From an uncultured Thiohalocapsa sp. (GTDB lineage: Bacteria; Pseudomonadota; Gammaproteobacteria; Chromatiales; Chromatiaceae): a stretch of 64,000 nucleotides of DNA. Shown one piece after another: positions 1-64,000 of the stretch (the stretch's first letter is position 1; each line of letters opens with the position of its first letter). The position numbers and the translations under genes were made by a program. Under the pieces are notes generated by a model. It did no database searches. It was given only the letters and a program-made list of their open reading frames with translations, and was not told the DNA's origin. The stretch is from contig NZ_CAJXYK010000011.1 in the NCBI RefSeq assembly GCF_913063425.1, positions 1 through 64,000 of the forward strand, in the 5' to 3' direction.

Positions 1-228
1 GAGCGTTTCTGGCTCGACCCCGACCGGGCGCTGGAAGACGACGCCTTCGCCGAGCAGCGCGCCGCAAGCGATTGGCGCGCCACCATCTGCGACCGCTACG
101 GCAATTGGCTCAATGCCCGCATTGGCGGCGACCGGCTGTCCGTCGGCGCCCCGGAACACACCGAATGGCGCTCGGCCCTGGAACAGGAACTGCGCATGCT
201 GCGCGAGGAGTTGGACCGCCATGCATGA
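1..228 (+). CDS. csy1: Csy1 / Cas8f, C-terminal end only (type I-F Cascade large subunit)
   Basis: The frame is open from the first base and stops with TGA at 226-228, giving 75 residues of a protein whose start lies outside the window. The piece is basic and acidic in patches and ends in a short helix-like stretch ([12 protein letters not shown]). By itself it would not be diagnostic; the call rests on its position directly before csy2, with an 8-nt overlap (csy2 ATG at 221). In type I-F systems the order is csy1-csy2-csy3-csy4, and Csy1 pairs with Csy2 at the crRNA 5' end to recognise the PAM. Confidence comes mainly from synteny. Confidence 0.85.
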   Translation, partial: ERFWLDPDRALEDDAFAEQRAASDWRATICDRYGNWLNARIGGDRLSVGAPEHTEWRSALEQELRMLREELDRHA

Positions 229-1210
229 GACCGCCGCCCTGCTGCTGTTGCCACGGATGCGCGTGCAGAACGCCAACGCCGTGTCCGGCCCCTTGAGCTG
301 GGGCTTTCCTGCCCCGTCCGCGTTCACCGGCTTCGTGCACGCCCTGGAGCGCCGACTGCGGGCCCAACAACTCGACATCGAGTTCGGCGGTGTCGGCATC
401 GTCTGCCATCGCTTCGAGCCCCAGGCGCACAAGCCCGGTGGGTTTTACTCGCCCAACACCTTCGCCCTGACGCGCAACCCCCTGTTCGCTGGATGGAAGG
501 GGTTCGTCGACAAGCCCGCCGCGCTGGTGGAAGAGGGCCGCGCGCACATGGACATCAGCCTGCTGGTCGAGATCCTGACCGAGCCCGTCGAGCTGCCCCA
601 GGACGCACTGGACCAGATCCTGGGCACGGTCGGCGGCATGCGGCTGGCCGGCGGCTCCATCCTGTCCGTGGGGCGCTCAAAACGCCACCAGCCCGAGCTG
701 ATCGAGTGGCCGGAGTCCACTGCCGAGGCAAGTGCCGAGTTCCGCCGCATCCGCCCCCGCCTGCTGCCGGGCTTCACCCTGGTGCAGCGCGACGACCGGC
801 TGCTGGAACACCTCCAAGACCTGCAAGCCAAGGCGCCGGACAGCACCAGCCTCGACGCGCTGCTCGACCTCTGTCGCCTGAACATCGAGCCCAACGGCCC
901 GGACCCGGACCACCCCGAAGACACCCTTTGGGAGGTCCGCCGCAGGCCCGGCTGGTTGGTTCCGCTGCCCGCGGGCTATGCCGCCCTGTCGCCGACCTAT
1001 GCGCCTGGAGAGGTGCGCAATGCCCGCGATGCCGAGACGCCGTTTCGCTTCGTCGAGAGCGTCTACACCCTGGGCCAATGGCTCAGTCCGCACCGCGTCC
1101 AGTCGCTGGACGACATCCTCTGGCACCACAGGGCCGATCCCGCGGTCGGCCTCTATCGCTGTACCAATCGCTTCAGCACCCAGCAAACCCAAGCACAAGG
1201 AAACGCATAA
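221..1210 (+). CDS. csy2: Csy2 / Cas5f, type I-F Cascade subunit
   Basis: This 329-residue protein starts [20 protein letters not shown], followed by a [20 protein letters not shown] stretch that is typical of Csy2. The length is close to the roughly 327 residues of the Pseudomonas aeruginosa protein. The ATG at 221 is preferred over upstream starts because it gives the usual short overlap with csy1 and the right N-terminus. Csy2 caps the 5' handle of the crRNA with Csy1 and helps hold the PAM-side of target DNA. The stop TAA (1208-1210) overlaps the csy3 ATG by one base, so translation of the two is probably coupled. Confidence 0.95.
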
Positions 1211-2253
1211 TGACTAAGAACGAGCTCAAGACCGCCTCCGTCCTCGCCTTCGAGCGCAAACTCGACCCTTCCGATGGTCTCTTCCATGCCGGGGACTGGG
1301 CACAGCGCGGTGACTCCAAATCCTGGGCATCGGTAGCACTGCGCAGCAAGTCCGTGCGCGGCACCATCTCCAACCGCCTCAAGGACTCGGAACAGAAGAA
1401 CACCGCCAAGCTGGATGCGGACATCCAGCAGCCGAATCTGCAGACCGTCGATGTCGCCGCGTTGCCGCCCGACGCCGACACCCTGCGCCTGCGCTTCACA
1501 TTGCGCGTGCTCGGCGGCGCCGGCACACCGTCCGCCTGCAACAACGCCCTGTATCAAGCCAAACTGCAGCAGACCGTCCAGCAGTATCGGGACAGCCTCG
1601 GCTTCGGCGAGCTCGCCCGCCGCTACGCCCACAACCTGGCTAACGGTCGCTTCCTGTGGCGCAACCGTTTGGGCGCGGAACAGGTGGAGGTGCAGGTGCG
1701 CCATCTGGTTCAAGGCAAGGAGGCCGCCGCCTGGACCTTCAATGCCCAGGACTTCTCGCTGCGTGACTTCGAGGCCCCGGAGCATGCCGGTGCGGACCTG
1801 AAGGCGCTCGCGGCGGTCATCGCAGAAGGGCTGTCCGGCACCGCCCACGTCCTGCTGGAGGTCACCGCCTACGCGCGGGTGGGGGCCGGCCAGGAGGTCT
1901 ATCCGTCGCAGGAACTGATCCTGGACCAGGGCAACCGCAAGGGCGGGAAGAGCAAGACGCTCTACGCCGTCGGCGATGTCGCCGCCATGCACAGCCAGAA
2001 GATCGGCAACGCCCTGCGCACCATCGACACCTGGTACCCGGACCCGGACCATGCCCAGCTCGGCCCCATCGCCGCGGAGCCCTACGGCTCGGTCACCTCC
2101 CAGGGAAAGGCGTACCGCCAGCCCAAGGAAAAGATGGACTTCTACAACCTGCTCGATGGCTGGGTGCTCAAGGACAAGGCCCCGGCACCCGAGCAGCAGC
2201 ATTACCTGATGGCCAATCTCATCCGCGGCGGCGTGTTCGGCGAGAAGGACTGA
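1210..2253 (+). CDS. csy3: Csy3 / Cas7f, crRNA backbone subunit of type I-F Cascade
   Basis: A 347-residue protein beginning [20 protein letters not shown] and containing the Csy3-type segments DGLFHAGDW and [12 protein letters not shown] near the N-terminus and VYPSQELIL in the C-terminal half. In P. aeruginosa six copies of Csy3 line the spacer part of the crRNA and kink it every sixth base. The start is taken at the ATG that overlaps the csy2 stop (TAATG); a much longer upstream open frame is a shadow of csy2. Six bases separate its stop from csy4, so csy1 to csy4 form one operon. Confidence 0.96.
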
Positions 2254-2258
2254 CGGCA

Positions 2259-2822
2259 ATGGACCACTACCTGGACATTCGGCTACTGCCGGACCCGGAG
2301 TTTCCGCCGAGCATGCTCATGAACGCCCTTTTCGCGAAGCTCCACCGCGCGCTGGTCGACCTTGACAGCACGGCCATCGGGGTCAGCTTCCCGGACCATG
2401 CCTTGGAGCCCCTGTCCCTTGGCGAACGGCTGCGGCTGCATGGAGAGACGAGGGCGCTGACGGAGCTTATGAGCCGCGACTGGCTGCGTGGCATGCGCGA
2501 CCATGCCGAGCTCCACGGCCCCGCCGAGATCCCCGGCGGGGCGCCACACCGCGCGGTGCGGCGCGTGCAAGCCAAGAGCAGCCCCGAGCGACTGCGACGG
2601 CGCCTGATCAAGCGCAAGGGTATCGACCAGGTCGCCGCAAGCGAAGCCATCCCCGATCAGGCCGCGGAGCGTCTCCACCTGCCCTTCGTCACGCTCCAGA
2701 GCCGCAGCTCCGGCCAAACATTCCGACTCTTCATCGAGCACGGCCCACCGCAACCAGAGCCAACCCCCGGCCCCTTCGGCTACTACGGCCTGGGCCGAGG
2801 GGCAACCGTCCCCTGGTTCTGA
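2259..2822 (+). CDS. csy4: Csy4 / Cas6f, CRISPR repeat endoribonuclease
   Basis: The protein is 187 residues, the same length as P. aeruginosa Csy4, and starts MDHYLDIRLLPDPEFPP. The catalytic pair of the family is present at the same positions: His29 (in FAKLHRAL) and Ser148 (in LQSRSSGQ). The arginine-rich helix that enters the RNA major groove is clear at about residues 98-120 (RAVRRVQAK then RLRRRLIKRK). It ends in the usual VPWF. Csy4 cuts each repeat transcript at the 3' side of the stem and stays bound to the crRNA. It lies directly beside the leader, so its substrate array is the one that follows. Confidence 0.97.
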   Translation: MDHYLDIRLLPDPEFPPSMLMNALFAKLHRALVDLDSTAIGVSFPDHALEPLSLGERLRLHGETRALTELMSRDWLRGMRDHAELHGPAEIPGGAPHRAVRRVQAKSSPERLRRRLIKRKGIDQVAASEAIPDQAAERLHLPFVTLQSRSSGQTFRLFIEHGPPQPEPTPGPFGYYGLGRGATVPWF

Positions 2823-2952
2823 ACCAAATTTCCAGCCCTCGACACAGAGGGCTTGGAATCAGGCACTTACGACATCCCCCAGAACTTGGGGTAGACTGCG
2901 TCTGCGCGCACTCCGTTCTTTAACATCAAGGAATTAGAGCGTTTCGCGTCTA
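2823..2952 (+). promoter_or_regulatory. CRISPR leader between csy4 and the first repeat
   Basis: The 130-nt gap between the csy4 stop and the first repeat is the only non-coding stretch at the well-preserved end of the array, so it is taken as the leader. It holds two short inverted repeats: one at 2831-2857 (GCCCTC/GAGGGC core extended by TCCA/TGGA) and one near 2876-2890 (CCCCA/TGGGG). Neither is followed by a T tract. At 2924-2936 the sequence CATCAAGGAATTA matches the IHF consensus WATCAANNNNTTR at all but the first base, 16 bases before repeat 1. IHF bending of the leader is known to assist spacer integration in I-E and I-F systems. A clear -10/-35 promoter was not assigned. Confidence 0.7.
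2924..2936 (+). promoter_or_regulatory. IHF-like binding site in the leader
   Basis: CATCAAGGAATTA fits WATCAANNNNTTR except that the first position is C rather than A/T. It sits 16 bases upstream of the first repeat, in the most AT-rich part of the leader. This position is suitable for bending DNA during leader-end spacer insertion, but binding is inferred from sequence alone. Confidence 0.5.
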
Positions 2953-5900
2953 GTTCACTGCCGCATAGGCAGCTCAGAAAATCCGGGCCGTCGGCCGCTT
3001 CGGCGCCGAAGAGTTCACTGCCGCATAGGCAGCTCAGAAACACACCGCCCTCGCCGCCCTCACGGACCTCCTGTTCACTGCCGCATAGGCAGCTCAGAAA
3101 TGGTCGTACTGCTCGACGGTCACATCGGGCTCGTTCACTGCCGCATAGGCAGCTCAGAAAACGCTGCAGCACCCCCTGGTGCACAATCAGGCGTTCACTG
3201 CCGCATAGGCAGCTCAGAAAATTGATCCCCTCTGGGCCTTCGAGAGCTACACGTTCACTGCCGCATAGGCAGCTCAGAAAACCAGCAGGCCGACCTGCTG
3301 CCGGCTGAGGCCGTTCACTGCCGCATAGGCAGCTCAGAAAGGCCACATCGTCCTCCAGCGCGACCATGCCGCGTTCACTGCCGCATAGGCAGCTCAGAAA
3401 AGGACGCCCACCCCGCCCCCGCCGACAGCCTGGTTCACTGCCGCATAGGCAGCTCAGAAATATCGCGACCACGCGACCTGACCCCGTGACCGGTTCACTG
3501 CCGCATAGGCAGCTCAGAAAACGACGCTGGAGGCATCCAGGAATCGCGCCGAGTTCACTGCCGCATAGGCAGCTCAGAAATGTGCCCCGACTGCGCGCAG
3601 CGGGAGCCCGACGTTCACTGCCGCATAGGCAGCTCAGAAAACGACGCGCCCGATCTGCGCGGCGTTGGCGGCGTTCACTGCCGCATAGGCAGCTCAGAAA
3701 TCGAGTTTCAGCTCGCCGAAGGCCGCGCCGACGTTCACTGCCGCATAGGCAGCTCAGAAATCGTCGACGGTGACCTCGACCTCGCCGGCCAGGTTCACTG
3801 CCGCATAGGCAGCTCAGAAACGGCCGCGGCGCGCAGGCTCGCGGCGGTATCGGTTCACTGCCGCATAGGCAGCTCAGAAACTGGAGGGCGGCGGGGCGAG
3901 CGAGTATGTGCAGGTTCACTGCCGCATAGGCAGCTCAGAAATGCCGCCGAGCTGGGCCGACCCGCTGCACATCGTTCACTGCCGCATAGGCAGCTCAGAA
4001 AAGGTACACCTGGACGTCCTCGATGATGCACGGGTTCACTGCCGCATAGGCAGCTCAGAAAGCTGAGCCCAGCACCACCCGCGCCGCCAGCGCGTTCACT
4101 GCCGCATAGGCAGCTCAGAAACTGCAACTTCGTGAGCTGCTTGAACACTTCGCCGTTCACTGCCGCATAGGCAGCTCAGAAAAGTTGCAGGCAGAGCTGA
4201 GGAAGGCCGAGGAAGTTCACTGCCGCATAGGCAGCTCAGAAATCTTTCGAGGCGACGGCCAACCAAACCTTTGAGTTCACTGCCGCATAGGCAGCTCAGA
4301 AAAGGCGCGACTACCAGACGCCACTGCACACCGTGTTCACTGCCGCATAGGCAGCTCAGAAATCTACGACGGCGCCGGCGAGGCCACGCAGCAGGTTCAC
4401 TGCCGCATAGGCAGCTCAGAAATGGCCGCGACCCCCGTGGGCGGCAGCCTGTCGGTTCACTGCCGCATAGGCAGCTCAGAAACTGCTGCGGCAGCAGCTC
4501 TGTGCGCCGCCAATGTTCACTGCCGCATAGGCAGCTCAGAAATTTGACGGCGAGCCGGCGGCGGGGCATCGGGTGTTCACTGCCGCATAGGCAGCTCAGA
4601 AATCGGGCGCGCCTTTGCTGCCCGGCGAGCTTGGGTTCACTGCCGCATAGGCAGCTCAGAAAAGGCTGCCGCCGGTGCCGCGGTGCGTGCTGTCGTTCAC
4701 TGCCGCATAGGCAGCTCAGAAAACAGCACACTGCGCGAGCTCCTGTGCCGACAAGTTCACTGCCGCATAGGCAGCTCAGAAATTGAGGGCGGCGGCGGTG
4801 TCCTTGCTCTGCGCGTTCACTGCCGCATAGGCAGCTCAGAAACCGTCGCGCTGCTCGATCTCGCGCGGGGTAACGTTCACTGCCGCATAGGCAGCTCAGA
4901 AATTCGGGCTGCCGCCGGACGCGGTGCCATGCTCGTTCACTGCCGCATAGGCAGCTCAGAAATGCCGAGCTGGCATATTGCTGCTGCACTCGAAGTTCAC
5001 TGCCGCATAGGCAGCTCAGAAATGATAGCGCGCGATGACCGGCCCACCGAAGGTGTTCACTGCCGCATAGGCAGCTCAGAAATCCTGCCGGGCGATGGAC
5101 TGCTGCACGCGGTCGTTCACTGCCGCATAGGCAGCTCAGAAATCCGGGCTCTCGGTCTCGCCGCGCAAATGCACGTTCACTGCCGCATAGGCAGCTCAGA
5201 AAGTCTAGCGGGATTTTGTTACGCTGTGCGGTATGTTCACTGCCGCATAGGCAGCTCAGAAAACCCGCGCAGCAGCAGGCGCCCGTCCGGCCCCGTTCAC
5301 TGCCGCATAGGCAGCTCAGAAATGGGCGCTGTACGGCACGCATATCGCCGGGCTGTTCACTGCCGCATAGGCAGCTCAGAAATGGTCGCCAGCGAGCCAG
5401 TGAGCCAGCCCCAGGTTCACTGCCGCATAGGCAGCTCAGAAAAGCATCAACCCCAGGACCCGTGCCCGAGGACCGTTCACTGCCGCATAGGCAGCTCAGA
5501 AAAACTACAACGCCGTCCTCGACCGCTTCGATACGTTCACTGCCGCATAGGCAACTCAGAAATCGCACTGCGGCTGCTGATCACGGCGCGCGATGTTCAC
5601 TGCCGCATAGGCAGCTCAGAAATTTCGACGCGAGCGCGACCCCTGGGGCGAGCCGTTCACTGCCGCATAGGCAGCTCAGAAAGCGGCAAGCAGCGCGGCG
5701 AGGCTGGCGCCGATGTTCAGTGCCGCATAGGCAGCTCAGAAAACCATTTGCTCGCGTGGATAAGCAGCGGGCCGGTTCACTGCCGCATAGGCAGCTCAGA
5801 AATCGACGCCGCCGGGCAGATGCAGCGGATGGCCGTTCACTGCCGCATAGGCAGCTCAGAAATATGCGAGCAGCACCTGGGCGACACTCACTGAGTTCAC

Positions 5901-8900
5901 TGCCGCATAGGCAGCTCAGAAAAGGTAGCCCGCGCCGCCGCCCGGCGCCGTCGCGTTCACTGCCGCATAGGCAGCTCAGAAATCCAGCGCCGGCGCAGCC
6001 AGCGCGCGAGCAGGGTTCACTGCCGCATAGGCAGCTCAGAAACTGCTGCTGCGCGCCAGCGGCGCGATCACTGGGTTCACTGCCGCATAGGCAGCTCAGA
6101 AATCAGCCCAGTCGAGCAGACCCTGCGCCGTAATGTTCACTGCCGCATAGGCAGCTCAGAAAGAGCGGCGGCCGGCCGGACAGATCCGCGTACGGTTCAC
6201 TGCCGCATAGGCAGCTCAGAAATGGCTCTGCGCTGGCGCGCAGTGCCGGGGCGGGTTCACTGCCGCATAGGCAGCTCAGAAACTCGCGGCCGGCCCGGTC
6301 GAGATCACGAGCGGCGTTCACTGCCGCATAGGCAGCTCAGAAATTGCGCTGGTGGACCCGGACGCGTATGAGGTGGTTCACTGCCGCATAGGCAGCTCAG
6401 AAAAGCTCCACGGCCTGCCGGAATCCCAGCCACACGTTCACTGCCGCATAGGCAGCTCAGAAATGGTGATCCTGGAGCCCGAGGAGCCGGTGGTCGTTCA
6501 CTGCCGCATAGGCAGCTCAGAAATCGGTGCCGCCGGTGTCGACCCACCCGGCCGTGTTCACTGCCGCATAGGCAGCTCAGAAAAAGCTCGGCTGGCGGCT
6601 GTTCCGCAACAACGTGTTCACTGCCGCATAGGCAGCTCAGAAAGTCCCGCCCCTCGGTGCCCAGAGTGTGGGCATGTTCACTGCCGCATAGGCAGCTCAG
6701 AAAATCACCTCGTCGGCGTCGATGCGCCGGAGCGCGTTCACTGCCGCATAGGCAGCTCAGAAATGCAGCGTGCGGTGGACGCTGGAGCGCCCGATGTTCA
6801 CTGCCGCATAGGCAGCTCAGAAATCGCGCGCGTGCCCGGGGCCGCGGAGGCCGACGCTCACTGCCGCATAGGCAGCTCAGAAATCGCGCAGCAGCAGCGC
6901 GGCAGCGAACTGCCCGTTTACTGCCGCATAGGCAGCTCAGAAATGGTTGCGGTCGGCCAGCTCGCGCAGGGCGTCGTTCACTGCCGCATAGGCAGCTCAG
7001 AAACGCACAACCCCATGGCACGGCGACCGCAGCGCGTTCACTGCCGCATAGGCAGCTCAGAAAACCACCACGCGCGCGGGCGGCTCGCCGTAGACGTTCA
7101 CTGCCGCATAGGCAGCTCAGAAATAAGCGCCCGGCTCGGCATCCCCCGCGCCCAGGTTCACTGCCGCATAGGCAGCTCAGAAAACCGACTACGCCACCGC
7201 CGCCCAGGGCGCCACGTTCACTGCCGCATAGGCAGCTCAGGAATCGGCGCTGTCCGGCACGACGATGCACTGGCCGTTCACTGCCGCATAGGCAGCTCAG
7301 AAAACCGGCTGACACTGCACCGTGACGGCGCTGCCGTTCACTGCCGCATAGGCAGCTCAGAAAGCTCCGGCTCGAAGGGCTCGGCTCGGAAATCCGTTCA
7401 CTGCCGCATAGGCAGCTCAGAAACGCCGGATCAGGGACGACGGCGCAGGCGCCCTGTTCACTGCCGCATAGGCAGCTCAGAAAGAGTGGGCGCAGCTGGC
7501 CGCGGCCCACGCGGAGTTCACTGCCGCATAGGCAGCTCAGAAACCCCGCTCCACCCCCCAGCCACCGTGCTCACCGTTCACTGCCGCATAGGCAGCTCAG
7601 AAAACTCGCGCATCAGCGCCGCATAGCCGCCGTGCGTTCACTGCCGCATAGGCAGCTCAGAAACAACCTGCCCGCCGCCATCGTCGAGGCCGTGCGTTCA
7701 CTGCCGCATAGGCAGCTCAGAAATCGGAGATGGCCAACGCCCTGGCGGAGTTGATGTTCACTGCCGCATAGGCAGCTCAGAAACAGCCGTCGCGGTCGTC
7801 GTAGCCCCTCGCGCCGTTCACTGCCGCATAGGCAGCTCAGAAATCGCCGAAGCCGCCCGCGGCTACGGCGCCGACGTTCACTGCCGCATAGGCAGCTCAG
7901 AAAAGCCAGCGGCGGGTGCGCAGGCGGTTGCGGCGGTTCACTGCCGCATAGGCAGCTCAGAAATGCCGAGCTGGCATATTGCTGCTGCACTCGAAGTTCA
8001 CTGCCGCATAGGCAGCTCAGAAAACCAGGTCCACGATGCCGACCAGGTGGCCCAGGTTCACTGCCGCATAGGCAGCTCAGAAATTCCGCGAGACAACCGC
8101 AGGCTTTCGCCACCAGTTCACTGCCGCATAGGCAGCTCAGAAATGCGCCAGCCGCTTTGCGGCGCGCCCCGCGGCGTTCACTGCCGCATAGGCAGCTCAG
8201 AAAAGCACTACCGGGCCTATGCCGCACGCGACACAGTTCACTGCCGCATAGGCAGCTCAGAAAGAGCAGACCGCGCGGCCCGCATGCAAGCCGAAGTTCA
8301 CTGCCGCATAGGCAGCTCAGAAATGCGCGAGCGCCAGGAGCGCGCCAACCGTGCCGTTCACTGCCGCATAGGCAGCTCAGAAATGGTCGTTGCCGCCCGG
8401 GTCGGACAGCGTGATGTTCACTGCCGCATAGGCAGCTCAGAAAGTCCGGGCCGCCCTCGATGCGCACAGGCGAGCGTTCACTGCCGCATAGGCAGCTCAG
8501 AAAACCGACGTCCGTGAGGCCATCGGCAGCGGGCTGTTCACTGCCGCATAGGCAGCTCAGAAATCGGCCATTGCCGCCGGGTAGTTCTCGGTAGCGTTCA
8601 CTGCCGCATAGGCAGCTCAGAAATTTGAGGCCCGATAAATGCCGCTCTACGAAGCGTTCACTGCCGCATAGGCAGCTCAGAAAGTGCAATACAGGCCGTT
8701 ACGCAGCGTGTCATCGTTCACTGCCGCATAGGCCGCTCAGAAACGCAGGCCACCGTGATCGCCTGCGCGTTCTTCGTTCACTGCCGCATAGGCAGCTCAG
8801 AAATATCGATTCGCACGGCGCCAAGCTCTTGCTCGGTTCACTGCCGCATAGGCAGCTCAGAAAAAGTGGAAGCCATCGAGATTGGCGACGACTGGGTTCA

Positions 8901-11145
8901 CTGCCGCATAGGCAGCTCAGAAAAAGAGATGCCCGACGACACCCCCGAGCTGACCGTTCACTGCCGCATAGGCAGCTCAGAAATCCTGTCCTCGTCGCTC
9001 TCTCTCGTATCTGTAGTTCACTGCCGCATAGGCAGCTCAGAAACGCCGGCGACCGCGCGCGGCTTCACCGCCGGTGTTCACTGCCGCATAGGCAGCTCAG
9101 AAACACGACCCTGTCCGCATCCGCGGCACCCGTTACGTTCACTGCCGCATAGGCAGCTCAGAAATTTTGGTTGCCCCGGGAATCCACCCGGGGCGAGTTC
9201 ACTGCCGCATAGGCAGCTCAGAAATGCCGGTCCAGGGCGGCCTCGTAGGCGTCCGCGTTCACTGCCGCATAGGCAGCTCAGAAATGCGCGAGATACGCCG
9301 CCATCCGTGCGACGCAGTTCACTGCCGCATAGGCAGCTCAGAAACACGAATCCCTGTGACCAGGTGAAGACCTCGCGTTCACTGCCGCATAGGCAGCTCA
9401 GAAAAGGCCACAGGCGGCTCGATGGGCTCGCCGCAGGTTCACTGCCGCATAGGCAGCTCAGAAAATGATCCTGTACTGCACCGAAAACCAAGGCTTGTTC
9501 ACTGCCGCATAGGCAGCTCAGAAAATGTGCAATCGCACGACGAGGTCGCCGACGTATGTTCACTGCCGCATAGGCAGCTCAGAAATGAGGGCGCTCAGGG
9601 GGCCGCTGGCGGGGACGGTTCACTGCCGCATAGGCAGCTCAGAAACTCGCCCAGGCGTACAGCCTCGAGGGCTCGCGGTTCACTGCCGCATAGGCAGCTC
9701 AGAAAATGGTGAGCCGCGCTAGCTGGTATCGACACCTGTTCACTGCCGCATAGGCAGCTCAGAAATGATCGACTACGCCAGCGCGCACGCGCTGGACGTT
9801 CACTGCCGCATAGGCAGCTCAGAAAAGGGCTCCGGCATCGGCAGCGGCGGCTACGGCGTTCACTGCCGCATAGGCAGCTCAGAAATATGCCGTGGGCCAG
9901 ATGGGCCGCTTCGCCGCGTTCACTGCCGCATAGGCAGCTCAGAAAAAATCCGCGCCGGAGTCCGGAATCAGCGTCGAGTTCACTGCCGCATAGGCAGCTC
10001 AGAAAAAGCTGCGCGCGGCGGTCGAGGCGATGGAGCCGTTCACTGCCGCATAGGCAGCTCAGAAAACGACGTACACCGACAGCGGCGACGGCGTGCTGTT
10101 CACTGCCGCATAGGCAGCTCAGAAAAGCGTCGTGGTCGCCGATGCCCCGGTCCACAGGTTCACTGCCGCATAGGCAGCTCAGAAAAGGCCGAGCAGGTCC
10201 ACCGGTGTCGCGCTCTGGTTCACTGCCGCATAGGCAGCTCAGAAATCATCGAGCACGACAGTCGGGGTGTAGTCGCCGTTCACTGCCGCATAGGCAGCTC
10301 AGAAAACAGGTGGTAGTACGGCGGCTCGCCCAACGTCGTTCACTGCCGCATAGGCAGCTCAGAAAGTCACGGTGCGCTATCGCCCCGCCGGCGGGGAGTT
10401 CACTGCCGCATAGGCAGCTCAGAAAAACCAATGAGCCCGACCGCCAAACACCTGGACGTTCACTGCCGCATAGGCAGCTCAGAAACAACGTCGGCCCGTG
10501 CTGGCGGCTGATCTGCCGTTCACTGCCGCATAGGCAGCTCAGAAAATGCTTAGGCCGCCGGCGCTTGCCCCGCTGCCGTTCACTGCCGCATAGGCAGCTC
10601 AGAAATACACGCCAGAGTACATGCGCGCGTGTCTCGTGTTCACTGCCGGATAGGCAGCTCAGAAATTGAGGTTGCCCCAGGCCCGCACCTGCTTCCGGTT
10701 CACTGCCGCATAGGCAGCTCAGAAACTCACCCTGGTGCTGGGCTGGATCGGCGCCCTGTTCACTGCCGCATAGGCAGCTCAGTAATGCCGAGCGTAGGGC
10801 GTGCCGTCCTCGGGCGCGTTCACTGCCGCATAGGCAGCTCAGAAAATCCCGCCCACCGGCGCCACCCTCACCCTGGCGTTCACTGCCGCATAGGCAGCTC
10901 AGAAATCCATCAGGCGCTCGATTTCCTCCACCGCCCAGTTCACTGCCGCATAGGCAGCTCAGAAAGCGCGCCACTCCTGCTCCTCGGACATGTATCCGTT
11001 CACTGCCGCATAGGCAGGTCAGAAATGTTCGCCCTCGCCGGTGAGCCGCGCCAGATCGTTCACTGCCGCATAGGCAGCTCAGAAAATGTTCGTGCTGGAC
11101 TACATTCGCACCAGTCCGTTCACTGCCGCATAGGCAGCGGAGAAA
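2953..11145 (+). CRISPR. Type I-F CRISPR array, 137 repeats and 136 spacers
   Basis: A 28-nt repeat starting GTTCACTGCC and ending CTCAGAAA recurs every 60 nt without a break; its stem is CTGCC/GGCAG around the loop GCATA, the Csy4 substrate shape. Counting repeat positions from 2953 to 11118 gives 137 copies. Spacers are 32 nt, except five of 33 nt, shown by 61-nt steps ending at repeats 3914, 4155, 6316, 9137 and 9558. Ten repeats carry substitutions: those at 5535, 5715, 6856, 6916, 7216, 8716, 10638, 10758, 10998 and 11118. The last is the most changed (CAGCGG in place of CAGCTC). Decay at the right end and csy4 at the left put the leader on the left and transcription on +. Spacers 34 (4963-4994) and 84 (7964-7995) are identical. 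Confidence 0.99.
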
Positions 11146-11296
11146 TACGCACGCGAGCGGTCGCGACGGTACTTGGGACACGCGATGCCGAATCCCTGGC
11201 CCTGCAGGACCGTGTGGCCGGCGAGGGTGGCGGCCCCGATTCGCGCTTGAGGTTGGTCAGTATGATATCTACCGTAGTATTTCCAGCACACAGAGT

Positions 11297-11535
11297 GTGA
11301 CAGTGGACACTGCAAAGATCTTCCAATCCGGGCGTCGCCAAGCCGTGCGCCTCCCCAAAGCGTATCGATTCGGGGGTAAGGAGGTCGCTCTCAAGCGCCT
11401 CGGCTCGGCGGTTCTACTGCCGCCGGTCGACAACCCTTGGCAACTGATGGAAGGGGGGCTTGGACGAGCTCAAGGAGGGATTCGTCCTGGAGCGCGCGCA
11501 GCCTGAGCAGGCCGCGCGAGAGGAGCTGGGCGAGT
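11297..11535 (+). pseudogene. VapB-type antitoxin, frameshifted
   Basis: A GTG start at 11297 gives TVDTAKIFQSGRRQAVRLP followed by KAYRFGGKEVALKRLG, an AbrB/VapB DNA-binding domain of normal length. The reading frame is then lost at a run of six G (about 11454-11459). In the next frame the expected antitoxin tail is still readable from about 11459 (LDELKEGFVLERAQPEQ, then AAREEL). The native stop is also missing, because the shifted frame runs on into the toxin region. In intact members this tail wraps the VapC toxin. The locus begins about 150 nt after the last CRISPR repeat, with a dyad (ATGATATCTACCGTAGTAT) near 11260-11278 that could be a relic operator. Confidence 0.75.
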
Positions 11536-11707
11536 GCGGTATCTGCCCGACACCAACACCTGCATCGACATCGTCAACCGGAAGCCGCCGGCGGTCATCG
11601 ACCTGGGTCGGGCCCCGCGGTTACGCCGATTGATCGGCGGTTCCCGTGCCGGCCGGGACGCGCTGACAACGCAAAACGGGGCCCGAAGGCCCCGCGTGCA
11701 AGCATGA
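11534..11707 (+). pseudogene. VapC PIN-domain toxin, N-terminal remnant
   Basis: From a GTG at 11534 the frame reads VRYLPDTNTCIDIVNRKPP, the classic beginning of VapC-family PIN-domain ribonucleases, including the first catalytic Asp in the DTNTCI motif. Homology stops after about 25 residues; the remaining frame to 11707 is short and runs through the amtB terminator hairpin, so it is not real coding sequence. Intact VapC proteins are about 130 residues. The toxin is therefore inactive, which explains why its antitoxin could also decay. Confidence 0.7.
11673..11694 (-). terminator. Rho-independent terminator of the torF-glnK-amtB operon
   Basis: On the - strand the sequence forms a perfect CGGGGCC/GGCCCCG-type stem with a TTCG tetraloop, followed at once by GTTTTG. 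It is 51 nt beyond the amtB stop and oriented correctly for it. This is the clearest intrinsic terminator in the window. Confidence 0.85.
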
Positions 11708-11744
11708 TCGCGCATCCCTGCGCGGTCGTCCGTGGGCAACAGCG

Positions 11745-13016
<1,272 letters not shown>

Positions 13017-13042
13017 CGGATTCGGTGCCTCCGTCGGGTCGC

Positions 13043-14286
<1,244 letters not shown>

Positions 14287-14378
14287 GCTGTCTACCTCTA
14301 TGGGGTGCGTGCGGGGCATCGGACTGTCGTCGGCCCCTTTTGTCATTCGCCGCGTGGGCGGATTCCGCGGTGAGTAGA

Positions 14379-14395
14379 AGCACTCGCTGTGCCAG
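14379..14395 (-). promoter_or_regulatory. Sigma54-type (-24/-12) promoter for torF-glnK-amtB
   Basis: On the - strand the sequence CTGGCACAGCGAGTGCT has the invariant GG and GC ten bases apart and matches TGGCAC at the -24 element; the -12 element is GTGC instead of TTGC. It lies about 93 nt upstream of the torF start, leaving a leader of about 80 nt. Sigma54 control is the norm for glnK-amtB. Confidence 0.7.
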
Positions 14396-14459
14396 AATCG
14401 CAATGTGCCTAAAAAAACACGGTTTGAGGCATTTTGTGGTGGCAGTGCAACATTTGGGC

Positions 14460-14476
14460 TGCACCATGGTAGTGCA
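14460..14476. promoter_or_regulatory. NtrC-like enhancer site
   Basis: TGCACCATGGTAGTGCA is a 17-bp dyad that fits the NtrC consensus TGCAC-N7-GTGCA. It lies about 65-80 bp upstream of the -24/-12 promoter on the - strand, a normal enhancer distance. A weaker half-matching copy (TGTGGTGGCAGTGCA) lies at 14435-14449. Confidence 0.72.
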
Positions 14477-14553
14477 AAGCGGCCGCGCAAGACCCGAAAT
14501 CGCGCACGATAATCGGGCGTCGCGCCGGTGGGACGCGCTGGAATCTGAAGCCC

Positions 14554-14559
14554 TATAAT
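14554..14559 (+). promoter_or_regulatory. Perfect -10 hexamer (TATAAT) upstream of ubiK
   Basis: TATAAT lies 40 nt before the ubiK ATG. The -35 region at about 14530-14535 (GGGACG) is a poor match, so only the -10 is confident. A strong GGAGG at 14587 precedes the start codon. Confidence 0.5.
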
Positions 14560-14598
14560 CCCTTCCGACCGCCATCACAGCCCCCCGGAGGATGCCTC

Positions 14599-14907
14599 AT
14601 GTTGGACCCGAAACAGCTCGACGACCTCGCCCGCCGCCTCGCCGACGGCATGCCGGAGGGCCTCAAGGTGTTGCGCGAAGACCTAAGCCGCGGCTTCCGC
14701 TCCACACTGGAGACGGGGCTCGGCCGGCTGGACCTGGTGACCCGGGAGGAATTCGACGTCCAGGCCGCCGTGCTGGCGCGCACCCGCGCCAAGCTCGACG
14801 CACTGGCCACGCGCGTGGCAGAGCTGGAGGCGACCGCGGCCCCGACGGGCTCGCAGCAGACGCAATCGAGCGCAGCCGACGCCGCGCAGGAGCCGCCGTC
14901 GGCCTGA
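14599..14907 (+). CDS. ubiK: UbiK, ubiquinone biosynthesis accessory factor
   Basis: A 102-residue protein starting MLDPKQLDDLARRLADGMPE, with the long C-terminal coiled coil typical of the family at about residues 50-75 (AVLARTRAKLDALATRVAEL). UbiK (YqiC, BMFP domain) forms a complex with UbiJ and supports aerobic ubiquinone assembly. The C-terminal 25 residues are low-complexity Ala/Gln/Ser. The start follows a GGAGG site. It sits alone, immediately upstream of comM, as in several gammaproteobacteria. Confidence 0.9.
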   Translation: MLDPKQLDDLARRLADGMPEGLKVLREDLSRGFRSTLETGLGRLDLVTREEFDVQAAVLARTRAKLDALATRVAELEATAAPTGSQQTQSSAADAAQEPPSA

Positions 14908-15058
14908 TCGGAAGCCAGGCGGCAGGGTCGGCGACGACGCCACAGTCCCCAGCCCGCGTCCTCCGCCCTCAGCGCTCAGGCCTTGATCCCGCGCCTCACC
15001 GCAGCCCCAGCGCGCCGCGGCGCGACCACCACTCAAGCCGAAACGGACAGCCTCAACC

Positions 15059-16606
15059 ATGGGCCTCTGCGTCCTGCACAGCCGCGCCCGCGAGGGCATC
15101 CGCGCCCCTGAGGTCTTCGTCGAGGTGCACTCGGGGGGCGGGCTGCCGGCCATGTCCATCGTCGGCCTGCCGGAGATGGCCGTGAAGGAGAGCCGGGACC
15201 GGGTGCGCGGGGCCATCCTGAACGGCCGCTTCGACTTCCCCGCCGGGCGGGTCACCATCAACCTCGCCCCCGCGGACCTGCCGAAGGAGGGCGGGCGCTT
15301 CGACCTGCCCATCGCGGTGGGCATCATCGGCGCCTCAGGCCAGGTGCGCACCGAGCAGCTGCCGCGGCTGGAGCTGCTCGGCGAGCTGGCGCTGACGGGC
15401 GCGCTGCGGCCCGTCTCCGCGGTGCTGCCGGCGGCGCTCGCCGCCCGGGACGCCGGCCGCGCGCTGGTGCTGCCGCGGGCCAATGCCGACGAGGCGGCGC
15501 TGGTGGAGGGGCTGCAGATCCTGCCCGCCGAGCACCTGCTGGAGGTCTGCGCGCACCTGAACGGGGATGCCGTCATCACACCGCATGCGGCACCGATCGG
15601 GGGCGTGCCGCGGCCGACCTATCCGGACCTGGCTGACGTGCAGGGCCAGGAGCAGGCCAAGCGGGCGCTGGAGATCGCCGCCGCCGGCGGCCACAGCCTG
15701 CTCTTCATCGGCCCGCCCGGCACCGGCAAGTCCATGCTCGCGAACCGCCTGCCGGGCATCCTGCCGACGCTGGACGACGCCGAAGCGCTGGAGGTGGCGG
15801 CGATCCGCTCCGTCAGCGGTCAGGCGGAAGTGGACCCCGCCCGGTGGCGCGAGCGGCCCTTCCGCGCCCCGCACCACACCGCCTCCGGCGTGGCGCTGGT
15901 GGGCGGCGGCGGCACGCCACGGCCGGGTGAGATCTCGCTCGCGCACATGGGTGTGCTGTTCCTGGACGAGCTGCCGGAGTTCGACCGGCGCGTGCTGGAG
16001 GTGCTGCGCGAGCCGCTGGAGTCCGGGCGCATCCACATCTCCCGCGCCGCCCGGCATGCGGAGTTCCCGGCGCGCTTCCAGCTGGTGGCGGCCATGAACC
16101 CCTGCCCCTGCGGCTATCTGGGCGATCCCCAGGGCCGCTGCCGCTGCACCGCGGAGCAGGTTGCCCGCTATCGGGCGCGCATCTCCGGACCTCTGCTGGA
16201 CCGCATCGACCTGCAGCTGGAAGTGCCGCGGCTGCCGGCGGAGCGCCTCACCGCCGGCGCCACGGGCGCCGCGCCGGACGCCGAGACCAGCGCCGCGGTG
16301 CGCGCCCGCGTGGAGCAGGCCCGGGCCCGGCAGCTGACACGCGCCGGCTGCACCAATGCGGTGCTGGAAGCCGGCGCCCTGGCGCAGCACTGCACCCTGG
16401 ACGAGCAGGGCCGTCAGCTGGTGACCCAGGCCATGCGGCGGCTGTCGCTCTCCGGCCGCGCCTATCACCGCATCCTCAAAGTGGCGCGGACCATTGCGGA
16501 CCTCGCCGACAGCAAGGCCATCAACGTCGCCCACTTGGGCGAGGCCATCGGCTACCGCCGGCTCGACCGGGGCGGCGCCGCGCAGTCCGCGGGCGGCGGC
16601 GCCTGA
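15059..16606 (+). CDS. comM: ComM / YifB family Mg-chelatase-like AAA+ ATPase
   Basis: A 515-residue protein with the N-terminal Lon-like/ChlI domain (residues 1-180, GLPAMSIVGLPEMAVKESRD), then an AAA+ module with Walker A GPPGTGKSM and Walker B VLFLDELPEF. A zinc-finger-like segment rich in Cys follows (CPCGYLGDPQGRCRC). ComM is a hexameric helicase that extends branch migration of incoming single-stranded DNA during natural transformation. The length matches E. coli YifB (about 506). The ATG at 15059 gives the standard MGLCVLHSRAREGI start. It is separated by only 2 nt from the next gene. Confidence 0.94.
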   Translation: MGLCVLHSRAREGIRAPEVFVEVHSGGGLPAMSIVGLPEMAVKESRDRVRGAILNGRFDFPAGRVTINLAPADLPKEGGRFDLPIAVGIIGASGQVRTEQLPRLELLGELALTGALRPVSAVLPAALAARDAGRALVLPRANADEAALVEGLQILPAEHLLEVCAHLNGDAVITPHAAPIGGVPRPTYPDLADVQGQEQAKRALEIAAAGGHSLLFIGPPGTGKSMLANRLPGILPTLDDAEALEVAAIRSVSGQAEVDPARWRERPFRAPHHTASGVALVGGGGTPRPGEISLAHMGVLFLDELPEFDRRVLEVLREPLESGRIHISRAARHAEFPARFQLVAAMNPCPCGYLGDPQGRCRCTAEQVARYRARISGPLLDRIDLQLEVPRLPAERLTAGATGAAPDAETSAAVRARVEQARARQLTRAGCTNAVLEAGALAQHCTLDEQGRQLVTQAMRRLSLSGRAYHRILKVARTIADLADSKAINVAHLGEAIGYRRLDRGGAAQSAGGGA

Positions 16607-16608
16607 GC

Positions 16609-18594
16609 ATGCTGGAGCTCACCGGCATCACGCTGCGCCGCGGCCCCAAGCTGCTGCTGCAAGGCGCCGACCTGCGGGTGCATCCGGGGCAGAAGCTCGG
16701 CCTCACCGGCGCCAATGGCTGCGGCAAGTCGAGCCTGTTTGCGCTGCTGCGCGGGGAGCTGCAGCCGGACGCGGGTGCCGTGTCCGTGCCGCCGGACTGG
16801 ACCATCGCCCACGTCGCTCAGCAGACGCCGGGCGGGGAGCGCCCGGCCATCGAGCTGGTGATGGACGGCGACACGGAGCTGCGCGAGGTCGAGCGCCGCC
16901 TCGCCGCGGCGGAAGCCGCCGGCGACGGCGTGCAGCAGGCGGCCCTGCACGGCCAGCTCGAGGCCATCGGCGGCTACACGGCAGAGTCCCGCGCCGCCCG
17001 GCTGCTGCACGGGCTCGGCTTTGCGGTGGGCGACGAGCGCCGGCCCGTCTCCAGCTACTCCGGTGGCTGGCGCATGCGGCTCGCGCTGGCGCAGGCGCTT
17101 ATGTGCCGCTCGGACCTGCTGCTGCTGGACGAGCCCACCAACCACCTGGACCTGGATGCCGTCATCTGGCTGGAGGGCTGGCTCAAGGCCTACCCCGGCA
17201 CGCTGCTGCTCATCTCCCACGACCGCGATTTTCTGGATGCCGTGGTGGAGCGCATCTGCCACATGGAGCGCCAGGGGCTCAAGGTCTACGCCGGCGGCTA
17301 TTCGGCCTTCGAGCGCCAGCGCGCCGAGCACCTGGCCCAGCAGCAGGCGGCGCACGAGCGCCAGCAGCGCGAGGTCGCGCACATGCGCGCCTTCGTGGAC
17401 CGCTTTCGCGCCAAGGCCACCAAGGCGCGGCAGGCGCAGAGCCGGCTCAAGGCCCTGGAGCGCATGGAGCTCATCGCGCCGGCGCATGTGGACTCGCCGT
17501 TTCGGTTCAGCTTCCGGGCGCCCCTGGCCAAGCCGGACCCGCTGCTGCGCCTGGAAGACATCCGCGCAGGGTATGGCGAAACCAGGGTGCTGGACGGCAT
17601 CGGCATGAGCCTGCGCCCGGATGACCGCATTGCATTGCTCGGCCCCAACGGCGCCGGCAAGTCCACGCTCATCAAGCTGCTGGCGGGTCTAATCGAGCCC
17701 TGGTCCGGGCAGCGCGAGGCGGGGCAGGGGCTTGCCATCGGCTACTTCGCGCAGCATCAGGTGGACCAGCTGGACCCGGACGCCTCGGCGCTCAGGCACC
17801 TGGAGCGGCTGACCGCCGCCGCGCATGCGGGCGGCAAGCCCGCCACCGAGCAGCAGCTGCGCGACTTCCTCGGCGGCTTCGGCTTCCATGGGGACAGAGC
17901 CACCGAGCCGGTCGCCCCCTTCTCCGGTGGCGAAAAGGCCAGGCTCGCGCTGGCGCTGATCGTCTGGCAGCGGCCCAATCTGCTCCTGCTGGACGAGCCC
18001 ACCAATCATCTGGACCTCGACATGCGCCTGGCGCTGAGCGAGGCCCTGCTCGGCTTCGACGGCGCGCTGGTGCTGGTCTCCCACGACCGCCACCTGCTGC
18101 GGGTCACCTGCGACACCCTGCTGCTGGTGGACGCGGGCCGGGCCGAGCCCTTCCCCGGCAGTCTCGACGACTATCCCGCCTGGCTCGCCGCCCGCAACAA
18201 GGAGCAGGCGCAGCCCGCGTCCGAAGCAGGCAGCGGTCCCGGCGGCCCGGGGCCCGGCAGCCTTTCGACAGCGAGCCAGGCGAGCGCTGCCGCGACCGGC
18301 GCCGCCGCGGCCTCCCGCAAGGACCAGCGCCGGCGCGAGGCCGAGCAGCGCGCCCGGCTGCAGCCCGCCAGGAAGCGCGTCCAGCAGCTTGAGGCCGCCG
18401 TGGAGCGACTCACCGGCGAGCGCCAGCGCCTGGAGCAGGACCTCGCCAACCCGGGCCTCTACGCCGACGACGCCAAGCCGCGGTTGCTGGCGCTCCTCGC
18501 CGACAAGCAGCGCCTGGACGCCGAGCTGGAGCAGGCCGAGGCCGACTGGCTCGACGCGGCCGCGCAGCTGGAGGCATTGGAGGAGCAGGATTGA
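16609..18594 (+). CDS. yheS: ABC-F ATPase, YheS-like
   Basis: A 661-residue soluble protein with two ABC cassettes and no membrane segments. First cassette: Walker A GANGCGKSS, signature SSYSGGWRMRLALAQ, Walker B LLLLDEPTNHLD. Second: GPNGAGKST, APFSGGEKARLALAL, LLLLDEPTNHLD. A charged linker joins them (about residues 235-310, RFRAKATKARQAQSRLKALE), and a C-terminal coiled coil runs from about 560. ABC-F proteins of this type bind the ribosome E site and relieve stalled translation. The length and linker resemble YheS more than Uup or EttA. It begins 2 nt after comM. Confidence 0.88.
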   Translation: MLELTGITLRRGPKLLLQGADLRVHPGQKLGLTGANGCGKSSLFALLRGELQPDAGAVSVPPDWTIAHVAQQTPGGERPAIELVMDGDTELREVERRLAAAEAAGDGVQQAALHGQLEAIGGYTAESRAARLLHGLGFAVGDERRPVSSYSGGWRMRLALAQALMCRSDLLLLDEPTNHLDLDAVIWLEGWLKAYPGTLLLISHDRDFLDAVVERICHMERQGLKVYAGGYSAFERQRAEHLAQQQAAHERQQREVAHMRAFVDRFRAKATKARQAQSRLKALERMELIAPAHVDSPFRFSFRAPLAKPDPLLRLEDIRAGYGETRVLDGIGMSLRPDDRIALLGPNGAGKSTLIKLLAGLIEPWSGQREAGQGLAIGYFAQHQVDQLDPDASALRHLERLTAAAHAGGKPATEQQLRDFLGGFGFHGDRATEPVAPFSGGEKARLALALIVWQRPNLLLLDEPTNHLDLDMRLALSEALLGFDGALVLVSHDRHLLRVTCDTLLLVDAGRAEPFPGSLDDYPAWLAARNKEQAQPASEAGSGPGGPGPGSLSTASQASAAATGAAAASRKDQRRREAEQRARLQPARKRVQQLEAAVERLTGERQRLEQDLANPGLYADDAKPRLLALLADKQRLDAELEQAEADWLDAAAQLEALEEQD

Positions 18595-19017
18595 CGGACC
18601 CGGTCAGCGCCGCGCCGCACGCCAGTGCGTAGGCCCTGTGGGAGCGGCATCCCTGCGGCGACGATCAGGCCCGACCCACCTGGGCGCGCGTTTCAGCGCG
18701 GCAGTCGCATAGGAGCCCGCGACAACGCCCGCTCCGCTGCGGGGCGCAGCGCTCCGCTCGTGCGCCAAAGTCGGGCGGTGACATGCATGGCGTCAGTCCC
18801 CAAAGAAAAAATGCCGGCACGCTTGCGCACAAACGGCTTCGCGCCATGACTGCGGCGCGTTATCTTAGGCGGCAACGCCGGGAGCCGACGGCGCTTTCTG
18901 CACGAGAGTTGCTTGTCAGCCCGGCTGGGGCACCCGCGGCCCAGCCCGCGGTTGCCGCCGCCGCGGCTCGTCTCCGGCCTTATCCTGATCACGGACCCTA
19001 TCCCTGGAACTCCCTTC
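18595..19017. other. Intergenic region with REP-like sequence
   Basis: No gene is supported in these 423 nt. Around 18634-18665 there is GTGGGAGCGGCATCCCTGCG, a member of the widespread GTGGGAGCGGCTTC-type extragenic palindromes, followed by other GC-rich short dyads. Any glgP promoter must lie in the last part, but none was convincing. Confidence 0.6.
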
Positions 19018-21534
<2,517 letters not shown>

Positions 21535-21696
21535 GGCGCGGGGCGTGCCGGCCTCCGGGCCGGCGCAGCTCACTTGCGAGGGTTGGGGCAGCGCAGTCCG
21601 TAGGTCCGGTCAGCGCCGGTAAACGAGCGCCGGTCGCAGATTTTCCACGGCTTTGCACTAGGCTTGAAGTTGCAGCGCAGCAACCGCAGCCAGCCG

Positions 21697-23046
<1,350 letters not shown>

Positions 23047-23050
23047 CGCG

Positions 23051-23128
23051 CCCCCTGGGGCCGCCGACTTCCAGTCGGCGCGCACGCACGGCCCCTGGGG
23101 GCGCCGACTTCCAGTCGGCGCGCACGCG
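23051..23128. repeat. Tandem pair of REP-like palindromes
   Basis: A unit of about 40 nt (CCCCTGGGG, then GCCGACTTCCAGTCGGC, then GCGCACGC) occurs twice in tandem, at 23051-23088 and 23091-23128, directly after the dehydrogenase stop. The same palindrome core recurs at 41294-41310, with variants at 29360 and 33527-33572. Confidence 0.85.
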
Positions 23129-23640
23129 CAATCCGCAACCGAGTCGTTGCCCTCCCACCCTTCATCAGATAGAGACAGCGCCACCTTGTGTCAGGCTCGC
23201 CGTGCCGGAGCCCCTCAACGCCCGCTGTCCGTGAAACCCACCGCGGCTCCTTCACGGATGCCGACAAGTCGACCGACACAGGGGGCTATCGAACTGCCCC
23301 ATTATCGCCGGCAGCTGAGGTTGACCGAGGACGCCGCGAGCGGCAGGCTGCGTACCCTGGTCGACGGTTGCGCCGACCGGGCTCAGCGTCAACTCTGCGA
23401 CAGAAAGCGGACTCTCGGCGGCAAGGGGACGGCTGGCGGGGACCGGCCAAATCCGGACATTGACGGGCGAAGCCCCGAAGGGCAGCATTCGGCCATTAAC
23501 GGAAATTTACCGGCCGCAGCTTTGGATGCAGGATTCGGCCAAGGACAGAAATGCGGCGTACCTAGAGCGTCGCAGCCAATCGGGCGGAAGCAGCCACCAA
23601 AACGACCAGGTACCCGCGACACCCAGGCGCATGTCCACGA
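23129..23640. other. Gap without supported genes between the dehydrogenase and the defence island
   Basis: Short open frames exist here, but none shows a recognisable domain or a plausible start. The base composition drops compared with the preceding gene (for example GGCCATTAACGGAAATTTAC near 23491), which suggests sequence brought in with the defence island. No repeat, RNA gene or promoter was identified. Confidence 0.5.
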
Positions 23641-23800
23641 CTGGGGCACCGCCCGCGCCGCCGCCAGCGAGCGGCGCGCCCACCACAGGTGCAGCGTGCT
23701 CGGGTGCCCATGGCGGATGGACTTCTCCCGCGCCGCCGCGGCATTAATGTAGTCCAGCGGCAGGGCGACCTCCATGAGCTTCTTCGGGCACTGATCAGCA
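23640..23800 (-). pseudogene. N-terminal fragment of a DUF1156-type DNA methyltransferase
   Basis: On the - strand the frame reads [20 protein letters not shown] and then [20 protein letters not shown], a very characteristic beginning of DUF1156 proteins, which are large predicted adenine methyltransferases (around 900-1000 residues) in defence islands. Homology stops after about 45 residues, at AAARAVPQ; the frame then runs into unrelated sequence. The start at 23775 is the ATG of MEVALPL. The rest of the gene is missing, so it is a deletion remnant. Confidence 0.75.
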
Positions 23801-23839
23801 TAGGGTCATATTTCTGCCGACCTCTGCTCGGGGATCTTA

Positions 23840-24529
23840 CTAGCCCTCGGTCTTCTTCTCCGCGAGCGCGATCAGATCCTTGACCAGCTCATGCAAGTCC
23901 GTCGTGGGGTTGTCGGTGCCCACGGCTTGCGCGGCCTTAACAGCCTTCTCGGCGTTCTCGCTGGCCTGTTGCAGCTTGGGCTTGGTTCGTTCGTAGACGC
24001 CACGCAACCCTTTCTCATAGTCGTGTAGCGGACCTTTCTTTAGCTTGGCGATGACCGCCGCACATGGTGAGCGGGACTGCGTTGGATGGAACGGTGCGGT
24101 GTGGAAGCTGTAGTGCAGCAGCAGCCAGTACTCGAAACAAGGAATGGAAGTGACGGCTCTGAATAGCGCCTGATGTCCGTTGCGCTTACGGAGCTTCTTC
24201 TCCCGAATACGGTTGAGCGCTTTCTGGTAATCGTTGTGCTGGTCGCGGTCGAAGACGCAGTAGACGCGATCAAAATCTGGTTCCTGCTCGAACCGACGAA
24301 TCGCTTCCTGGGCAACGGAATCCGGGCTGGAACCGCAGTTTCCGGTGATGACCACGTTGTTCGGGTTGAGGCCGAGGTCGTCCCGGAGATCGATCAAGTA
24401 GCTCGGTGCGGCCTTTTCATCCTCGCAGACGATCAGCACGACCTCCAAAGGGTCGCGACGGGCCTTCTTGCGTCGGAGCGCCGCCTTGTTGCGTTCCTTG
24501 CGTCTGCGGAACAGATCCTCGGAGCCCAC
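23840..24529 (-). CDS. RloB-like protein (AbiLii-type), putative TOPRIM nuclease of a two-gene defence system
   Basis: A 229-residue protein with the RloB pattern: a first acidic motif VVLIVCEDEKAAPSYL (about residues 30-45) and a second, YCVFDRDQHNDY (about 90-100), together consistent with a TOPRIM-like metal site. ITGNCGSSPDSV and SIPCFEYWLLLHY are further family segments. RloB proteins form a pair with an SMC/AAA-type ATPase; the pair is known as RloAB or, in abortive infection, AbiL. It starts 6 nt after the ATPase stop, so the two are co-transcribed. The N-terminus is rich in Arg/Lys. Flanking fragments of other defence genes support a defence role. Confidence 0.85.
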   Translation of the reverse strand: MGSEDLFRRRKERNKAALRRKKARRDPLEVVLIVCEDEKAAPSYLIDLRDDLGLNPNNVVITGNCGSSPDSVAQEAIRRFEQEPDFDRVYCVFDRDQHNDYQKALNRIREKKLRKRNGHQALFRAVTSIPCFEYWLLLHYSFHTAPFHPTQSRSPCAAVIAKLKKGPLHDYEKGLRGVYERTKPKLQQASENAEKAVKAAQAVGTDNPTTDLHELVKDLIALAEKKTEG

Positions 24530-24535
24530 TGGTCG

Positions 24536-25906
24536 CTACTCGGTGTCGCTGGCATCGGACCTGCGCCTTCTGGCCTGGCTGACACGACTGCGAGGTGGCT
24601 CTTTCTCGGGGTGCCGGGGGTGTTCCGGGTCTGGCCTGACGACTCGAATGCGCCGTGGCTGCGGACTCGGCAGGGCACCGTAGCGACCGCGCAGGTAGCC
24701 CCGCCCGACCGCCTCCTGCTTGCGCGGGCGAAAATCGGACAGGGGATACAGGTGTGTTTGTTGCTGCCGCTTCTCGACGAACCAAACCTGATCCCTGCGA
24801 AGCTCGCCTTCCAACTGGGTGACGTCGTGCGTGGTACAGATCAGCTGCGCTCCGTACGGATTGGTGTCCGTGCTGTGAAAGAGATTCACCAGGAAGCGGA
24901 CGAGGGTGGGATGTAGGCTGGTGTCGAGCTCGTCGATGACCAGCACCAGCCCGTGATCGAGCACATCGAGCCAGGGGCCAGCCCAGCTGAAGAGGTTGCG
25001 GGTTCCGTCGGATTCGTCGCCGAAATCGAAATTGATCGCTTCTCCGGATTGTAGATCCCGATGCTGTGAGTAGACTTCCAGGCGCTCCTTGCCGACGAGC
25101 TGCTTGGCGAGGTCATCGGGGAAGTCTTCGGGTAGGTCCTCGGCCGTCCACTTGGCGACTTCGACCGACAGACCCTCGATACCCAGGTCCGCGGCCTTGA
25201 GGAACTCCAGCACGCGCGCGCGGTCGTCTTTCTTCCTGCAACGCGTGGCGGTGTAGGAATCGAAGTGCATTGTAAAGTCTCTGCCCGCGGGCACAGCCCG
25301 CAGTCGGTCCACGAACCAGTCAAACACCGGCTGAAGCTGCTGGTTGTTCAACTGGACCGCCGTAGATAAGAACAGGGCATTGGGACGGGTGGCTTCGCTT
25401 AACGTCTTCTTCGGCCCCTTGAACGCGGGTCCGAAGTACCAGTCAGTCTTCTCGCTGGCCGGGTCTACAGTGCGCGCGAACCAGCGCTGGGAGCGTCCCT
25501 CCGGGAACGCGATGAGCCACTCTTCCCGGATGCCCTCTGCGGTGGCCGAGAACCCGTACTGGTAGCGGACCGAGGATTGCTCGAAGACGATCTCGAACTC
25601 ACTTGGCGCCTGCGCGGCTTTTGCCGCAAGCCGGAACGGCTGAAGATCCAAGCGGTCACCGCGCTGCTTGCCGCTGGCGGAGTGCTCCACCAGGTGGGCC
25701 ACGGAGTAGAGGGCCTTGACCAGGTTGCTCTTGCCTGACGCGTTGGGTCCCAACACCATCGCGGAGTGAAGGAGCCTGGGTGTGCTCGGGGAGTTGGGAG
25801 CAAAGGTGTTGGCCTCCCAGCGCTCCTTGCTGCTGGACGCCACCATCGAGAGGACCTGCGTGTCCTTGATCGAGCGGAAATTGGTGACACTGAATTCGAT
25901 GAGCAT
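24536..25906 (-). CDS. RloA-like AAA ATPase (AbiLi-type), partner of the RloB-like protein
   Basis: A 456-residue ATPase beginning MLIEFSVTNFRSIKDTQVLS. Walker A is LGPNASGKSNLV (about residue 55), Walker B LVLVIDELDTSLHP (about 335), and a switch histidine follows in LICTTHDVTQL. This is the AAA_15/OLD-like ABC fold found in anti-phage systems, where the ATPase senses infection and controls a partner nuclease. The C-terminal 60 residues are very rich in Arg/Pro. It opens the two-gene operon. Its third positions are visibly less GC-rich than those of neighbouring housekeeping genes, which suggests acquisition by transfer. Confidence 0.87.
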   Translation of the reverse strand: MLIEFSVTNFRSIKDTQVLSMVASSSKERWEANTFAPNSPSTPRLLHSAMVLGPNASGKSNLVKALYSVAHLVEHSASGKQRGDRLDLQPFRLAAKAAQAPSEFEIVFEQSSVRYQYGFSATAEGIREEWLIAFPEGRSQRWFARTVDPASEKTDWYFGPAFKGPKKTLSEATRPNALFLSTAVQLNNQQLQPVFDWFVDRLRAVPAGRDFTMHFDSYTATRCRKKDDRARVLEFLKAADLGIEGLSVEVAKWTAEDLPEDFPDDLAKQLVGKERLEVYSQHRDLQSGEAINFDFGDESDGTRNLFSWAGPWLDVLDHGLVLVIDELDTSLHPTLVRFLVNLFHSTDTNPYGAQLICTTHDVTQLEGELRRDQVWFVEKRQQQTHLYPLSDFRPRKQEAVGRGYLRGRYGALPSPQPRRIRVVRPDPEHPRHPEKEPPRSRVSQARRRRSDASDTE

Positions 25907-26109
25907 GGGATGTCCTCATCCTATCGCTGCCGTGGATGGTCGCTGTGTAAGACCGCAGGGAGGCGGAAAATCGCCCGCTGTTCTCATCTTAGGGGGACAT
26001 CTGCAGATATTCTGCACGAAACAGGGCGGAGTCGCGAATTTTTCGCGTTGGGTGCATGCGTTCCACTGACAGGACGGTCGCTCCCCAGTCAGGTCAACCG
26101 CATGGCAGG

Positions 26110-26460
26110 CGCACATCAGCAAGGCGTCGAGCCGGCCGCGGCGAGGTCTTGCCAATTGTAGTTGATGCTGCTGACCACCCCACCCAGGCTCACTGTCGAA
26201 CGGCCGGCGGATATAGACGGGCTCGGCCTCGGCGCCGTCCTAGCCGAGCGCGACCAGCGCCCGCATCCAGTGGTCCGGCTTGTTGAAGCCGGTGAGGATC
26301 TCGTCGCGGGTGATGGTGACGGTCTGGGCACCGGCGGCGCGGCCCTTCCGCTTGACCTCGATGAAGCGAAGCTGATGGCTGGGGGTGCGGAACGTGATGG
26401 TCCGGTCCAGGTTTTCCTTGGACACGTCCTGCGATAGTTGCGTTACGCCTCCTCTGGGTC
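26110..26460 (-). pseudogene. C-terminal fragment of a DUF3883-containing defence helicase
   Basis: On the - strand 26425-26240 reads TFRTPSHQLRFIEVKRKGRA, AGAQTVTITRDEILTGFNKP, DHWMRALVALG and a stop; this is the DUF3883 (NO VEIN-type) domain that ends many large superfamily 2 helicases. The sequence continues in the same frame after the TAG (DGAEAEPVYIRRPFDSEPG), and after a frameshift as SINYNWQDL, the expected helicase C-terminus. There is therefore at least one nonsense codon and one frameshift, and all of the helicase core is missing. It lies upstream of the intact RloA/RloB pair on the same strand. Confidence 0.72.
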
Positions 26461-27050
26461 GGTAACTGCCTCGCCGGGTTCCCAGGCGAGCGTCTGCTCA
26501 CGGTGGCCAAGCGGCCGCCGGACCTTAAGCGCTGCCTGGGTTCACCCGTTGCCTCTTGCTCTCAGGGAAGCCTCCACCAACGAGGGAGGCAAGACAGGAT
26601 TCCTTACCCTGCTCCGTGCGCAACAAGAGCCGCGAGATCTTCGCCTGGTCTCGCCTGGCGTTGACCGCAGCACGCGGCCAGGTCCTACCGGTGCGGGGTC
26701 CCTGAGGAAGACAGTCGACGAGGGGCTGCCAGTGCGGAATCCAGCATGCCTGGATCACGCGCTCCCGAACGCCCACCGTGCCCGGCAGGCTGTCGCTGCT
26801 GACGCAGAAACCATGTCATTGATCCGGACCTGACGTGGCGGGCGCTCGGGCTGCCTGTTTACACGGGCTGGCGAGCACGGCGTGCCTGCCACAGAAATCC
26901 CCCAATCACGCAGATTGCGCAGACGATCCCAGCAAGGCACGCTGGACAGCCGGCCACACCGGGGGCTCACCGCAGGTCCCCGCATCGCGCTCTCACGCCG
27001 GCGGGGCTGACTGCCCAACGACAACCAAAGCGGGTTTGGAGGAGATCACA
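26461..27050. other. Degraded stretch before the thiolase gene
   Basis: No intact gene is supported. On the - strand a tail (REQTLAWEPGEAVTDPEEA, stop near 26443) resembles the end of a lost gene upstream of the helicase remnant, and other short peptides give no recognisable family. The last part holds the thiolase ribosome-binding site (GGAGGA at about 27038). Confidence 0.45.
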
Positions 27051-28238
27051 ATGTCTGACATTCGAGAAGTGGTGGTTTTGAGCGGCGTGCGCACGGCCAT
27101 CGGCGACTACGGCGGCTCGCTCAAGGATATGCCGACCGTCGAGCTGGCCGCGTCGGTGGTGCGGGAGTCGGTGGCCCGCTCCGGGCTGGAGCCGGCGGAG
27201 ATCGGCCATGTCGCCATCGGCAATGTCATCCACGGCGAGGTCCGTGACATGTACATCAGCCGCTATGCGGTGCTGAACGGCGGTTTGCCCATCGAGACGC
27301 CGGCCTTCACCGTCAACCGTCTGTGCGGCAGCGGGCTCCAGTCCATCGTGCTGGCGAGCCAGGCCATCATGGTGGGCGACTGCGACTCCGCCGTTGCCGG
27401 CGGTGCGGAGAACATGAGCCGCTCCGCCTACTGGGTGCCGGGCGCCCGCTGGGGTCAGCGCATGGGCGACGGCAAGCTCATCGACCCCATGACCGGCGCC
27501 CTGTCCGACCCCTTCGATGCCTGCCACATGGGCGTCACCGCCGAGAACATCGCCGAGCAATGGGGCATCACGCGGGCGGAGCAGGACGCCCTGGCCGTGG
27601 AAAGCCACAAGCGGGCCGCCGCCGCCATTGCCGATGGGCGCTTCAAGGATCAGATCCTGCCCGTGGAGCTGAAGACGCGCAAAGGCGTGACCGTCTTCGA
27701 CACCGACGAGCACGTGCGCGCCGACGCCACGGTGGAGGGCATGGCCAAGCTGCGCACGGTGTTCAAGAAGGACGGCACGGTCACCGCCGGCAATGCCTCG
27801 GGCATCAACGACGCCGCCGCCGCGGTGGTGCTGATGGAGCGCAAGGCCGCCGAGGCCAAGGGTCTGAAACCGGCCATGCGGCTGGTGGCCTACGCCCACT
27901 CCGGCGTGGACCCGAAGGTCATGGGCATCGGCCCGACGCCGGCGATCCGCAAGGTACTGGACCGCGCCGGTCTGGGCATCGCCGACATGGACCTGATCGA
28001 GCTGAACGAAGCCTTCGCGGCCCAGGCACTGGGGGTGATCAAGGACCTGGACCTGCCCATGGACCGCACCAACCCCAACGGCAGCGGCATCTCGCTGGGC
28101 CATCCCATCGGCGCCACCGGCGCCATCCTCACCGTCAAGGCCCTGCACGAGCTCACGCGCTCCGGCGGCCGCTACGGGCTGGTCTCCATGTGCATCGGCG
28201 GCGGCCAGGGCATCGCCGCCATCTTCGAGCGGCTCTGA
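27051..28238 (+). CDS. Acetyl-CoA C-acetyltransferase (thiolase)
   Basis: A 395-residue thiolase. The nucleophilic Cys is in NRLCGSGLQS (about residue 90), the NEAFAAQAL motif follows at about 318, the catalytic His is in GHPIGATGA (about 350), and the second Cys in CIGGGQG (about 380). It condenses two acetyl-CoA to acetoacetyl-CoA or runs the reverse cleavage; members of this shape serve polyhydroxybutyrate synthesis (PhaA) or fatty acid use (AtoB). The ATG at 27051 follows a strong GGAGGA. No pha or fad genes are adjacent, so the pathway is open. Confidence 0.95.
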   Translation: MSDIREVVVLSGVRTAIGDYGGSLKDMPTVELAASVVRESVARSGLEPAEIGHVAIGNVIHGEVRDMYISRYAVLNGGLPIETPAFTVNRLCGSGLQSIVLASQAIMVGDCDSAVAGGAENMSRSAYWVPGARWGQRMGDGKLIDPMTGALSDPFDACHMGVTAENIAEQWGITRAEQDALAVESHKRAAAAIADGRFKDQILPVELKTRKGVTVFDTDEHVRADATVEGMAKLRTVFKKDGTVTAGNASGINDAAAAVVLMERKAAEAKGLKPAMRLVAYAHSGVDPKVMGIGPTPAIRKVLDRAGLGIADMDLIELNEAFAAQALGVIKDLDLPMDRTNPNGSGISLGHPIGATGAILTVKALHELTRSGGRYGLVSMCIGGGQGIAAIFERL

Positions 28239-28283
28239 CCGTGGCGGCACGGCCGGGTGCGGACTGATGCGGCGCCCCTCGGG

Positions 28284-28305
28284 CCTGCCCGGCTTGCCGG
28301 GCAGG
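28284..28305 (+). terminator. Strong hairpin after the thiolase gene
   Basis: CCTGCCCGGC and GCCGGGCAGG form a 10-bp perfect inverted repeat with almost no loop, 46 nt after the thiolase stop, followed by TCTGT. It is a likely terminator, although the T tract is poor. Confidence 0.5.
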
Positions 28306-28437
28306 TCTGTGGCGTCGATCACGGTGGCCGCCGCGAGGAGACTGGGCCAGTCTTCGTATCCCACTCCGAAACGACGGCTGCCGTAGGTCGGTTCAGCGGT
28401 GTCGTATCCAGACAATCAACGGGTTACGCGAGCACCG

Positions 28438-28464
28438 TGTCGGGTTAAGCTGCGCTGACCCGTC
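28438..28464. repeat. Degenerate GTCGGGTTACGC-type repeat
   Basis: TGTCGGGTTAAGCTGCGCTGACCCG matches the repeat found twice at 40481-40562, with small differences. A second degenerate piece (AAGGCGTAACCCGACAACGC) occurs near 32909-32928. This family of imperfect palindromes lies only between genes in this window. The rest of the 28239-28795 gap holds no supported gene. Confidence 0.65.
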
Positions 28465-28795
28465 CTGCGCCGGGGTCTTGCCGGTCTCCGCGGCATGGGT
28501 GGGCGCCGCTGACCGGCGTCACCGGCGCTCGCCGTTCAGTCTGACATCCGCGGTGAGAGGCCCCCGGTGTCAGGCTCCTGGGATGAGGTGCGTTGTCCCG
28601 CCCGCCATCTGCGGCCGTTGTCCGCGGCCATCGCCTTGTGTAGTGTCCAGCCTGCCGGCGGCCCGACGTGGAAGGACAGCCTCCGCGTCGCATCCGGTCC
28701 CGCAAACCCGGGCCGACGAGCGCCCGCAGCGCCGCTTCAGCGTCGGCTCGGCAGTTCAATCGACGCGACAACGCACACCAACCCAGAAGCACTCG

Positions 28796-29227
28796 ATGAT
28801 CTTCCAACTCTGCTACCTCAGCAACGCCACCCGGGACATGCAGCGCGAGGACCTGGTGGACCTGCTCAGTGTCTCCCGCCGCAAGAACGAAGCGCTCGGC
28901 ATTACCGGCCTGCTGCTCTACAGCGGCGATCGGTTCATCCAGCTGCTGGAGGGCGAGGAGGCCGCAGTGCGCGAGCTGTACGCGCTGATCAGCAAGGATG
29001 AGCGCCACCGCGACGTGACCCTGGTCTACGAGGAGCATGTCCAAGCACGCACCTGTCCGGACTGGACCATGGGCTTCCAGGCCATGCCCGAGAGCGAGTG
29101 GCTGGAGTTCCCGAGCCCCGACGGGTCGGAACGGGGGCTGCGCCCGATGCTGGAGTCCATGAGCCGCGCGAAGGCGGTGCTGCGCAGTGTGGCGGAGCGG
29201 GGGCTGGACCCGGCGCGGGGGCTCTAG
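28796..29227 (+). CDS. BLUF-domain blue-light photoreceptor, short form
   Basis: A 143-residue protein made almost entirely of a BLUF domain (residues 2-95). The conserved flavin-site residues are visible: Tyr in QLCYLSNATRDM, Asn in RRKNEALGITGLLLYSG, and Gln in GDRFIQLLEGE. BLUF proteins bind FAD and switch the Gln/Tyr hydrogen bonds in blue light. There is no fused output domain, as in PixD or BlrB, so it probably works through a protein partner. The ATG at 28796 gives the standard MIFQLCYLS start; the upstream open frame is not coding. The gene stands alone. Confidence 0.92.
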   Translation: MIFQLCYLSNATRDMQREDLVDLLSVSRRKNEALGITGLLLYSGDRFIQLLEGEEAAVRELYALISKDERHRDVTLVYEEHVQARTCPDWTMGFQAMPESEWLEFPSPDGSERGLRPMLESMSRAKAVLRSVAERGLDPARGL

Positions 29228-29354
29228 TCCCTGACTCCAAACGAGACTGCGATTGCGGATGACGGGTTTCGCTGCGCTCTACCCATCCTACGCCCCGGCA
29301 GCTCTGCTTGAGATGCGGTGCTGGCGCACCGACGCGGCCGCCAAGAGGCGCTGG

Positions 29355-29410
29355 CGGGTACGCCGGCTCCAGTCGGCATCCCGGGGCACGCGGACTTCAG
29401 TCCGCCGACA
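29355..29410. repeat. REP-like palindromes between the BLUF and Uma2 genes
   Basis: GCCGGCTCCAGTCGGC and CGGACTTCAGTCCG lie close together, in the 217-nt gap. They are variants of the GCCGACTTCCAGTCGGC family seen after the dehydrogenase. Confidence 0.65.
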
Positions 29411-29444
29411 GCAGATAATCGCCCGGCCTTGTGTCGTCGCGGGC

Positions 29445-30017
29445 TCAGGGCAGCAGCTCGTCCACCCGCACGACGCAATCCGGCGCCGCCAGCGGGCTGG
29501 TCTGCTGCCCCGGACCGAGGGTGTCTCTGCGCCGATAGGCATCCCCCTGTGGCGCCCGGTGAATCTCCAGCACCTGATCCCGCAGGTTCAGAATCCAATA
29601 GTCGGCGATGCCGTTGCGGGCGTAGACGCGGGCCTTGCGCTCGCGGTCGTAGCCGGGGCTGCTGTCGGCCACCTCGATGACCAGCAGCGCGGTGCTGGGA
29701 TGGGCGTGCACGTAGTCCCGCGGCGCGCCCGGGACGACAGCGATGTCCGGCTCGGGCTCGGACATGTCGTCGATGGCCAGCGGCTTGTGTGTGCGGATAT
29801 AGGCGTTTGGGAAGGTACAGGCCCGCAGCACAGCCTCTGTCAGGTCCGCTGTACTGGCATGAGCGCTTTTCTGGGGGCTCATATCGACGATGTCTCCATC
29901 CAGCAGCTCCAGGCGTGCCTCTGCGCCGAAGCCGCCGACCTCGACGATGCGCTCGTACTCGGCCCGGGTCCAGCGATGGGCGTGCGGGCTGACGGGCTCT
30001 CGAAAGGCGTCGGTCAT
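29445..30017 (-). CDS. Uma2 family endonuclease-like protein
   Basis: A 190-residue protein of the Uma2 (DUF820, PD-(D/E)XK-like) family: LELLDGDIVDMSPQ, then SEPEPDIAVV, then LLVIEVADSSPGYDRERKARVYARNGIADYW across the middle, which is the acidic-Lys core of the fold. The family is abundant in photosynthetic and sulfur bacteria and its role is largely unknown. The start at 30017 (MTDAFREPVSPHAH) is chosen because the longer frame has no support. It faces away from the PepSY gene. Confidence 0.9.
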   Translation of the reverse strand: MTDAFREPVSPHAHRWTRAEYERIVEVGGFGAEARLELLDGDIVDMSPQKSAHASTADLTEAVLRACTFPNAYIRTHKPLAIDDMSEPEPDIAVVPGAPRDYVHAHPSTALLVIEVADSSPGYDRERKARVYARNGIADYWILNLRDQVLEIHRAPQGDAYRRRDTLGPGQQTSPLAAPDCVVRVDELLP

Positions 30018-30276
30018 GGTCTGCTGTCTCCGTACGTGGCGATGGGCGTGCGGCTGGCTTGGGGGCCTGTCGGCAGGATCTGTGGTACGAGCATCCGCCT
30101 TCAGCAGCGTAGCGCATGCGCCAGGATCATGGCGACTCGCCGCGGCGTGCCGAAGTCGGTCAGCGCCGCCGCCATCTGCCGGACGCGCTATCTTATGCCC
30201 AGTGCCCCCCCGCGAGCCCCTGCCCAGGACCGAGATGCCGCATCGCCGCAGCCGCCGTGAGCCGAGACCCTGCCCC

Positions 30277-30591
30277 ATGCGCAATCGCCTTCGCGCCGGC
30301 ATGGCCTTGCTGGTTGCGGGCTGCTGCCTGCCGTCGGCGCAGGCGGACTCGGACGCCGACCGCGCCCGCCGGCTGGTGCAGCAGGGGGTCATCCTGCCGC
30401 TGGAAGAGATTTTGCCCCTGGTGCGCGCCGTCAAGCCCGGCACCCTCATCGAGCTGGAGCTGCACTACGAGCGCGAGCACGACGCCCACGTCTACGAAAT
30501 GGAGGTGCTGGACTCCCAGGGCCGCCTCTGGGAGGTGGAGCTGGACGCCACCACCGGTGAGCTGATCGAAGTCGAGCCGGATGACGACTGA
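30277..30591 (+). CDS. PepSY-domain secreted protein
   Basis: A 104-residue protein with a signal peptide (MRNRLRAGMALLVAGCCLPS, then AQA) and one PepSY domain (about residues 30-100; VLPLEEIL-like start, ending YEMEVLDSQGRLWEVELD, then ATTGELIEVE). A Cys pair at about residues 16-17 could instead make it a lipoprotein. PepSY proteins sit in the periplasm and are often paired with two-component regulators. The next gene is such a regulator, about 115 nt downstream. A start at 30235 is also open but gives a poorer signal peptide. Confidence 0.85.
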   Translation: MRNRLRAGMALLVAGCCLPSAQADSDADRARRLVQQGVILPLEEILPLVRAVKPGTLIELELHYEREHDAHVYEMEVLDSQGRLWEVELDATTGELIEVEPDDD

Positions 30592-30707
30592 GCCGTCGCG
30601 GCCCATTCCGCCATGCCCGACCCCGCCATGTCCGACCCCGCCGCTATGCTGTCGCAGCCCAGCGCGCCCGAAGACCCCGCCGCACCTGCCCGTCACACCT
30701 GTCTGCC

Positions 30708-31373
30708 ATGCGTCTGCTGCTGATCGAGGATGACCCGGAGCTGGCCCGCGGCCTGCGCCGCGACCTGGCCGACGCCGGCTATGCCGTGGACTGGGCCAAG
30801 GACGGGGTGGACGGCGCCTTTCTGGGCACAGAGCAGCCCTACGACGTGATTGTGCTCGACCTGGGGCTGCCGGGTAAGCCCGGGCTCGAAGTGCTGGCCG
30901 AGTGGCGCGCGGCGGATGTGCAGACGCCGGTGCTCATCCTCACCGCCCGGGATGCCTGGCACGAGCGCGTGGACGGCCTGCGCGCCGGCGCCGATGATTA
31001 CCTGGGCAAGCCCTTTCACGTGCAGGAGCTGCTCGCCCGATTGCAGGCCTTGACCCGCCGCAGCGGCGGCCAGGCGACCCCGCAGCTGCGCAGCGCCGGG
31101 CTGACGCTGGACGAGGACCGCCAATGCGTGCTGCTGGCAGACGGCAGCGAGTGCGGCCTCACGGGCACTGAGTTCCGGCTGCTGCGCGCCTTCATGCGCA
31201 ACCCGGACAAGGTGCTCTCCAAGGCCTGGCTCGCGGAGCACGTCTACGACCAGCACGCCGAGCCCGGGGCCAACACCATCGAGGTCTATGTGCGCCGGCT
31301 GCGGGCCAAGCTCGGCCAGCAGCACCTGCGCACCCAGCGCGGCCAGGGCTATGTCTTCCCATCCAACCCCTGA
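30708..31373 (+). CDS. OmpR-family response regulator
   Basis: A 221-residue two-domain regulator. The receiver (residues 1-112) has acidic pocket EDD at 7-9, phospho-acceptor Asp51 (IVLDLGLPG) and Lys in LGKPF. The DNA-binding winged helix follows (about 130-218; LTGTEFRLLRAFM, then TIEVYVRRLRAKLG). It resembles QseB/PmrA-like regulators. Its last 23 nt overlap the kinase gene. The flanking PepSY genes and the metal efflux operon downstream suggest that it controls metal or envelope stress. Confidence 0.93.
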   Translation: MRLLLIEDDPELARGLRRDLADAGYAVDWAKDGVDGAFLGTEQPYDVIVLDLGLPGKPGLEVLAEWRAADVQTPVLILTARDAWHERVDGLRAGADDYLGKPFHVQELLARLQALTRRSGGQATPQLRSAGLTLDEDRQCVLLADGSECGLTGTEFRLLRAFMRNPDKVLSKAWLAEHVYDQHAEPGANTIEVYVRRLRAKLGQQHLRTQRGQGYVFPSNP

Positions 31374-32850
31374 CCGCCCCGCGTCGGCGCCTGCGCCGGC
31401 CGGGGACGCCGCCGGCTGCGCCCCGGCCGCGGGCAAGGGCCTCGCGGCGCTGCGCCGCCGGCTTGCCTTCACCCCCCGGGATTCGCTGGAGAACCGCCTC
31501 GGCCTGGGGCTCGGGCTCAGCCTGGCGCTCCTCATCGGCGCCGCCTGGTGGCTCGGCCATGTTGCCCTGCACCGCACCACGGATGCCTATGTGCTCTCCC
31601 GGCTGGAGCACGACACCCAGGCCCTGCTCGGGCGCCTGGAGCACATCGGCGACCTGGAGCGTGCCGCCCACCACCTGCTGCCCGTCTACCGCCAGCCCTT
31701 CTCCGGCCACTACTTCAAGGTGCTGACGGCGGCGGGCGCCGTGCGCTCGCGCTCGCTGTGGGACCAGGACCTTGCGCTGGACCCGGTGCCCGTCGGCGCG
31801 GTGCGCAACTGGTATACCGACGGGCCGGCGGAGCAGCCGCTGCTGGTGCGCGCGGCGGGCTACCGGATGGGGGAGGGACCCGTCACCATTGCCGTGGCCG
31901 AGGATCTGTCGCCGGTGCTCGGCACGCTCAGGCGCTACGAGCAGCTCTTCGGCGTGCTGGCGGTTGCCGGGCTCCTGGCCATGCTGCTGTTGCAGCGCGT
32001 CATCCTGCGCCGCTCCTTCCGCCGGCTGGCGCCCGTGTACCGCGACATCGACGCCCTGGAGCGCGGCGCCACCAGCCGCCTCACGGAGCATGTGCCGGCG
32101 GAGATCCTGCCCCTGGTGCGCAAGCTGAACGGCCTGCTCGCGGTCTACGAGCAGCGGCTCACCCGCTCGCGCAACGCCGCCGGCAACCTGGCGCATGCGC
32201 TGAAGGGGCCGCTCAGCCTCATGCGCCAGCAGCTGCGGGCGCCCACGGAGCCTGAAGCCGGCGCACCGGGCCACGACTCCGCCGCGCCCGCCGGCGACGG
32301 CACGCGGCGGGTCTGCGCGGCGGAGGTGGAGCGCATCACGGCCCTGGTGGAGCGCGAGCTCAAGCGCGCGCGCATCGCCGGGCGCGCCCGGGCGGGCTCC
32401 GTGTTCGACCCGGGCCTGGAGCTGCCGGACCTGAAGCGGCTCCTGCTCGCCATGTACCGCGACAAGGCCCTGGACCTCGACTGCCGCAACCGGTTGCCCG
32501 GTGCCATTGCCCTTGACCGCGAGGATCTGCTGGAAATCCTCGGCACCCTGCTGGACAACGCCTGCAAATGGGCTGTGAGCCGCGTCCGCTGCACCCTGGC
32601 GCCGGCCGACGGCGGTGCCGGCCTGCGGCTGCTGGTGGAGGACGACGGCCCCGGCTGCGACGCCGCCGAGCTCGCACGCATCGCCCGCCGCGGCGAGCGC
32701 CTGGACGAGCAGGTGGACGGCCACGGCCTGGGTCTCGCCATCGCCCGGGAGATCGCCGAGTCCTACGGCGGCACCCTTCAGCTCGGCCGCTCAGCGGACC
32801 TGGGCGGCTTCCTCGCGCGCGTGGACCTGCCGTTGCCGGCGTCCGCCTGA
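31351..32850 (+). CDS. Membrane sensor histidine kinase
   Basis: A 499-residue PhoQ/QseC-like kinase. After a proline/alanine-rich cytoplasmic start come TM1 (about residues 50-70, LGLSLALLIGAAWWLG), a periplasmic sensor of about 130 residues, and TM2 (about 200-218). The phospho-acceptor His is in NLAHALKGPLSLM (about 275). The ATPase shows an N box DNACKW (about 409), G1 VEDDGPGCD and G2 HGLGLAIARE. The ATG at 31351 overlaps the regulator; two shorter starts would remove TM1. A linker of about 30 residues between H-box and the second helix is unusually Pro/Ala-rich. Confidence 0.92.
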   Translation: MSSHPTPDRPASAPAPAGDAAGCAPAAGKGLAALRRRLAFTPRDSLENRLGLGLGLSLALLIGAAWWLGHVALHRTTDAYVLSRLEHDTQALLGRLEHIGDLERAAHHLLPVYRQPFSGHYFKVLTAAGAVRSRSLWDQDLALDPVPVGAVRNWYTDGPAEQPLLVRAAGYRMGEGPVTIAVAEDLSPVLGTLRRYEQLFGVLAVAGLLAMLLLQRVILRRSFRRLAPVYRDIDALERGATSRLTEHVPAEILPLVRKLNGLLAVYEQRLTRSRNAAGNLAHALKGPLSLMRQQLRAPTEPEAGAPGHDSAAPAGDGTRRVCAAEVERITALVERELKRARIAGRARAGSVFDPGLELPDLKRLLLAMYRDKALDLDCRNRLPGAIALDREDLLEILGTLLDNACKWAVSRVRCTLAPADGGAGLRLLVEDDGPGCDAAELARIARRGERLDEQVDGHGLGLAIAREIAESYGGTLQLGRSADLGGFLARVDLPLPASA

Positions 32851-32993
32851 GCCGGTTGCGCCCGCAGTCAGCTTGTGTCGGTTGCGTTGGAGGTCGGGGC
32901 AGCACGCCAAGGCGTAACCCGACAACGCCGGTTGGCTCAGACGCTGCGAGCGTCGGGTCAGGCTCTCGCCGGCCCGATCCACGCGGTTCATGG

Positions 32994-33047
32994 TCCCGAT
33001 CCCGATCCCGATCCCGATCCCGATCCCGATCCCGATCCCGATCCCGA
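32994..33047 (+). repeat. Hexanucleotide microsatellite, nine copies of TCCCGA
   Basis: Nine perfect tandem copies of a 6-mer (TCCCGA) fill 54 nt between the kinase and the second PepSY gene. A shorter array of the same unit (four copies, one altered) lies at 55032-55055. No gene is supported in the surrounding 335-nt gap. Confidence 0.95.
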
Positions 33048-33185
33048 ACTGGGCGCCGCCCGTGTTCAGCTCGGTTTCAGATTGGTCGTGCAGTCTGTGC
33101 ACCAAGTCGGCGGCGGGCGGCAGCCCCAGGGCGATCAGCCACGTGCCGCCGACGCACCTTGATCCAACCGCACAGGAGCACTGAC

Positions 33186-33464
33186 ATGCACACCGCAATC
33201 CGTCTCACCGCCGCCGCCCTCGCCCTCGCCGTGGGCGCCGGCACGCTGTTCGCCGCCGGCGACGGCGCCGCCGCTCCGCTCACCATGCAGCAGGCCGTGG
33301 ACAAGGCCCTGGCACAGCGCCCGGGCGAGGTCATCGGCACCGACCGCGACCGCAAGCACGGCCGCGACGCCTGGGAGGTAGAGATCCGCGACGACCAGGG
33401 CCAGGAGTGGGAGCTCTACTACGCCATCGACGACGGCAGCCTGCTGTACGAGGACCGGGACTGA
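33186..33464 (+). CDS. PepSY-domain secreted protein, second copy
   Basis: A 92-residue protein with a clean signal peptide (MHTAIRLTAAALALAVGAG, cleaved near FAA), then one PepSY domain (PLTMQQAVDKALAQRPGEVI, ending WEVEIRDDQGQEWELYYAID). It is a shorter relative of the protein at 30277. The two PepSY genes bracket the two-component system on the same strand, so they may modulate or report to the kinase in the periplasm. Confidence 0.88.
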   Translation: MHTAIRLTAAALALAVGAGTLFAAGDGAAAPLTMQQAVDKALAQRPGEVIGTDRDRKHGRDAWEVEIRDDQGQEWELYYAIDDGSLLYEDRD

Positions 33465-33526
33465 CGCTCGGGTCATTGCGGACAGTGCAAGGCTGCAGAA
33501 CTGAGGCCAGGCCATCGCTCGCCGCC

Positions 33527-33572
33527 GGCGGACTGAAGTCCGCCTGCCCCGGGTGTGCCGACTGAAGTCGGC
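33527..33572. repeat. Two REP-like palindromes before the efflux operon
   Basis: GGCGGACTGAAGTCCGCC (33527-33544) and GCCGACTGAAGTCGGC (33557-33572) are adjacent perfect dyads of the same family as 23051 and 41294. Confidence 0.8.
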
Positions 33573-33668
33573 GTACCAGGGCGCCAGGGCAGATCTCGGC
33601 ACAGCGTCGCGGTATTCCGCACTGCGCAACGCGTCCCTCCCGGCTTCGCGGCTCGGAACAGACCAGCT

Positions 33669-35021
33669 ATGCACATGCACCAGCCACATCCGAGCGGCGG
33701 CGGATCTCACGCGCCGCCGTCCGCAGGCATCGCCGGGTCGCGACGCGGCCTGAGGCTGTCGACGCTGTGCCTGCTCTCTCTGCTGATCCTGCCCGTTTCG
33801 CACGCCGCCACGGCGGCGACCCTGGGCGAGGCGGTGGATGCCGCGCTGACGCTCGCTGAGCAGGGCCAGCGCGCGGACGCCCAGCAGGCCGTCGGCGACG
33901 CCGTGCGCGCCAAGGCCCGGGGTCTGCTTGCCGACAACCCGGCGCTGCGGGTCAAGCTGCTGTCAGATCAGTTCACCGGCGACGACGGCGCCTACGAGGT
34001 GGAGGCCATGGTGGACCTGCCGCTGCTGCTGCCGGGCCAGCGCAGCGCACGCTTCGCCCTGGCGGATGCAACCGGGGCGGCGGCGGACGCGCTGTGCACG
34101 CGCCTGCGCTGGGAAATGGCGGGCGTGGTGCGGGAGCTGGTGTGGGAAGCGGCGCTCGCCGAGGGGCGGCTGCGCCAGGCCGAAGCCGCGCTCGCCGCCG
34201 CCGAGGCCCTGGAGGCCACGGTGGCCAAGCGCGAGGCCGCCGGCGAGCTGGCACGGCTCGACTTGCTGCTGGCCCGTCAGGACACCCTTGCACGCCAGAG
34301 CGAGCTCGCCGCCGCCCGCGCCGAGCAGACCGAGGCCATGGCCGCTTATCAGGCCCTCACCGGCTTGGCGGAGCTGCCGGTACCCCTCGCGGAGTCGCCG
34401 GCGGCCCTGTCCGGCGCCGGCGCCGCCGATGACCCGTCGGACGCGCACAACGCCGCTGGCGCAGCACAGCTGCCCGCGGCCATTGCGGGCACCCATCCGC
34501 TGCTGGCGAGCCTGCGCCAAGGCCTCGCCCGCGCCCGCGCCGAGCGGGGCCGGGTGCGCGCGGACCGCAGCGGTACTCCGCTGCTGAGCCTGGGCGTCAA
34601 GCACGCCCGCGCCGCGCGCTCCGCGCCGGAAGACGACGCCCTGCAGCTGGAGGTGAGTATGCCCTTTGGCGTGCGCAGCGCCTCCGCGCCGGCCATGGCC
34701 GAGGCGGAGCAGGGTGTCACCGATCAGCTCGCCGAGCTTCAGCAGGCCCGCCGGGAGCTGCTGCGTGGCATTGCCGCCGCCCGGGCCGCCGTCAGCGGCG
34801 CGCAGCTGCAGCTCGCCGCCGCCCGTGCGCGGGTGGAGGTCACCGAGGGGGCCCTGGCGCTCGCCCGGCGCGCCTTCGACCTGGGCGAGGGCGATCTCAC
34901 CGCCCTGCTGCGCGCCCAGGAGCGTGCCCGCGAGGCCCGCCTGGACCTGGCCCTGCGCCAGCTCGCTCAGGGACGGGCGATCTCCCGACTCAATCAAGCC
35001 CTTGGAGTGCTTCCCCAATGA
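33669..35021 (+). CDS. TolC-family outer-membrane factor of a metal efflux system (CusC/CzcC-like)
   Basis: A 450-residue outer-membrane efflux protein. After a His-rich start (MHMHQPHPSGGG) a signal segment runs about residues 28-48. Two OEP repeats follow, rich in Ala/Glu/Arg coiled helices (AEAALAAAEALEATVAKREA, and RARVEVTEGALALARRAFDL with the EGDLTALLRAQ motif). It would form the trimeric outer-membrane channel. The start is the ATG at 33669, though a signal-proximal start is possible. It overlaps the adaptor gene by 4 nt (ATGA). Confidence 0.88.
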   Translation: MHMHQPHPSGGGSHAPPSAGIAGSRRGLRLSTLCLLSLLILPVSHAATAATLGEAVDAALTLAEQGQRADAQQAVGDAVRAKARGLLADNPALRVKLLSDQFTGDDGAYEVEAMVDLPLLLPGQRSARFALADATGAAADALCTRLRWEMAGVVRELVWEAALAEGRLRQAEAALAAAEALEATVAKREAAGELARLDLLLARQDTLARQSELAAARAEQTEAMAAYQALTGLAELPVPLAESPAALSGAGAADDPSDAHNAAGAAQLPAAIAGTHPLLASLRQGLARARAERGRVRADRSGTPLLSLGVKHARAARSAPEDDALQLEVSMPFGVRSASAPAMAEAEQGVTDQLAELQQARRELLRGIAAARAAVSGAQLQLAAARARVEVTEGALALARRAFDLGEGDLTALLRAQERAREARLDLALRQLAQGRAISRLNQALGVLPQ

Positions 35022-36169
35022 TGGTCCCAGCAAGACAAGGCCGTCCTATCCCTGACGCCCGCCGGCCGCTGCTCGCGGCGCTGGCGTGGCTGTCCGCGCT
35101 GGTGGCGCTGCCGGGGCCGGCCGCGGACCTGGTCCCCCTGAGCGCCGACGAGCAGGCCGCCTTCGGCATCGAGCTGGCGGCGCCCGAGCCTGCCGGCACC
35201 GCGCTGAGCCGCCGCTACCCCGGCAAGGTGGCGGTACCCAACCGCCAGCTGCGGGTGGTGGCGGCGCCCCAGGCCGGTGTCATCGAGGTCCTGCTGGTGG
35301 CCGAGGGCGAGCGCGTCGAGGCCGGGCAGGTGCTGGCGCGGCTCGCAAGCCCCGAGCTGGTGGCGGTGCAGGGCGACTACCTGGAGGCGCTGACCCGGCT
35401 CGGCCTCGCCGACAGCGAGCTGGCGCGGGAGCAGATGCTGCACCGCGAGGGCATCACCGCCGAGCGCCGGGTCATCGAGGCGCAGGCCAGACGCCGGGAG
35501 CTGGCCACCCTGGTGGACCAACACCGCCAGCGCCTCACGCTGGCCGGGCTCGAGCCGGCGGCCATCGCGGCGCTCGCCGAGAGCCGGCGCCTGTCCAGCA
35601 CCCTGCCGGTGCGCACCCCCATCGGCGGCGTGGTGCTGGAGCAGATGGCGGACACGGGCGAGTCCGTGGCCGCGTCGGCGCCGCTCTACCGCGTCGGCGA
35701 GCTGTCGCCGCTGTGGGTGGAGGTGCATGTGCCGGTGGATGCACTCGCGGGCGTCGCGGTGGGCGGCGGCGTGCGGCTGCCGGCCCTGGGTGTGGACGGG
35801 CGCATCATCACCGTGGGCCGCATGGTGCACGGCGAGGATCAGGGCGTGCTGGTGCGCGCCGAGGTCACGGCAGGCACCGAGGACCTGCGCCCGGGCCAGT
35901 TCACGGAGGTCCAGCTTCTCACCGGTGCCATGGGCGAGACCGACGGCCCCGGGCGCTGGCGCCTGCCCCGGGCCGCCGTGGTGCGGGACGCGGGCGACGC
36001 CTATGTGTTCGCCGCGGCCCAGGGCGGCTTCCGGGCGGTGCCGGTGACGGTGCTGGCCGAAGAAGACCGGACGCTGGTGGTGCGGGGTGATTTGTCGGCT
36101 TCTGATCAGGTGGCGGTGAGCGGCGTGGTGGCCCTGAAGGCGGCCTGGCTCGCGGGGGAAGGCAGCTGA
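35018..36169 (+). CDS. RND efflux periplasmic adaptor (CusB/CzcB-like)
   Basis: A 383-residue membrane fusion protein. An N-terminal hydrophobic segment (about residues 17-37) acts as signal or anchor. Lipoyl halves flank a hairpin (LRVVAAPQAGVIEVLLVAEG and TLPVRTPIGGVVLEQM), then a beta-barrel (GELSPLWVEVHVPVDALAG) and membrane-proximal domain. There is no Met-rich copper-binding N-terminus like that of E. coli CusB, so substrate assignment to copper is uncertain. It overlaps its neighbours by 4 nt and 1 nt, so the three genes are tightly coupled. Confidence 0.92.
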   Translation: MMVPARQGRPIPDARRPLLAALAWLSALVALPGPAADLVPLSADEQAAFGIELAAPEPAGTALSRRYPGKVAVPNRQLRVVAAPQAGVIEVLLVAEGERVEAGQVLARLASPELVAVQGDYLEALTRLGLADSELAREQMLHREGITAERRVIEAQARRRELATLVDQHRQRLTLAGLEPAAIAALAESRRLSSTLPVRTPIGGVVLEQMADTGESVAASAPLYRVGELSPLWVEVHVPVDALAGVAVGGGVRLPALGVDGRIITVGRMVHGEDQGVLVRAEVTAGTEDLRPGQFTEVQLLTGAMGETDGPGRWRLPRAAVVRDAGDAYVFAAAQGGFRAVPVTVLAEEDRTLVVRGDLSASDQVAVSGVVALKAAWLAGEGS

Positions 36170-39100
36170 TGCTGGCCCGGCTGATCCAATTCGCGCTCAC
36201 CCAGCGCCTGCTGATGCTGCTGGCGGTGCTGCTGCTTGCGGGCGCCGGCTGGCGGGCCTTCCAAGAGACGCCCATCGACGCCTTTCCGGACGTCTCCACC
36301 ACGCAGGTGAAGGTGATCGTCAAGGCGCCGGGCATGACGCCGGAGGAGGTGGAGTCGCGTATCACGGCCCTCATCGAGGTGGAAATGCTCGGCATCCCGC
36401 GGCAGACCATGCTGCGCTCCATCGCCAAATACGCGCTCACGGACATCACCGTGGACTTCGCGGAGGGCACAGACATCTACTGGGCCCGTCAGCAGGTCTC
36501 CGAGCGCCTCGCCGCCGTCTGGCCGGACCTGCCGGACGGTGTGACCGGCGGCATCGCGCCCATGACCACGCCCCTCGGCGAGATGCTGATGTTCAGCATC
36601 GAGGGCGGCGACCTGACCCTGGCGGAGAAGCGCGACCTGCTGGACTGGACTATCCGGCCGGCGCTGCGCTCGGTGCCCGGCGTGGCGGACGTGAACGCCC
36701 TGGGCGGCTTCGTGACCACCTTCGAGGTGGTGCCGGATCATGCCCGCATGGCCGCCTTCGGCGTGTCCCTGGCGGACCTGCGCGATGCCGTCGAGCGCAA
36801 CAACCGCAACGACGGCGCCGGGCGGCTGGACGAGGGCGAGGAAGCGCTGCTGGTGCGAAGCGAGGGCGCCATCGTCACGCTGGACGACCTCGCCGGCATC
36901 GTCGTCGGCGGCAGCGCGGGGCAGCCCGTGCGTGTGGCCGACATCGCCGCCGTGCGCCGCGCCGCGCTCACCCGCTACGGCGCCGTCACCCGCGACGGCG
37001 CCGGCGAGACCGTGGAGGGCCTGGTGCTTGGCCTGCGCGGGGCCAATGCCCGCGCGGTCGTCGACGCCGTCAAGGCCAAGCTCGCGGAGCTCAAGGCCGG
37101 GCTGCCGGAGGGCGTGGAGATCCAGGTCTTCTATGATCGCGGGGACCTGGTGGACAAGGCGGTGCACACGGTGAGCAAGGCCCTGGTTGAGGCCACGCTG
37201 CTGGTGCTGGTGCTGCTGGTGCTATTTCTCGGCGACCTGCGCGCGGCGCTGACGGTCGCGCTGATCCTGCCGCTGGCGGCGCTCGGCACCTTCATTCTCA
37301 TGCGCCAGTTCGGGTTGTCGGCGAACCTGATGTCGCTCGGCGGTCTGGCCATCGCCATCGGCATGCTGGTGGACGCGGCCGTGGTGGTGGTGGAGAACAT
37401 CGTGAGCCAGCTCTCGCGCCACGGCGGCGGCGACGAGGCAGACGGCGGGGGGCTCCAAGAAGGCCATCAGGGGCGCCGCCGCCTGCCGCGACTGCACCTG
37501 ATCTTCCGCGCGACGCGGGAGGTCTCGGTGCCCGTGGCTTCCGGTATCCTGATCATCATCATCGTCTTCCTGCCGCTCATGACGCTGCAGGGGCTGGAGG
37601 GCAAGCTGTTCGTGCCGGTGGCGCTGACCATCGTCTTTGCGCTCGCCAGCTCACTGCTGCTGTCGCTGACGGTCATCCCGACACTCGCGTCCTTCCTGCT
37701 CGGCAAGGGCGGCCATGGCGACCCCTGGGTGGTGCGCCAGCTGCTGCGGTTCTACACGCCGGTGCTGAACTGGTCCCTGCGCAACCAGTGGCTGGTGATC
37801 ATCGTCGCCCTGGCGCTGCTCGTGGGCACCGGTGCCCTCTACACCCGCATCGGCAAGGCCTTCATGCCCACCATGGACGAGGGCGATCTGGTGGTGCAGC
37901 TGGAGAAGCTGCCGTCCATCAACCTGGACGAGTCCATCGCCATCGACCAGCGGGTGCAGCGGGCCATCATGGACGCGGTGCCGGAGATGCGCGCCATCAT
38001 CGCCCGCACCGGGTCCGACGAGCTGGGGCTCGACCCCATGGGCCTGAACCAGACCGACAGCTTCCTGGTGCTGGCGCCGCGGGAGGAGTGGCGGTTCGAG
38101 ACCAAAGATGAGTTGATCGACGCCATCCGCGCCGTGCTGGAGCGCTTCCCGGGGCTCGACTACGCCTTCACCCAGCCCATCGAGATGCGCGTCTCGGAAA
38201 TGCTCACCGGCGTGCGCGGCGACTTGGCCGTCAAGGTCTTCGGCGGCGATCAGGCCGAGCTGAACCGCGTCACCGAGGAGATCGTCGGGGTGCTCGCGGG
38301 CATCGACGGCGCCCAGGACGTCTATACCCCGCGCAACGAGGGCGCCCAGTACCTGAACCTGGTGGTGGACCGCATGGCGGCGGGGCGCCTCGGCATCGAC
38401 GCCGATGCGCTTGCGGCGCTGCTGCGAGCGCAGGTGGAGGGACTCGACGTCGGCACCGTCTACCGCGAGGGCAAGCGCCGGCCCCTGGTGCTGCGCGGGG
38501 ACGAGGCCCTGCGCACCTCGCCGGCGCGCTTCAAGGGCCTGCAGGTGGCGACACCGGACGGACGCTCGGTGCCGCTCAGCAACCTGGTGACCATGGAGCG
38601 GGTCGAGGGCCCGGTGGCCCTGTCACGGGAGCTCGGCAACCGGCTCGCGGTGGCCATCGCCAACGTGGACGGGCGCGACCTGGTGGGCTTCGTGGAGGAG
38701 GCGAAGGCCGCCGTGGCCGAGCAGGTGGACCTGCCCGCCGGCTACTGGCTGGCCTGGGGCGGTGAGTTCGAGAACCAGCAGCGCGCCGCCGCGCGCCTGG
38801 CGCTCGTGGTGCCGGTGGCGCTGGGGCTGATCTTTCTGGTGCTCTTCTCCACCTTCGGCTCGGTGCGGCAGGCGCTGCTGGTGCTCTCTAACATCCCCTT
38901 TGCGCTCATCGGCGGCGTGGTGGGGCTCTACATCACCGGCGAGTACCTGTCGGTGCCGGCGTCCGTCGGTTTCATCGCCCTGCTCGGCATCGCGGTGCTG
39001 AACGGGGTGGTCATGGTGACCTGGTTCAAGCAGCTCCAGGCCCTCGGCCGGCCCATCGGCGAGGTCGTTGTGGAGGGCGCGAAGCGTCGCCTGCGGCCGG

Positions 39101-39270
39101 TGCTGATGACCGCGAGCATCGCCGCCTTCGGCCTGGTGCCGCTGCTGTTCGCCACCGGCCCGGGCTCGGAGATCCAGCGCCCGCTCGCCATCGTCGTCAT
39201 CGGCGGGCTGGTGTCATCCACGGCGCTGACGCTGATCCTGCTGCCGATTCTGTACCGCCGCTTCGGCTGA
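36169..39270 (+). CDS. Heavy-metal RND efflux pump (CusA/CzcA family)
   Basis: A 1033-residue inner-membrane pump with 12 membrane spans in two sets around two large periplasmic loops. The signature ETPIDAFPDVSTTQVKV is at about residue 30. The TM4 motif AIGMLVDAAVVVVEN (about 395-409) resembles the AxGxxxDAAxxxxEN form of copper/silver pumps more than the DFGxxxDGA form of zinc/cobalt pumps. A Gly/Asp/Glu-rich segment (HGGGDEADGGG, about 417) makes the following cytoplasmic loop longer than usual. Metal is driven out with proton import. Substrate is inferred from one motif only. Confidence 0.93.
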   Translation: MLARLIQFALTQRLLMLLAVLLLAGAGWRAFQETPIDAFPDVSTTQVKVIVKAPGMTPEEVESRITALIEVEMLGIPRQTMLRSIAKYALTDITVDFAEGTDIYWARQQVSERLAAVWPDLPDGVTGGIAPMTTPLGEMLMFSIEGGDLTLAEKRDLLDWTIRPALRSVPGVADVNALGGFVTTFEVVPDHARMAAFGVSLADLRDAVERNNRNDGAGRLDEGEEALLVRSEGAIVTLDDLAGIVVGGSAGQPVRVADIAAVRRAALTRYGAVTRDGAGETVEGLVLGLRGANARAVVDAVKAKLAELKAGLPEGVEIQVFYDRGDLVDKAVHTVSKALVEATLLVLVLLVLFLGDLRAALTVALILPLAALGTFILMRQFGLSANLMSLGGLAIAIGMLVDAAVVVVENIVSQLSRHGGGDEADGGGLQEGHQGRRRLPRLHLIFRATREVSVPVASGILIIIIVFLPLMTLQGLEGKLFVPVALTIVFALASSLLLSLTVIPTLASFLLGKGGHGDPWVVRQLLRFYTPVLNWSLRNQWLVIIVALALLVGTGALYTRIGKAFMPTMDEGDLVVQLEKLPSINLDESIAIDQRVQRAIMDAVPEMRAIIARTGSDELGLDPMGLNQTDSFLVLAPREEWRFETKDELIDAIRAVLERFPGLDYAFTQPIEMRVSEMLTGVRGDLAVKVFGGDQAELNRVTEEIVGVLAGIDGAQDVYTPRNEGAQYLNLVVDRMAAGRLGIDADALAALLRAQVEGLDVGTVYREGKRRPLVLRGDEALRTSPARFKGLQVATPDGRSVPLSNLVTMERVEGPVALSRELGNRLAVAIANVDGRDLVGFVEEAKAAVAEQVDLPAGYWLAWGGEFENQQRAAARLALVVPVALGLIFLVLFSTFGSVRQALLVLSNIPFALIGGVVGLYITGEYLSVPASVGFIALLGIAVLNGVVMVTWFKQLQALGRPIGEVVVEGAKRRLRPVLMTASIAAFGLVPLLFATGPGSEIQRPLAIVVIGGLVSSTALTLILLPILYRRFG

Positions 39271-39327
39271 GGCCGACGCGGAATACCGACCCCGGGGAGC
39301 TGCCCTCGGGTCCGACCCCGAGGACCG

Positions 39328-39633
39328 ATGATGACCGATTGCCTGCTGCATCTCATCGTGCCCGCGGCGCTGGAGGACGCGCTGGCGGAGTGGCTGTTGG
39401 AGCGCGACGACGTGCCGGGCTTCTCCAGCCTGCCGGTGGCGGGCCACGGCTCCTCTGAGCACTCCATGACCCTGGCCGAGCAGGTGGCTGGGCGCAGCCG
39501 GCGGGTGCTGTTCATGGTGGAGCTGCCGCAGCCGGTGGCGGAGCGGCTGCTGGCGGACCTCGCCGGCGCCTTCGCCGGCACCGGCCTGCATTGGTGGCTG
39601 GTGCCGGTGCTGAGCGCCGGGCGGCTGGATTGA
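39328..39633 (+). CDS. DUF3240 family protein, efflux-associated
   Basis: A 101-residue PII-like ferredoxin-fold protein (MTDCLLHLIVPAALEDALAE, ending LHWWLVPVLSAGRLD). DUF3240 genes are commonly the last gene of cus/czc operons. It may act as a small metal- or nucleotide-responsive regulator of the pump, as related CutA1/PII-like proteins do. It is 57 nt after the pump gene and co-directional. A conserved His (GHGSSEHS) is present near residue 44. Confidence 0.85.
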   Translation: MMTDCLLHLIVPAALEDALAEWLLERDDVPGFSSLPVAGHGSSEHSMTLAEQVAGRSRRVLFMVELPQPVAERLLADLAGAFAGTGLHWWLVPVLSAGRLD

Positions 39634-39899
39634 GGGGGATGGTCGTGGCGCGGGGTGGACAGGATGCGCAGCGCGCTCGGTGGTCACGCTGCGCTTTGCT
39701 GACCCCGCGCAGATGCCGGATCAGCGACCTGGTGATGCAGCGATGTGGAGTGGCTAAGCGCAGCGCATCCAGCGCCAGCCAAGGGACGTCGGGCGGACAA
39801 GCGAAGCCCATCCACCGCAAGCCAAGGCGGCGGATGCGCTTCGCCAAATACCTGAGCAAGGTCCGCCCGACCGTGCTCAGGTTGTTTTCCGAACCGTCG

Positions 39900-40301
39900 C
39901 TAACCGATCTTGTGGGCGATCTCCACCCGGCTGCCCGCCGGCGCCGCCACCGGGAGCCGGATGTAGAAATGCGCAGAGCGGGCCTGGCGGTTGCGCTTCA
40001 TAGGGTCGGTGCTGTCCGTGGCAAGGATGGTGCCGTCCGGGCCGATGACCTGCACTTCCACCCGGCCCGGGATCATGCCACGGAGCGGCAGCTGGTTGGC
40101 GATGTCGCCGCTGACGCTCATGGCGTCCGCGTCCTGCTGCACCCGCACGCGTGTGATCTCGAAGTGGCTTGTCGCGGAGGTCTGTACGGCGAGGTCGTCG
40201 CCGCCCGCAGCGGTGGGCTGGCCGGCGCAGGCGGCGCCGCTGAGGCTCATGGCGCCGGCGAGCATGGCGGCGATGGCGGTGTTCTGTCGATTGGATTTCA
40301 T
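39900..40301 (-). CDS. Secreted hypothetical protein
   Basis: A 133-residue protein starting at ATG 40301, preceded by AGGAG on the - strand. It has a basic start and a hydrophobic signal (MKSNRQNTAIAAMLAGAMSL, SGAACAG), possibly a lipoprotein with Cys near residue 25, though the lipobox is atypical. The mature part looks like a beta-sandwich (FEITRVRVQQDADAMSVSGD, VEVQVIGPDGTILA, HFYIRLPV). I do not recognise the family with certainty. It stands alone and points toward the efflux operon. Confidence 0.75.
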   Translation of the reverse strand: MKSNRQNTAIAAMLAGAMSLSGAACAGQPTAAGGDDLAVQTSATSHFEITRVRVQQDADAMSVSGDIANQLPLRGMIPGRVEVQVIGPDGTILATDSTDPMKRNRQARSAHFYIRLPVAAPAGSRVEIAHKIG

Positions 40302-40480
40302 GGGCTTGCGCTCCTGCCGGGTCGGCACCTGGTGTCTGCCTGCGAGCGGTTGCAGGCAGCCTTACCCAAAGCTTAGTGCGGCAAGCTGAAACCAGGCTGA
40401 ACGCGGCTGCGGGCAGGCGACAAACGCCGCCCCCCGGACAGATGCGCCGAGCTCGGGGCAGGTCTGGGCCGGTATTGGTG

Positions 40481-40562
40481 GGTCGGGTCAGCGCAGCGTA
40501 ACCCGACACCGCAAGGACAGAGCAGGGTAGGTCGGGTCAGCGCAGCGTAACCCGACACCGCG
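40481..40562. repeat. Two direct copies of a GTCGGGTCAGCGCAGCGTAACCCGAC element
   Basis: The palindromic unit starting GTCGGGTCAGCG and ending GTAACCCGACACCGC appears at 40481-40511 and again at 40530-40562, separated by 18 nt. It is an extragenic repeat family, also seen in degenerate form near 28440 and 32910. The 40302-40725 gap has no supported gene. Confidence 0.85.
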
Positions 40563-40725
40563 AGCCCGTATCCAGCTGATGCTCAGGTGACGCTGTCGCT
40601 GCCTCGACCTACGCCCAAGCGCTGCCCGGTCCCGCATGCCAGGGAATGTGGCGTGCAATGCGCCACCTGGGCAGGCCCACGCACAGCCCCTTCCAGCAGC
40701 CCCCCGTGTGACCCGCCGGCACCCC

Positions 40726-41187
40726 TCAGCCCACCGGCAAGGTGGTCCGCTCCACCACCCGCCGCAGCACGAAGCTGGAGTGCACGCCGCTGACCCCTTC
40801 GATGCGGGTGAGCTTGTTCAGCAACAGGTCCTGGTAGGCGTCCATGTCGCGCACGATGACCTTCAGCTGGTAGTCCGCATCGCGCCCGGTGATCAGGAAG
40901 CACTCCAGCACCTCCGGCATGGCCGCCACTTGGGCGTCGAAGTTGGCGAAGCGCTCCGGCGTGTGCCGGTCCATAGCAATGCTGAGAAAGGCGATGAGGT
41001 TCAGCCCCAGCGCCTTGGCGCTCAGCAGCGCCCGGTAGCCCTCGATGATTCCGGCCTCCTCCAGCGCCCGCACGCGCCGCAGGCAGGGCGACGGCGACAG
41101 CCCGATGCGGTCGGCCAGGTCCTGGTTGCTGATGCGGCCGTCCTGCTGGAGGATGTCGAGGATGCGTTTGTCGTAGGTGTCGAGCAT
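40726..41187 (-). CDS. Lrp/AsnC family transcriptional regulator
   Basis: A 153-residue protein: winged helix-turn-helix (residues 1-60; DTYDKRILDILQQDGRISNQ, then DLADRIGLSPSPCLRRVRAL), then the RAM ligand-binding domain (FLITGRDADYQLKVIVRDMD). It resembles full Lrp-type regulators that sense amino acids such as leucine. The start at 41187 gives the family's standard MLDTYDKRIL; the upstream in-frame extension is repeat-derived. No adjacent amino acid transporter identifies its effector, although leuA lies 1.5 kb away. Confidence 0.92.
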   Translation of the reverse strand: MLDTYDKRILDILQQDGRISNQDLADRIGLSPSPCLRRVRALEEAGIIEGYRALLSAKALGLNLIAFLSIAMDRHTPERFANFDAQVAAMPEVLECFLITGRDADYQLKVIVRDMDAYQDLLLNKLTRIEGVSGVHSSFVLRRVVERTTLPVG

Positions 41188-41293
41188 GCTGTGGCTCCGG
41201 CCATCGTGGAGGAGTTGGCGGTTGTCGGCGAGAGCGAGACCGATGCCCACAAGACTGCAAACCCATGTCCCGATGCCATCGGCGCCCGGGGGC

Positions 41294-41310
41294 GCCGACT
41301 TCCAGTCGGC
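41294..41310. repeat. REP-like palindrome GCCGACTTCCAGTCGGC
   Basis: A perfect dyad identical in core to the tandem pair at 23051-23128, in the gap upstream of the Lrp gene. Confidence 0.8.
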
Positions 41311-41446
41311 TGCCACCTGCACGGGCTCGATGCCCGCGCGGGTGGCTGCGCGACGACCGTGCGCCATTGGTGGGACGCGTTGGATTGACAGCAACCGAGC
41401 GGCCGTTGCGTGGGGCGCGCCGGATCAACTCTCCGGTGGCAGCCTG

Positions 41447-41483
41447 TAGCCCGGATGCAGCGAGGCGGAATCCGGGTCTGCCG
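41447..41483. repeat. CCCGGATGCAGCG...CGGAATCCGGG palindrome
   Basis: GTAGCCCGGATGCAGCG followed by AGGCGGAATCCGGGT forms an imperfect dyad of a type widespread in GC-rich proteobacteria. It lies just beyond the point where the RelE-like gene loses homology. Confidence 0.65.
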
Positions 41484-41573
41484 TCAGCCACCGCGTGCGC
41501 GTATGCACTACCGCCTGGCGTCGGGTTCCGTCTTCGGTTGATCCGAGTCCTGTTTGGACGGAGCGGTGAGGCA

Positions 41574-41830
41574 TCGAGGCCGTACCCCACGCGGATCACC
41601 AGCATCCGAACCTGTCGGTCCTGGATTTCGGCAATGACGCGACAGTTGCCGATGCGGTACTTCCACCAGCTGCCGAGGTCTGAGCCTTGCAGGGCTTCGC
41701 CCACGGCGCGGGGGTCGGCGGCCTCGTCGATGTGACGGCTCAGATAGGCCGCGATGCTTGCGGCGACGGGCTTATCGAGCTTCGCCGGCTCCTTCTTGGC
41801 GCGGTCGGCAAATCTAGTAGTCCAGGCCAA
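41574..41830 (-). pseudogene. RelE-type toxin with lost C-terminus and stop
   Basis: The - strand frame starts MAWTTRFADRAKKEPAKLDK and continues through GSWWKYRIGNCRVIAEIQDR to LVIRVGY, a clear RelE/ParE toxin. Intact relatives end within about ten residues of this point, commonly GHRREVY. Here the family match stops and the open frame runs on for about 330 more codons, to 40583, through repeats and antisense to the Lrp gene. The product, if made, carries a nonsense tail. It overlaps the antitoxin by 17 nt in the usual antitoxin-toxin order. Confidence 0.72.
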
Positions 41831-42044
41831 GCTCCCGCTCCACTCCGTCCAGCGAATTGGTCCGCTCGCCGCTCGCCAGAAACGCCGCGTGCCGCTGCCT
41901 GGCGATGGCGAGGTCCTCGAGATCGCCCAGGTACTCGGCCAGGGCCTCGGCGATCATGTCCGCCTCGCTGCGGCCGGTCTCGGCGCTGAGGCTGGTGAGC
42001 CGCTCGGCGAGCTCCCCGGGGATGTCGATGGAGAGGTTGGTCAT
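41814..42044 (-). CDS. RHH-type RelB-like antitoxin
   Basis: A 76-residue protein starting MTNLSIDIPGELAERLTSLS, a ribbon-helix-helix DNA-binding segment, followed by AETGRSEADMIAEALAEYLG and an acidic/amphipathic tail that would bind the toxin (ERTNSLDGVERELGLDY). This is the RelB/DUF6290-like antitoxin usually paired with RelE toxins. It is complete, whereas the toxin has lost its C-terminus. Such antitoxins normally repress their own promoter. Confidence 0.85.
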   Translation of the reverse strand: MTNLSIDIPGELAERLTSLSAETGRSEADMIAEALAEYLGDLEDLAIARQRHAAFLASGERTNSLDGVERELGLDY

Positions 42045-42701
42045 GGGGTGGCGAGCGCGAGGGTGAGCCGATGGCCCGAGTGTAGCGCAGGGCGTTCCCG
42101 CCCGCGTTCAGCGGCATGCTCAGTGATCCGCCTGCCTGCGGCGCTGCGCGCCGCGTGGCAGCAAGGCCCCGGTCCGCTCGCGCTGCCGGCAACGTCCGCA
42201 GAGCGCAGAGCGCCGGGAGCGGCGTGACACTGCGCAGAGATTGGTCAAGCATTCGTCGATGGCATCGGATTTGGTCTCTGGACGCCCTTGGGCCGATCGC
42301 GGATTGGCTGAGCGATCAATGCGTTATGGCGCGCCAAGCGGCGGATGCGCTGCGCTCATCTGGCCTTAGCCCTCGGGGCTGGTGGCTGGTGGCTGGTGGC
42401 TGGGGCCGATCTCCTGACGTTCGTACTCCGTACTTCGTACTCCGCGCATCTTCCGGGTGCCGCTCAAATTGCGCATGAAGCGCTGAAGGCGACAGGGTAT
42501 TGCTAAGTAAGCGCATCCATTCGGCATATTCGCAATCATCTGCCCGGCCGGTGCGCGCAGACTATCCATCGTCGGCCACAAGCCGGCACGGGGCCAGACC
42601 CACAAGGCAAAGGCCCGCTCCAGTGGCTTCAATCCCGCGACCGCAACCCGGCGCGGGCCGGAGCCGCCAACCCCGAATTCTCCAACCCCTTAGGCCGAAG
42701 C
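42045..42701. other. Intergenic region upstream of leuA with a heptamer repeat
   Basis: No gene is supported in 657 nt. At 42377-42403 a GGCTGGT heptamer occurs nearly four times in tandem; close by, ACTCCGTACTTCGTACTCCG is a short direct repeat. No leucine-rich leader peptide was seen before leuA, so no attenuator is claimed. Confidence 0.6.
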
Positions 42702-44405
42702 ATGTTCGACCACCGCAAGTACCGCCCCGCACCCGCCGTCCAGCTCGCAGACCGCAGCTGGCCGGACCGCACCATCACGCACGCGCCCCGCTGGGCCAGC
42801 GTGGACCTGCGCGACGGCAACCAGGCGCTGCTGGCGCCCATGAGCGTCGCGCAGAAGCGCGAGCTGTGGCAGCTGCTGGTGGACATCGGCGTGAAAGAGA
42901 TCGAGGTGGGCTTCCCGTCCGCGAGCCAGCCGGACCATGACTTCGTGCGCTGGCTCATCGAGGAGCGGCAGATCCCGGAGGACGTCACCATCCAGGTGCT
43001 CACCCAGGCCCGGGAGGACCTCATCCAGCGCACCTTCGCGGCGCTGGACGGTGTCCACCAGGCCATCGTGCACGTCTACAACAGCACCTCGCCGGTGCAG
43101 CGTGAGTGGGTCTTCGGCGCCGACCGCGAAGGCGTGAAGGCCATCGCCGTGCGCGGTGCCGAGCTGGTGCAGCGCGAGGCCGCCAAGTACCCGGGCACCC
43201 ACTGGACCTTCCAGTATTCGCCGGAGAGCTTTTCGCAGACCGAGCCCGAGTATGCCGTCGAGGTGGTCAATGCCGTCCTGGATGTCTGGCGCCCGTCGCG
43301 CGAGCACCCCTGCATCGTCAACCTGCCGGCGACGGTGGAGTCTGCGAGCCCGAATGTCTTTGCCGATCAGGTGGAGTGGTTCTGCCGGCATCTGGACCGG
43401 CGCGAGGCCGTCATCGTGTCCCTGCACACGCACAACGACCGGGGTGGGGCCGCGGCGGCGGCTGAGCTCGGCCTGCTCGCGGGCGCCGACCGGCTGGAGG
43501 GCACGCTGCTCGGCAACGGCGAGCGCACCGGCAATATGGACCTGGTCACGGTGGCCATGAACCTCTACAGCCAGGGCGTGGACCCGAAGCTCGACCTCTC
43601 GGACCCGGACCGGATCATCGCGGTCACCGAGCGCTGCACCGGCATCGCCTGCAGTCCGCGCCACCCCTGGGTCGGGGAGCTGGTGTACACCGCCTTCTCC
43701 GGCAGCCATCAGGACGCCATCGGCAAGTCTCTGCGCCACCAGCGCGCCGCCGACGACCTGCCCTGGCAGGTGGCCTATCTGCCCATCGACCCGGCGGACA
43801 TCGGTCGCAGCTACGAGGCCGTGATTCGCGTCAACAGCCAGTCCGGCAAGGGCGGCATCGCCTTCGTGCTGGAGCGCGACTACGGCCTCAATCTGCCGCG
43901 CTGGCTGCAGCAGGCGCTGGCGCCCATCGTGCAGCGCGAGAGCGAGCAGCGCAGCGGCGTCATCGACGCCGAGCGCATCCACGCGCTGTTCCGGGAGCAC
44001 TTCGTCCACGACGGCGCCGATGCACCGGTGCGGCTCGCCGGCTACCGGCTGAGTCGCAACGGCCATGACCGCATCGAGGCGCGCATCGTCGCCAATGGCG
44101 CTGAGCAGGCCATTGCCGGGACGGGCGACGGGGCCATCGCCGCCTTCGCCGATGCCTGGCAGCGGGCCTTCGGGGTGGAGGTGAAGATCGCCGACTACCA
44201 GGAGCACGCCATCGGCGCCGGCACCGATGCCGAGGCCGCGGCCTATGTGCTGCTGGACATCGACGGCCGGCAGGTGCCCGGTGCTGCCATTGACCGCGAC
44301 ACCGTGGGTGCGTCGCTGCGGGCGGTGTTGTCGGCGCTGAACGGTGCCGCAGCAGCGGCTGAGCCCGCGGACGCGCTCGCCGGTGCGCCGATGGCCGCGG
44401 CCTGA
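42702..44405 (+). CDS. leuA: 2-isopropylmalate synthase (long LeuA type)
   Basis: A 567-residue protein of the type-2 LeuA form (about 560 residues). The HMGL-like TIM barrel holds DLRDGNQALL (about residue 35) and the metal-binding VSLHTHNDRGGA (about 240), with GTLLGNGERTGN following. The C-terminal LeuA dimer domain (about 430-545) is the leucine feedback site. It joins acetyl-CoA to 2-oxoisovalerate, the first step of leucine synthesis. The N-terminus MFDHRKYRPAP is typical. leuB, leuC and leuD are not adjacent. Confidence 0.95.
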   Translation: MFDHRKYRPAPAVQLADRSWPDRTITHAPRWASVDLRDGNQALLAPMSVAQKRELWQLLVDIGVKEIEVGFPSASQPDHDFVRWLIEERQIPEDVTIQVLTQAREDLIQRTFAALDGVHQAIVHVYNSTSPVQREWVFGADREGVKAIAVRGAELVQREAAKYPGTHWTFQYSPESFSQTEPEYAVEVVNAVLDVWRPSREHPCIVNLPATVESASPNVFADQVEWFCRHLDRREAVIVSLHTHNDRGGAAAAAELGLLAGADRLEGTLLGNGERTGNMDLVTVAMNLYSQGVDPKLDLSDPDRIIAVTERCTGIACSPRHPWVGELVYTAFSGSHQDAIGKSLRHQRAADDLPWQVAYLPIDPADIGRSYEAVIRVNSQSGKGGIAFVLERDYGLNLPRWLQQALAPIVQRESEQRSGVIDAERIHALFREHFVHDGADAPVRLAGYRLSRNGHDRIEARIVANGAEQAIAGTGDGAIAAFADAWQRAFGVEVKIADYQEHAIGAGTDAEAAAYVLLDIDGRQVPGAAIDRDTVGASLRAVLSALNGAAAAAEPADALAGAPMAAA

Positions 44406-45117
44406 CGCGCCGGCCGCCAGCGAGCGGCGGGCGGCGCCGAGGCGCTGAAGATGCCATTGCGCCAGGCCCCGCTGGCGCAGCAGGTATCCGACCAGGTTCG
44501 CGAACCGGGGCTCGTCCGGACAGCGGGCAAGCAGCGCCTGCGCTGTTTCGAGCCCGCTGTCGAAGGCGGTCAGCGCGGCGGCGTGCTGGCCGAGCCGCAG
44601 CTGCGCCCGCCCGACGCGCTCGTGCGCCCAACCCAGCGCGAAGCTGACTTCCGGGTCGTCGGGGAGTGCCGCGTGTCGTCGCTCGGCAATGGCCAGCTCT
44701 TCGCGATAGGACACGAGCGCCATGGGGGGCGTCGTCCAGCAGATGATCTCCGATGTCGTCCCGCGGCGCGCCGGTGTCGGCGAGCCGGCTCAGGGACACG
44801 GCGAGCGCTTGCTGGTGCTCGACGTCGCCGGGCGCGGCATCCGCCAGTGCGCGGCGCAGGGTCAGCGCCTCGTCGTCATGCGCCCGCGCCGCGTCCTGAC
44901 GGCTGCGCCCGTCGGCCTTCGACTCGGGCAGGCTCGCGATGCGCGGTATGCCGCCGAAGGCCAGCGCGACGAAGACTGCCCAGCTCAGCCAGGACCAATC
45001 GGCGAGCACCTTGGTGTCGCGCAGCCAGACATGGCGGGCGATGAACAGCGCCACGGCCGCGCCGACGGCGATGGCCACCGCCACGCCGACCCGCTCGGGC
45101 CTTGGCGCGTGGGTCAT
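44406..45117 (-). pseudogene. TPR-like membrane protein, frameshifted
   Basis: Translation begins with ATG 45117 (MTHAPRPERVGVAVAIAVGA), with two hydrophobic segments and then helical repeats (HDDEALTLRRALADAAPGDV). At a run of six G/C (44724-44729) the frame shifts; the next frame carries on with the same protein type (YREELAIAERRHAALPDDPE, then ALGWAHERVGRAQLRLGQHA), clearly TPR-like. That second frame has no stop before the leuA antisense region, so the 3' end is also ill-defined. It could be a true lesion or a homopolymer sequencing error. Its ATG overlaps the MlaC-like stop (ATGA), so the two were co-translated. Confidence 0.68.
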
Positions 45118-45839
45118 CCCGCGGGCGCCGCTTCCGGCTGAGGCTGTCGCAGCAGGGCAACCAGGGCGTCGAGCCCATGCCCGGCGGCAAGTCGGTCCAG
45201 CACCGGCCGCTTGAGTCCGATGAGGCCGACGCCGAACAGCGAGGCGTCGTAGAGCCGCCAGACGCCGTCGCGTCGGCGCAGGTGCAGCTCCATGCGCAGC
45301 CCCGGCAGGCCGTCGGCGGCAACGAGCACGGGCACGCGCGCCCGCGGGTACGTCCCCCGTGACAGCCGGACCTGGTCCGGCAGCGCACGCAGTCGCCAAC
45401 CCCGCAGATCCCGCAATGCCGGGGCATGGCGCGCGATGAAATACTCCACCAGCGTGCCTTGCAGGACCAGGCGCTGCCCCGGGTCGGCGCAGCCCCAGTG
45501 GCGCCCGAGCAGCAGTGATGTGATGTACGGCAGGTCGAGGTGGCGGAGCAGTGGCTCGGTGACGGCGCGCAGTGCGGCGGGATTGGCAGCGTTACCCGCG
45601 GCGGTGACGGCGCGGGCGACATCGGCCGCCGCCCGCTCCGCCGCCGCAAGGGGGGCGGCGGGATCGATCTCCGTTGTGGTCGCGTTGCCTGCGGTTGCAG
45701 ACGCCGGTGCTGCTGGGGGAGACGGGAGGGTCGGTTCCAGCGCGGCGGCAATCAGCAGGATGACCGCCGCGCCCGTGAGCAGCCATAAAGCCGGGGAGGG
45801 CAGGGCGCGCGGTCGGGAGGATTCTGCGGCCGACGGCAT
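45114..45839 (-). CDS. MlaC/Ttg2D-like periplasmic phospholipid-binding protein
   Basis: A 241-residue protein with an N-terminal membrane anchor or signal (about residues 14-34, PALWLLTGAAVILLIAAALE), an Ala/Pro/Thr-rich linker, and an MlaC-type domain (about 85-225): LLRHLDLPYITSLLLGRHWG, then RLVLQGTLVEYFIARHAPAL. MlaC ferries phospholipids between membranes. The rest of the Mla system is not nearby, and the anchor is uncleaved-looking, so this is an orphan relative with an uncertain role. It is coupled to the TPR gene by an ATGA overlap. Confidence 0.78.
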   Translation of the reverse strand: MPSAAESSRPRALPSPALWLLTGAAVILLIAAALEPTLPSPPAAPASATAGNATTTEIDPAAPLAAAERAAADVARAVTAAGNAANPAALRAVTEPLLRHLDLPYITSLLLGRHWGCADPGQRLVLQGTLVEYFIARHAPALRDLRGWRLRALPDQVRLSRGTYPRARVPVLVAADGLPGLRMELHLRRRDGVWRLYDASLFGVGLIGLKRPVLDRLAAGHGLDALVALLRQPQPEAAPAG

Positions 45840-45920
45840 CAGGTGCAGGCTCAGCCGGTGCCTATCGCAGGCTTCGAGGCGTTCTGACGGCTTACCAGCC
45901 CCGAGCGGCGACGGTGCCCC

Positions 45921-46310
45921 TCAGGCGGCGGCACCTCCACAGCACCCGGCGTCGAGATGCGCCACCAGCCACTCGCGCACCTGATGGCTCGAGCGCGAGC
46001 CGCTGAAGCGCCCGCATTCCTTGCCGTCCTGGAACAGGATCACCGTCGGGAAGCCGCGCAGCCGGAAATGGCCCGCGAGCTTCATGTTCTCGCCCTCGTC
46101 CACTTCCACCTTGGCCAGGCGCACGGCGCCGTCGAGCTCGTCGATGACGCGGTTCAGGTGCGGTGTGAGCTGGTGGCAGGGCGCGCACCACTCGGCCCAG
46201 AAGTCCACGAGGATGGGCTGCTCCCGGGAGGCCGCGACCACCTCCTGCTCGAAGTGCGCATGGTCGACATCGAAGGCATAAGGACTGGCGGCGGGGGTGT
46301 TGAAGAGCAT
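45921..46310 (-). CDS. Thioredoxin-like protein
   Basis: A 129-residue single-domain thioredoxin with active site WAEWCAPCHQL (about residues 40-50) and cis-Pro in RGFPTVILFQDGKE. The N-terminal 20 residues (SPYAFDVDHAHFEQEVVAAS) resemble the CnoX/YbbN start, but the TPR domain of CnoX is absent. The C-terminus ends with a Cys pair (DAGCCGGAAA), an odd addition that might bind metal. No signal peptide, so cytoplasmic. It is divergent from hemB, with a 251-nt shared upstream region. Confidence 0.88.
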   Translation of the reverse strand: MLFNTPAASPYAFDVDHAHFEQEVVAASREQPILVDFWAEWCAPCHQLTPHLNRVIDELDGAVRLAKVEVDEGENMKLAGHFRLRGFPTVILFQDGKECGRFSGSRSSHQVREWLVAHLDAGCCGGAAA

Positions 46311-46426
46311 GACGGCAACATCCGGAGTGTGTGGCGTGGCCCGCGATGGTGAGGCTCTTTGCCTGATTTTCAGCAGCCGCGGTGCAGGCGCCGCAGCGTC
46401 TGTCAGAATATTACGCGATTGTCTAA

Positions 46427-47578
<1,152 letters not shown>

Positions 47579-47589
47579 GTTTCGCGTTG

Positions 47590-47657
47590 CGAGGGGCGAG
47601 GAGCGAGGCGCCCAGCGCGCGGACGACTCGCCGTAAGACCCGGCCCCTCGCCCCTCG
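47590..47657. repeat. Inverted repeat between hemB and aroE
   Basis: CGAGGGGCGAGG (47590-47601) and CCTCGCCCCTCG (47646-47657) form a perfect 12-bp stem with a 44-nt loop, in the short gap between the two genes. It may be a terminator-like or mRNA-stabilising structure; no T tract follows. Confidence 0.55.
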
Positions 47658-47686
47658 AAACTCGCCCGCCGACACTCGATACCACG

Positions 47687-48520
47687 ATGACTGATCACTA
47701 CGCCGTCATCGGCAACCCCATCGCCCACAGCAAGTCGCCGGCGATCCACGCGGCCTTCGCCCGGCAGACCGGGCAGCGCATGGACTACGGGCGCATCCTC
47801 GGCAGCCTGGAGGACTTCCCGGGCGATGTGCGCGCCTTCGTCGCCGACGGCGGTCGCGGGCTCAATGTCACCGTGCCCTTCAAGCAGGAGGCCTGGGCGC
47901 TGCTCGCCGATCGCAGCGAGCGCGCCGAAGCGGCGGGTGCCGTGAACACCATCATCGTGCTGGACGACGGGCGCCTGCGCGGCGACAACACCGACGGCGT
48001 CGGGCTGGTGCGCGATCTCACCGTCAACCAGGGGTTTGACTTTGAGGGTAAGCGGGTGCTGCTGCTCGGCGCCGGCGGGGCGGCCCGTGGTGTGCTGGGG
48101 GCGCTGCTGGAGGCCGATCCTGGATCACTGACCATTGCCAACCGCACCGTGGCCAAGGCGCAGGAGCTCGCCGCGACCGCCGCGGGGGAAGTGCAGAGCT
48201 GCGGCTTCGATCAGCTCACGGGGCGCCGCTTCGACCTCACCGTCAATGCCACATCGAGCGGCCTCCATGGCGAGGTGCCGCCGCTGCCGGAGGGGCTCCT
48301 GGCCGCCGGCGGCTGGGTCTACGACATGGTCTACGGCGATGCGCCCACGCCTTTCTGCCGCTGGGGCGAGGCCCAGGGTGCCGCGCGTTGTCTGGATGGC
48401 CTCGGCATGCTGGTGGAGCAGGCCGCTGAGTCCTTCCGGCTCTGGCGCGGTGTGCGGCCGGACACGCAGGCCGTCATCGCGATGCTCCGCCCGGGCAGCG
48501 CGCCGTCCGGCAGCGGTTGA
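47687..48520 (+). CDS. aroE: Shikimate dehydrogenase
   Basis: A 277-residue enzyme starting [20 protein letters not shown]. The catalytic Lys is in [11 protein letters not shown] (about residue 65), the Asp in [10 protein letters not shown] (about 102), and the NADP loop is [13 protein letters not shown]. It reduces 3-dehydroshikimate in aromatic amino acid synthesis. A hemB-aroE neighbourhood is common in gammaproteobacteria. The length is normal. Confidence 0.96.
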
Positions 48521-48587
48521 GCCCTACCGCGCGCCGCACCACGTAGAATAGACGCGAGAGAGCGGGCTCTTCCAGAACAGGTTTCCC

Positions 48588-49463
48588 ATGCAGATCAGCG
48601 TCCTCGGCACCGGGCTGCTCGGCAGCGAGATTGCCATCCGGCTCAAGGAGCAGGGCTTCACGGTGAGCGCCTGGAACCGCACCGCAGGCAAAGCCGCCCC
48701 GCTCGCCACAGTCGGCATCCGCTTGCCGGACACCGCCGCCGCGGCCTTGGCGGACGCTGACCTCGTGCTGCTGCTGCTCGCCGATGCGCCGGCCATCGAG
48801 GCGACGCTCTTCGCTGCGGACACCGAGCCCGCCCTCGCCGGGCGCACCATCGTGCAGATGGGCACCATCGCCCCGACGGAGAGCCAGGCCCTGGCGGCGC
48901 GCGTGGCCGACGCCGGCGCGGCCTACCTGGAGGCACCCGTCCTCGGCAGTCTGCCCGAGGCGCGCGCCGGCAAGCTGCTGGTGATGGCGGGCGGTGACGC
49001 GGTGCTGTACCGGCGCTGCCTGCCCGTCTTCGAGGCGCTGTCGCATGAGCCGCGCCACATCGGCGTAATCGGCCAGGCGGCGGCGCTCAAGCTCGCCATG
49101 AACCAGCTCATCGCCGGGCTTACCGCCACCTTCTCCCTGAGCCTCGGGCTGGTTCGCCGGGCCGGGCTGGACGTGGAGCAGTTCATGGGCGTGCTGCGGG
49201 GCAGCGCGCTCTATGCGCCCACCTTCGACAAAAAGCTCGACAAGTACCTCCAGCACGACTATGCCGGCGCCAACTTCCCACTCAAGCATCTGCTCAAGGA
49301 CGTGCGGCTGATGCAGGGCGTCATGGGCGAGGCGGGACTCGACACCGGGCTGCTCGATGCCGTGGTCACGGCGGCCGACAGGGCCATTGAAAGCGGATAC
49401 GGCGACGCCGACTATTCGGCGCTGTACGAAGCCCTGACTCAGGCACCGGGCGCCGGGAGCTGA
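48588..49463 (+). CDS. NAD(P)-dependent beta-hydroxyacid dehydrogenase
   Basis: A 291-residue protein with the N-terminal Rossmann motif VLGTGLLGSEIAIRL (about residues 4-18) and the 3-hydroxyisobutyrate dehydrogenase pattern: YLEAPVLGSLPEARAG (substrate loop), GQAAALKLAMNQLIAG with the catalytic Lys (about 165), and FPLKHLLKDVRL. Family members reduce succinic semialdehyde, glyoxylate or tartronate semialdehyde; the substrate cannot be set from sequence. It is 67 nt after aroE, on the same strand. Confidence 0.88.
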   Translation: MQISVLGTGLLGSEIAIRLKEQGFTVSAWNRTAGKAAPLATVGIRLPDTAAAALADADLVLLLLADAPAIEATLFAADTEPALAGRTIVQMGTIAPTESQALAARVADAGAAYLEAPVLGSLPEARAGKLLVMAGGDAVLYRRCLPVFEALSHEPRHIGVIGQAAALKLAMNQLIAGLTATFSLSLGLVRRAGLDVEQFMGVLRGSALYAPTFDKKLDKYLQHDYAGANFPLKHLLKDVRLMQGVMGEAGLDTGLLDAVVTAADRAIESGYGDADYSALYEALTQAPGAGS

Positions 49464-49499
49464 CTGCGCGGCCTCTGCGTTGCCACGAGTCACGCTCTC

Positions 49500-49538
49500 C
49501 TCAGCCCTCAGCCCTCAACCCTCAGCCCTCAGCCCTTC
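49500..49538 (+). repeat. Heptamer tandem repeat (CAGCCCT)
   Basis: About five near-perfect copies of CAGCCCT stand directly before an ATG. The same unit recurs at about 63328-63355. Confidence 0.7.
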
Positions 49539-49541
49539 CCC

Positions 49542-50234
49542 ATGGACCTCCCCTTCACGCATCACCCTGGCCGCCGGGAGCGCCATCTGCGCCGCCGGCA
49601 CCTGAATCCGCTGTTTGCCTGGCCGCCGGAGGAGGTGGCACCGGAGCAGTTGCTGGAGGCGCAGCGGCTGGACCACGAGGAGCTGGAGGCCTTTACGGCG
49701 TCCTTTCGCGAGCTGGTGCAGCGCGCGGTGGACCTGTCGCCTGACGCCGGCAGCGACCCGGTGCTGGCGCTGAAGGCAGACCTGGAGCGCCACTACGAGC
49801 AGGCCTGCGGCCTACCCGAGGACCAGTCCGAGCTGAAACAGGCGCTGGCGAAGCTCATCGACGTCATCATGCGCACCCTGCTGCGCCACGTGGGCGACGA
49901 CCCCACCGCGCAGCAGGAGCTCGCCGACGAGGCCGCCGCCCGGCAGATCCATTTCCGCCTGCTGGAGCAGCCCCTGGTGGTGGACCTGCTGCACCCGGAC
50001 AGCCCCATCCGCCCGCAGGATCTGACGCCTGCCCTGCTCAGCGCGGACGAGGCCGAGCTTGCCGCGGCCTGCGAGCTCTTCGCCGCGCAGCAGCTCGCGG
50101 TGATCGTGGACGAGGCGGATGCGCTGCACCGGCGCCTGAGCGAGCGCGGTGTGGCCGTTGGCGACCTCAGGCACCGGCTTGAGCACCTGCGCCGGAGAGC
50201 TGAAGGGGCCAACGCGGCCGGGCGTGCGCATTGA
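49542..50234 (+). CDS. Conserved-looking hypothetical protein
   Basis: A 230-residue soluble, acidic, mostly helical protein starting MDLPFTHHPGRRERHLRRRH. I do not recognise a domain. The arginine-rich first 20 residues and a long helical centre (LKADLERHYEQACGLPEDQS) stand out, and the C-terminal third looks like a coiled coil (DALHRRLSERGVAVGDLRHR). The codon pattern is regular and it is framed by expressed genes. It precedes a secreted protein and the OpgH-like gene by 13 nt. Confidence 0.75.
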   Translation: MDLPFTHHPGRRERHLRRRHLNPLFAWPPEEVAPEQLLEAQRLDHEELEAFTASFRELVQRAVDLSPDAGSDPVLALKADLERHYEQACGLPEDQSELKQALAKLIDVIMRTLLRHVGDDPTAQQELADEAAARQIHFRLLEQPLVVDLLHPDSPIRPQDLTPALLSADEAELAAACELFAAQQLAVIVDEADALHRRLSERGVAVGDLRHRLEHLRRRAEGANAAGRAH

Positions 50235-50247
50235 CGCCGCAGGGCCG

Positions 50248-50955
50248 ATGACCGCGGCGCCGCGCATGCCATGCTGCGCCCCGCCGCGCCGTCTCCCGCG
50301 CCCTTCGGTCGCGGGCGGCGCTCTGCTCGTCACGCTGATCATCGCCTGCATCGTCGCGGTGCCTGGGGCCGTTGCACAGCCGCCCGCCACTGATGCGGTG
50401 ATTTTGCCCCCGCGCGTGAGCGACTGGCTGCCGAGCGACTGGTGGACGCCGGTGCGCGTGGTGAGCGGGCGACTTGACGACGACCCCTATGACGATTTGG
50501 CCGTGTTGGTGGAGCGTCGGCAGGCGGCGCCGGACGACCCGGCCTATCCGCGCGGCGCCCGCGGCATTTTCGTTGTCTTCGGCAGACCGGACGGCGGCTG
50601 GCGGCGGGGTCCGCTGGCGCCGGGCCTGCTGCCCTGCGTGGAGTGCACCAGCAGCTTGAGCGGCAACATCGGCGCCGCCGTGGTGGACATGGCCATCACC
50701 GCCGACGGGCTCCTGGAGCTGAGCTGGGTGGAGCGTCGTCGCGTCACCAAGGCGGTGCGCGTCGTCATCGGCTGGGACCCAACCTTTGGCGCCCTCGGCC
50801 TGCAGACCGACGACATCACCATCATCCGCCCGCGCGGCGGGCGCAGCCATGTGCGCCGCGACTACCGCGCCGGGCGCATGTGGGTGGACGGGGTGCCCGA
50901 GGACATGCCGGCGCGGTTCATCCCCATCGAAGAGATTTCCGCCGGTCAGTTTTGA
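50248..50955 (+). CDS. Secreted hypothetical protein upstream of the OpgH-like gene
   Basis: A 235-residue protein with a signal peptide (GGALLVTLIIACIVAVPGAV cleaved near AVAQ). The mature part has beta-strand patterns reminiscent of FG-GAP/VCBS units (RVVSGRLDDDPYDDLAVLVE) and a Cys pair in LPCVECTSS. I cannot name the family. The ATG at 50248 is taken as the first after the preceding stop; 50266 is an alternative. Its place just before a glucan glucosyltransferase suggests a periplasmic partner, but no OpgG/OpgD similarity was seen. Confidence 0.7.
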   Translation: MTAAPRMPCCAPPRRLPRPSVAGGALLVTLIIACIVAVPGAVAQPPATDAVILPPRVSDWLPSDWWTPVRVVSGRLDDDPYDDLAVLVERRQAAPDDPAYPRGARGIFVVFGRPDGGWRRGPLAPGLLPCVECTSSLSGNIGAAVVDMAITADGLLELSWVERRRVTKAVRVVIGWDPTFGALGLQTDDITIIRPRGGRSHVRRDYRAGRMWVDGVPEDMPARFIPIEEISAGQF

Positions 50956-51199
50956 CGCCTGCCGGCACTGCCGGGCCGGGGTCAGATGCCACGCGCGCGG
51001 CGACACGGTGCTGCGCGGCGGGTCCAGTGGTCGCTGCCGGGTGACCGCTCGTCACCATGCTGTGCTTGCAATATTAGGGATGTTCCTCATAACGCTCGGG
51101 AGTCGGGGCCTGCGGGCGCTCGCCCGCCCGGCAGAGCCGCAGGCTGCTGCTGCGACGGACGCCCCATGCAGTTTCCCATCTGAGTGCAGGATTGATCCC

Positions 51200-53044
51200 A
51201 TGCGAAGACCGCAGCCCCCCTCCGCGGTCGGTGCAGCAGCCGACCCGGTGTCCCCTGTTGCCGTCGGTGTGCCCGTCCGCCGCCGTCGCCAAATGTTTCT
51301 GCTGTTGGTCTCGGCAACCCTGCTGGTGGCCGTTGGGCTCATGATCTGGACCCTGTCCGCCGGCGGCTTCGGCGGCCTGGATTTGGCCATTACGGCCCTG
51401 TTCGCATTGACGGTGCCCTTCAACGCCATCGCCTTCTGGAACGCGGTCATCGGTCTGGTGCTGGCGCGCAGCAGCCCTGACCTGGCGCGCGCCCTGTGCC
51501 CGCCGCTGGTGGAGGCCACGGACCGCAGCCCCATCACCACCAGCACCGCGCTGCTCGCCTGTGTGCGCAACGAGGACGCGGCCATCGTCGGCCGCAACCT
51601 GGACGTGATGATCGAGGGGCTGGTGGCTTCCGGCGTGGCCGGGCACTTCCACGTCTATGTGCTGAGCGACTCCCACTGGCCGGAGGTCATTGCCGCAGAG
51701 GAGGCGCGCATCGCCGAGCTCGCCGAGCGCTGGCACGACCGCATGGCCGTCACCTACCGGCGGCGTGCCGACAACCCCGGCTTCAAGGCCGGCAACATCC
51801 GGGACTTCTGCGAGCGCTGGGGCCACCGGCACGACTTCATGCTGGTGCTTGACGCCGACAGCCTGATGGAGGCGGACGTCATCCTGCGCATGGTGCGCAC
51901 CCTGCAGCAGGCCCCGCAGCTGGGCATCCTGCAGTCTTTGATGGCGGGGCTGCCCACCACCAGCGCCTTCGCGCGGCCGCTGCAGTTCGGCATGCGCATG
52001 CTGATGAACGGTTTCACCGCCGGCAACGCCTGGTGGCAGCAGGACGTGGGGCCCTACTGGGGCCACAACGCGCTGATTCGCCTGCGGCCCTTCATCGAGC
52101 ATTGCCATCTGCCGCCGCTGCCGGGCCGGGGACCCCTGTCCGGCTGGGTGCTGAGCCACGACCAGGTGGAGGCAGCGCTCATGCGCCGGGCCGGCTACGA
52201 GGTGCGGGTGATGCTGCTGGAGAGCGGCAGCTGGGAGGAGACGCCGACGACGCTCACCGAGTACCTGCGCCGGGACCTGCGCTGGTGCCACGGCAACATG
52301 CAGTACTTCAAGCTGCTGCGCTGGCCCGGTCTGCATCCGGTGAGCCGGATGAATCTGCTGCTCGCCACCGGCGGCTTCATCGGCTCCACCGCCTGGGTGC
52401 TGCTGATGCTGCTGTTCGCGCTGCCGCTTGCCTTGGACAACGGGCCGACGTTCCATCCAGGGCCCGGCCTCGCGGTGTTTCTGCTGAGCATGGGGATGGC
52501 CTTTGCACCCAAGGTCGCAGCACTGCTGGAGGTGGCACTGGAGCGCGACCAGCGCCTGCGCTTCGGCGGTGCCCCGCGGCTGCTGGCGGGCGCCCTCGGG
52601 GATATGGCCTTCTCCGTGGTCATGGCGCCCATCCTGGCGGTGGGGCATGCGGCCTTCATCGGCGGCCTCGCCTTCGGCCGCGCGGCGGTCTGGGGCGCGC
52701 AGCGGCGCGCCGTACACTGGGTCCGGCCGCTGGCGGCGCTGCGCCGGCTGTGGCCGCAGACACTGTTCGGTGCCGTCGGTGTCGGCTGGTTTGCCTGGCT
52801 CAGCCCGCCCGGCGCGCTGTTCTTCTCGCCCTTCTTCGGCATTGCGCTCATTGCCGTGCCGGTGGCCGTGCTGACGTCGGTGCCCGCGCTGGGTCGCTTC
52901 CTGGCCCATATCGGTCTGTGGCGTATCCCGGAAGAGACGGTACCCGCGCCCGCGGTGGCAGCACTGCATCTGCCGGCGGTGCCCATGCCCCCGCGCCGGA
53001 GCCCGAAGCGGCTCGGCGACGCCGCTGTCGAGCCCGCAGACTGA
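51200..53044 (+). CDS. OpgH/MdoH-like glucan glucosyltransferase
   Basis: A 614-residue GT2 membrane enzyme. Two N-terminal membrane spans (about residues 32-52 and 60-90) precede the catalytic domain: TTSTALLACVRNEDAAIVGR, DADSLMEADVILRMVR, GHNALIRLRPFIEHC, and the QxxRW-like RRDLRWCHGNMQYFKLLRWP. Several C-terminal spans follow. OpgH makes the beta-1,2-glucan backbone of osmoregulated periplasmic glucans. It is shorter than E. coli OpgH (about 850), lacking much of the N-terminal extension, and opgG is not adjacent. The start is the ATG at 51200. Confidence 0.86.
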   Translation: MRRPQPPSAVGAAADPVSPVAVGVPVRRRRQMFLLLVSATLLVAVGLMIWTLSAGGFGGLDLAITALFALTVPFNAIAFWNAVIGLVLARSSPDLARALCPPLVEATDRSPITTSTALLACVRNEDAAIVGRNLDVMIEGLVASGVAGHFHVYVLSDSHWPEVIAAEEARIAELAERWHDRMAVTYRRRADNPGFKAGNIRDFCERWGHRHDFMLVLDADSLMEADVILRMVRTLQQAPQLGILQSLMAGLPTTSAFARPLQFGMRMLMNGFTAGNAWWQQDVGPYWGHNALIRLRPFIEHCHLPPLPGRGPLSGWVLSHDQVEAALMRRAGYEVRVMLLESGSWEETPTTLTEYLRRDLRWCHGNMQYFKLLRWPGLHPVSRMNLLLATGGFIGSTAWVLLMLLFALPLALDNGPTFHPGPGLAVFLLSMGMAFAPKVAALLEVALERDQRLRFGGAPRLLAGALGDMAFSVVMAPILAVGHAAFIGGLAFGRAAVWGAQRRAVHWVRPLAALRRLWPQTLFGAVGVGWFAWLSPPGALFFSPFFGIALIAVPVAVLTSVPALGRFLAHIGLWRIPEETVPAPAVAALHLPAVPMPPRRSPKRLGDAAVEPAD

Positions 53045-53046
53045 GC

Positions 53047-53835
53047 ATGCCGCCGTCCATCCGTTTCCCGAGCGGGGCCGCCCGCCCCCGGCTGCCGGCG
53101 GCCTTGCGCGGCCTGCTCGGTGTGCTGCGCTCCATCGGCATCTATCACCGGCCGCACCGCCGCGGTGCCCTCGACCGCATGCATGCGCGCTTCGCCGGAC
53201 GCGGCGACCTGGTGTTCGACATCGGCGCCCATGTGGGCGACCGGGTGGCGAGCTTCCGCCGGCTCGGCATGCGCGTGGTGGCGGTGGAGCCGCAGCCGCT
53301 GCTGGCGCAGCTGCTGCGGCTCCTGTACGCGCGGGACCGCAGGGTGAGCGTCGTTCAGGCGGCGGTCGGTGCCGCGCCCGGCAGCATTGACCTGCACCTG
53401 AACCTGGACAATCCCACCGTCAGCACGGCATCCAGCGACTTCATCCATGCCGCCGCCGTCGACAGCGCCTGGCAGGGCCAGCATTGGGAGCGCCAGGTGC
53501 GGGTGCCCGTCACCACCCTCGATGCCCTGATTGCCCGTTTCGGTGAGCCACGCTTCATCAAAATCGATGTGGAAGGCTACGAGGATCAGGTGCTGAAGGG
53601 GCTCAGCCTGGCACCGACGGCCTTCTCCTTCGAGTTCACCACCATCCAGCGGCCCGTGGCCCGCGCGGCGCTCGCGGAGTGCCGGCGGCTCGGCGCCTCC
53701 AGGTTCAACGCCGCGCTCGGCGAGAGTCAGCGCCTGCTGCACGCCGGCTGGACCGATGCGGCCAGCATGCGGGCCTGGCTGGATGCACTGCCGGCGCATG
53801 CCAACTCGGGCGACATCTATGCCATGCGGGGTTGA
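53047..53835 (+). CDS. FkbM-family SAM-dependent methyltransferase
   Basis: A 262-residue protein with SAM-binding motif VFDIGAHVGDRVASFRRLG (about residues 57-75), acidic loop AVEPQPLLAQLL, and the FkbM post-motif FIKIDVEGYEDQVLKGL (about 175-190). FkbM enzymes make O-methyl groups on sugars or polyketides. It begins right after the OpgH-like stop, so a role in modifying the glucan is plausible but unproven. Confidence 0.9.
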   Translation: MPPSIRFPSGAARPRLPAALRGLLGVLRSIGIYHRPHRRGALDRMHARFAGRGDLVFDIGAHVGDRVASFRRLGMRVVAVEPQPLLAQLLRLLYARDRRVSVVQAAVGAAPGSIDLHLNLDNPTVSTASSDFIHAAAVDSAWQGQHWERQVRVPVTTLDALIARFGEPRFIKIDVEGYEDQVLKGLSLAPTAFSFEFTTIQRPVARAALAECRRLGASRFNAALGESQRLLHAGWTDAASMRAWLDALPAHANSGDIYAMRG

Positions 53836-53958
53836 GAAAACACCTCGGGTGGAGATGGCTCGGAGATCGGGCAGAGCGCATCCGCCGTCGCGGCCGCTGG
53901 TGGATGCGCTTCTCCTCTCCACCCGACGCGCCGTCCGACGGCTGCACAGCTAAGCACC

Positions 53959-54948
53959 ATGACGGAGACGACACGGGCAAGGGCCTTCTGGGTCACGGGA
54001 CCGAACCGGGGCGAGATCCAGAGCGAAGACCTGCCGCCGCTGCCGGCGGACTGGGTCCGGGTGGTGACGCGCTTCTCCGGCATCAGCCGCGGCACCGAGG
54101 GCCTGGTGCTCCGGGGTGAGGTGCCGCCGAGCGAATACCAGCGCATGCGCGCGCCCTTCCAGGCGGGGGACTTCCCGGCGCCGGTGAAGTACGGCTACAT
54201 CAGCGTCGGCGAGGTGGTGGCGGGGCCTTCGCACCTGCACGGGCGCCTGGTCTACTGCCTGTATCCGCACCAGGACATCTACCAGGTGCCCGCGGCGGCG
54301 GTGACACCCCTGCCGGCCGCGCTGCCGCCCGGGCGCGCCGTGCTCGCCGCCAATCTGGAGACGGCGTTGAACGGGCTCTGGGACGCCGCCCCCCGGATCG
54401 GCGACCGCATTGCGGTGGTCGGTGCCGGCACCCTCGGCTGCCTGGTGGCCTGGCTCGCTGCCCGTATGCCGGGCTGCGCCGTGGAGCTCATCGACACCGA
54501 TCCGGCCCGGGCGGCGATTGCCGAAGCCCTGGGGGCGGCGTTCCGGATGCCGCAGGGGGCGAGTGCGGATGCGGACCTGGTGATCCATGCGAGCGGCAAC
54601 CCGGCGGGCCTCGCCACGGCGCTCGGTCTCGCCGGCTTCGAGGCGACGGTGCTGGAGCTCAGCTGGTTCGGCGCCAAGCCGGTCACCCTGTCGCTGGGGG
54701 AGGCCTTTCATCAGCGCCGGCTGCGGCTGGTGTCCTCGCAGGTGGGCAGCGTCGCAGCAGCCCAGCGCCCGCGCTGGGACCACAGCCGGCGGCTGGCGCT
54801 GGCGCTGTCGCTGCTGGCGGAGTCCGCGGCCGCGGTCCTGGATGCATTGATTACCGACGAGGCCGGGTTCGGGGAATTGCCCGCGGTGCAGGCGCGGCTC
54901 GCCGCGCAGCCCGGCGGGACCCTGACCCAGCGCATTCGGTACGGGTGA
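53959..54948 (+). CDS. MDR-family dehydrogenase (zinc-type alcohol dehydrogenase-like)
   Basis: A 329-residue medium-chain dehydrogenase. The N-terminal GroES-like half reads SGISRGTEGLVLRGEVPPSE, then GDFPAPVKYGYISVGEVV; the Rossmann half has VVGAGTLGCLVAWLAAR (about residue 155). The structural and catalytic zinc cysteines of classical enzymes are absent, so it may not use zinc. It is the first gene of a co-directional set with the PTPS-like, glycosyltransferase and methyltransferase genes, suggesting a redox step in that pathway. Substrate unknown. Confidence 0.87.
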   Translation: MTETTRARAFWVTGPNRGEIQSEDLPPLPADWVRVVTRFSGISRGTEGLVLRGEVPPSEYQRMRAPFQAGDFPAPVKYGYISVGEVVAGPSHLHGRLVYCLYPHQDIYQVPAAAVTPLPAALPPGRAVLAANLETALNGLWDAAPRIGDRIAVVGAGTLGCLVAWLAARMPGCAVELIDTDPARAAIAEALGAAFRMPQGASADADLVIHASGNPAGLATALGLAGFEATVLELSWFGAKPVTLSLGEAFHQRRLRLVSSQVGSVAAAQRPRWDHSRRLALALSLLAESAAAVLDALITDEAGFGELPAVQARLAAQPGGTLTQRIRYG

Positions 54949-55031
54949 TCCTGGCCCGTGTCCGCCTGGGGTGGGGCTGCGGTGCGCTGACGCGGGAGCC
55001 GTGGGGCGTTGGGTGACCCTGTCGCAGCCGA

Positions 55032-55055
55032 TCCCGATCCCGATCCCCATCCCGA
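55032..55055 (+). repeat. Short TCCCGA hexamer array
   Basis: Four copies of the hexamer TCCCGA, one changed to TCCCCA, in the 205-nt gap before the PTPS-like gene. This is the same unit as the nine-copy array at 32994. Confidence 0.8.
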
Positions 55056-55153
55056 TGCCATGCTGGCGCGCTTGGGTGTCGCGCGTTGCTGGTGCTCGCC
55101 ATGGACCTGCTGTTGCCGGTAGGCTGAGGGCCTGATTCTGTCTGGAGTGACGC

Positions 55154-55558
55154 ATGTACAGCCTGACCGTCCGCGACCACATCATGATCGCCCACAGCTT
55201 CCGGGGCGAGATCTTCGGCCCGGCGCAGCGCCTGCACGGCGCCACCTATGTGGTGGATTGCGAGCTGAAGCGCCCGGCGCTGGACGCCGACGGCCTGGTG
55301 GTGGATATCGGCAAGGCCGCGGCCGTGCTCGGCGAGGTGTTGGGCGCGCTCAACTACCGCAACCTGGACGACGAGCCGGACTTCGCCGGGCAGAACACCA
55401 CCACGGAGTACCTCGCCCGGGCCATCTTCGAGCGCATGGCCGCGCGTATCGCCGCCGGCGACCTGGGGCCGGGCGCCACCGGGCTCAGTGCGATGCGTAT
55501 CACGCTGGCCGAGTCGCATGTCGCCTGGGCCAGCTACGAGGGCGCCCTCGGCGGCTGA
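55154..55558 (+). CDS. 6-pyruvoyl-tetrahydropterin synthase-like protein with altered active site
   Basis: A 134-residue T-fold protein starting [20 protein letters not shown]. The family's first zinc His is kept (IAHSF), and the pterin-anchoring Glu region appears as [15 protein letters not shown]. In standard PTPS/QueD a Cys six residues before HGH is catalytic and both His of HGH bind zinc; here the segment is [13 protein letters not shown], so the Cys is Gly and the second His is Ala. NYRNLDD and [10 protein letters not shown] are conserved. It therefore probably binds a pterin or deazapurine-like ligand but does different chemistry. It is 21 nt before the glycosyltransferase gene. Confidence 0.85.
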
Positions 55559-55579
55559 CGCGCCGGCCGCCCGCGCCTG

Positions 55580-56677
55580 ATGTCCCCGCCCGGCCCAATG
55601 TCCCACCGGCCCACTGCCCAGAGCCAGCCCGACGCCCTGCACCTGCTGCTGCCGGGCAGTCTGGATGCCGTCACCGGCGGTACGCTGTACGACAGGCGCA
55701 TGTGCGAAGCGCTGCGCGTCCAGGGCCGGTTGATCCGCGTGCACAACCTGGATGCGAGCTTCCCGCAGCCGTCGGCAGCGGCGCTCACGGCCGCGGATGT
55801 GCTGCTGGCGGGCCTCCCGAAGGGGGCGCTGGTGGTGGTGGACGGGCTCGCGTTCGGTGCCATGCCGGACCTCGCCGCCCGCCACGCGGCGCGGCTCCGC
55901 CTGGTGGCGCTGGTGCACCATCCGCTGGCGCTGGAGACGGGCTTGGACGCTGCGACCGCGGAGCGACTGCACGCCAGCGAAGCCCGCGCCCTGCGCCATG
56001 CCAGCCGCGTGCTGGTCACCAGCGCCCACACCGCCCGCCTGCTGGCGGACTATGCGGTCCCGCCGGAGCGGGTGCGCGTGGTGGAGCCGGGCACGGACCC
56101 GGCGCCGTCCGCCGCGGGCAGCGCCGTCGGCGGCGGCCCGGTGCAGCTGCTCTGTGTCGGCAGTGTAACGCCGCGCAAGGGGCACCAGCTGCTGGTGGAG
56201 GCCCTGGGGCAGCTCCGCGCGCTCGACTGGCGACTCGACTGCGTGGGCAGCCTGACCCGCGATCCGCAGACGGTGGCGGCGCTGGCAGGTCGCATCGAGA
56301 CCCTTGGGCTTGTCGGGCGGGTGCGCCTGCTGGGGGAGCTCGGCGCCGCGGACCTCGCCGGCTGCTACCGCAGTGCGGATGTCTTCGTGCTCGCGAGCCT
56401 GTTCGAGGGCTACGGCATGGCCTTCGCCGAGGCCCTGGCCCACGGCCTGCCGGTGCTGGGCACCACCGGCGGCGCCATCCCGGACACTGTGTCTGCTGAT
56501 GCCGGGGTCCTGGTGCCGCCCGGCGATGTGGCGCCGCTGCGCGAGGCACTGCACCGGCTGCTCACCGACGCCGGGCTGCGCCACCGCCTTGCCGCCGGCG
56601 CTGCCCGGGCGCGGGCACGGCTGCCGGACTGGCCTGCGGCGGCGGCACGCTTTGCAGCGGCCTTGGCCGATGCCTGA
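55580..56677 (+). CDS. GT4-family glycosyltransferase
   Basis: A 365-residue GT-B enzyme. The N-terminal half contains DAVTGGTLYDRRMCEALR; the C-terminal half has LLCVGSVTPRKGHQLLVEAL (about residue 190) and the donor-binding FEGYGMAFAEALAHGLPVL (about 278, the E-x7-E motif). It is soluble. GT4 enzymes transfer sugars from nucleotide donors with retention. Its 8-nt overlap with the methyltransferase gene and closeness to the PTPS-like gene suggest that it glycosylates a small molecule made by this set. Confidence 0.9.
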   Translation: MSPPGPMSHRPTAQSQPDALHLLLPGSLDAVTGGTLYDRRMCEALRVQGRLIRVHNLDASFPQPSAAALTAADVLLAGLPKGALVVVDGLAFGAMPDLAARHAARLRLVALVHHPLALETGLDAATAERLHASEARALRHASRVLVTSAHTARLLADYAVPPERVRVVEPGTDPAPSAAGSAVGGGPVQLLCVGSVTPRKGHQLLVEALGQLRALDWRLDCVGSLTRDPQTVAALAGRIETLGLVGRVRLLGELGAADLAGCYRSADVFVLASLFEGYGMAFAEALAHGLPVLGTTGGAIPDTVSADAGVLVPPGDVAPLREALHRLLTDAGLRHRLAAGAARARARLPDWPAAAARFAAALADA

Positions 56678-57566
56678 GCTCAAATTCAGCGACGACTGGC
56701 TCGCGCTGCGGGCGCCGGCGGATGCCGCGGCCCGGGCGGATCGGCTGGTGCAGCACCTCCGGGCCCTGCCGACGGCAGCCGATGCTGTGCTGGAGGTGCT
56801 GGACCTCGGCTGCGGCACCGGGGCAAACCTGCGCCATCTGGCGCCCCTGCTGGCCCGCACCGGACACCTGCGCCAGCATTGGTGCTGTGTGGACCAGGAC
56901 GCGGCGCTGCTGGCGCGGCTGCCGGCGCGCACCGCCCGCTGGGCCGAGACGACCGACCTGTGCTGCACGCCGCGAGCCCATGGGCTCTGTCTCGAGGGTG
57001 CCGGCTGGCGCGCGGAGGTGGACGTGCAGCGCCTGGATCTGCACGCGGCCCTCGCCGACCTGCCGCTGCCGGCGGCGGGGCTGGTGACCGCCTCGGCGCT
57101 GCTGGACCTGGTGTCCGGTCCCTGGCTGCAAGGGCTGCTGGCGCGCTGCCGGCACGCGGGCTGCGGCCTGTTGTTCGCGCTGAGCTATGACGGCCGTTGC
57201 TCGCTGTCACCGGCGCATGCGCTGGATGCCGCCGTCATCGATCTGGTGAACCGTCATCAGCGCACCGACAAGGGTTTCGGCCCGGCCCTCGGGCCGAGGG
57301 CGGCGGACGATGCCGCAGCGCGTTGCCGGGCGCTCGGCTGGCGGGTGGAGGTGGCACCGAGCGACTGGGTGCTCGGGCCCACGGACGCCCCGATGCAGCG
57401 CGCGCTGCTGACGGGTTGGCATCAGGCGGCGGCGGAGCTGGCAGCCGGGGAGGGCGCTGGTCCGGCGGCGGGGCTGGACGCCTGGCTGACGGCGCGGCTC
57501 GCCTGGGTGGACGCCGGCACCTCGGTGCTGCGCATCGGCCACCTGGATCTGGTGGCGCTGCCCTGA
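56670..57566 (+). CDS. Class I SAM-dependent methyltransferase
   Basis: A 298-residue protein with SAM motif VLEVLDLGCGTGANLRHLAP (about residues 41-60), acidic residue in CVDQDAALLARL, and SALLDLVSGPWL (about 145). Three Cys in a row of positions (HWCCVD, DLCCTPRAHGLC) are unusual for a cytoplasmic methyltransferase and could bind metal. It overlaps the glycosyltransferase gene by 8 nt, so the two are coupled. The substrate is likely the product of the same cassette. Confidence 0.88.
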   Translation: MPELKFSDDWLALRAPADAAARADRLVQHLRALPTAADAVLEVLDLGCGTGANLRHLAPLLARTGHLRQHWCCVDQDAALLARLPARTARWAETTDLCCTPRAHGLCLEGAGWRAEVDVQRLDLHAALADLPLPAAGLVTASALLDLVSGPWLQGLLARCRHAGCGLLFALSYDGRCSLSPAHALDAAVIDLVNRHQRTDKGFGPALGPRAADDAAARCRALGWRVEVAPSDWVLGPTDAPMQRALLTGWHQAAAELAAGEGAGPAAGLDAWLTARLAWVDAGTSVLRIGHLDLVALP

Positions 57567-57578
57567 GGCGCCGAGCCC

Positions 57579-57842
57579 ATGCGTGAGTACGTGCCCATCG
57601 CCTGCGCCCGGCACGAGGCGCTGGAGCTCGCGATCCTGAAGCGCCGGCGGCTGCGCATCGCGCTGAGCGATGCGGGCGGCGGCGGCGTGCTCGTGGCGCT
57701 GCCCGTCGACATCCGTATCGCCGATGCCGCGGAGTGGCTGCTGGTGCGTGCGGCCGACGGCGGCGAGCGGCGGCTGCGACTGGACTGGATCCTGAGCGCG
57801 GAGCCCGCCGACGGCGTGGGTCCGGCCGGCGGCGGGCCCTGA
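57579..57842 (+). CDS. Rho-binding antiterminator (Rof/YaeO-like)
   Basis: An 87-residue protein starting MREYVPIACARHEALELAIL, which matches the start of Rof-family proteins (PI.C..Y..LE.A); a small beta-barrel follows, ending LRLDWILSAEP. E. coli Rof binds Rho and blocks its RNA entry site. It is 12 nt after the methyltransferase gene and 20 nt before the next gene. Members of this superfamily also occur in other small cassettes, so regulation of Rho is inferred, not shown. Confidence 0.72.
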   Translation: MREYVPIACARHEALELAILKRRRLRIALSDAGGGGVLVALPVDIRIADAAEWLLVRAADGGERRLRLDWILSAEPADGVGPAGGGP

Positions 57843-57862
57843 AGCGGTTGGGAGCCAAGCCC

Positions 57863-58381
57863 GTGTCGATCCGCTCCCGATCGCTGGACTCGCGCCCGCC
57901 CGAGGCGCTGCCGGTGACCGTCACCATCGAGATCCCACGCGGCAGCTTCCGCAAGGTGGGCTCCACCGGGCGGCTCGATTTTCTTTCACCGCTGCCCTGT
58001 CCGTTCAACTACGGCAGCATCCGCGAGCGGGTGGGGCTCGAAGGCGACCTGCTCGACGCCGTGCTGCTCGGTCCGCGGCTGCCCGCCGGCAGCGTGGTGG
58101 CGGCCTTTGCCTGCGGGGCCGTGCGATTTCAGGATCGCGGGCTCTTCGACGACAAGCTCATCTGCACCAGCATCCCCTTGGATGCGCGCAGCGCCGAGGG
58201 TGCGAGATGGGTGGCCCTCGCCTGCTTTCGCGTCTACGGCTTCGCCAAAGGGCTCCTGAATCTGTGGCGCGGGCGACCGGGGCGCACCCGTGTGAGCGCC
58301 TGGGTCAGCGCAGAGCGCGCCTGGCGCTGCTCGCGACCCCGGTCATGTCTGGAATGGGACGGACCGCCGGTGCCGTTCTAG
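57863..58381 (+). CDS. Divergent family I inorganic pyrophosphatase-like protein
   Basis: A 172-residue protein. GTG 57863 is the preferred start, after GGGAG. Residues match the pyrophosphatase fold: VTIEIPRGSFRK (Glu20 and Lys29 equivalents), FNYGSI (Tyr55), EGDLLD in place of DGDPLD (Asp65 replaced by Glu; Asp67 and Asp70 kept) and FQDRGLFDDK (Asp97, Asp102, Lys104). The Arg43, Glu31 and Tyr51 equivalents are lost. It may hydrolyse another phosphate substrate or have weak activity. It closes the co-directional cassette from 53959. Confidence 0.78.
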   Translation: MSIRSRSLDSRPPEALPVTVTIEIPRGSFRKVGSTGRLDFLSPLPCPFNYGSIRERVGLEGDLLDAVLLGPRLPAGSVVAAFACGAVRFQDRGLFDDKLICTSIPLDARSAEGARWVALACFRVYGFAKGLLNLWRGRPGRTRVSAWVSAERAWRCSRPRSCLEWDGPPVPF

Positions 58382-58400
58382 CCGATCAATCGGCGTTGCT

Positions 58401-59732
58401 CTAAAGCCCAAGGCTGCTGCAGATACCGTCCATGGAAGCCCGATCAATAAGGCAGCGAATGCGGGCGAGTGCCGCCCTATCGCGGGCGAGCTGAGCATCC
58501 AGGTTACTGCGCAGCGAGCGCAGGTGCGGCGCCACGGCGCCCTCGTCGAGTCTGATGCCCAACCGCTGCGGCGGCGCCAGGCTGGGTTCGCAATTTGCGC
58601 CGAGCATTGCCGACAGCATCAGGTCACCATACTCTGGACGATAGTGGGCGGGCTCCCAAAAGGCCTGAACGGTACGGCGGCGGTCACCTGGGTCCGGCGG
58701 GGCTTCCGTCGTCTAGGCGTTGATGACGTTGAAGTCCCAGAGGGGCACCCGTTGGCGGCGGGCGATCCGTGAGAGGGTCATCTTCCAGGCGTCCAGTTGC
58801 GGCCAGCGGTCCGTTTCCCTGATCGCGGTGAAGTAATCGACGTGATACGGGTTGATGAACAGGGTGACGTCGACGTTCTGCGCACGGGCACGGTCGAGAA
58901 ACCGCTCAAGGGTGTCGAACACGCTCGACCACTGCACGCCGTCTTGGAAGATGGCATCGTCGCGGCGCCGGAGCCGCGTGACCAGCTCCCTGTTCTTTTG
59001 CCGAAACAACACCGCCTGGCCCTCGCGGCGGACGATCGCGACATAGTCACGTCCCGGATTGAAGCCGTCCGCGCGGCGGGTGGTGACATGATCCTCGCCC
59101 TGTCTCAGCACCGTCTGCACGGCGTCCGAGAGCGTCGCGAGCGAAGCCAGGGCCTGGAACCATTCGGCCGCACGCCGGCGAGCGTAGCCGGGATTGTCCA
59201 TGCCGCTCGTGCCCACCCGGAGATTGACGTGGGAGAACTGGTGTGCAGCAGGCGCTTTCGGCGATGCCCTCGGCTCCACCAGGAAGTCCATAAAGTCCAG
59301 TCCCAAGAGGACCTGCGTCACTTCCCCAGTCGCCATTGCATGCTCGGCGTAGGCGATCTGCAATGCCAGCCTGGCGCCGGGCACCGCCGCGTTGAAGACA
59401 GGCTCCCGTGCCGCCGGCCAGCAGGCGCTCTGCGGATCGAGGCCGGCCTCCGGACGGGAGTTGCCGGCAATGACGGTAGTTGCCCGCAGGCGGTCTGCAT
59501 AGTAGGGCTTGGCGTAGCGTATCCGTGCGCCGGCGGCGGGCTTGAGCGCGTTGAAGCCGTTGATGCGCGGCGTACCAAACATACCGTACGGGTCCACCAG
59601 CCAGTTCCAGACGAAGCTGAGCCCGAGCGTCAGAACAACGCCCAGCCCAGCCGCGACGAGGAATCGCGGGTAAACTGCGTGGGGCCGGTGCGCAGCGCAC
59701 TCAGAACTGGAAATAGAGGAATTCCGAGACAC
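58401..59732 (-). pseudogene. SGNH/AlgJ-like acetylation partner of MBOAT, interrupted by an in-frame TAG
   Basis: The - strand frame opens at GTG 59732 with one membrane span (about residues 22-44), then an extracytoplasmic domain (VIAGNSRPEAGLDPQSACWP, TQVLLGLDFMDFLVEP, FINPYHVDYFTAI). It stops at TAG 58713-58715 after LWDFNVINA, but the very same frame carries on with TTEAPPDPGD and FWEPAHYRPEYGDLML to a stop at 58401. These last motifs (Trp-Glu-Pro-x-His-Tyr) are the family's conserved C-terminus. The TAG replaces a residue that is probably Tyr in relatives. It overlaps the MBOAT gene by 32 nt. Either inactive or truncated. Confidence 0.78.
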
Positions 59733-61287
59733 GGCTCATGGCCAAGATGGCGAGGGCGGCGCAGACACCCGTCGCCATGCCGACAGGCGCTGTGGGGCGC
59801 CAGTGCAGAGACTGCATATGCATGGGCAGCAGGCGCAGTTCATGGCGATCGTCGCCGGAATAAAGCTTGAGCACAGGCTTGAAGCGGGCCATGATCTGCA
59901 TGGAGTTGGGCATCATCAGCGCGATGGGGGCCAGCGCGAGCACCCAGGCCCAGGTGAGCGCGAAGTCCGTGCCGCCGCCCAGGTAGGTTCCCACGCCCCA
60001 CGCGGACAGTACAGGCCAGAGGGCGCCTAGGCTCACGGCGATGGCGTTGGGTAGGGCCACGCCATGCATGCCGCACATGGCCGCAAGCATGCGCAGCGCT
60101 GCATCCATGTCCGCCGCACGAAAGAAGACCCAGCCGACCACCACCGCGAGGAAGGTGATGGACCAGGCCAGCAGCCGTGCGACCGCTCCGGGTACCAGCG
60201 GGCGAGGAGCGATGACAGCCCAGAGCCGCTGCCAGGCATGATTGACGACGAGATAGAGCCCATGCAGTGCGCCCCAGATGACGAAGGTCCATCCGGCTCC
60301 GTGCCAGAGTCCACCCAGCAGCATGGTAAGGAACAGGTTGCGATAGCGCTTGACTGGTCCATGCCGGTTCCCACCCAGCGGGATGTAAAGATAGTCGCGC
60401 AGAAAGCGTGACAGGGTCATGTGCCAGCGGCGCCAGAACTCGACAATGCTGGTGGCCTTGTAGGGGGAGTGGAAGTTCTGCGGCAGGCGGATACCAAACA
60501 GTCTTGCCGCACCAATCGCCATGTCGGAATAGCCTGAGAAGTCGAAGTAGAGTTGCCAGGTGTAGGCGAGCGCGCCGCCCCAGGCCTCGAAGAAGGTGAG
60601 TGTGTCGCCGGCGGCAGCGCGGTCGAACACGGGCGTTGCATAAACAGCGATGCCATCGGCAAGTACGGTCTTCTTGAAAAGACCCATAACGAAAATGGTG
60701 CCGCCGACAGCGATGTTGGCAACATGTGGCTGCAGCGCTTCCCGGCGTGGGAACTGGGGGAGCATCTCCTTATGGTGGACAATAGGACCGGCAATGAGCT
60801 GGGGAAAGAAAGTGACGAAAAGCAGATAGTGAGAGAAGCGGTACTCCCGCGTGATACCCTGGTAAGCATCCACCAGGTAAGCAATCTGCTGAAAGGTAAA
60901 AAAGGAGATGGCGAGAGGCAACAGCACCTGCTGCAGATGAAGGTCGGTTCCAAGTACGGTGTTCAGGGTGTCGACCCCGAAGTTTGCATACTTATACCAA
61001 CCGAGCAGACCTAGATTGAAGGTGATGCCGAGCACGAGCAGCGCTCGGGCGCCGGCCCTGCGCGCGTGCTGATGGTCGCGGCCAATGCGCCGGCCGATCC
61101 CGAAGTTGACCAGCATCGAGGCGATGATCAGCGGGACATAGACCGGGTTCCACCAGCCATAAAAGAACAGTGAGGCAAGTATCAGCCAGGCAATGGCAGG
61201 CTCGTGCCCGAGTCGGCCTATCCAAAAGAAGCCGAGGAGCGTCAGCGGCAGAAAAGCAAACAGGAATGCAAAGGAATTGAACAGCAT
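59701..61287 (-). CDS. MBOAT-family membrane O-acyltransferase (AlgI-like)
   Basis: A 528-residue polytopic protein, about 11 spans, starting MLFNSFAFLFAFLPLTLLGF. Family motifs are GWYKYANFGVDTLN, PLAISFFTFQQIAYLVD, FSGYSDMAIGAARLFGI, EFWRRWHMTLSRFLRDYLYI and the catalytic His in GGLWHGAGWTFVIWG. It moves an acyl group, usually acetyl, across the inner membrane onto a polysaccharide or other extracellular target, with a periplasmic SGNH partner. The partner here is the downstream interrupted gene. Confidence 0.93.
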   Translation of the reverse strand: MLFNSFAFLFAFLPLTLLGFFWIGRLGHEPAIAWLILASLFFYGWWNPVYVPLIIASMLVNFGIGRRIGRDHQHARRAGARALLVLGITFNLGLLGWYKYANFGVDTLNTVLGTDLHLQQVLLPLAISFFTFQQIAYLVDAYQGITREYRFSHYLLFVTFFPQLIAGPIVHHKEMLPQFPRREALQPHVANIAVGGTIFVMGLFKKTVLADGIAVYATPVFDRAAAGDTLTFFEAWGGALAYTWQLYFDFSGYSDMAIGAARLFGIRLPQNFHSPYKATSIVEFWRRWHMTLSRFLRDYLYIPLGGNRHGPVKRYRNLFLTMLLGGLWHGAGWTFVIWGALHGLYLVVNHAWQRLWAVIAPRPLVPGAVARLLAWSITFLAVVVGWVFFRAADMDAALRMLAAMCGMHGVALPNAIAVSLGALWPVLSAWGVGTYLGGGTDFALTWAWVLALAPIALMMPNSMQIMARFKPVLKLYSGDDRHELRLLPMHMQSLHWRPTAPVGMATGVCAALAILAMSRVSEFLYFQF

Positions 61288-61384
61288 CGTGGGTGTCCTG
61301 CGGCGCGTGTCGCGCCCGTGGCGTCCTTTGGAGTCCTGCAGCTGATCCGGCGGCGACGACGAGGCTGAGGCTCACGACCCTGAG

Positions 61385-61936
61385 TTACAGGAAGTCGCCG
61401 CCGACAGCGCGATGCCCGAAGACGATCTGGGCGCGGCGGCCGTCGTCGAGGTCCAGCCGGCCGACCCCGTTGCGGCCGTCCACGTCCAGGATGATGTTGG
61501 CGAGGCCGCGGCTGCCGTCGTCGCAGCGCACATGGAAGTCCGCCCGGGTGTCGCCGGCGAAGGCATCGTAGCGTCCGCGGCAGATGTCGGCGCCGTTGCT
61601 CACCGTGAAGGCGGAAATGAAGGGGTTGGAGACATAGGCACCGCGGTACAGGTCATCGGCGAAGACGACGACGAAGGGTCCGCCCGTGACCTCGCTCGGG
61701 TCCGGCTCGTCCCAGCGCGTGTCGTGATAGTGCTGGAGCACCGAGGTCATGCAGGTGTGCTGGTCCTGCATCGGAATGCCGCGGCAGAGGATGCGTGCGT
61801 ACTGGATGGGCTCGACGTTCGTGAACAGCAGGTCGTAGTCCCGCTCGGCCCGGTTGCCGCCGCAGCCGGCGGCCATCGCGACGGCTGCCGCCGACAGGGC
61901 TGATAAGGCGGTACGGGCTGCTCGGCCGGCGCGCAT
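61385..61936 (-). CDS. Hypothetical lipoprotein
   Basis: A 183-residue protein with a lipoprotein signal peptide: AVAMAAGCGGNRAERD, with the lipobox Cys at about residue 25. The mature protein has four further Cys (ILCRGIPMQDQHTC, ADICRGR, VRCDDG), likely two disulfides. I do not recognise the domain. It is upstream of the MBOAT gene on the same strand, but 97 nt separate them, so a shared transcript is possible. Confidence 0.78.
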   Translation of the reverse strand: MRAGRAARTALSALSAAAVAMAAGCGGNRAERDYDLLFTNVEPIQYARILCRGIPMQDQHTCMTSVLQHYHDTRWDEPDPSEVTGGPFVVVFADDLYRGAYVSNPFISAFTVSNGADICRGRYDAFAGDTRADFHVRCDDGSRGLANIILDVDGRNGVGRLDLDDGRRAQIVFGHRAVGGDFL

Positions 61937-62055
61937 GGCTCCCCCAGGTCGTCATTGCTTCAGGCGGCGACGGCCACCGCCACCGCGCTGCAACTATAGC
62001 GCAGTCATCGGGGGTCGCTCGTGATACGGTTGGGGGAACGCCGGCGCTGGCCGAT

Positions 62056-63102
62056 TCATGCCGGCCGCTCGAACAGGTAGTGCCCCACGTACCACTCCGA
62101 GCCGTCGCGGAAGCCGAAGAACTCCGCACAGCCCATGAAGAAGAGTCGCCAGCGCATCCACCACAGCCCTGCCTGCTCCTCGCCGTAGGTCTGCGCCAGG
62201 ATCGGCATGATGCGCTCCCGCGCGGCGTCCTGCTTGGCGAGCCAGGCGTTCAGGGTGCGCTCGTAGTGGCGGCCGTTCCAGCGCCAGCGGTCCACGAGCT
62301 TGAGATCCTGCTGAAAGTGCAGCGGCAGATCGTCGCTCGGCATGATGCCGCCGGCGAAGAAATAGTGGCTCATCCAGTCCTCGGGCCCGGTGTCTTCGTA
62401 AGGATAAGGGTGCTCGCGATGGCAGAACACGTGCATGAAAAAACGCCCGCCGGGCTTGAGCCAGCCGTTGACCCGCCCGAACAGCACGCGCCAGTTGCGC
62501 ATGTGCTCGAACATCTCCAGCGAGACGATGCGGTCGAAGCGACCATCGGTGTCGAAGGTGTTCATGTCGGCGGTGATCACGGACAGATTCGAGATGCCGC
62601 GGCGGGCGGCCTCGGCCTCGATGAATTCGCGCTGGGAGGCAGAGTTGGACACTGCCGTGAAGCGGCTGCCCGGGAAGCGCTCGGCGGCCCAGAGGCTGAA
62701 ACTGCCCCAGCCGCAGCCGAGCTCCAGCACGTCCTGGCCCGCGGCGATGCCGGCGCGCTCGGCGGTGACCGCGAGCGAGGCCGCTTCGGCGGCGTCGAGG
62801 TCATCCACGCCCTCAGGCCAGAAGCAGCAGCTGTACTTGCGCCGCGGGCCGAGCACGATGTCGAAGAATGCCGCCGGGACCTCGTAGTGCTGCTCGTTGG
62901 CGCGATCCGGCACCGCCGCGACGGGAGCGGCGTCCATCAGCGCCAGGAAGTCCCGCTTGTGCGCCCAGGCGGCTTCCGGCTCGGCACCGGGCAGCTCGTC
63001 GACCATCTTCTTGAGCCGCTGGCGGATGCCGGCACGCACCACCGGGTCCGGCACCCGGCCGCGCTCCACCCAGTCGAGGATTCTGGCTTCGGAAATCGGC
63101 AT
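62056..63102 (-). CDS. Cyclopropane-fatty-acid-synthase-like methyltransferase
   Basis: A 348-residue SAM enzyme. Motifs in order: HYEVPAAFFDIVLGPRRKYS (about residue 65), CCFWPEGVDDLDAAE, SAM loop VLELGCGWGSFSLWAAERFP (about 117), and VSLEMFEHMRNW (about 187). This shape fits the cyclopropane synthase/coclaurine N-methyltransferase superfamily. It lacks the fused N-terminal domain of E. coli Cfa (382 residues). The start at 63102 (MPISEARILDWV) is the only one giving a clean N-terminus. The lipid or amine substrate is unknown. Confidence 0.87.
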   Translation of the reverse strand: MPISEARILDWVERGRVPDPVVRAGIRQRLKKMVDELPGAEPEAAWAHKRDFLALMDAAPVAAVPDRANEQHYEVPAAFFDIVLGPRRKYSCCFWPEGVDDLDAAEAASLAVTAERAGIAAGQDVLELGCGWGSFSLWAAERFPGSRFTAVSNSASQREFIEAEAARRGISNLSVITADMNTFDTDGRFDRIVSLEMFEHMRNWRVLFGRVNGWLKPGGRFFMHVFCHREHPYPYEDTGPEDWMSHYFFAGGIMPSDDLPLHFQQDLKLVDRWRWNGRHYERTLNAWLAKQDAARERIMPILAQTYGEEQAGLWWMRWRLFFMGCAEFFGFRDGSEWYVGHYLFERPA

Positions 63103-63406
63103 GTCTGCTCCCGTGTCGTCGGTTATTTTGGCTGTTGTCCAAGTGTTGTCCAAGGCGAAAACTTGCAAGCCGTCCGGTCGCCGGTTGCACTCTGACAAGG
63201 GCGGTCTGGCGGCCACTGATCCGCGCCCGCAGCGCGCACCCTGTGCGACAGCACCAACGCTTGCACTGGCGCCGGACCGGGCCAATCTTACAAACCTTGG
63301 AGCAGCAGCCTGCGGCGGCGCCCAGCCATCAGCCCTCAGCCCCCAGCCCCCAGCCCGGAAACCTGCTGCCCCGAGATCTGCACGCGCGTCCCATTCTGAG
63401 TGATCG
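63103..63406. other. Divergent upstream region with heptamer repeats
   Basis: The 304-nt gap between the methyltransferase (-) and tsaE (+) contains CAGCCCT/CAGCCCC heptamers at about 63328-63355, similar to 49500-49538. Promoters of both genes must lie here, but none was clear. Confidence 0.5.
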
Positions 63407-63937
63407 ATGTCTGAGCCATTTTCCGTGCTGTCGCGCGAGGTTGCGGAGACGGAGCGCATCGCCGCCACCGTAGCCGCCCATCTGCGCGCCGGCGACATCC
63501 TGCTGCTGACAGGCGATCTCGCCTGCGGCAAAACGGCGTTCGTCAAGGGGCTGGCCGCGGCGCTCGGCTCAACGGACACCGTCACCAGTCCCACCTATGC
63601 GCTGGTGCACAACTATCGCACCGACCGGTGCGATGTCATGCACATCGACGCCTACCGCGTGGAGAGCGTCCGCGAGTTCACCGACCTGGGCCTCGACGAG
63701 TACTTCCCCGAGTGCATCGTCGCCATCGAGTGGGGCGACAAGGTGGCGGGGCTTTTCGATGACCATCTGCGCATCGCCTTTCACCTGGCGGATGCGCACG
63801 AGCAGCATCGTTTGCTCAGCTTCGACTGCTCGGGTGAGCGCTGGGGCGCCGAAATGACGCAACTGGAGGCCGAGCTGGGGGTGCAACGGGGAGCCGACTG
63901 CGGAGGTGTTGACGGTGAGTCTCCTGCTGGTCATTGA
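63407..63937 (+). CDS. tsaE: TsaE, tRNA N6-threonylcarbamoyladenosine ATPase
   Basis: A 176-residue P-loop protein: Walker A GDLACGKTAFVKGL (about residue 36), TSPTYALVHNYRT, HIDAYRVES (Walker B-like Asp), and AIEWGDKV. TsaE drives turnover of the TsaB-TsaD complex in universal t6A tRNA modification. The common form of the P loop is GDLGAGKT; here GA is AC, which still fits GxxxxGKT. The C-terminal tail of about 30 residues is longer than usual. The tsaB start lies inside its 3' end. Confidence 0.93.
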   Translation: MSEPFSVLSREVAETERIAATVAAHLRAGDILLLTGDLACGKTAFVKGLAAALGSTDTVTSPTYALVHNYRTDRCDVMHIDAYRVESVREFTDLGLDEYFPECIVAIEWGDKVAGLFDDHLRIAFHLADAHEQHRLLSFDCSGERWGAEMTQLEAELGVQRGADCGGVDGESPAGH

Positions 63938-64000
63938 TACATCGGCACGCCCCTTCGAAGTTGCGCTGGGACGGGTCGGTGCGTGCCTGTACAGCGCGCG
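63915..64000 (+). CDS. tsaB: TsaB, N-terminal part (runs off the window)
   Basis: A GTG start at 63915 overlaps tsaE by 23 nt and gives VSLLLVIDTSARPFEVALGR, the N-terminal ASKHA-fold strand and DTS motif of TsaB, then GACLYSAR to the window edge. TsaB is the partner of TsaD in t6A synthesis, so tsaE and tsaB form a coupled pair. Only 28 residues are visible. Confidence 0.75.
   Translation, partial: MSLLLVIDTSARPFEVALGRVGACLYSA

Follow-up and report, generated by a model that had tools for sequence, protein, structure and literature searches.

Gene content of the locus

The window analysed here is a 64,000-nt stretch of contig NZ_CAJXYK010000011.1 from an uncultured Thiohalocapsa sp. Its ORF listing contains six same-strand open reading frames within positions 53959–58381 (Table 1), as a first-pass annotation had claimed. 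The dehydrogenase (DH) and PTPS-like genes are separated by 205 nt and the PTPS-like and glycosyltransferase (GT) genes by 21 nt; GT overlaps the methyltransferase (MT) gene by 8 nt, and 12 nt lie between MT and the Rof-like gene. The pyrophosphatase-like (PPA) ORF ends at 58381 and its likely start is GTG 57863 or GTG 57914. With the former, which leaves a 20-nt gap after the Rof-like gene, the annotated spacing of the last five genes (within 21 nt of each other or overlapping) can hold.

Table 1. Features of the locus (window positions)
Feature	Position	Strand	Remarks
OpgH/MdoH-like membrane glucosyltransferase ORF	50786..53044 (true start uncertain)	+	NF003958; lineage partner
FkbM-family methyltransferase	53029..53835 (approximate start)	+	TIGR01444; between OpgH and DH
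Medium-chain (MDR) dehydrogenase, DH	53959..54948	+	Gene 1 of conserved four; BchC/polyol-dehydrogenase-like
PTPS-like T-fold protein	55154..55558	+	SCO6650 (3d7j) orthologue; PF01242
GT4-type glycosyltransferase, GT	55580..56677	+	Glyco_trans_1_4 match
Class I SAM-dependent methyltransferase, MT	56670..57566	+	Final gene of conserved four; AF2 fold
Rof-like protein, 87 aa	57579..57842	+	PF07073; local neighbour, outside conserved unit
Inorganic-pyrophosphatase-like protein (PPA), diverged	57863..58381 (start uncertain)	+	PF00719; local neighbour

Conservation and extent of the unit

Neighbourhoods were surveyed for the best 80 of 529 PTPS-like relatives from named genomes. DH lies near the PTPS-like gene in 79/80 loci, GT in 78/80 and MT in 75/80, the last count including three loci with MT and GT in one ORF. 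Order and strand (DH-PTPS-GT-MT) are constant in 71/71 loci with four separate genes, although rows in these counts are related by descent. GT and MT form a single 657-aa ORF in two Halomonas-type loci (L080 and L114). The conserved unit is thus DH, PTPS-like, GT and MT (53959–57566) and ends after MT. It occurs in purple sulfur bacteria, Halomonas and many actinobacteria, with identities to the window proteins across phyla of 63–93% for PTPS and 49–82% for DH. In a tree of 90 loci, all 54 actinobacterial loci form one clade and the window falls inside a clade of 19 Chromatiaceae, with 3 of 22 Chromatiaceae rows elsewhere; this grouping suggests that the unit is old and mainly vertically inherited.

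The annotation had included the Rof-like and pyrophosphatase genes in the cassette, which the survey contradicts because they lie beside the unit only within this genus. No match to either was found beside the unit in 21 Chromatiaceae loci outside the genus, and among the best-80 named-genome loci the only match is L035 (T. halophila, same genus). In other genomes of the genus, Rof adjoins the unit in 3/8 and PPA in 4/8. The Rof-like assignment is marginal (PF07073, 28.0 bits against a cut-off of 27.6; NF008636, 28.3, below its cut-off of 117), and PPA scores 32.1 bits against PF00719 Pyrophosphatase (cut-off 23.5).

The OpgH-like and FkbM methyltransferase genes, on the same strand upstream of DH, recur with the unit in this lineage. 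The OpgH-like protein exceeds the NF003958 cut-off (502.5 against 419 bits), with homology starting near residue 104 when reading from 50924. It is near the unit in 17/29 Chromatiaceae loci and 5/80 named-genome loci; of these five, L035 and L036 are probably the same genomes as L117 and L118. Halomonas-type L080 and L114 and Tistlia L089 have it beside the unit. The FkbM protein scores 88.9 bits against TIGR01444 (cut-off 37.7), and its family (F2) occurs in 11 Chromatiaceae loci.

Proteins of the conserved four

The PTPS-like protein matches PF01242 (85.6 bits, cut-off 22.4) and, over 132 residues, PDB 3d7j (SCO6650; phmmer E 1.6e-55), but is below the NCBIfam cut-offs for TIGR03367 QueD (41.6 against 89.25 bits) and TIGR00039 (30.4 against 125.5). 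We take PTPS/QueD enzymes to have three zinc histidines and a catalytic Cys and His. Aligned to 2g64, the Cys corresponds to A24, the third His to A30 and the catalytic His to Y68. Columns 24 and 30 are Ala in 110/110 rows, and column 68 is Tyr in 100, Phe in 8 and Leu in 2, so that none of the 110 members retains the PTPS Cys, the third zinc His or the catalytic His. H14, H28 and E120 are kept in 110/110; E120 is the conserved Glu that holds the pterin in PTPS/QueD.

DH and MT are below Pfam cut-offs. The DH family model (AF2 pLDDT 94.3) aligns with 4oh1 at Z 31.6 (297 aligned, rmsd 2.7), and many MDR chains tie at Z ~30. S43, G45, T46 and E47, and Y78, G79 and Y80, are invariant in 46/46 members, among which no Cys is invariant. 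On reading the alignment, we take S43-x-G45-T46-E47 and Y78-G79-Y80 to be the places of the catalytic zinc Cys/His in MDR alcohol dehydrogenases, and DH apparently lacks catalytic zinc ligands. Its identity as a BchC equivalog was rejected, as TIGR01202 bchC scores 49.6 bits, far under the cut-off of 291.25. GT matches Glyco_trans_1_4 (100.6 bits, cut-off 27), its closest solved chain by sequence is the D-inositol 3-phosphate glycosyltransferase 7qsg (E 4.7e-20), and E276 and E284 are invariant (99/99). The MT model (AF2 pLDDT 96.2) has a class I SAM methyltransferase fold and aligns with 3mgg_B at Z 19.3 (242 aligned, rmsd 3.6).

Linked genes of riboflavin-start families

Neighbour families, assigned by Pfam on representatives, place three further genes next to the unit in the best-80 loci: GTP cyclohydrolase II (GCHII, 58/80), a creatininase-family formamidase (44/80) and a RibD_C-type reductase (40/80). 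None of the three is nearby in 12/80 loci, some of which are short contigs. In the window genome, reductase and creatininase-family formamidase genes are adjacent on a separate contig (G000:C8:1672-3471). The top PDB match of this reductase (P0004) is 6p8c, a 2,5-diamino-6-ribosylamino-pyrimidinone-P reductase (E 9.3e-26).

Reductase and unit co-occur even where they are unlinked. The reductase is on a different contig from the unit in 8/9 genomes of the genus, and PTPS, GT-MT and reductase are on three contigs in 5/7 g16 genomes. In the family sample (194 genomes) it is present in 38/40 genomes with the PTPS-like gene; G066 and G175 have PTPS-like without a reductase match, and G100 and G165 the reverse. 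In the phylum sample (378 genomes) the figure is 22/23, with no reductase-only genome, but this is not independent of linkage because nearly all reductases are within a few kb of PTPS. G179, a genome of the same genus (87% complete), has lost DH, PTPS and the N-part of GT, lacks the OpgH-like gene and gives no reductase match.

We take the GCHII tyrosine column to be the site relevant to formamidase need. In actinobacteria, non-Tyr GCHII occurs with the formamidase in 37/37 cases and Tyr GCHII in 0/15. The pairing of non-Tyr GCHII with formamidase therefore holds (all cases being actinobacterial), but its converse fails in proteobacteria, where 5/6 Tyr cyclohydrolases adjoin a formamidase; the remaining one, in L039, is cut off by the end of the locus. 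None of 16 Chromatiaceae genomes yielded a canonical GCHII, only a RibBA-type C-domain without the motif, and the window genome has GCHII only in this form. This counts against the proposed pathway in that it has no evident source of its intermediate in this organism. Just 2 of those 16 have a creatininase-family gene.

Proposed pathway and alternatives

The unit and the GTP-opening genes probably make a sugar- and methyl-decorated small molecule. We lean slightly towards a conserved pathway from GTP that branches at the first riboflavin intermediate, with DH-PTPS-GT-MT as its downstream half. Beside the observed unit, its order, co-occurrence, fusion and residue pattern, we infer substrates, a step order and a product. 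GCHII would give 2,5-diamino-6-ribosylamino-4(3H)-pyrimidinone 5'-phosphate from GTP, assisted by the creatininase-family formamidase where the formyl group is not removed by the cyclohydrolase itself, and the stand-alone RibD_C-type reductase would reduce this diaminopyrimidine phosphate or a close derivative. The altered PTPS-like T-fold may bind the 2-amino-4-oxo-pyrimidine edge and perform or template a ring or side-chain step, and the MDR dehydrogenase may oxidise a hydroxyl, possibly on the ribityl chain. GT4 would then add a sugar and MT a methyl group, as consecutive steps, the two being fused in Halomonas-type loci. The putative upstream half would be encoded on another contig in this genome and beside the unit in the majority of the other loci surveyed. 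The product would be a glycosylated, methylated pyrimidine or pteridine, which might serve as a cofactor, as a pigment or in the envelope or signalling. Somewhat short of an even chance, in our judgement, is the wider proposal that the first riboflavin intermediate is turned, by a re-purposed and catalytically altered PTPS fold and through subsequent oxidation, glycosylation and methylation, into a GTP-derived metabolite or cofactor of a class not yet described. It would be conserved in Streptomyces, Micromonospora, Halomonas and purple sulfur bacteria, and in many lineages it would be joined to a membrane alcohol or a glucan.

The annotation's pterin-type chemistry goes too far: a PTPS-type gene is present, but its catalytic residues are gone and the linked genes favour a diaminopyrimidine. 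A pterin glycoside pathway, in which a dihydropterin from GTP cyclohydrolase I passes to a RibD_C-type pterin reductase and is decorated by GT and MT, is unlikely. It would account for the retained E120, and such compounds are known in cyanobacteria (consulted parts of PMC13259868). Actinomycete RibD_C proteins are also hard to tell from DHFR-type reductases (consulted parts of PMC1971073), so a pterin may be the substrate of this reductase. However, the GCHII product, abundant as its gene is beside the unit, has lost C8 and needs new carbon for a pterin, and the formamidase pairing fits the GCHII route. No GCH I was seen, on reading, among the neighbour families present in at least six loci, which were scanned in part. 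The linked GCHII, creatininase-family and RibD_C genes are better matched by the riboflavin-pathway diaminopyrimidine than by a classic pterin. The annotation's 7-deazapurine product is not supported: on reading, neither QueE- nor QueC-like genes were seen among the neighbour families that recur within 8 kb in at least six of the 80 loci, and membership of a queuosine/PreQ cluster was rejected on the same ground.

Rather improbable is a lipid-linked or envelope product, in which membrane genes and the proteobacterial OpgH build or export a pyrimidine- or pteridine-bearing glycolipid or glucan. CDP-alcohol phosphatidyltransferase (68), flippase-like LPG_synthase_TM (66), sulfatase-fold (18) and PAP2 (9) genes among the 80 loci argue for it, as do the recurrence of OpgH-like genes beside the unit and their joint loss in G179. 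Against it, homologues of the CDP-alcohol transferase and sulfatase-fold proteins were not found in this genome, and at E 1e-6 they are present in 5/14 and 3/14 genomes, strongly in three each, one of the three being the source genome of the query. With so patchy a presence, neither can be essential to the core.

A chance or housekeeping run of unrelated genes sharing an operon, or a decayed remnant, is very improbable and is contradicted for the four-gene core: Rof and PPA are truly local, but the order conserved across phyla, the cross-phylum identities and the co-occurrence of genes on separate contigs uphold the dedicated system that had been proposed, with its PTPS-type, glycosylation and methylation genes, and the neighbourhood is conserved in other genomes.

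Comparison with known systems

The start of riboflavin synthesis (GCHII, BrbF/ArfB formamidase and RibD/archaeal-type reductase) uses the same protein families that lie beside the unit, and the actinobacterial residue pattern fits its two-step route. BrbF, of the creatininase family, has been shown to be the formamidase of this route (consulted parts of PMC9478397). None of the conserved four belongs to riboflavin synthesis, and no lumazine or riboflavin synthase was seen, on reading, among the conserved neighbour families. QueD and 6-pyruvoyltetrahydropterin synthase share the PF01242 T-fold with the window protein, in which their catalytic Cys, His and third zinc His are all replaced. Cyanobacterial pterin glycosides (cyanopterin; UDP-glucose:tetrahydrobiopterin glucosyltransferase) are similar as glycosylated GTP-derived heterocycles, but the consulted text of PMC13259868 describes no such cassette.

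The closest known relative is SCO6650 of S. coelicolor, the orthologue of the window PTPS-like protein, whose solved structure (3d7j) is entitled 'Uncharacterized protein SCO6650'. Spoonamore and Bandarian reportedly have papers on SCO6650 and SCO6655. The cassette had been called undescribed; a literature search of limited scope found no description of the pathway, but the orthologue's structure was already solved. Many Streptomyces loci carry DH, PTPS, GT, MT, LPG_synthase_TM, creatininase and GCHII genes in this order, and in some of them RibD precedes the creatininase gene. In Thiohalocapsa, by comparison, a separate contig carries the upstream half, and no homologues of the CDP-alcohol transferase and sulfatase-fold proteins were found. 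By tag numbering, the Streptomyces order would fit SCO6649–SCO6655, the loci being from other Streptomyces. If the proposed GTP-derived pathway is correct, it makes a conserved, uncharacterised metabolite of Streptomyces, Actinomadura, Micromonospora, Halomonas and purple sulfur bacteria, and SCO6650 can be assigned a pathway and a substrate open to test. The actinobacterial cyclohydrolase–formamidase pairing is a directly testable sequence rule. SCO6652, by its gene number a putative member of the S. coelicolor cluster, is ~4 log2 units higher in mycelium at the aerial and spore stages (consulted parts of PMC3610822), which suggests the growth stage at which to seek the compound.

Conservation of the gene unit

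All six plus-strand genes that the first-pass annotation described at 53959-58381 are present when open reading frames are read across the window. They encode a dehydrogenase (DH), a PTPS-like protein, a glycosyltransferase (GT), a methyltransferase (MT), and Rof-like and pyrophosphatase-like proteins. Among the named-genome matches listed, from which the window's own record may have been excluded, the closest relative by the PTPS-like gene is Thiohalocapsa halophila DSM 6210 (90% protein identity). The MT family alignment gives a predicted class I methyltransferase fold (pLDDT 96.2), for which a fold search returns many near-equal matches, none singling out a substrate. The DH alignment gives a complete predicted MDR fold (pLDDT 94.3) that matches polyol and alcohol dehydrogenases at Z ~30 with no clear preference.

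Locations and domain-scan results of features in the window, in its genome (G000) and in two further genomes
Feature	Location	Strand	Domain evidence or remark
Window	G000:C11:1-64000		Genome of 5.9 Mb
OpgH-like and FkbM-family genes	Window 50786-53835		Overlap by ~16 nt; immediately precede the unit
DH	Window 53959-54948	+	MDR-type; weak family scores (ADH_zinc_N 21.7 bits, under cut-off; BchC 49.6 bits, far under cut-off)
CCGATC tandem repeat	Window 55028-55056		4.8 copies inside the 205-nt DH-PTPS gap
PTPS-like	Window 55154-55558	+	PF01242, 85.6 bits
GT	Window 55580-56677	+	GT4-type, 100.6 bits
MT	Window 56670-57566	+	Weak Methyltransf_12/25 scores
Rof-like	Window 57579-57842	+	ROF, 28.0 bits against a cut-off of 27.6
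Pyrophosphatase-like	Window, ends 58381	+	32.1 bits
Triple-domain frame (L001, L003, L004)	G000:C36:45130-46188		407 aa; three tandem PTPS domains, in order 31.9, 96.7 and 57.3 bits
RibD_C-type reductase	G000:C8:1672-2613		Open frame
Creatininase-family gene	G000:C8:2617-3471		Open frame adjacent to the reductase
RibBA-type ORF	G000:C13:43548-44024		Match to GTP cyclohydrolase II family
GT remnant and flanking genes (L235)	G179:C87:1-19000, 7780-10682		Locus lacking the PTPS-like gene
L122	G038:C19:21000-40000		Unit in another genome of the window's genus

Scanning the PTPS-like protein against named bacterial genomes recovered at least 529 relatives, from which the best 80 loci were kept. Sixty are actinobacterial (Streptomyces, Actinomadura, Micromonospora, Pseudonocardia and others) and 20 are not, the latter mostly proteobacterial (Thauera, Halomonas/Vreelandella, Thiohalocapsa and others). 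This set is biased to near relatives, and three of its loci (L035, L036 and L070) appear to come from genomes also sampled as G081, G186 and G174; samples of 194 family and 378 phylum genomes are broader. Profile models with score cut-offs find DH in 79 and GT in 78 of these best 80 of at least 529 loci, and MT as its own gene in 72, or in 75 if three loci with GT and MT in one ORF are counted. All 71 loci with four separate genes carry them on one strand in the order DH, PTPS, GT, MT; the conserved neighborhood that the first-pass annotation named as a check on its proposal therefore exists, and its order is invariant. Identity to the window proteins across the family is 63-93% for PTPS and 49-82% for DH. 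Neither GT nor MT adjoins in L042 and L070, MT is missing from L072, L103 and L044 (a 3 kb contig), and DH is missing from L045. GT and MT are fused in the Halomonas-type loci L080 and L114 (657-aa ORF, GT 1-359, MT 360-656) and in L065 they share a longer ORF that is truncated where the contig stops.

The idea of a dedicated system holds for DH, PTPS-like, GT and MT, and is abandoned for the Rof-like and pyrophosphatase-like genes, which are rejected as members because their occurrence beside the unit is only local. Among the best 80 of at least 529 loci, T. halophila (L035) alone has a match to either; within the genus, the former occurs in three and the latter in four of eight other genomes, and no match to either was found at 21 Chromatiaceae loci outside the genus.

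The PTPS-like protein and its genomic partners

Aligned to 2g64, the PTPS-like protein has A24, A30 and Y68 at the positions of the catalytic Cys, the third zinc His and the catalytic His, respectively. Across 110 aligned rows, which include duplicate genomes (such as L035 and L036), columns 24 and 30 are always Ala, column 68 is Tyr, Phe or Leu and never His, and H14, H28 and E120 are kept in every row. Given these replacements and retained residues, the family keeps an apparent pterin- or pyrimidine-binding pocket and has lost the known chemistry. The paper on the S. coelicolor orthologue, SCO6650, is said to report neither zinc nor PTPS activity. The structure of that orthologue, 3d7j, is titled uncharacterized. 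A catalytically normal QueD/PTPS is rejected on family scores and on the replaced catalytic residues. PF01242 matches listed for G000 comprise only the window gene and the triple-domain frame on C36.

Flanks of the best 80 of at least 529 loci, counted with profile models and named from Pfam matches of representatives, hold CDP-alcohol phosphatidyltransferase (68 loci), LPG_synthase_TM (66), GTP cyclohydrolase II (GCHII; 58), creatininase-family (44), RibD_C reductase (40), sulfatase-fold (18) and PAP2 (9) genes. Of these 80 loci, 68 have one or more of the GCHII, creatininase-family and RibD_C genes; the 12 that have none include several on short contigs. Neighbor families shared by six or more of the 80 loci, as read, lend no support to the 7-deazapurine product that had been entertained. 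The reductase and creatininase-family frames of G000 lie on a separate contig from the unit. Its RibD-like protein matches the reductase domain only, and the closest solved relative is 2,5-diamino-6-ribosylamino-4(3H)-pyrimidinone 5'-phosphate reductase (6p8c, E 9.3e-26). Homologues of the CDP-alcohol transferase and sulfatase-fold proteins were not found in G000 at E 1e-6.

Of 29 Chromatiaceae loci, 17 have an OpgH/MdoH-like gene adjoining the unit; in L080, L114 and the Tistlia locus L089 such a gene lies downstream on the opposite strand. Because of this adjacency, and because the gene is absent from G179, a genus member without a PTPS match, the pattern suggests that a membrane glucosyltransferase participates in some lineages. 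The OpgH-like and FkbM-family genes upstream in the window each recur near the unit in several Chromatiaceae loci.

Co-occurrence with the reductase

PTPS-like and reductase genes are distributed together. Counting PTPS-like matches at E up to 1e-10 and reductase matches at E < 1e-40, 40 of the 194 family genomes have the former, 40 the latter and 38 both (Fisher p 1.7e-35, uncorrected for relatedness). Six weaker reductase matches (1e-20 to 1e-26; G010, G016, G067, G072, G080, G161) were left out of the count, being taken for ordinary RibD-like or fragmentary matches. The reductase is lacking in G066 and G175 and the PTPS-like gene in G100 and G165; the G165 contig breaks off within GT, so PTPS there may just be missing from the assembly. 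Among the 378 phylum genomes, PTPS occurs in 23 and the reductase in 22, all within the 23 (the exception is G279); 6 of the 22 reductase matches are interrupted by stop codons. In this sample the two genes usually lie within a few kb of each other, with a separation of 62 kb in G209. They lie on different draft contigs in eight of nine PTPS-positive genomes of the window's genus. In another genus (g16), PTPS, GT-MT and reductase occupy three contigs in five of seven genomes (G015, G098, G137, G151, G174); no MT match was found in G066 or G119, and the region read around PTPS in G015 showed no DH.

A natural deletion is seen in G179, the only one of ten sampled genus members without a PTPS match. 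Approximately 0.2 kb replaces the window's 2.57 kb holding DH, PTPS and most of GT, and ~0.3 kb replaces the 2.15 kb holding OpgH; the FkbM and MT genes are retained, and a GT C-terminal remnant is left between retained flanking genes. Both gaps are internal to a 69 kb contig. No reductase match was found in this genome, which is only 87% complete.

The GTP-opening step

When GCHII lacks the residue equivalent to Tyr105 of E. coli RibA, its reaction ends at the formylamino compound. The alignment position of this residue, the Tyr of the KLRAY motif, was read in 58 cluster cyclohydrolases. It is not Tyr in 37 loci, all actinobacterial (Met 21, His 14, Cys 1, Gln 1), and all 37 have a creatininase-family gene, the candidate formamidase. 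Among 21 loci with Tyr, that gene occurs in 0 of 15 actinobacterial loci and in five of six others; the sixth, L039, ends inside the cyclohydrolase. This profile-based recount (37/37 non-Tyr versus 5/21 Tyr; p 2.5e-10, uncorrected for relatedness) recovered formamidase and cyclohydrolase genes missed in an earlier count from blast-clustered families (27/34 versus 5/11; Fisher p 0.053). Few independent events are represented, since Micromonosporaceae account for 13 of the 15 Tyr rows from actinobacteria. The contrast also occurs inside Pseudonocardia, where L059 and L073 have His and a formamidase, and L090 has Tyr and none within the locus. As read from these residues, the rule is clean in actinobacteria but breaks down in proteobacteria, whose loci carry the formamidase despite Tyr. 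The exception weakens one supporting argument but leaves the unit and the co-occurrence intact, so our odds for the overall reading are unchanged.

The supply of the opened GTP product is the weak point of the pathway model. A regular expression for the canonical GCHII motif found no match in 16 Chromatiaceae genomes (L145-L160), each of which has one GCHII-family match, a RibBA-type ORF; the one read, in L157, looks degenerate. A second search with cluster GCHII in eight of the 16 gave no better match. With the canonical motif missing from the sole GCHII-family ORF, the enzyme that opens GTP for riboflavin in these Chromatiaceae is not obvious, and the model does not account for the supply of the opened product in this organism.

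Evolution of the unit

A tree of the four joined proteins covers 90 loci, leaving out L035, L036 and every locus in which any of the four genes was missing or could not be aligned. All 54 actinobacterial loci fall in a single clade (support 0.91), with the five loci of a Thauera-Halomonas group attached to it, and the window falls within a clade of 19 Chromatiaceae (support 0.99). Three other Chromatiaceae rows (L122, L127, L128) lie outside that clade. L122 groups with Thioalkalivibrio L084, which suggests replacement of its unit by transfer. On this tree, the unit is old and mostly inherited vertically, with some transfer because of the L122 placement. The reductase and OpgH genes are next door to the unit in L122.

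Proposed pathway and known systems

Opening of GTP would give a diaminopyrimidine phosphate, either in a single step or with the formamidase acting second, and the RibD-type reductase would then reduce it; these steps are proposed from family identity and residue pattern. For the later steps we infer that PTPS-like, DH, GT and MT would yield a glycosylated, methylated product, which the membrane genes would anchor or export in many lineages. SCO6652, which from tag numbering and conserved order we infer to be the MT of the S. coelicolor cluster, appears in a PMC3610822 table of function-unknown genes with the strongest differential expression (log2 0.8, 4.3 and 4.1 at 24, 48 and 72 h versus early mycelium). 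SCO6655, annotated as GTP cyclohydrolase II, is anticorrelated with modelled flux in PMC2853524, which is non-discriminating because the second GCHII, SCO2687, behaves alike there. Literature searches aimed at the pathway, returning partial texts, found no description of a DH-PTPS-GT-MT pathway. In Sinorhizobium, BrbF, a creatininase-family protein, has been shown to act as formamidase on the formylamino compound (PMC9478397). The unit is not a window-specific oddity; it belongs to a conserved and apparently undescribed pathway, probably GTP-derived, one component of which is partly known.
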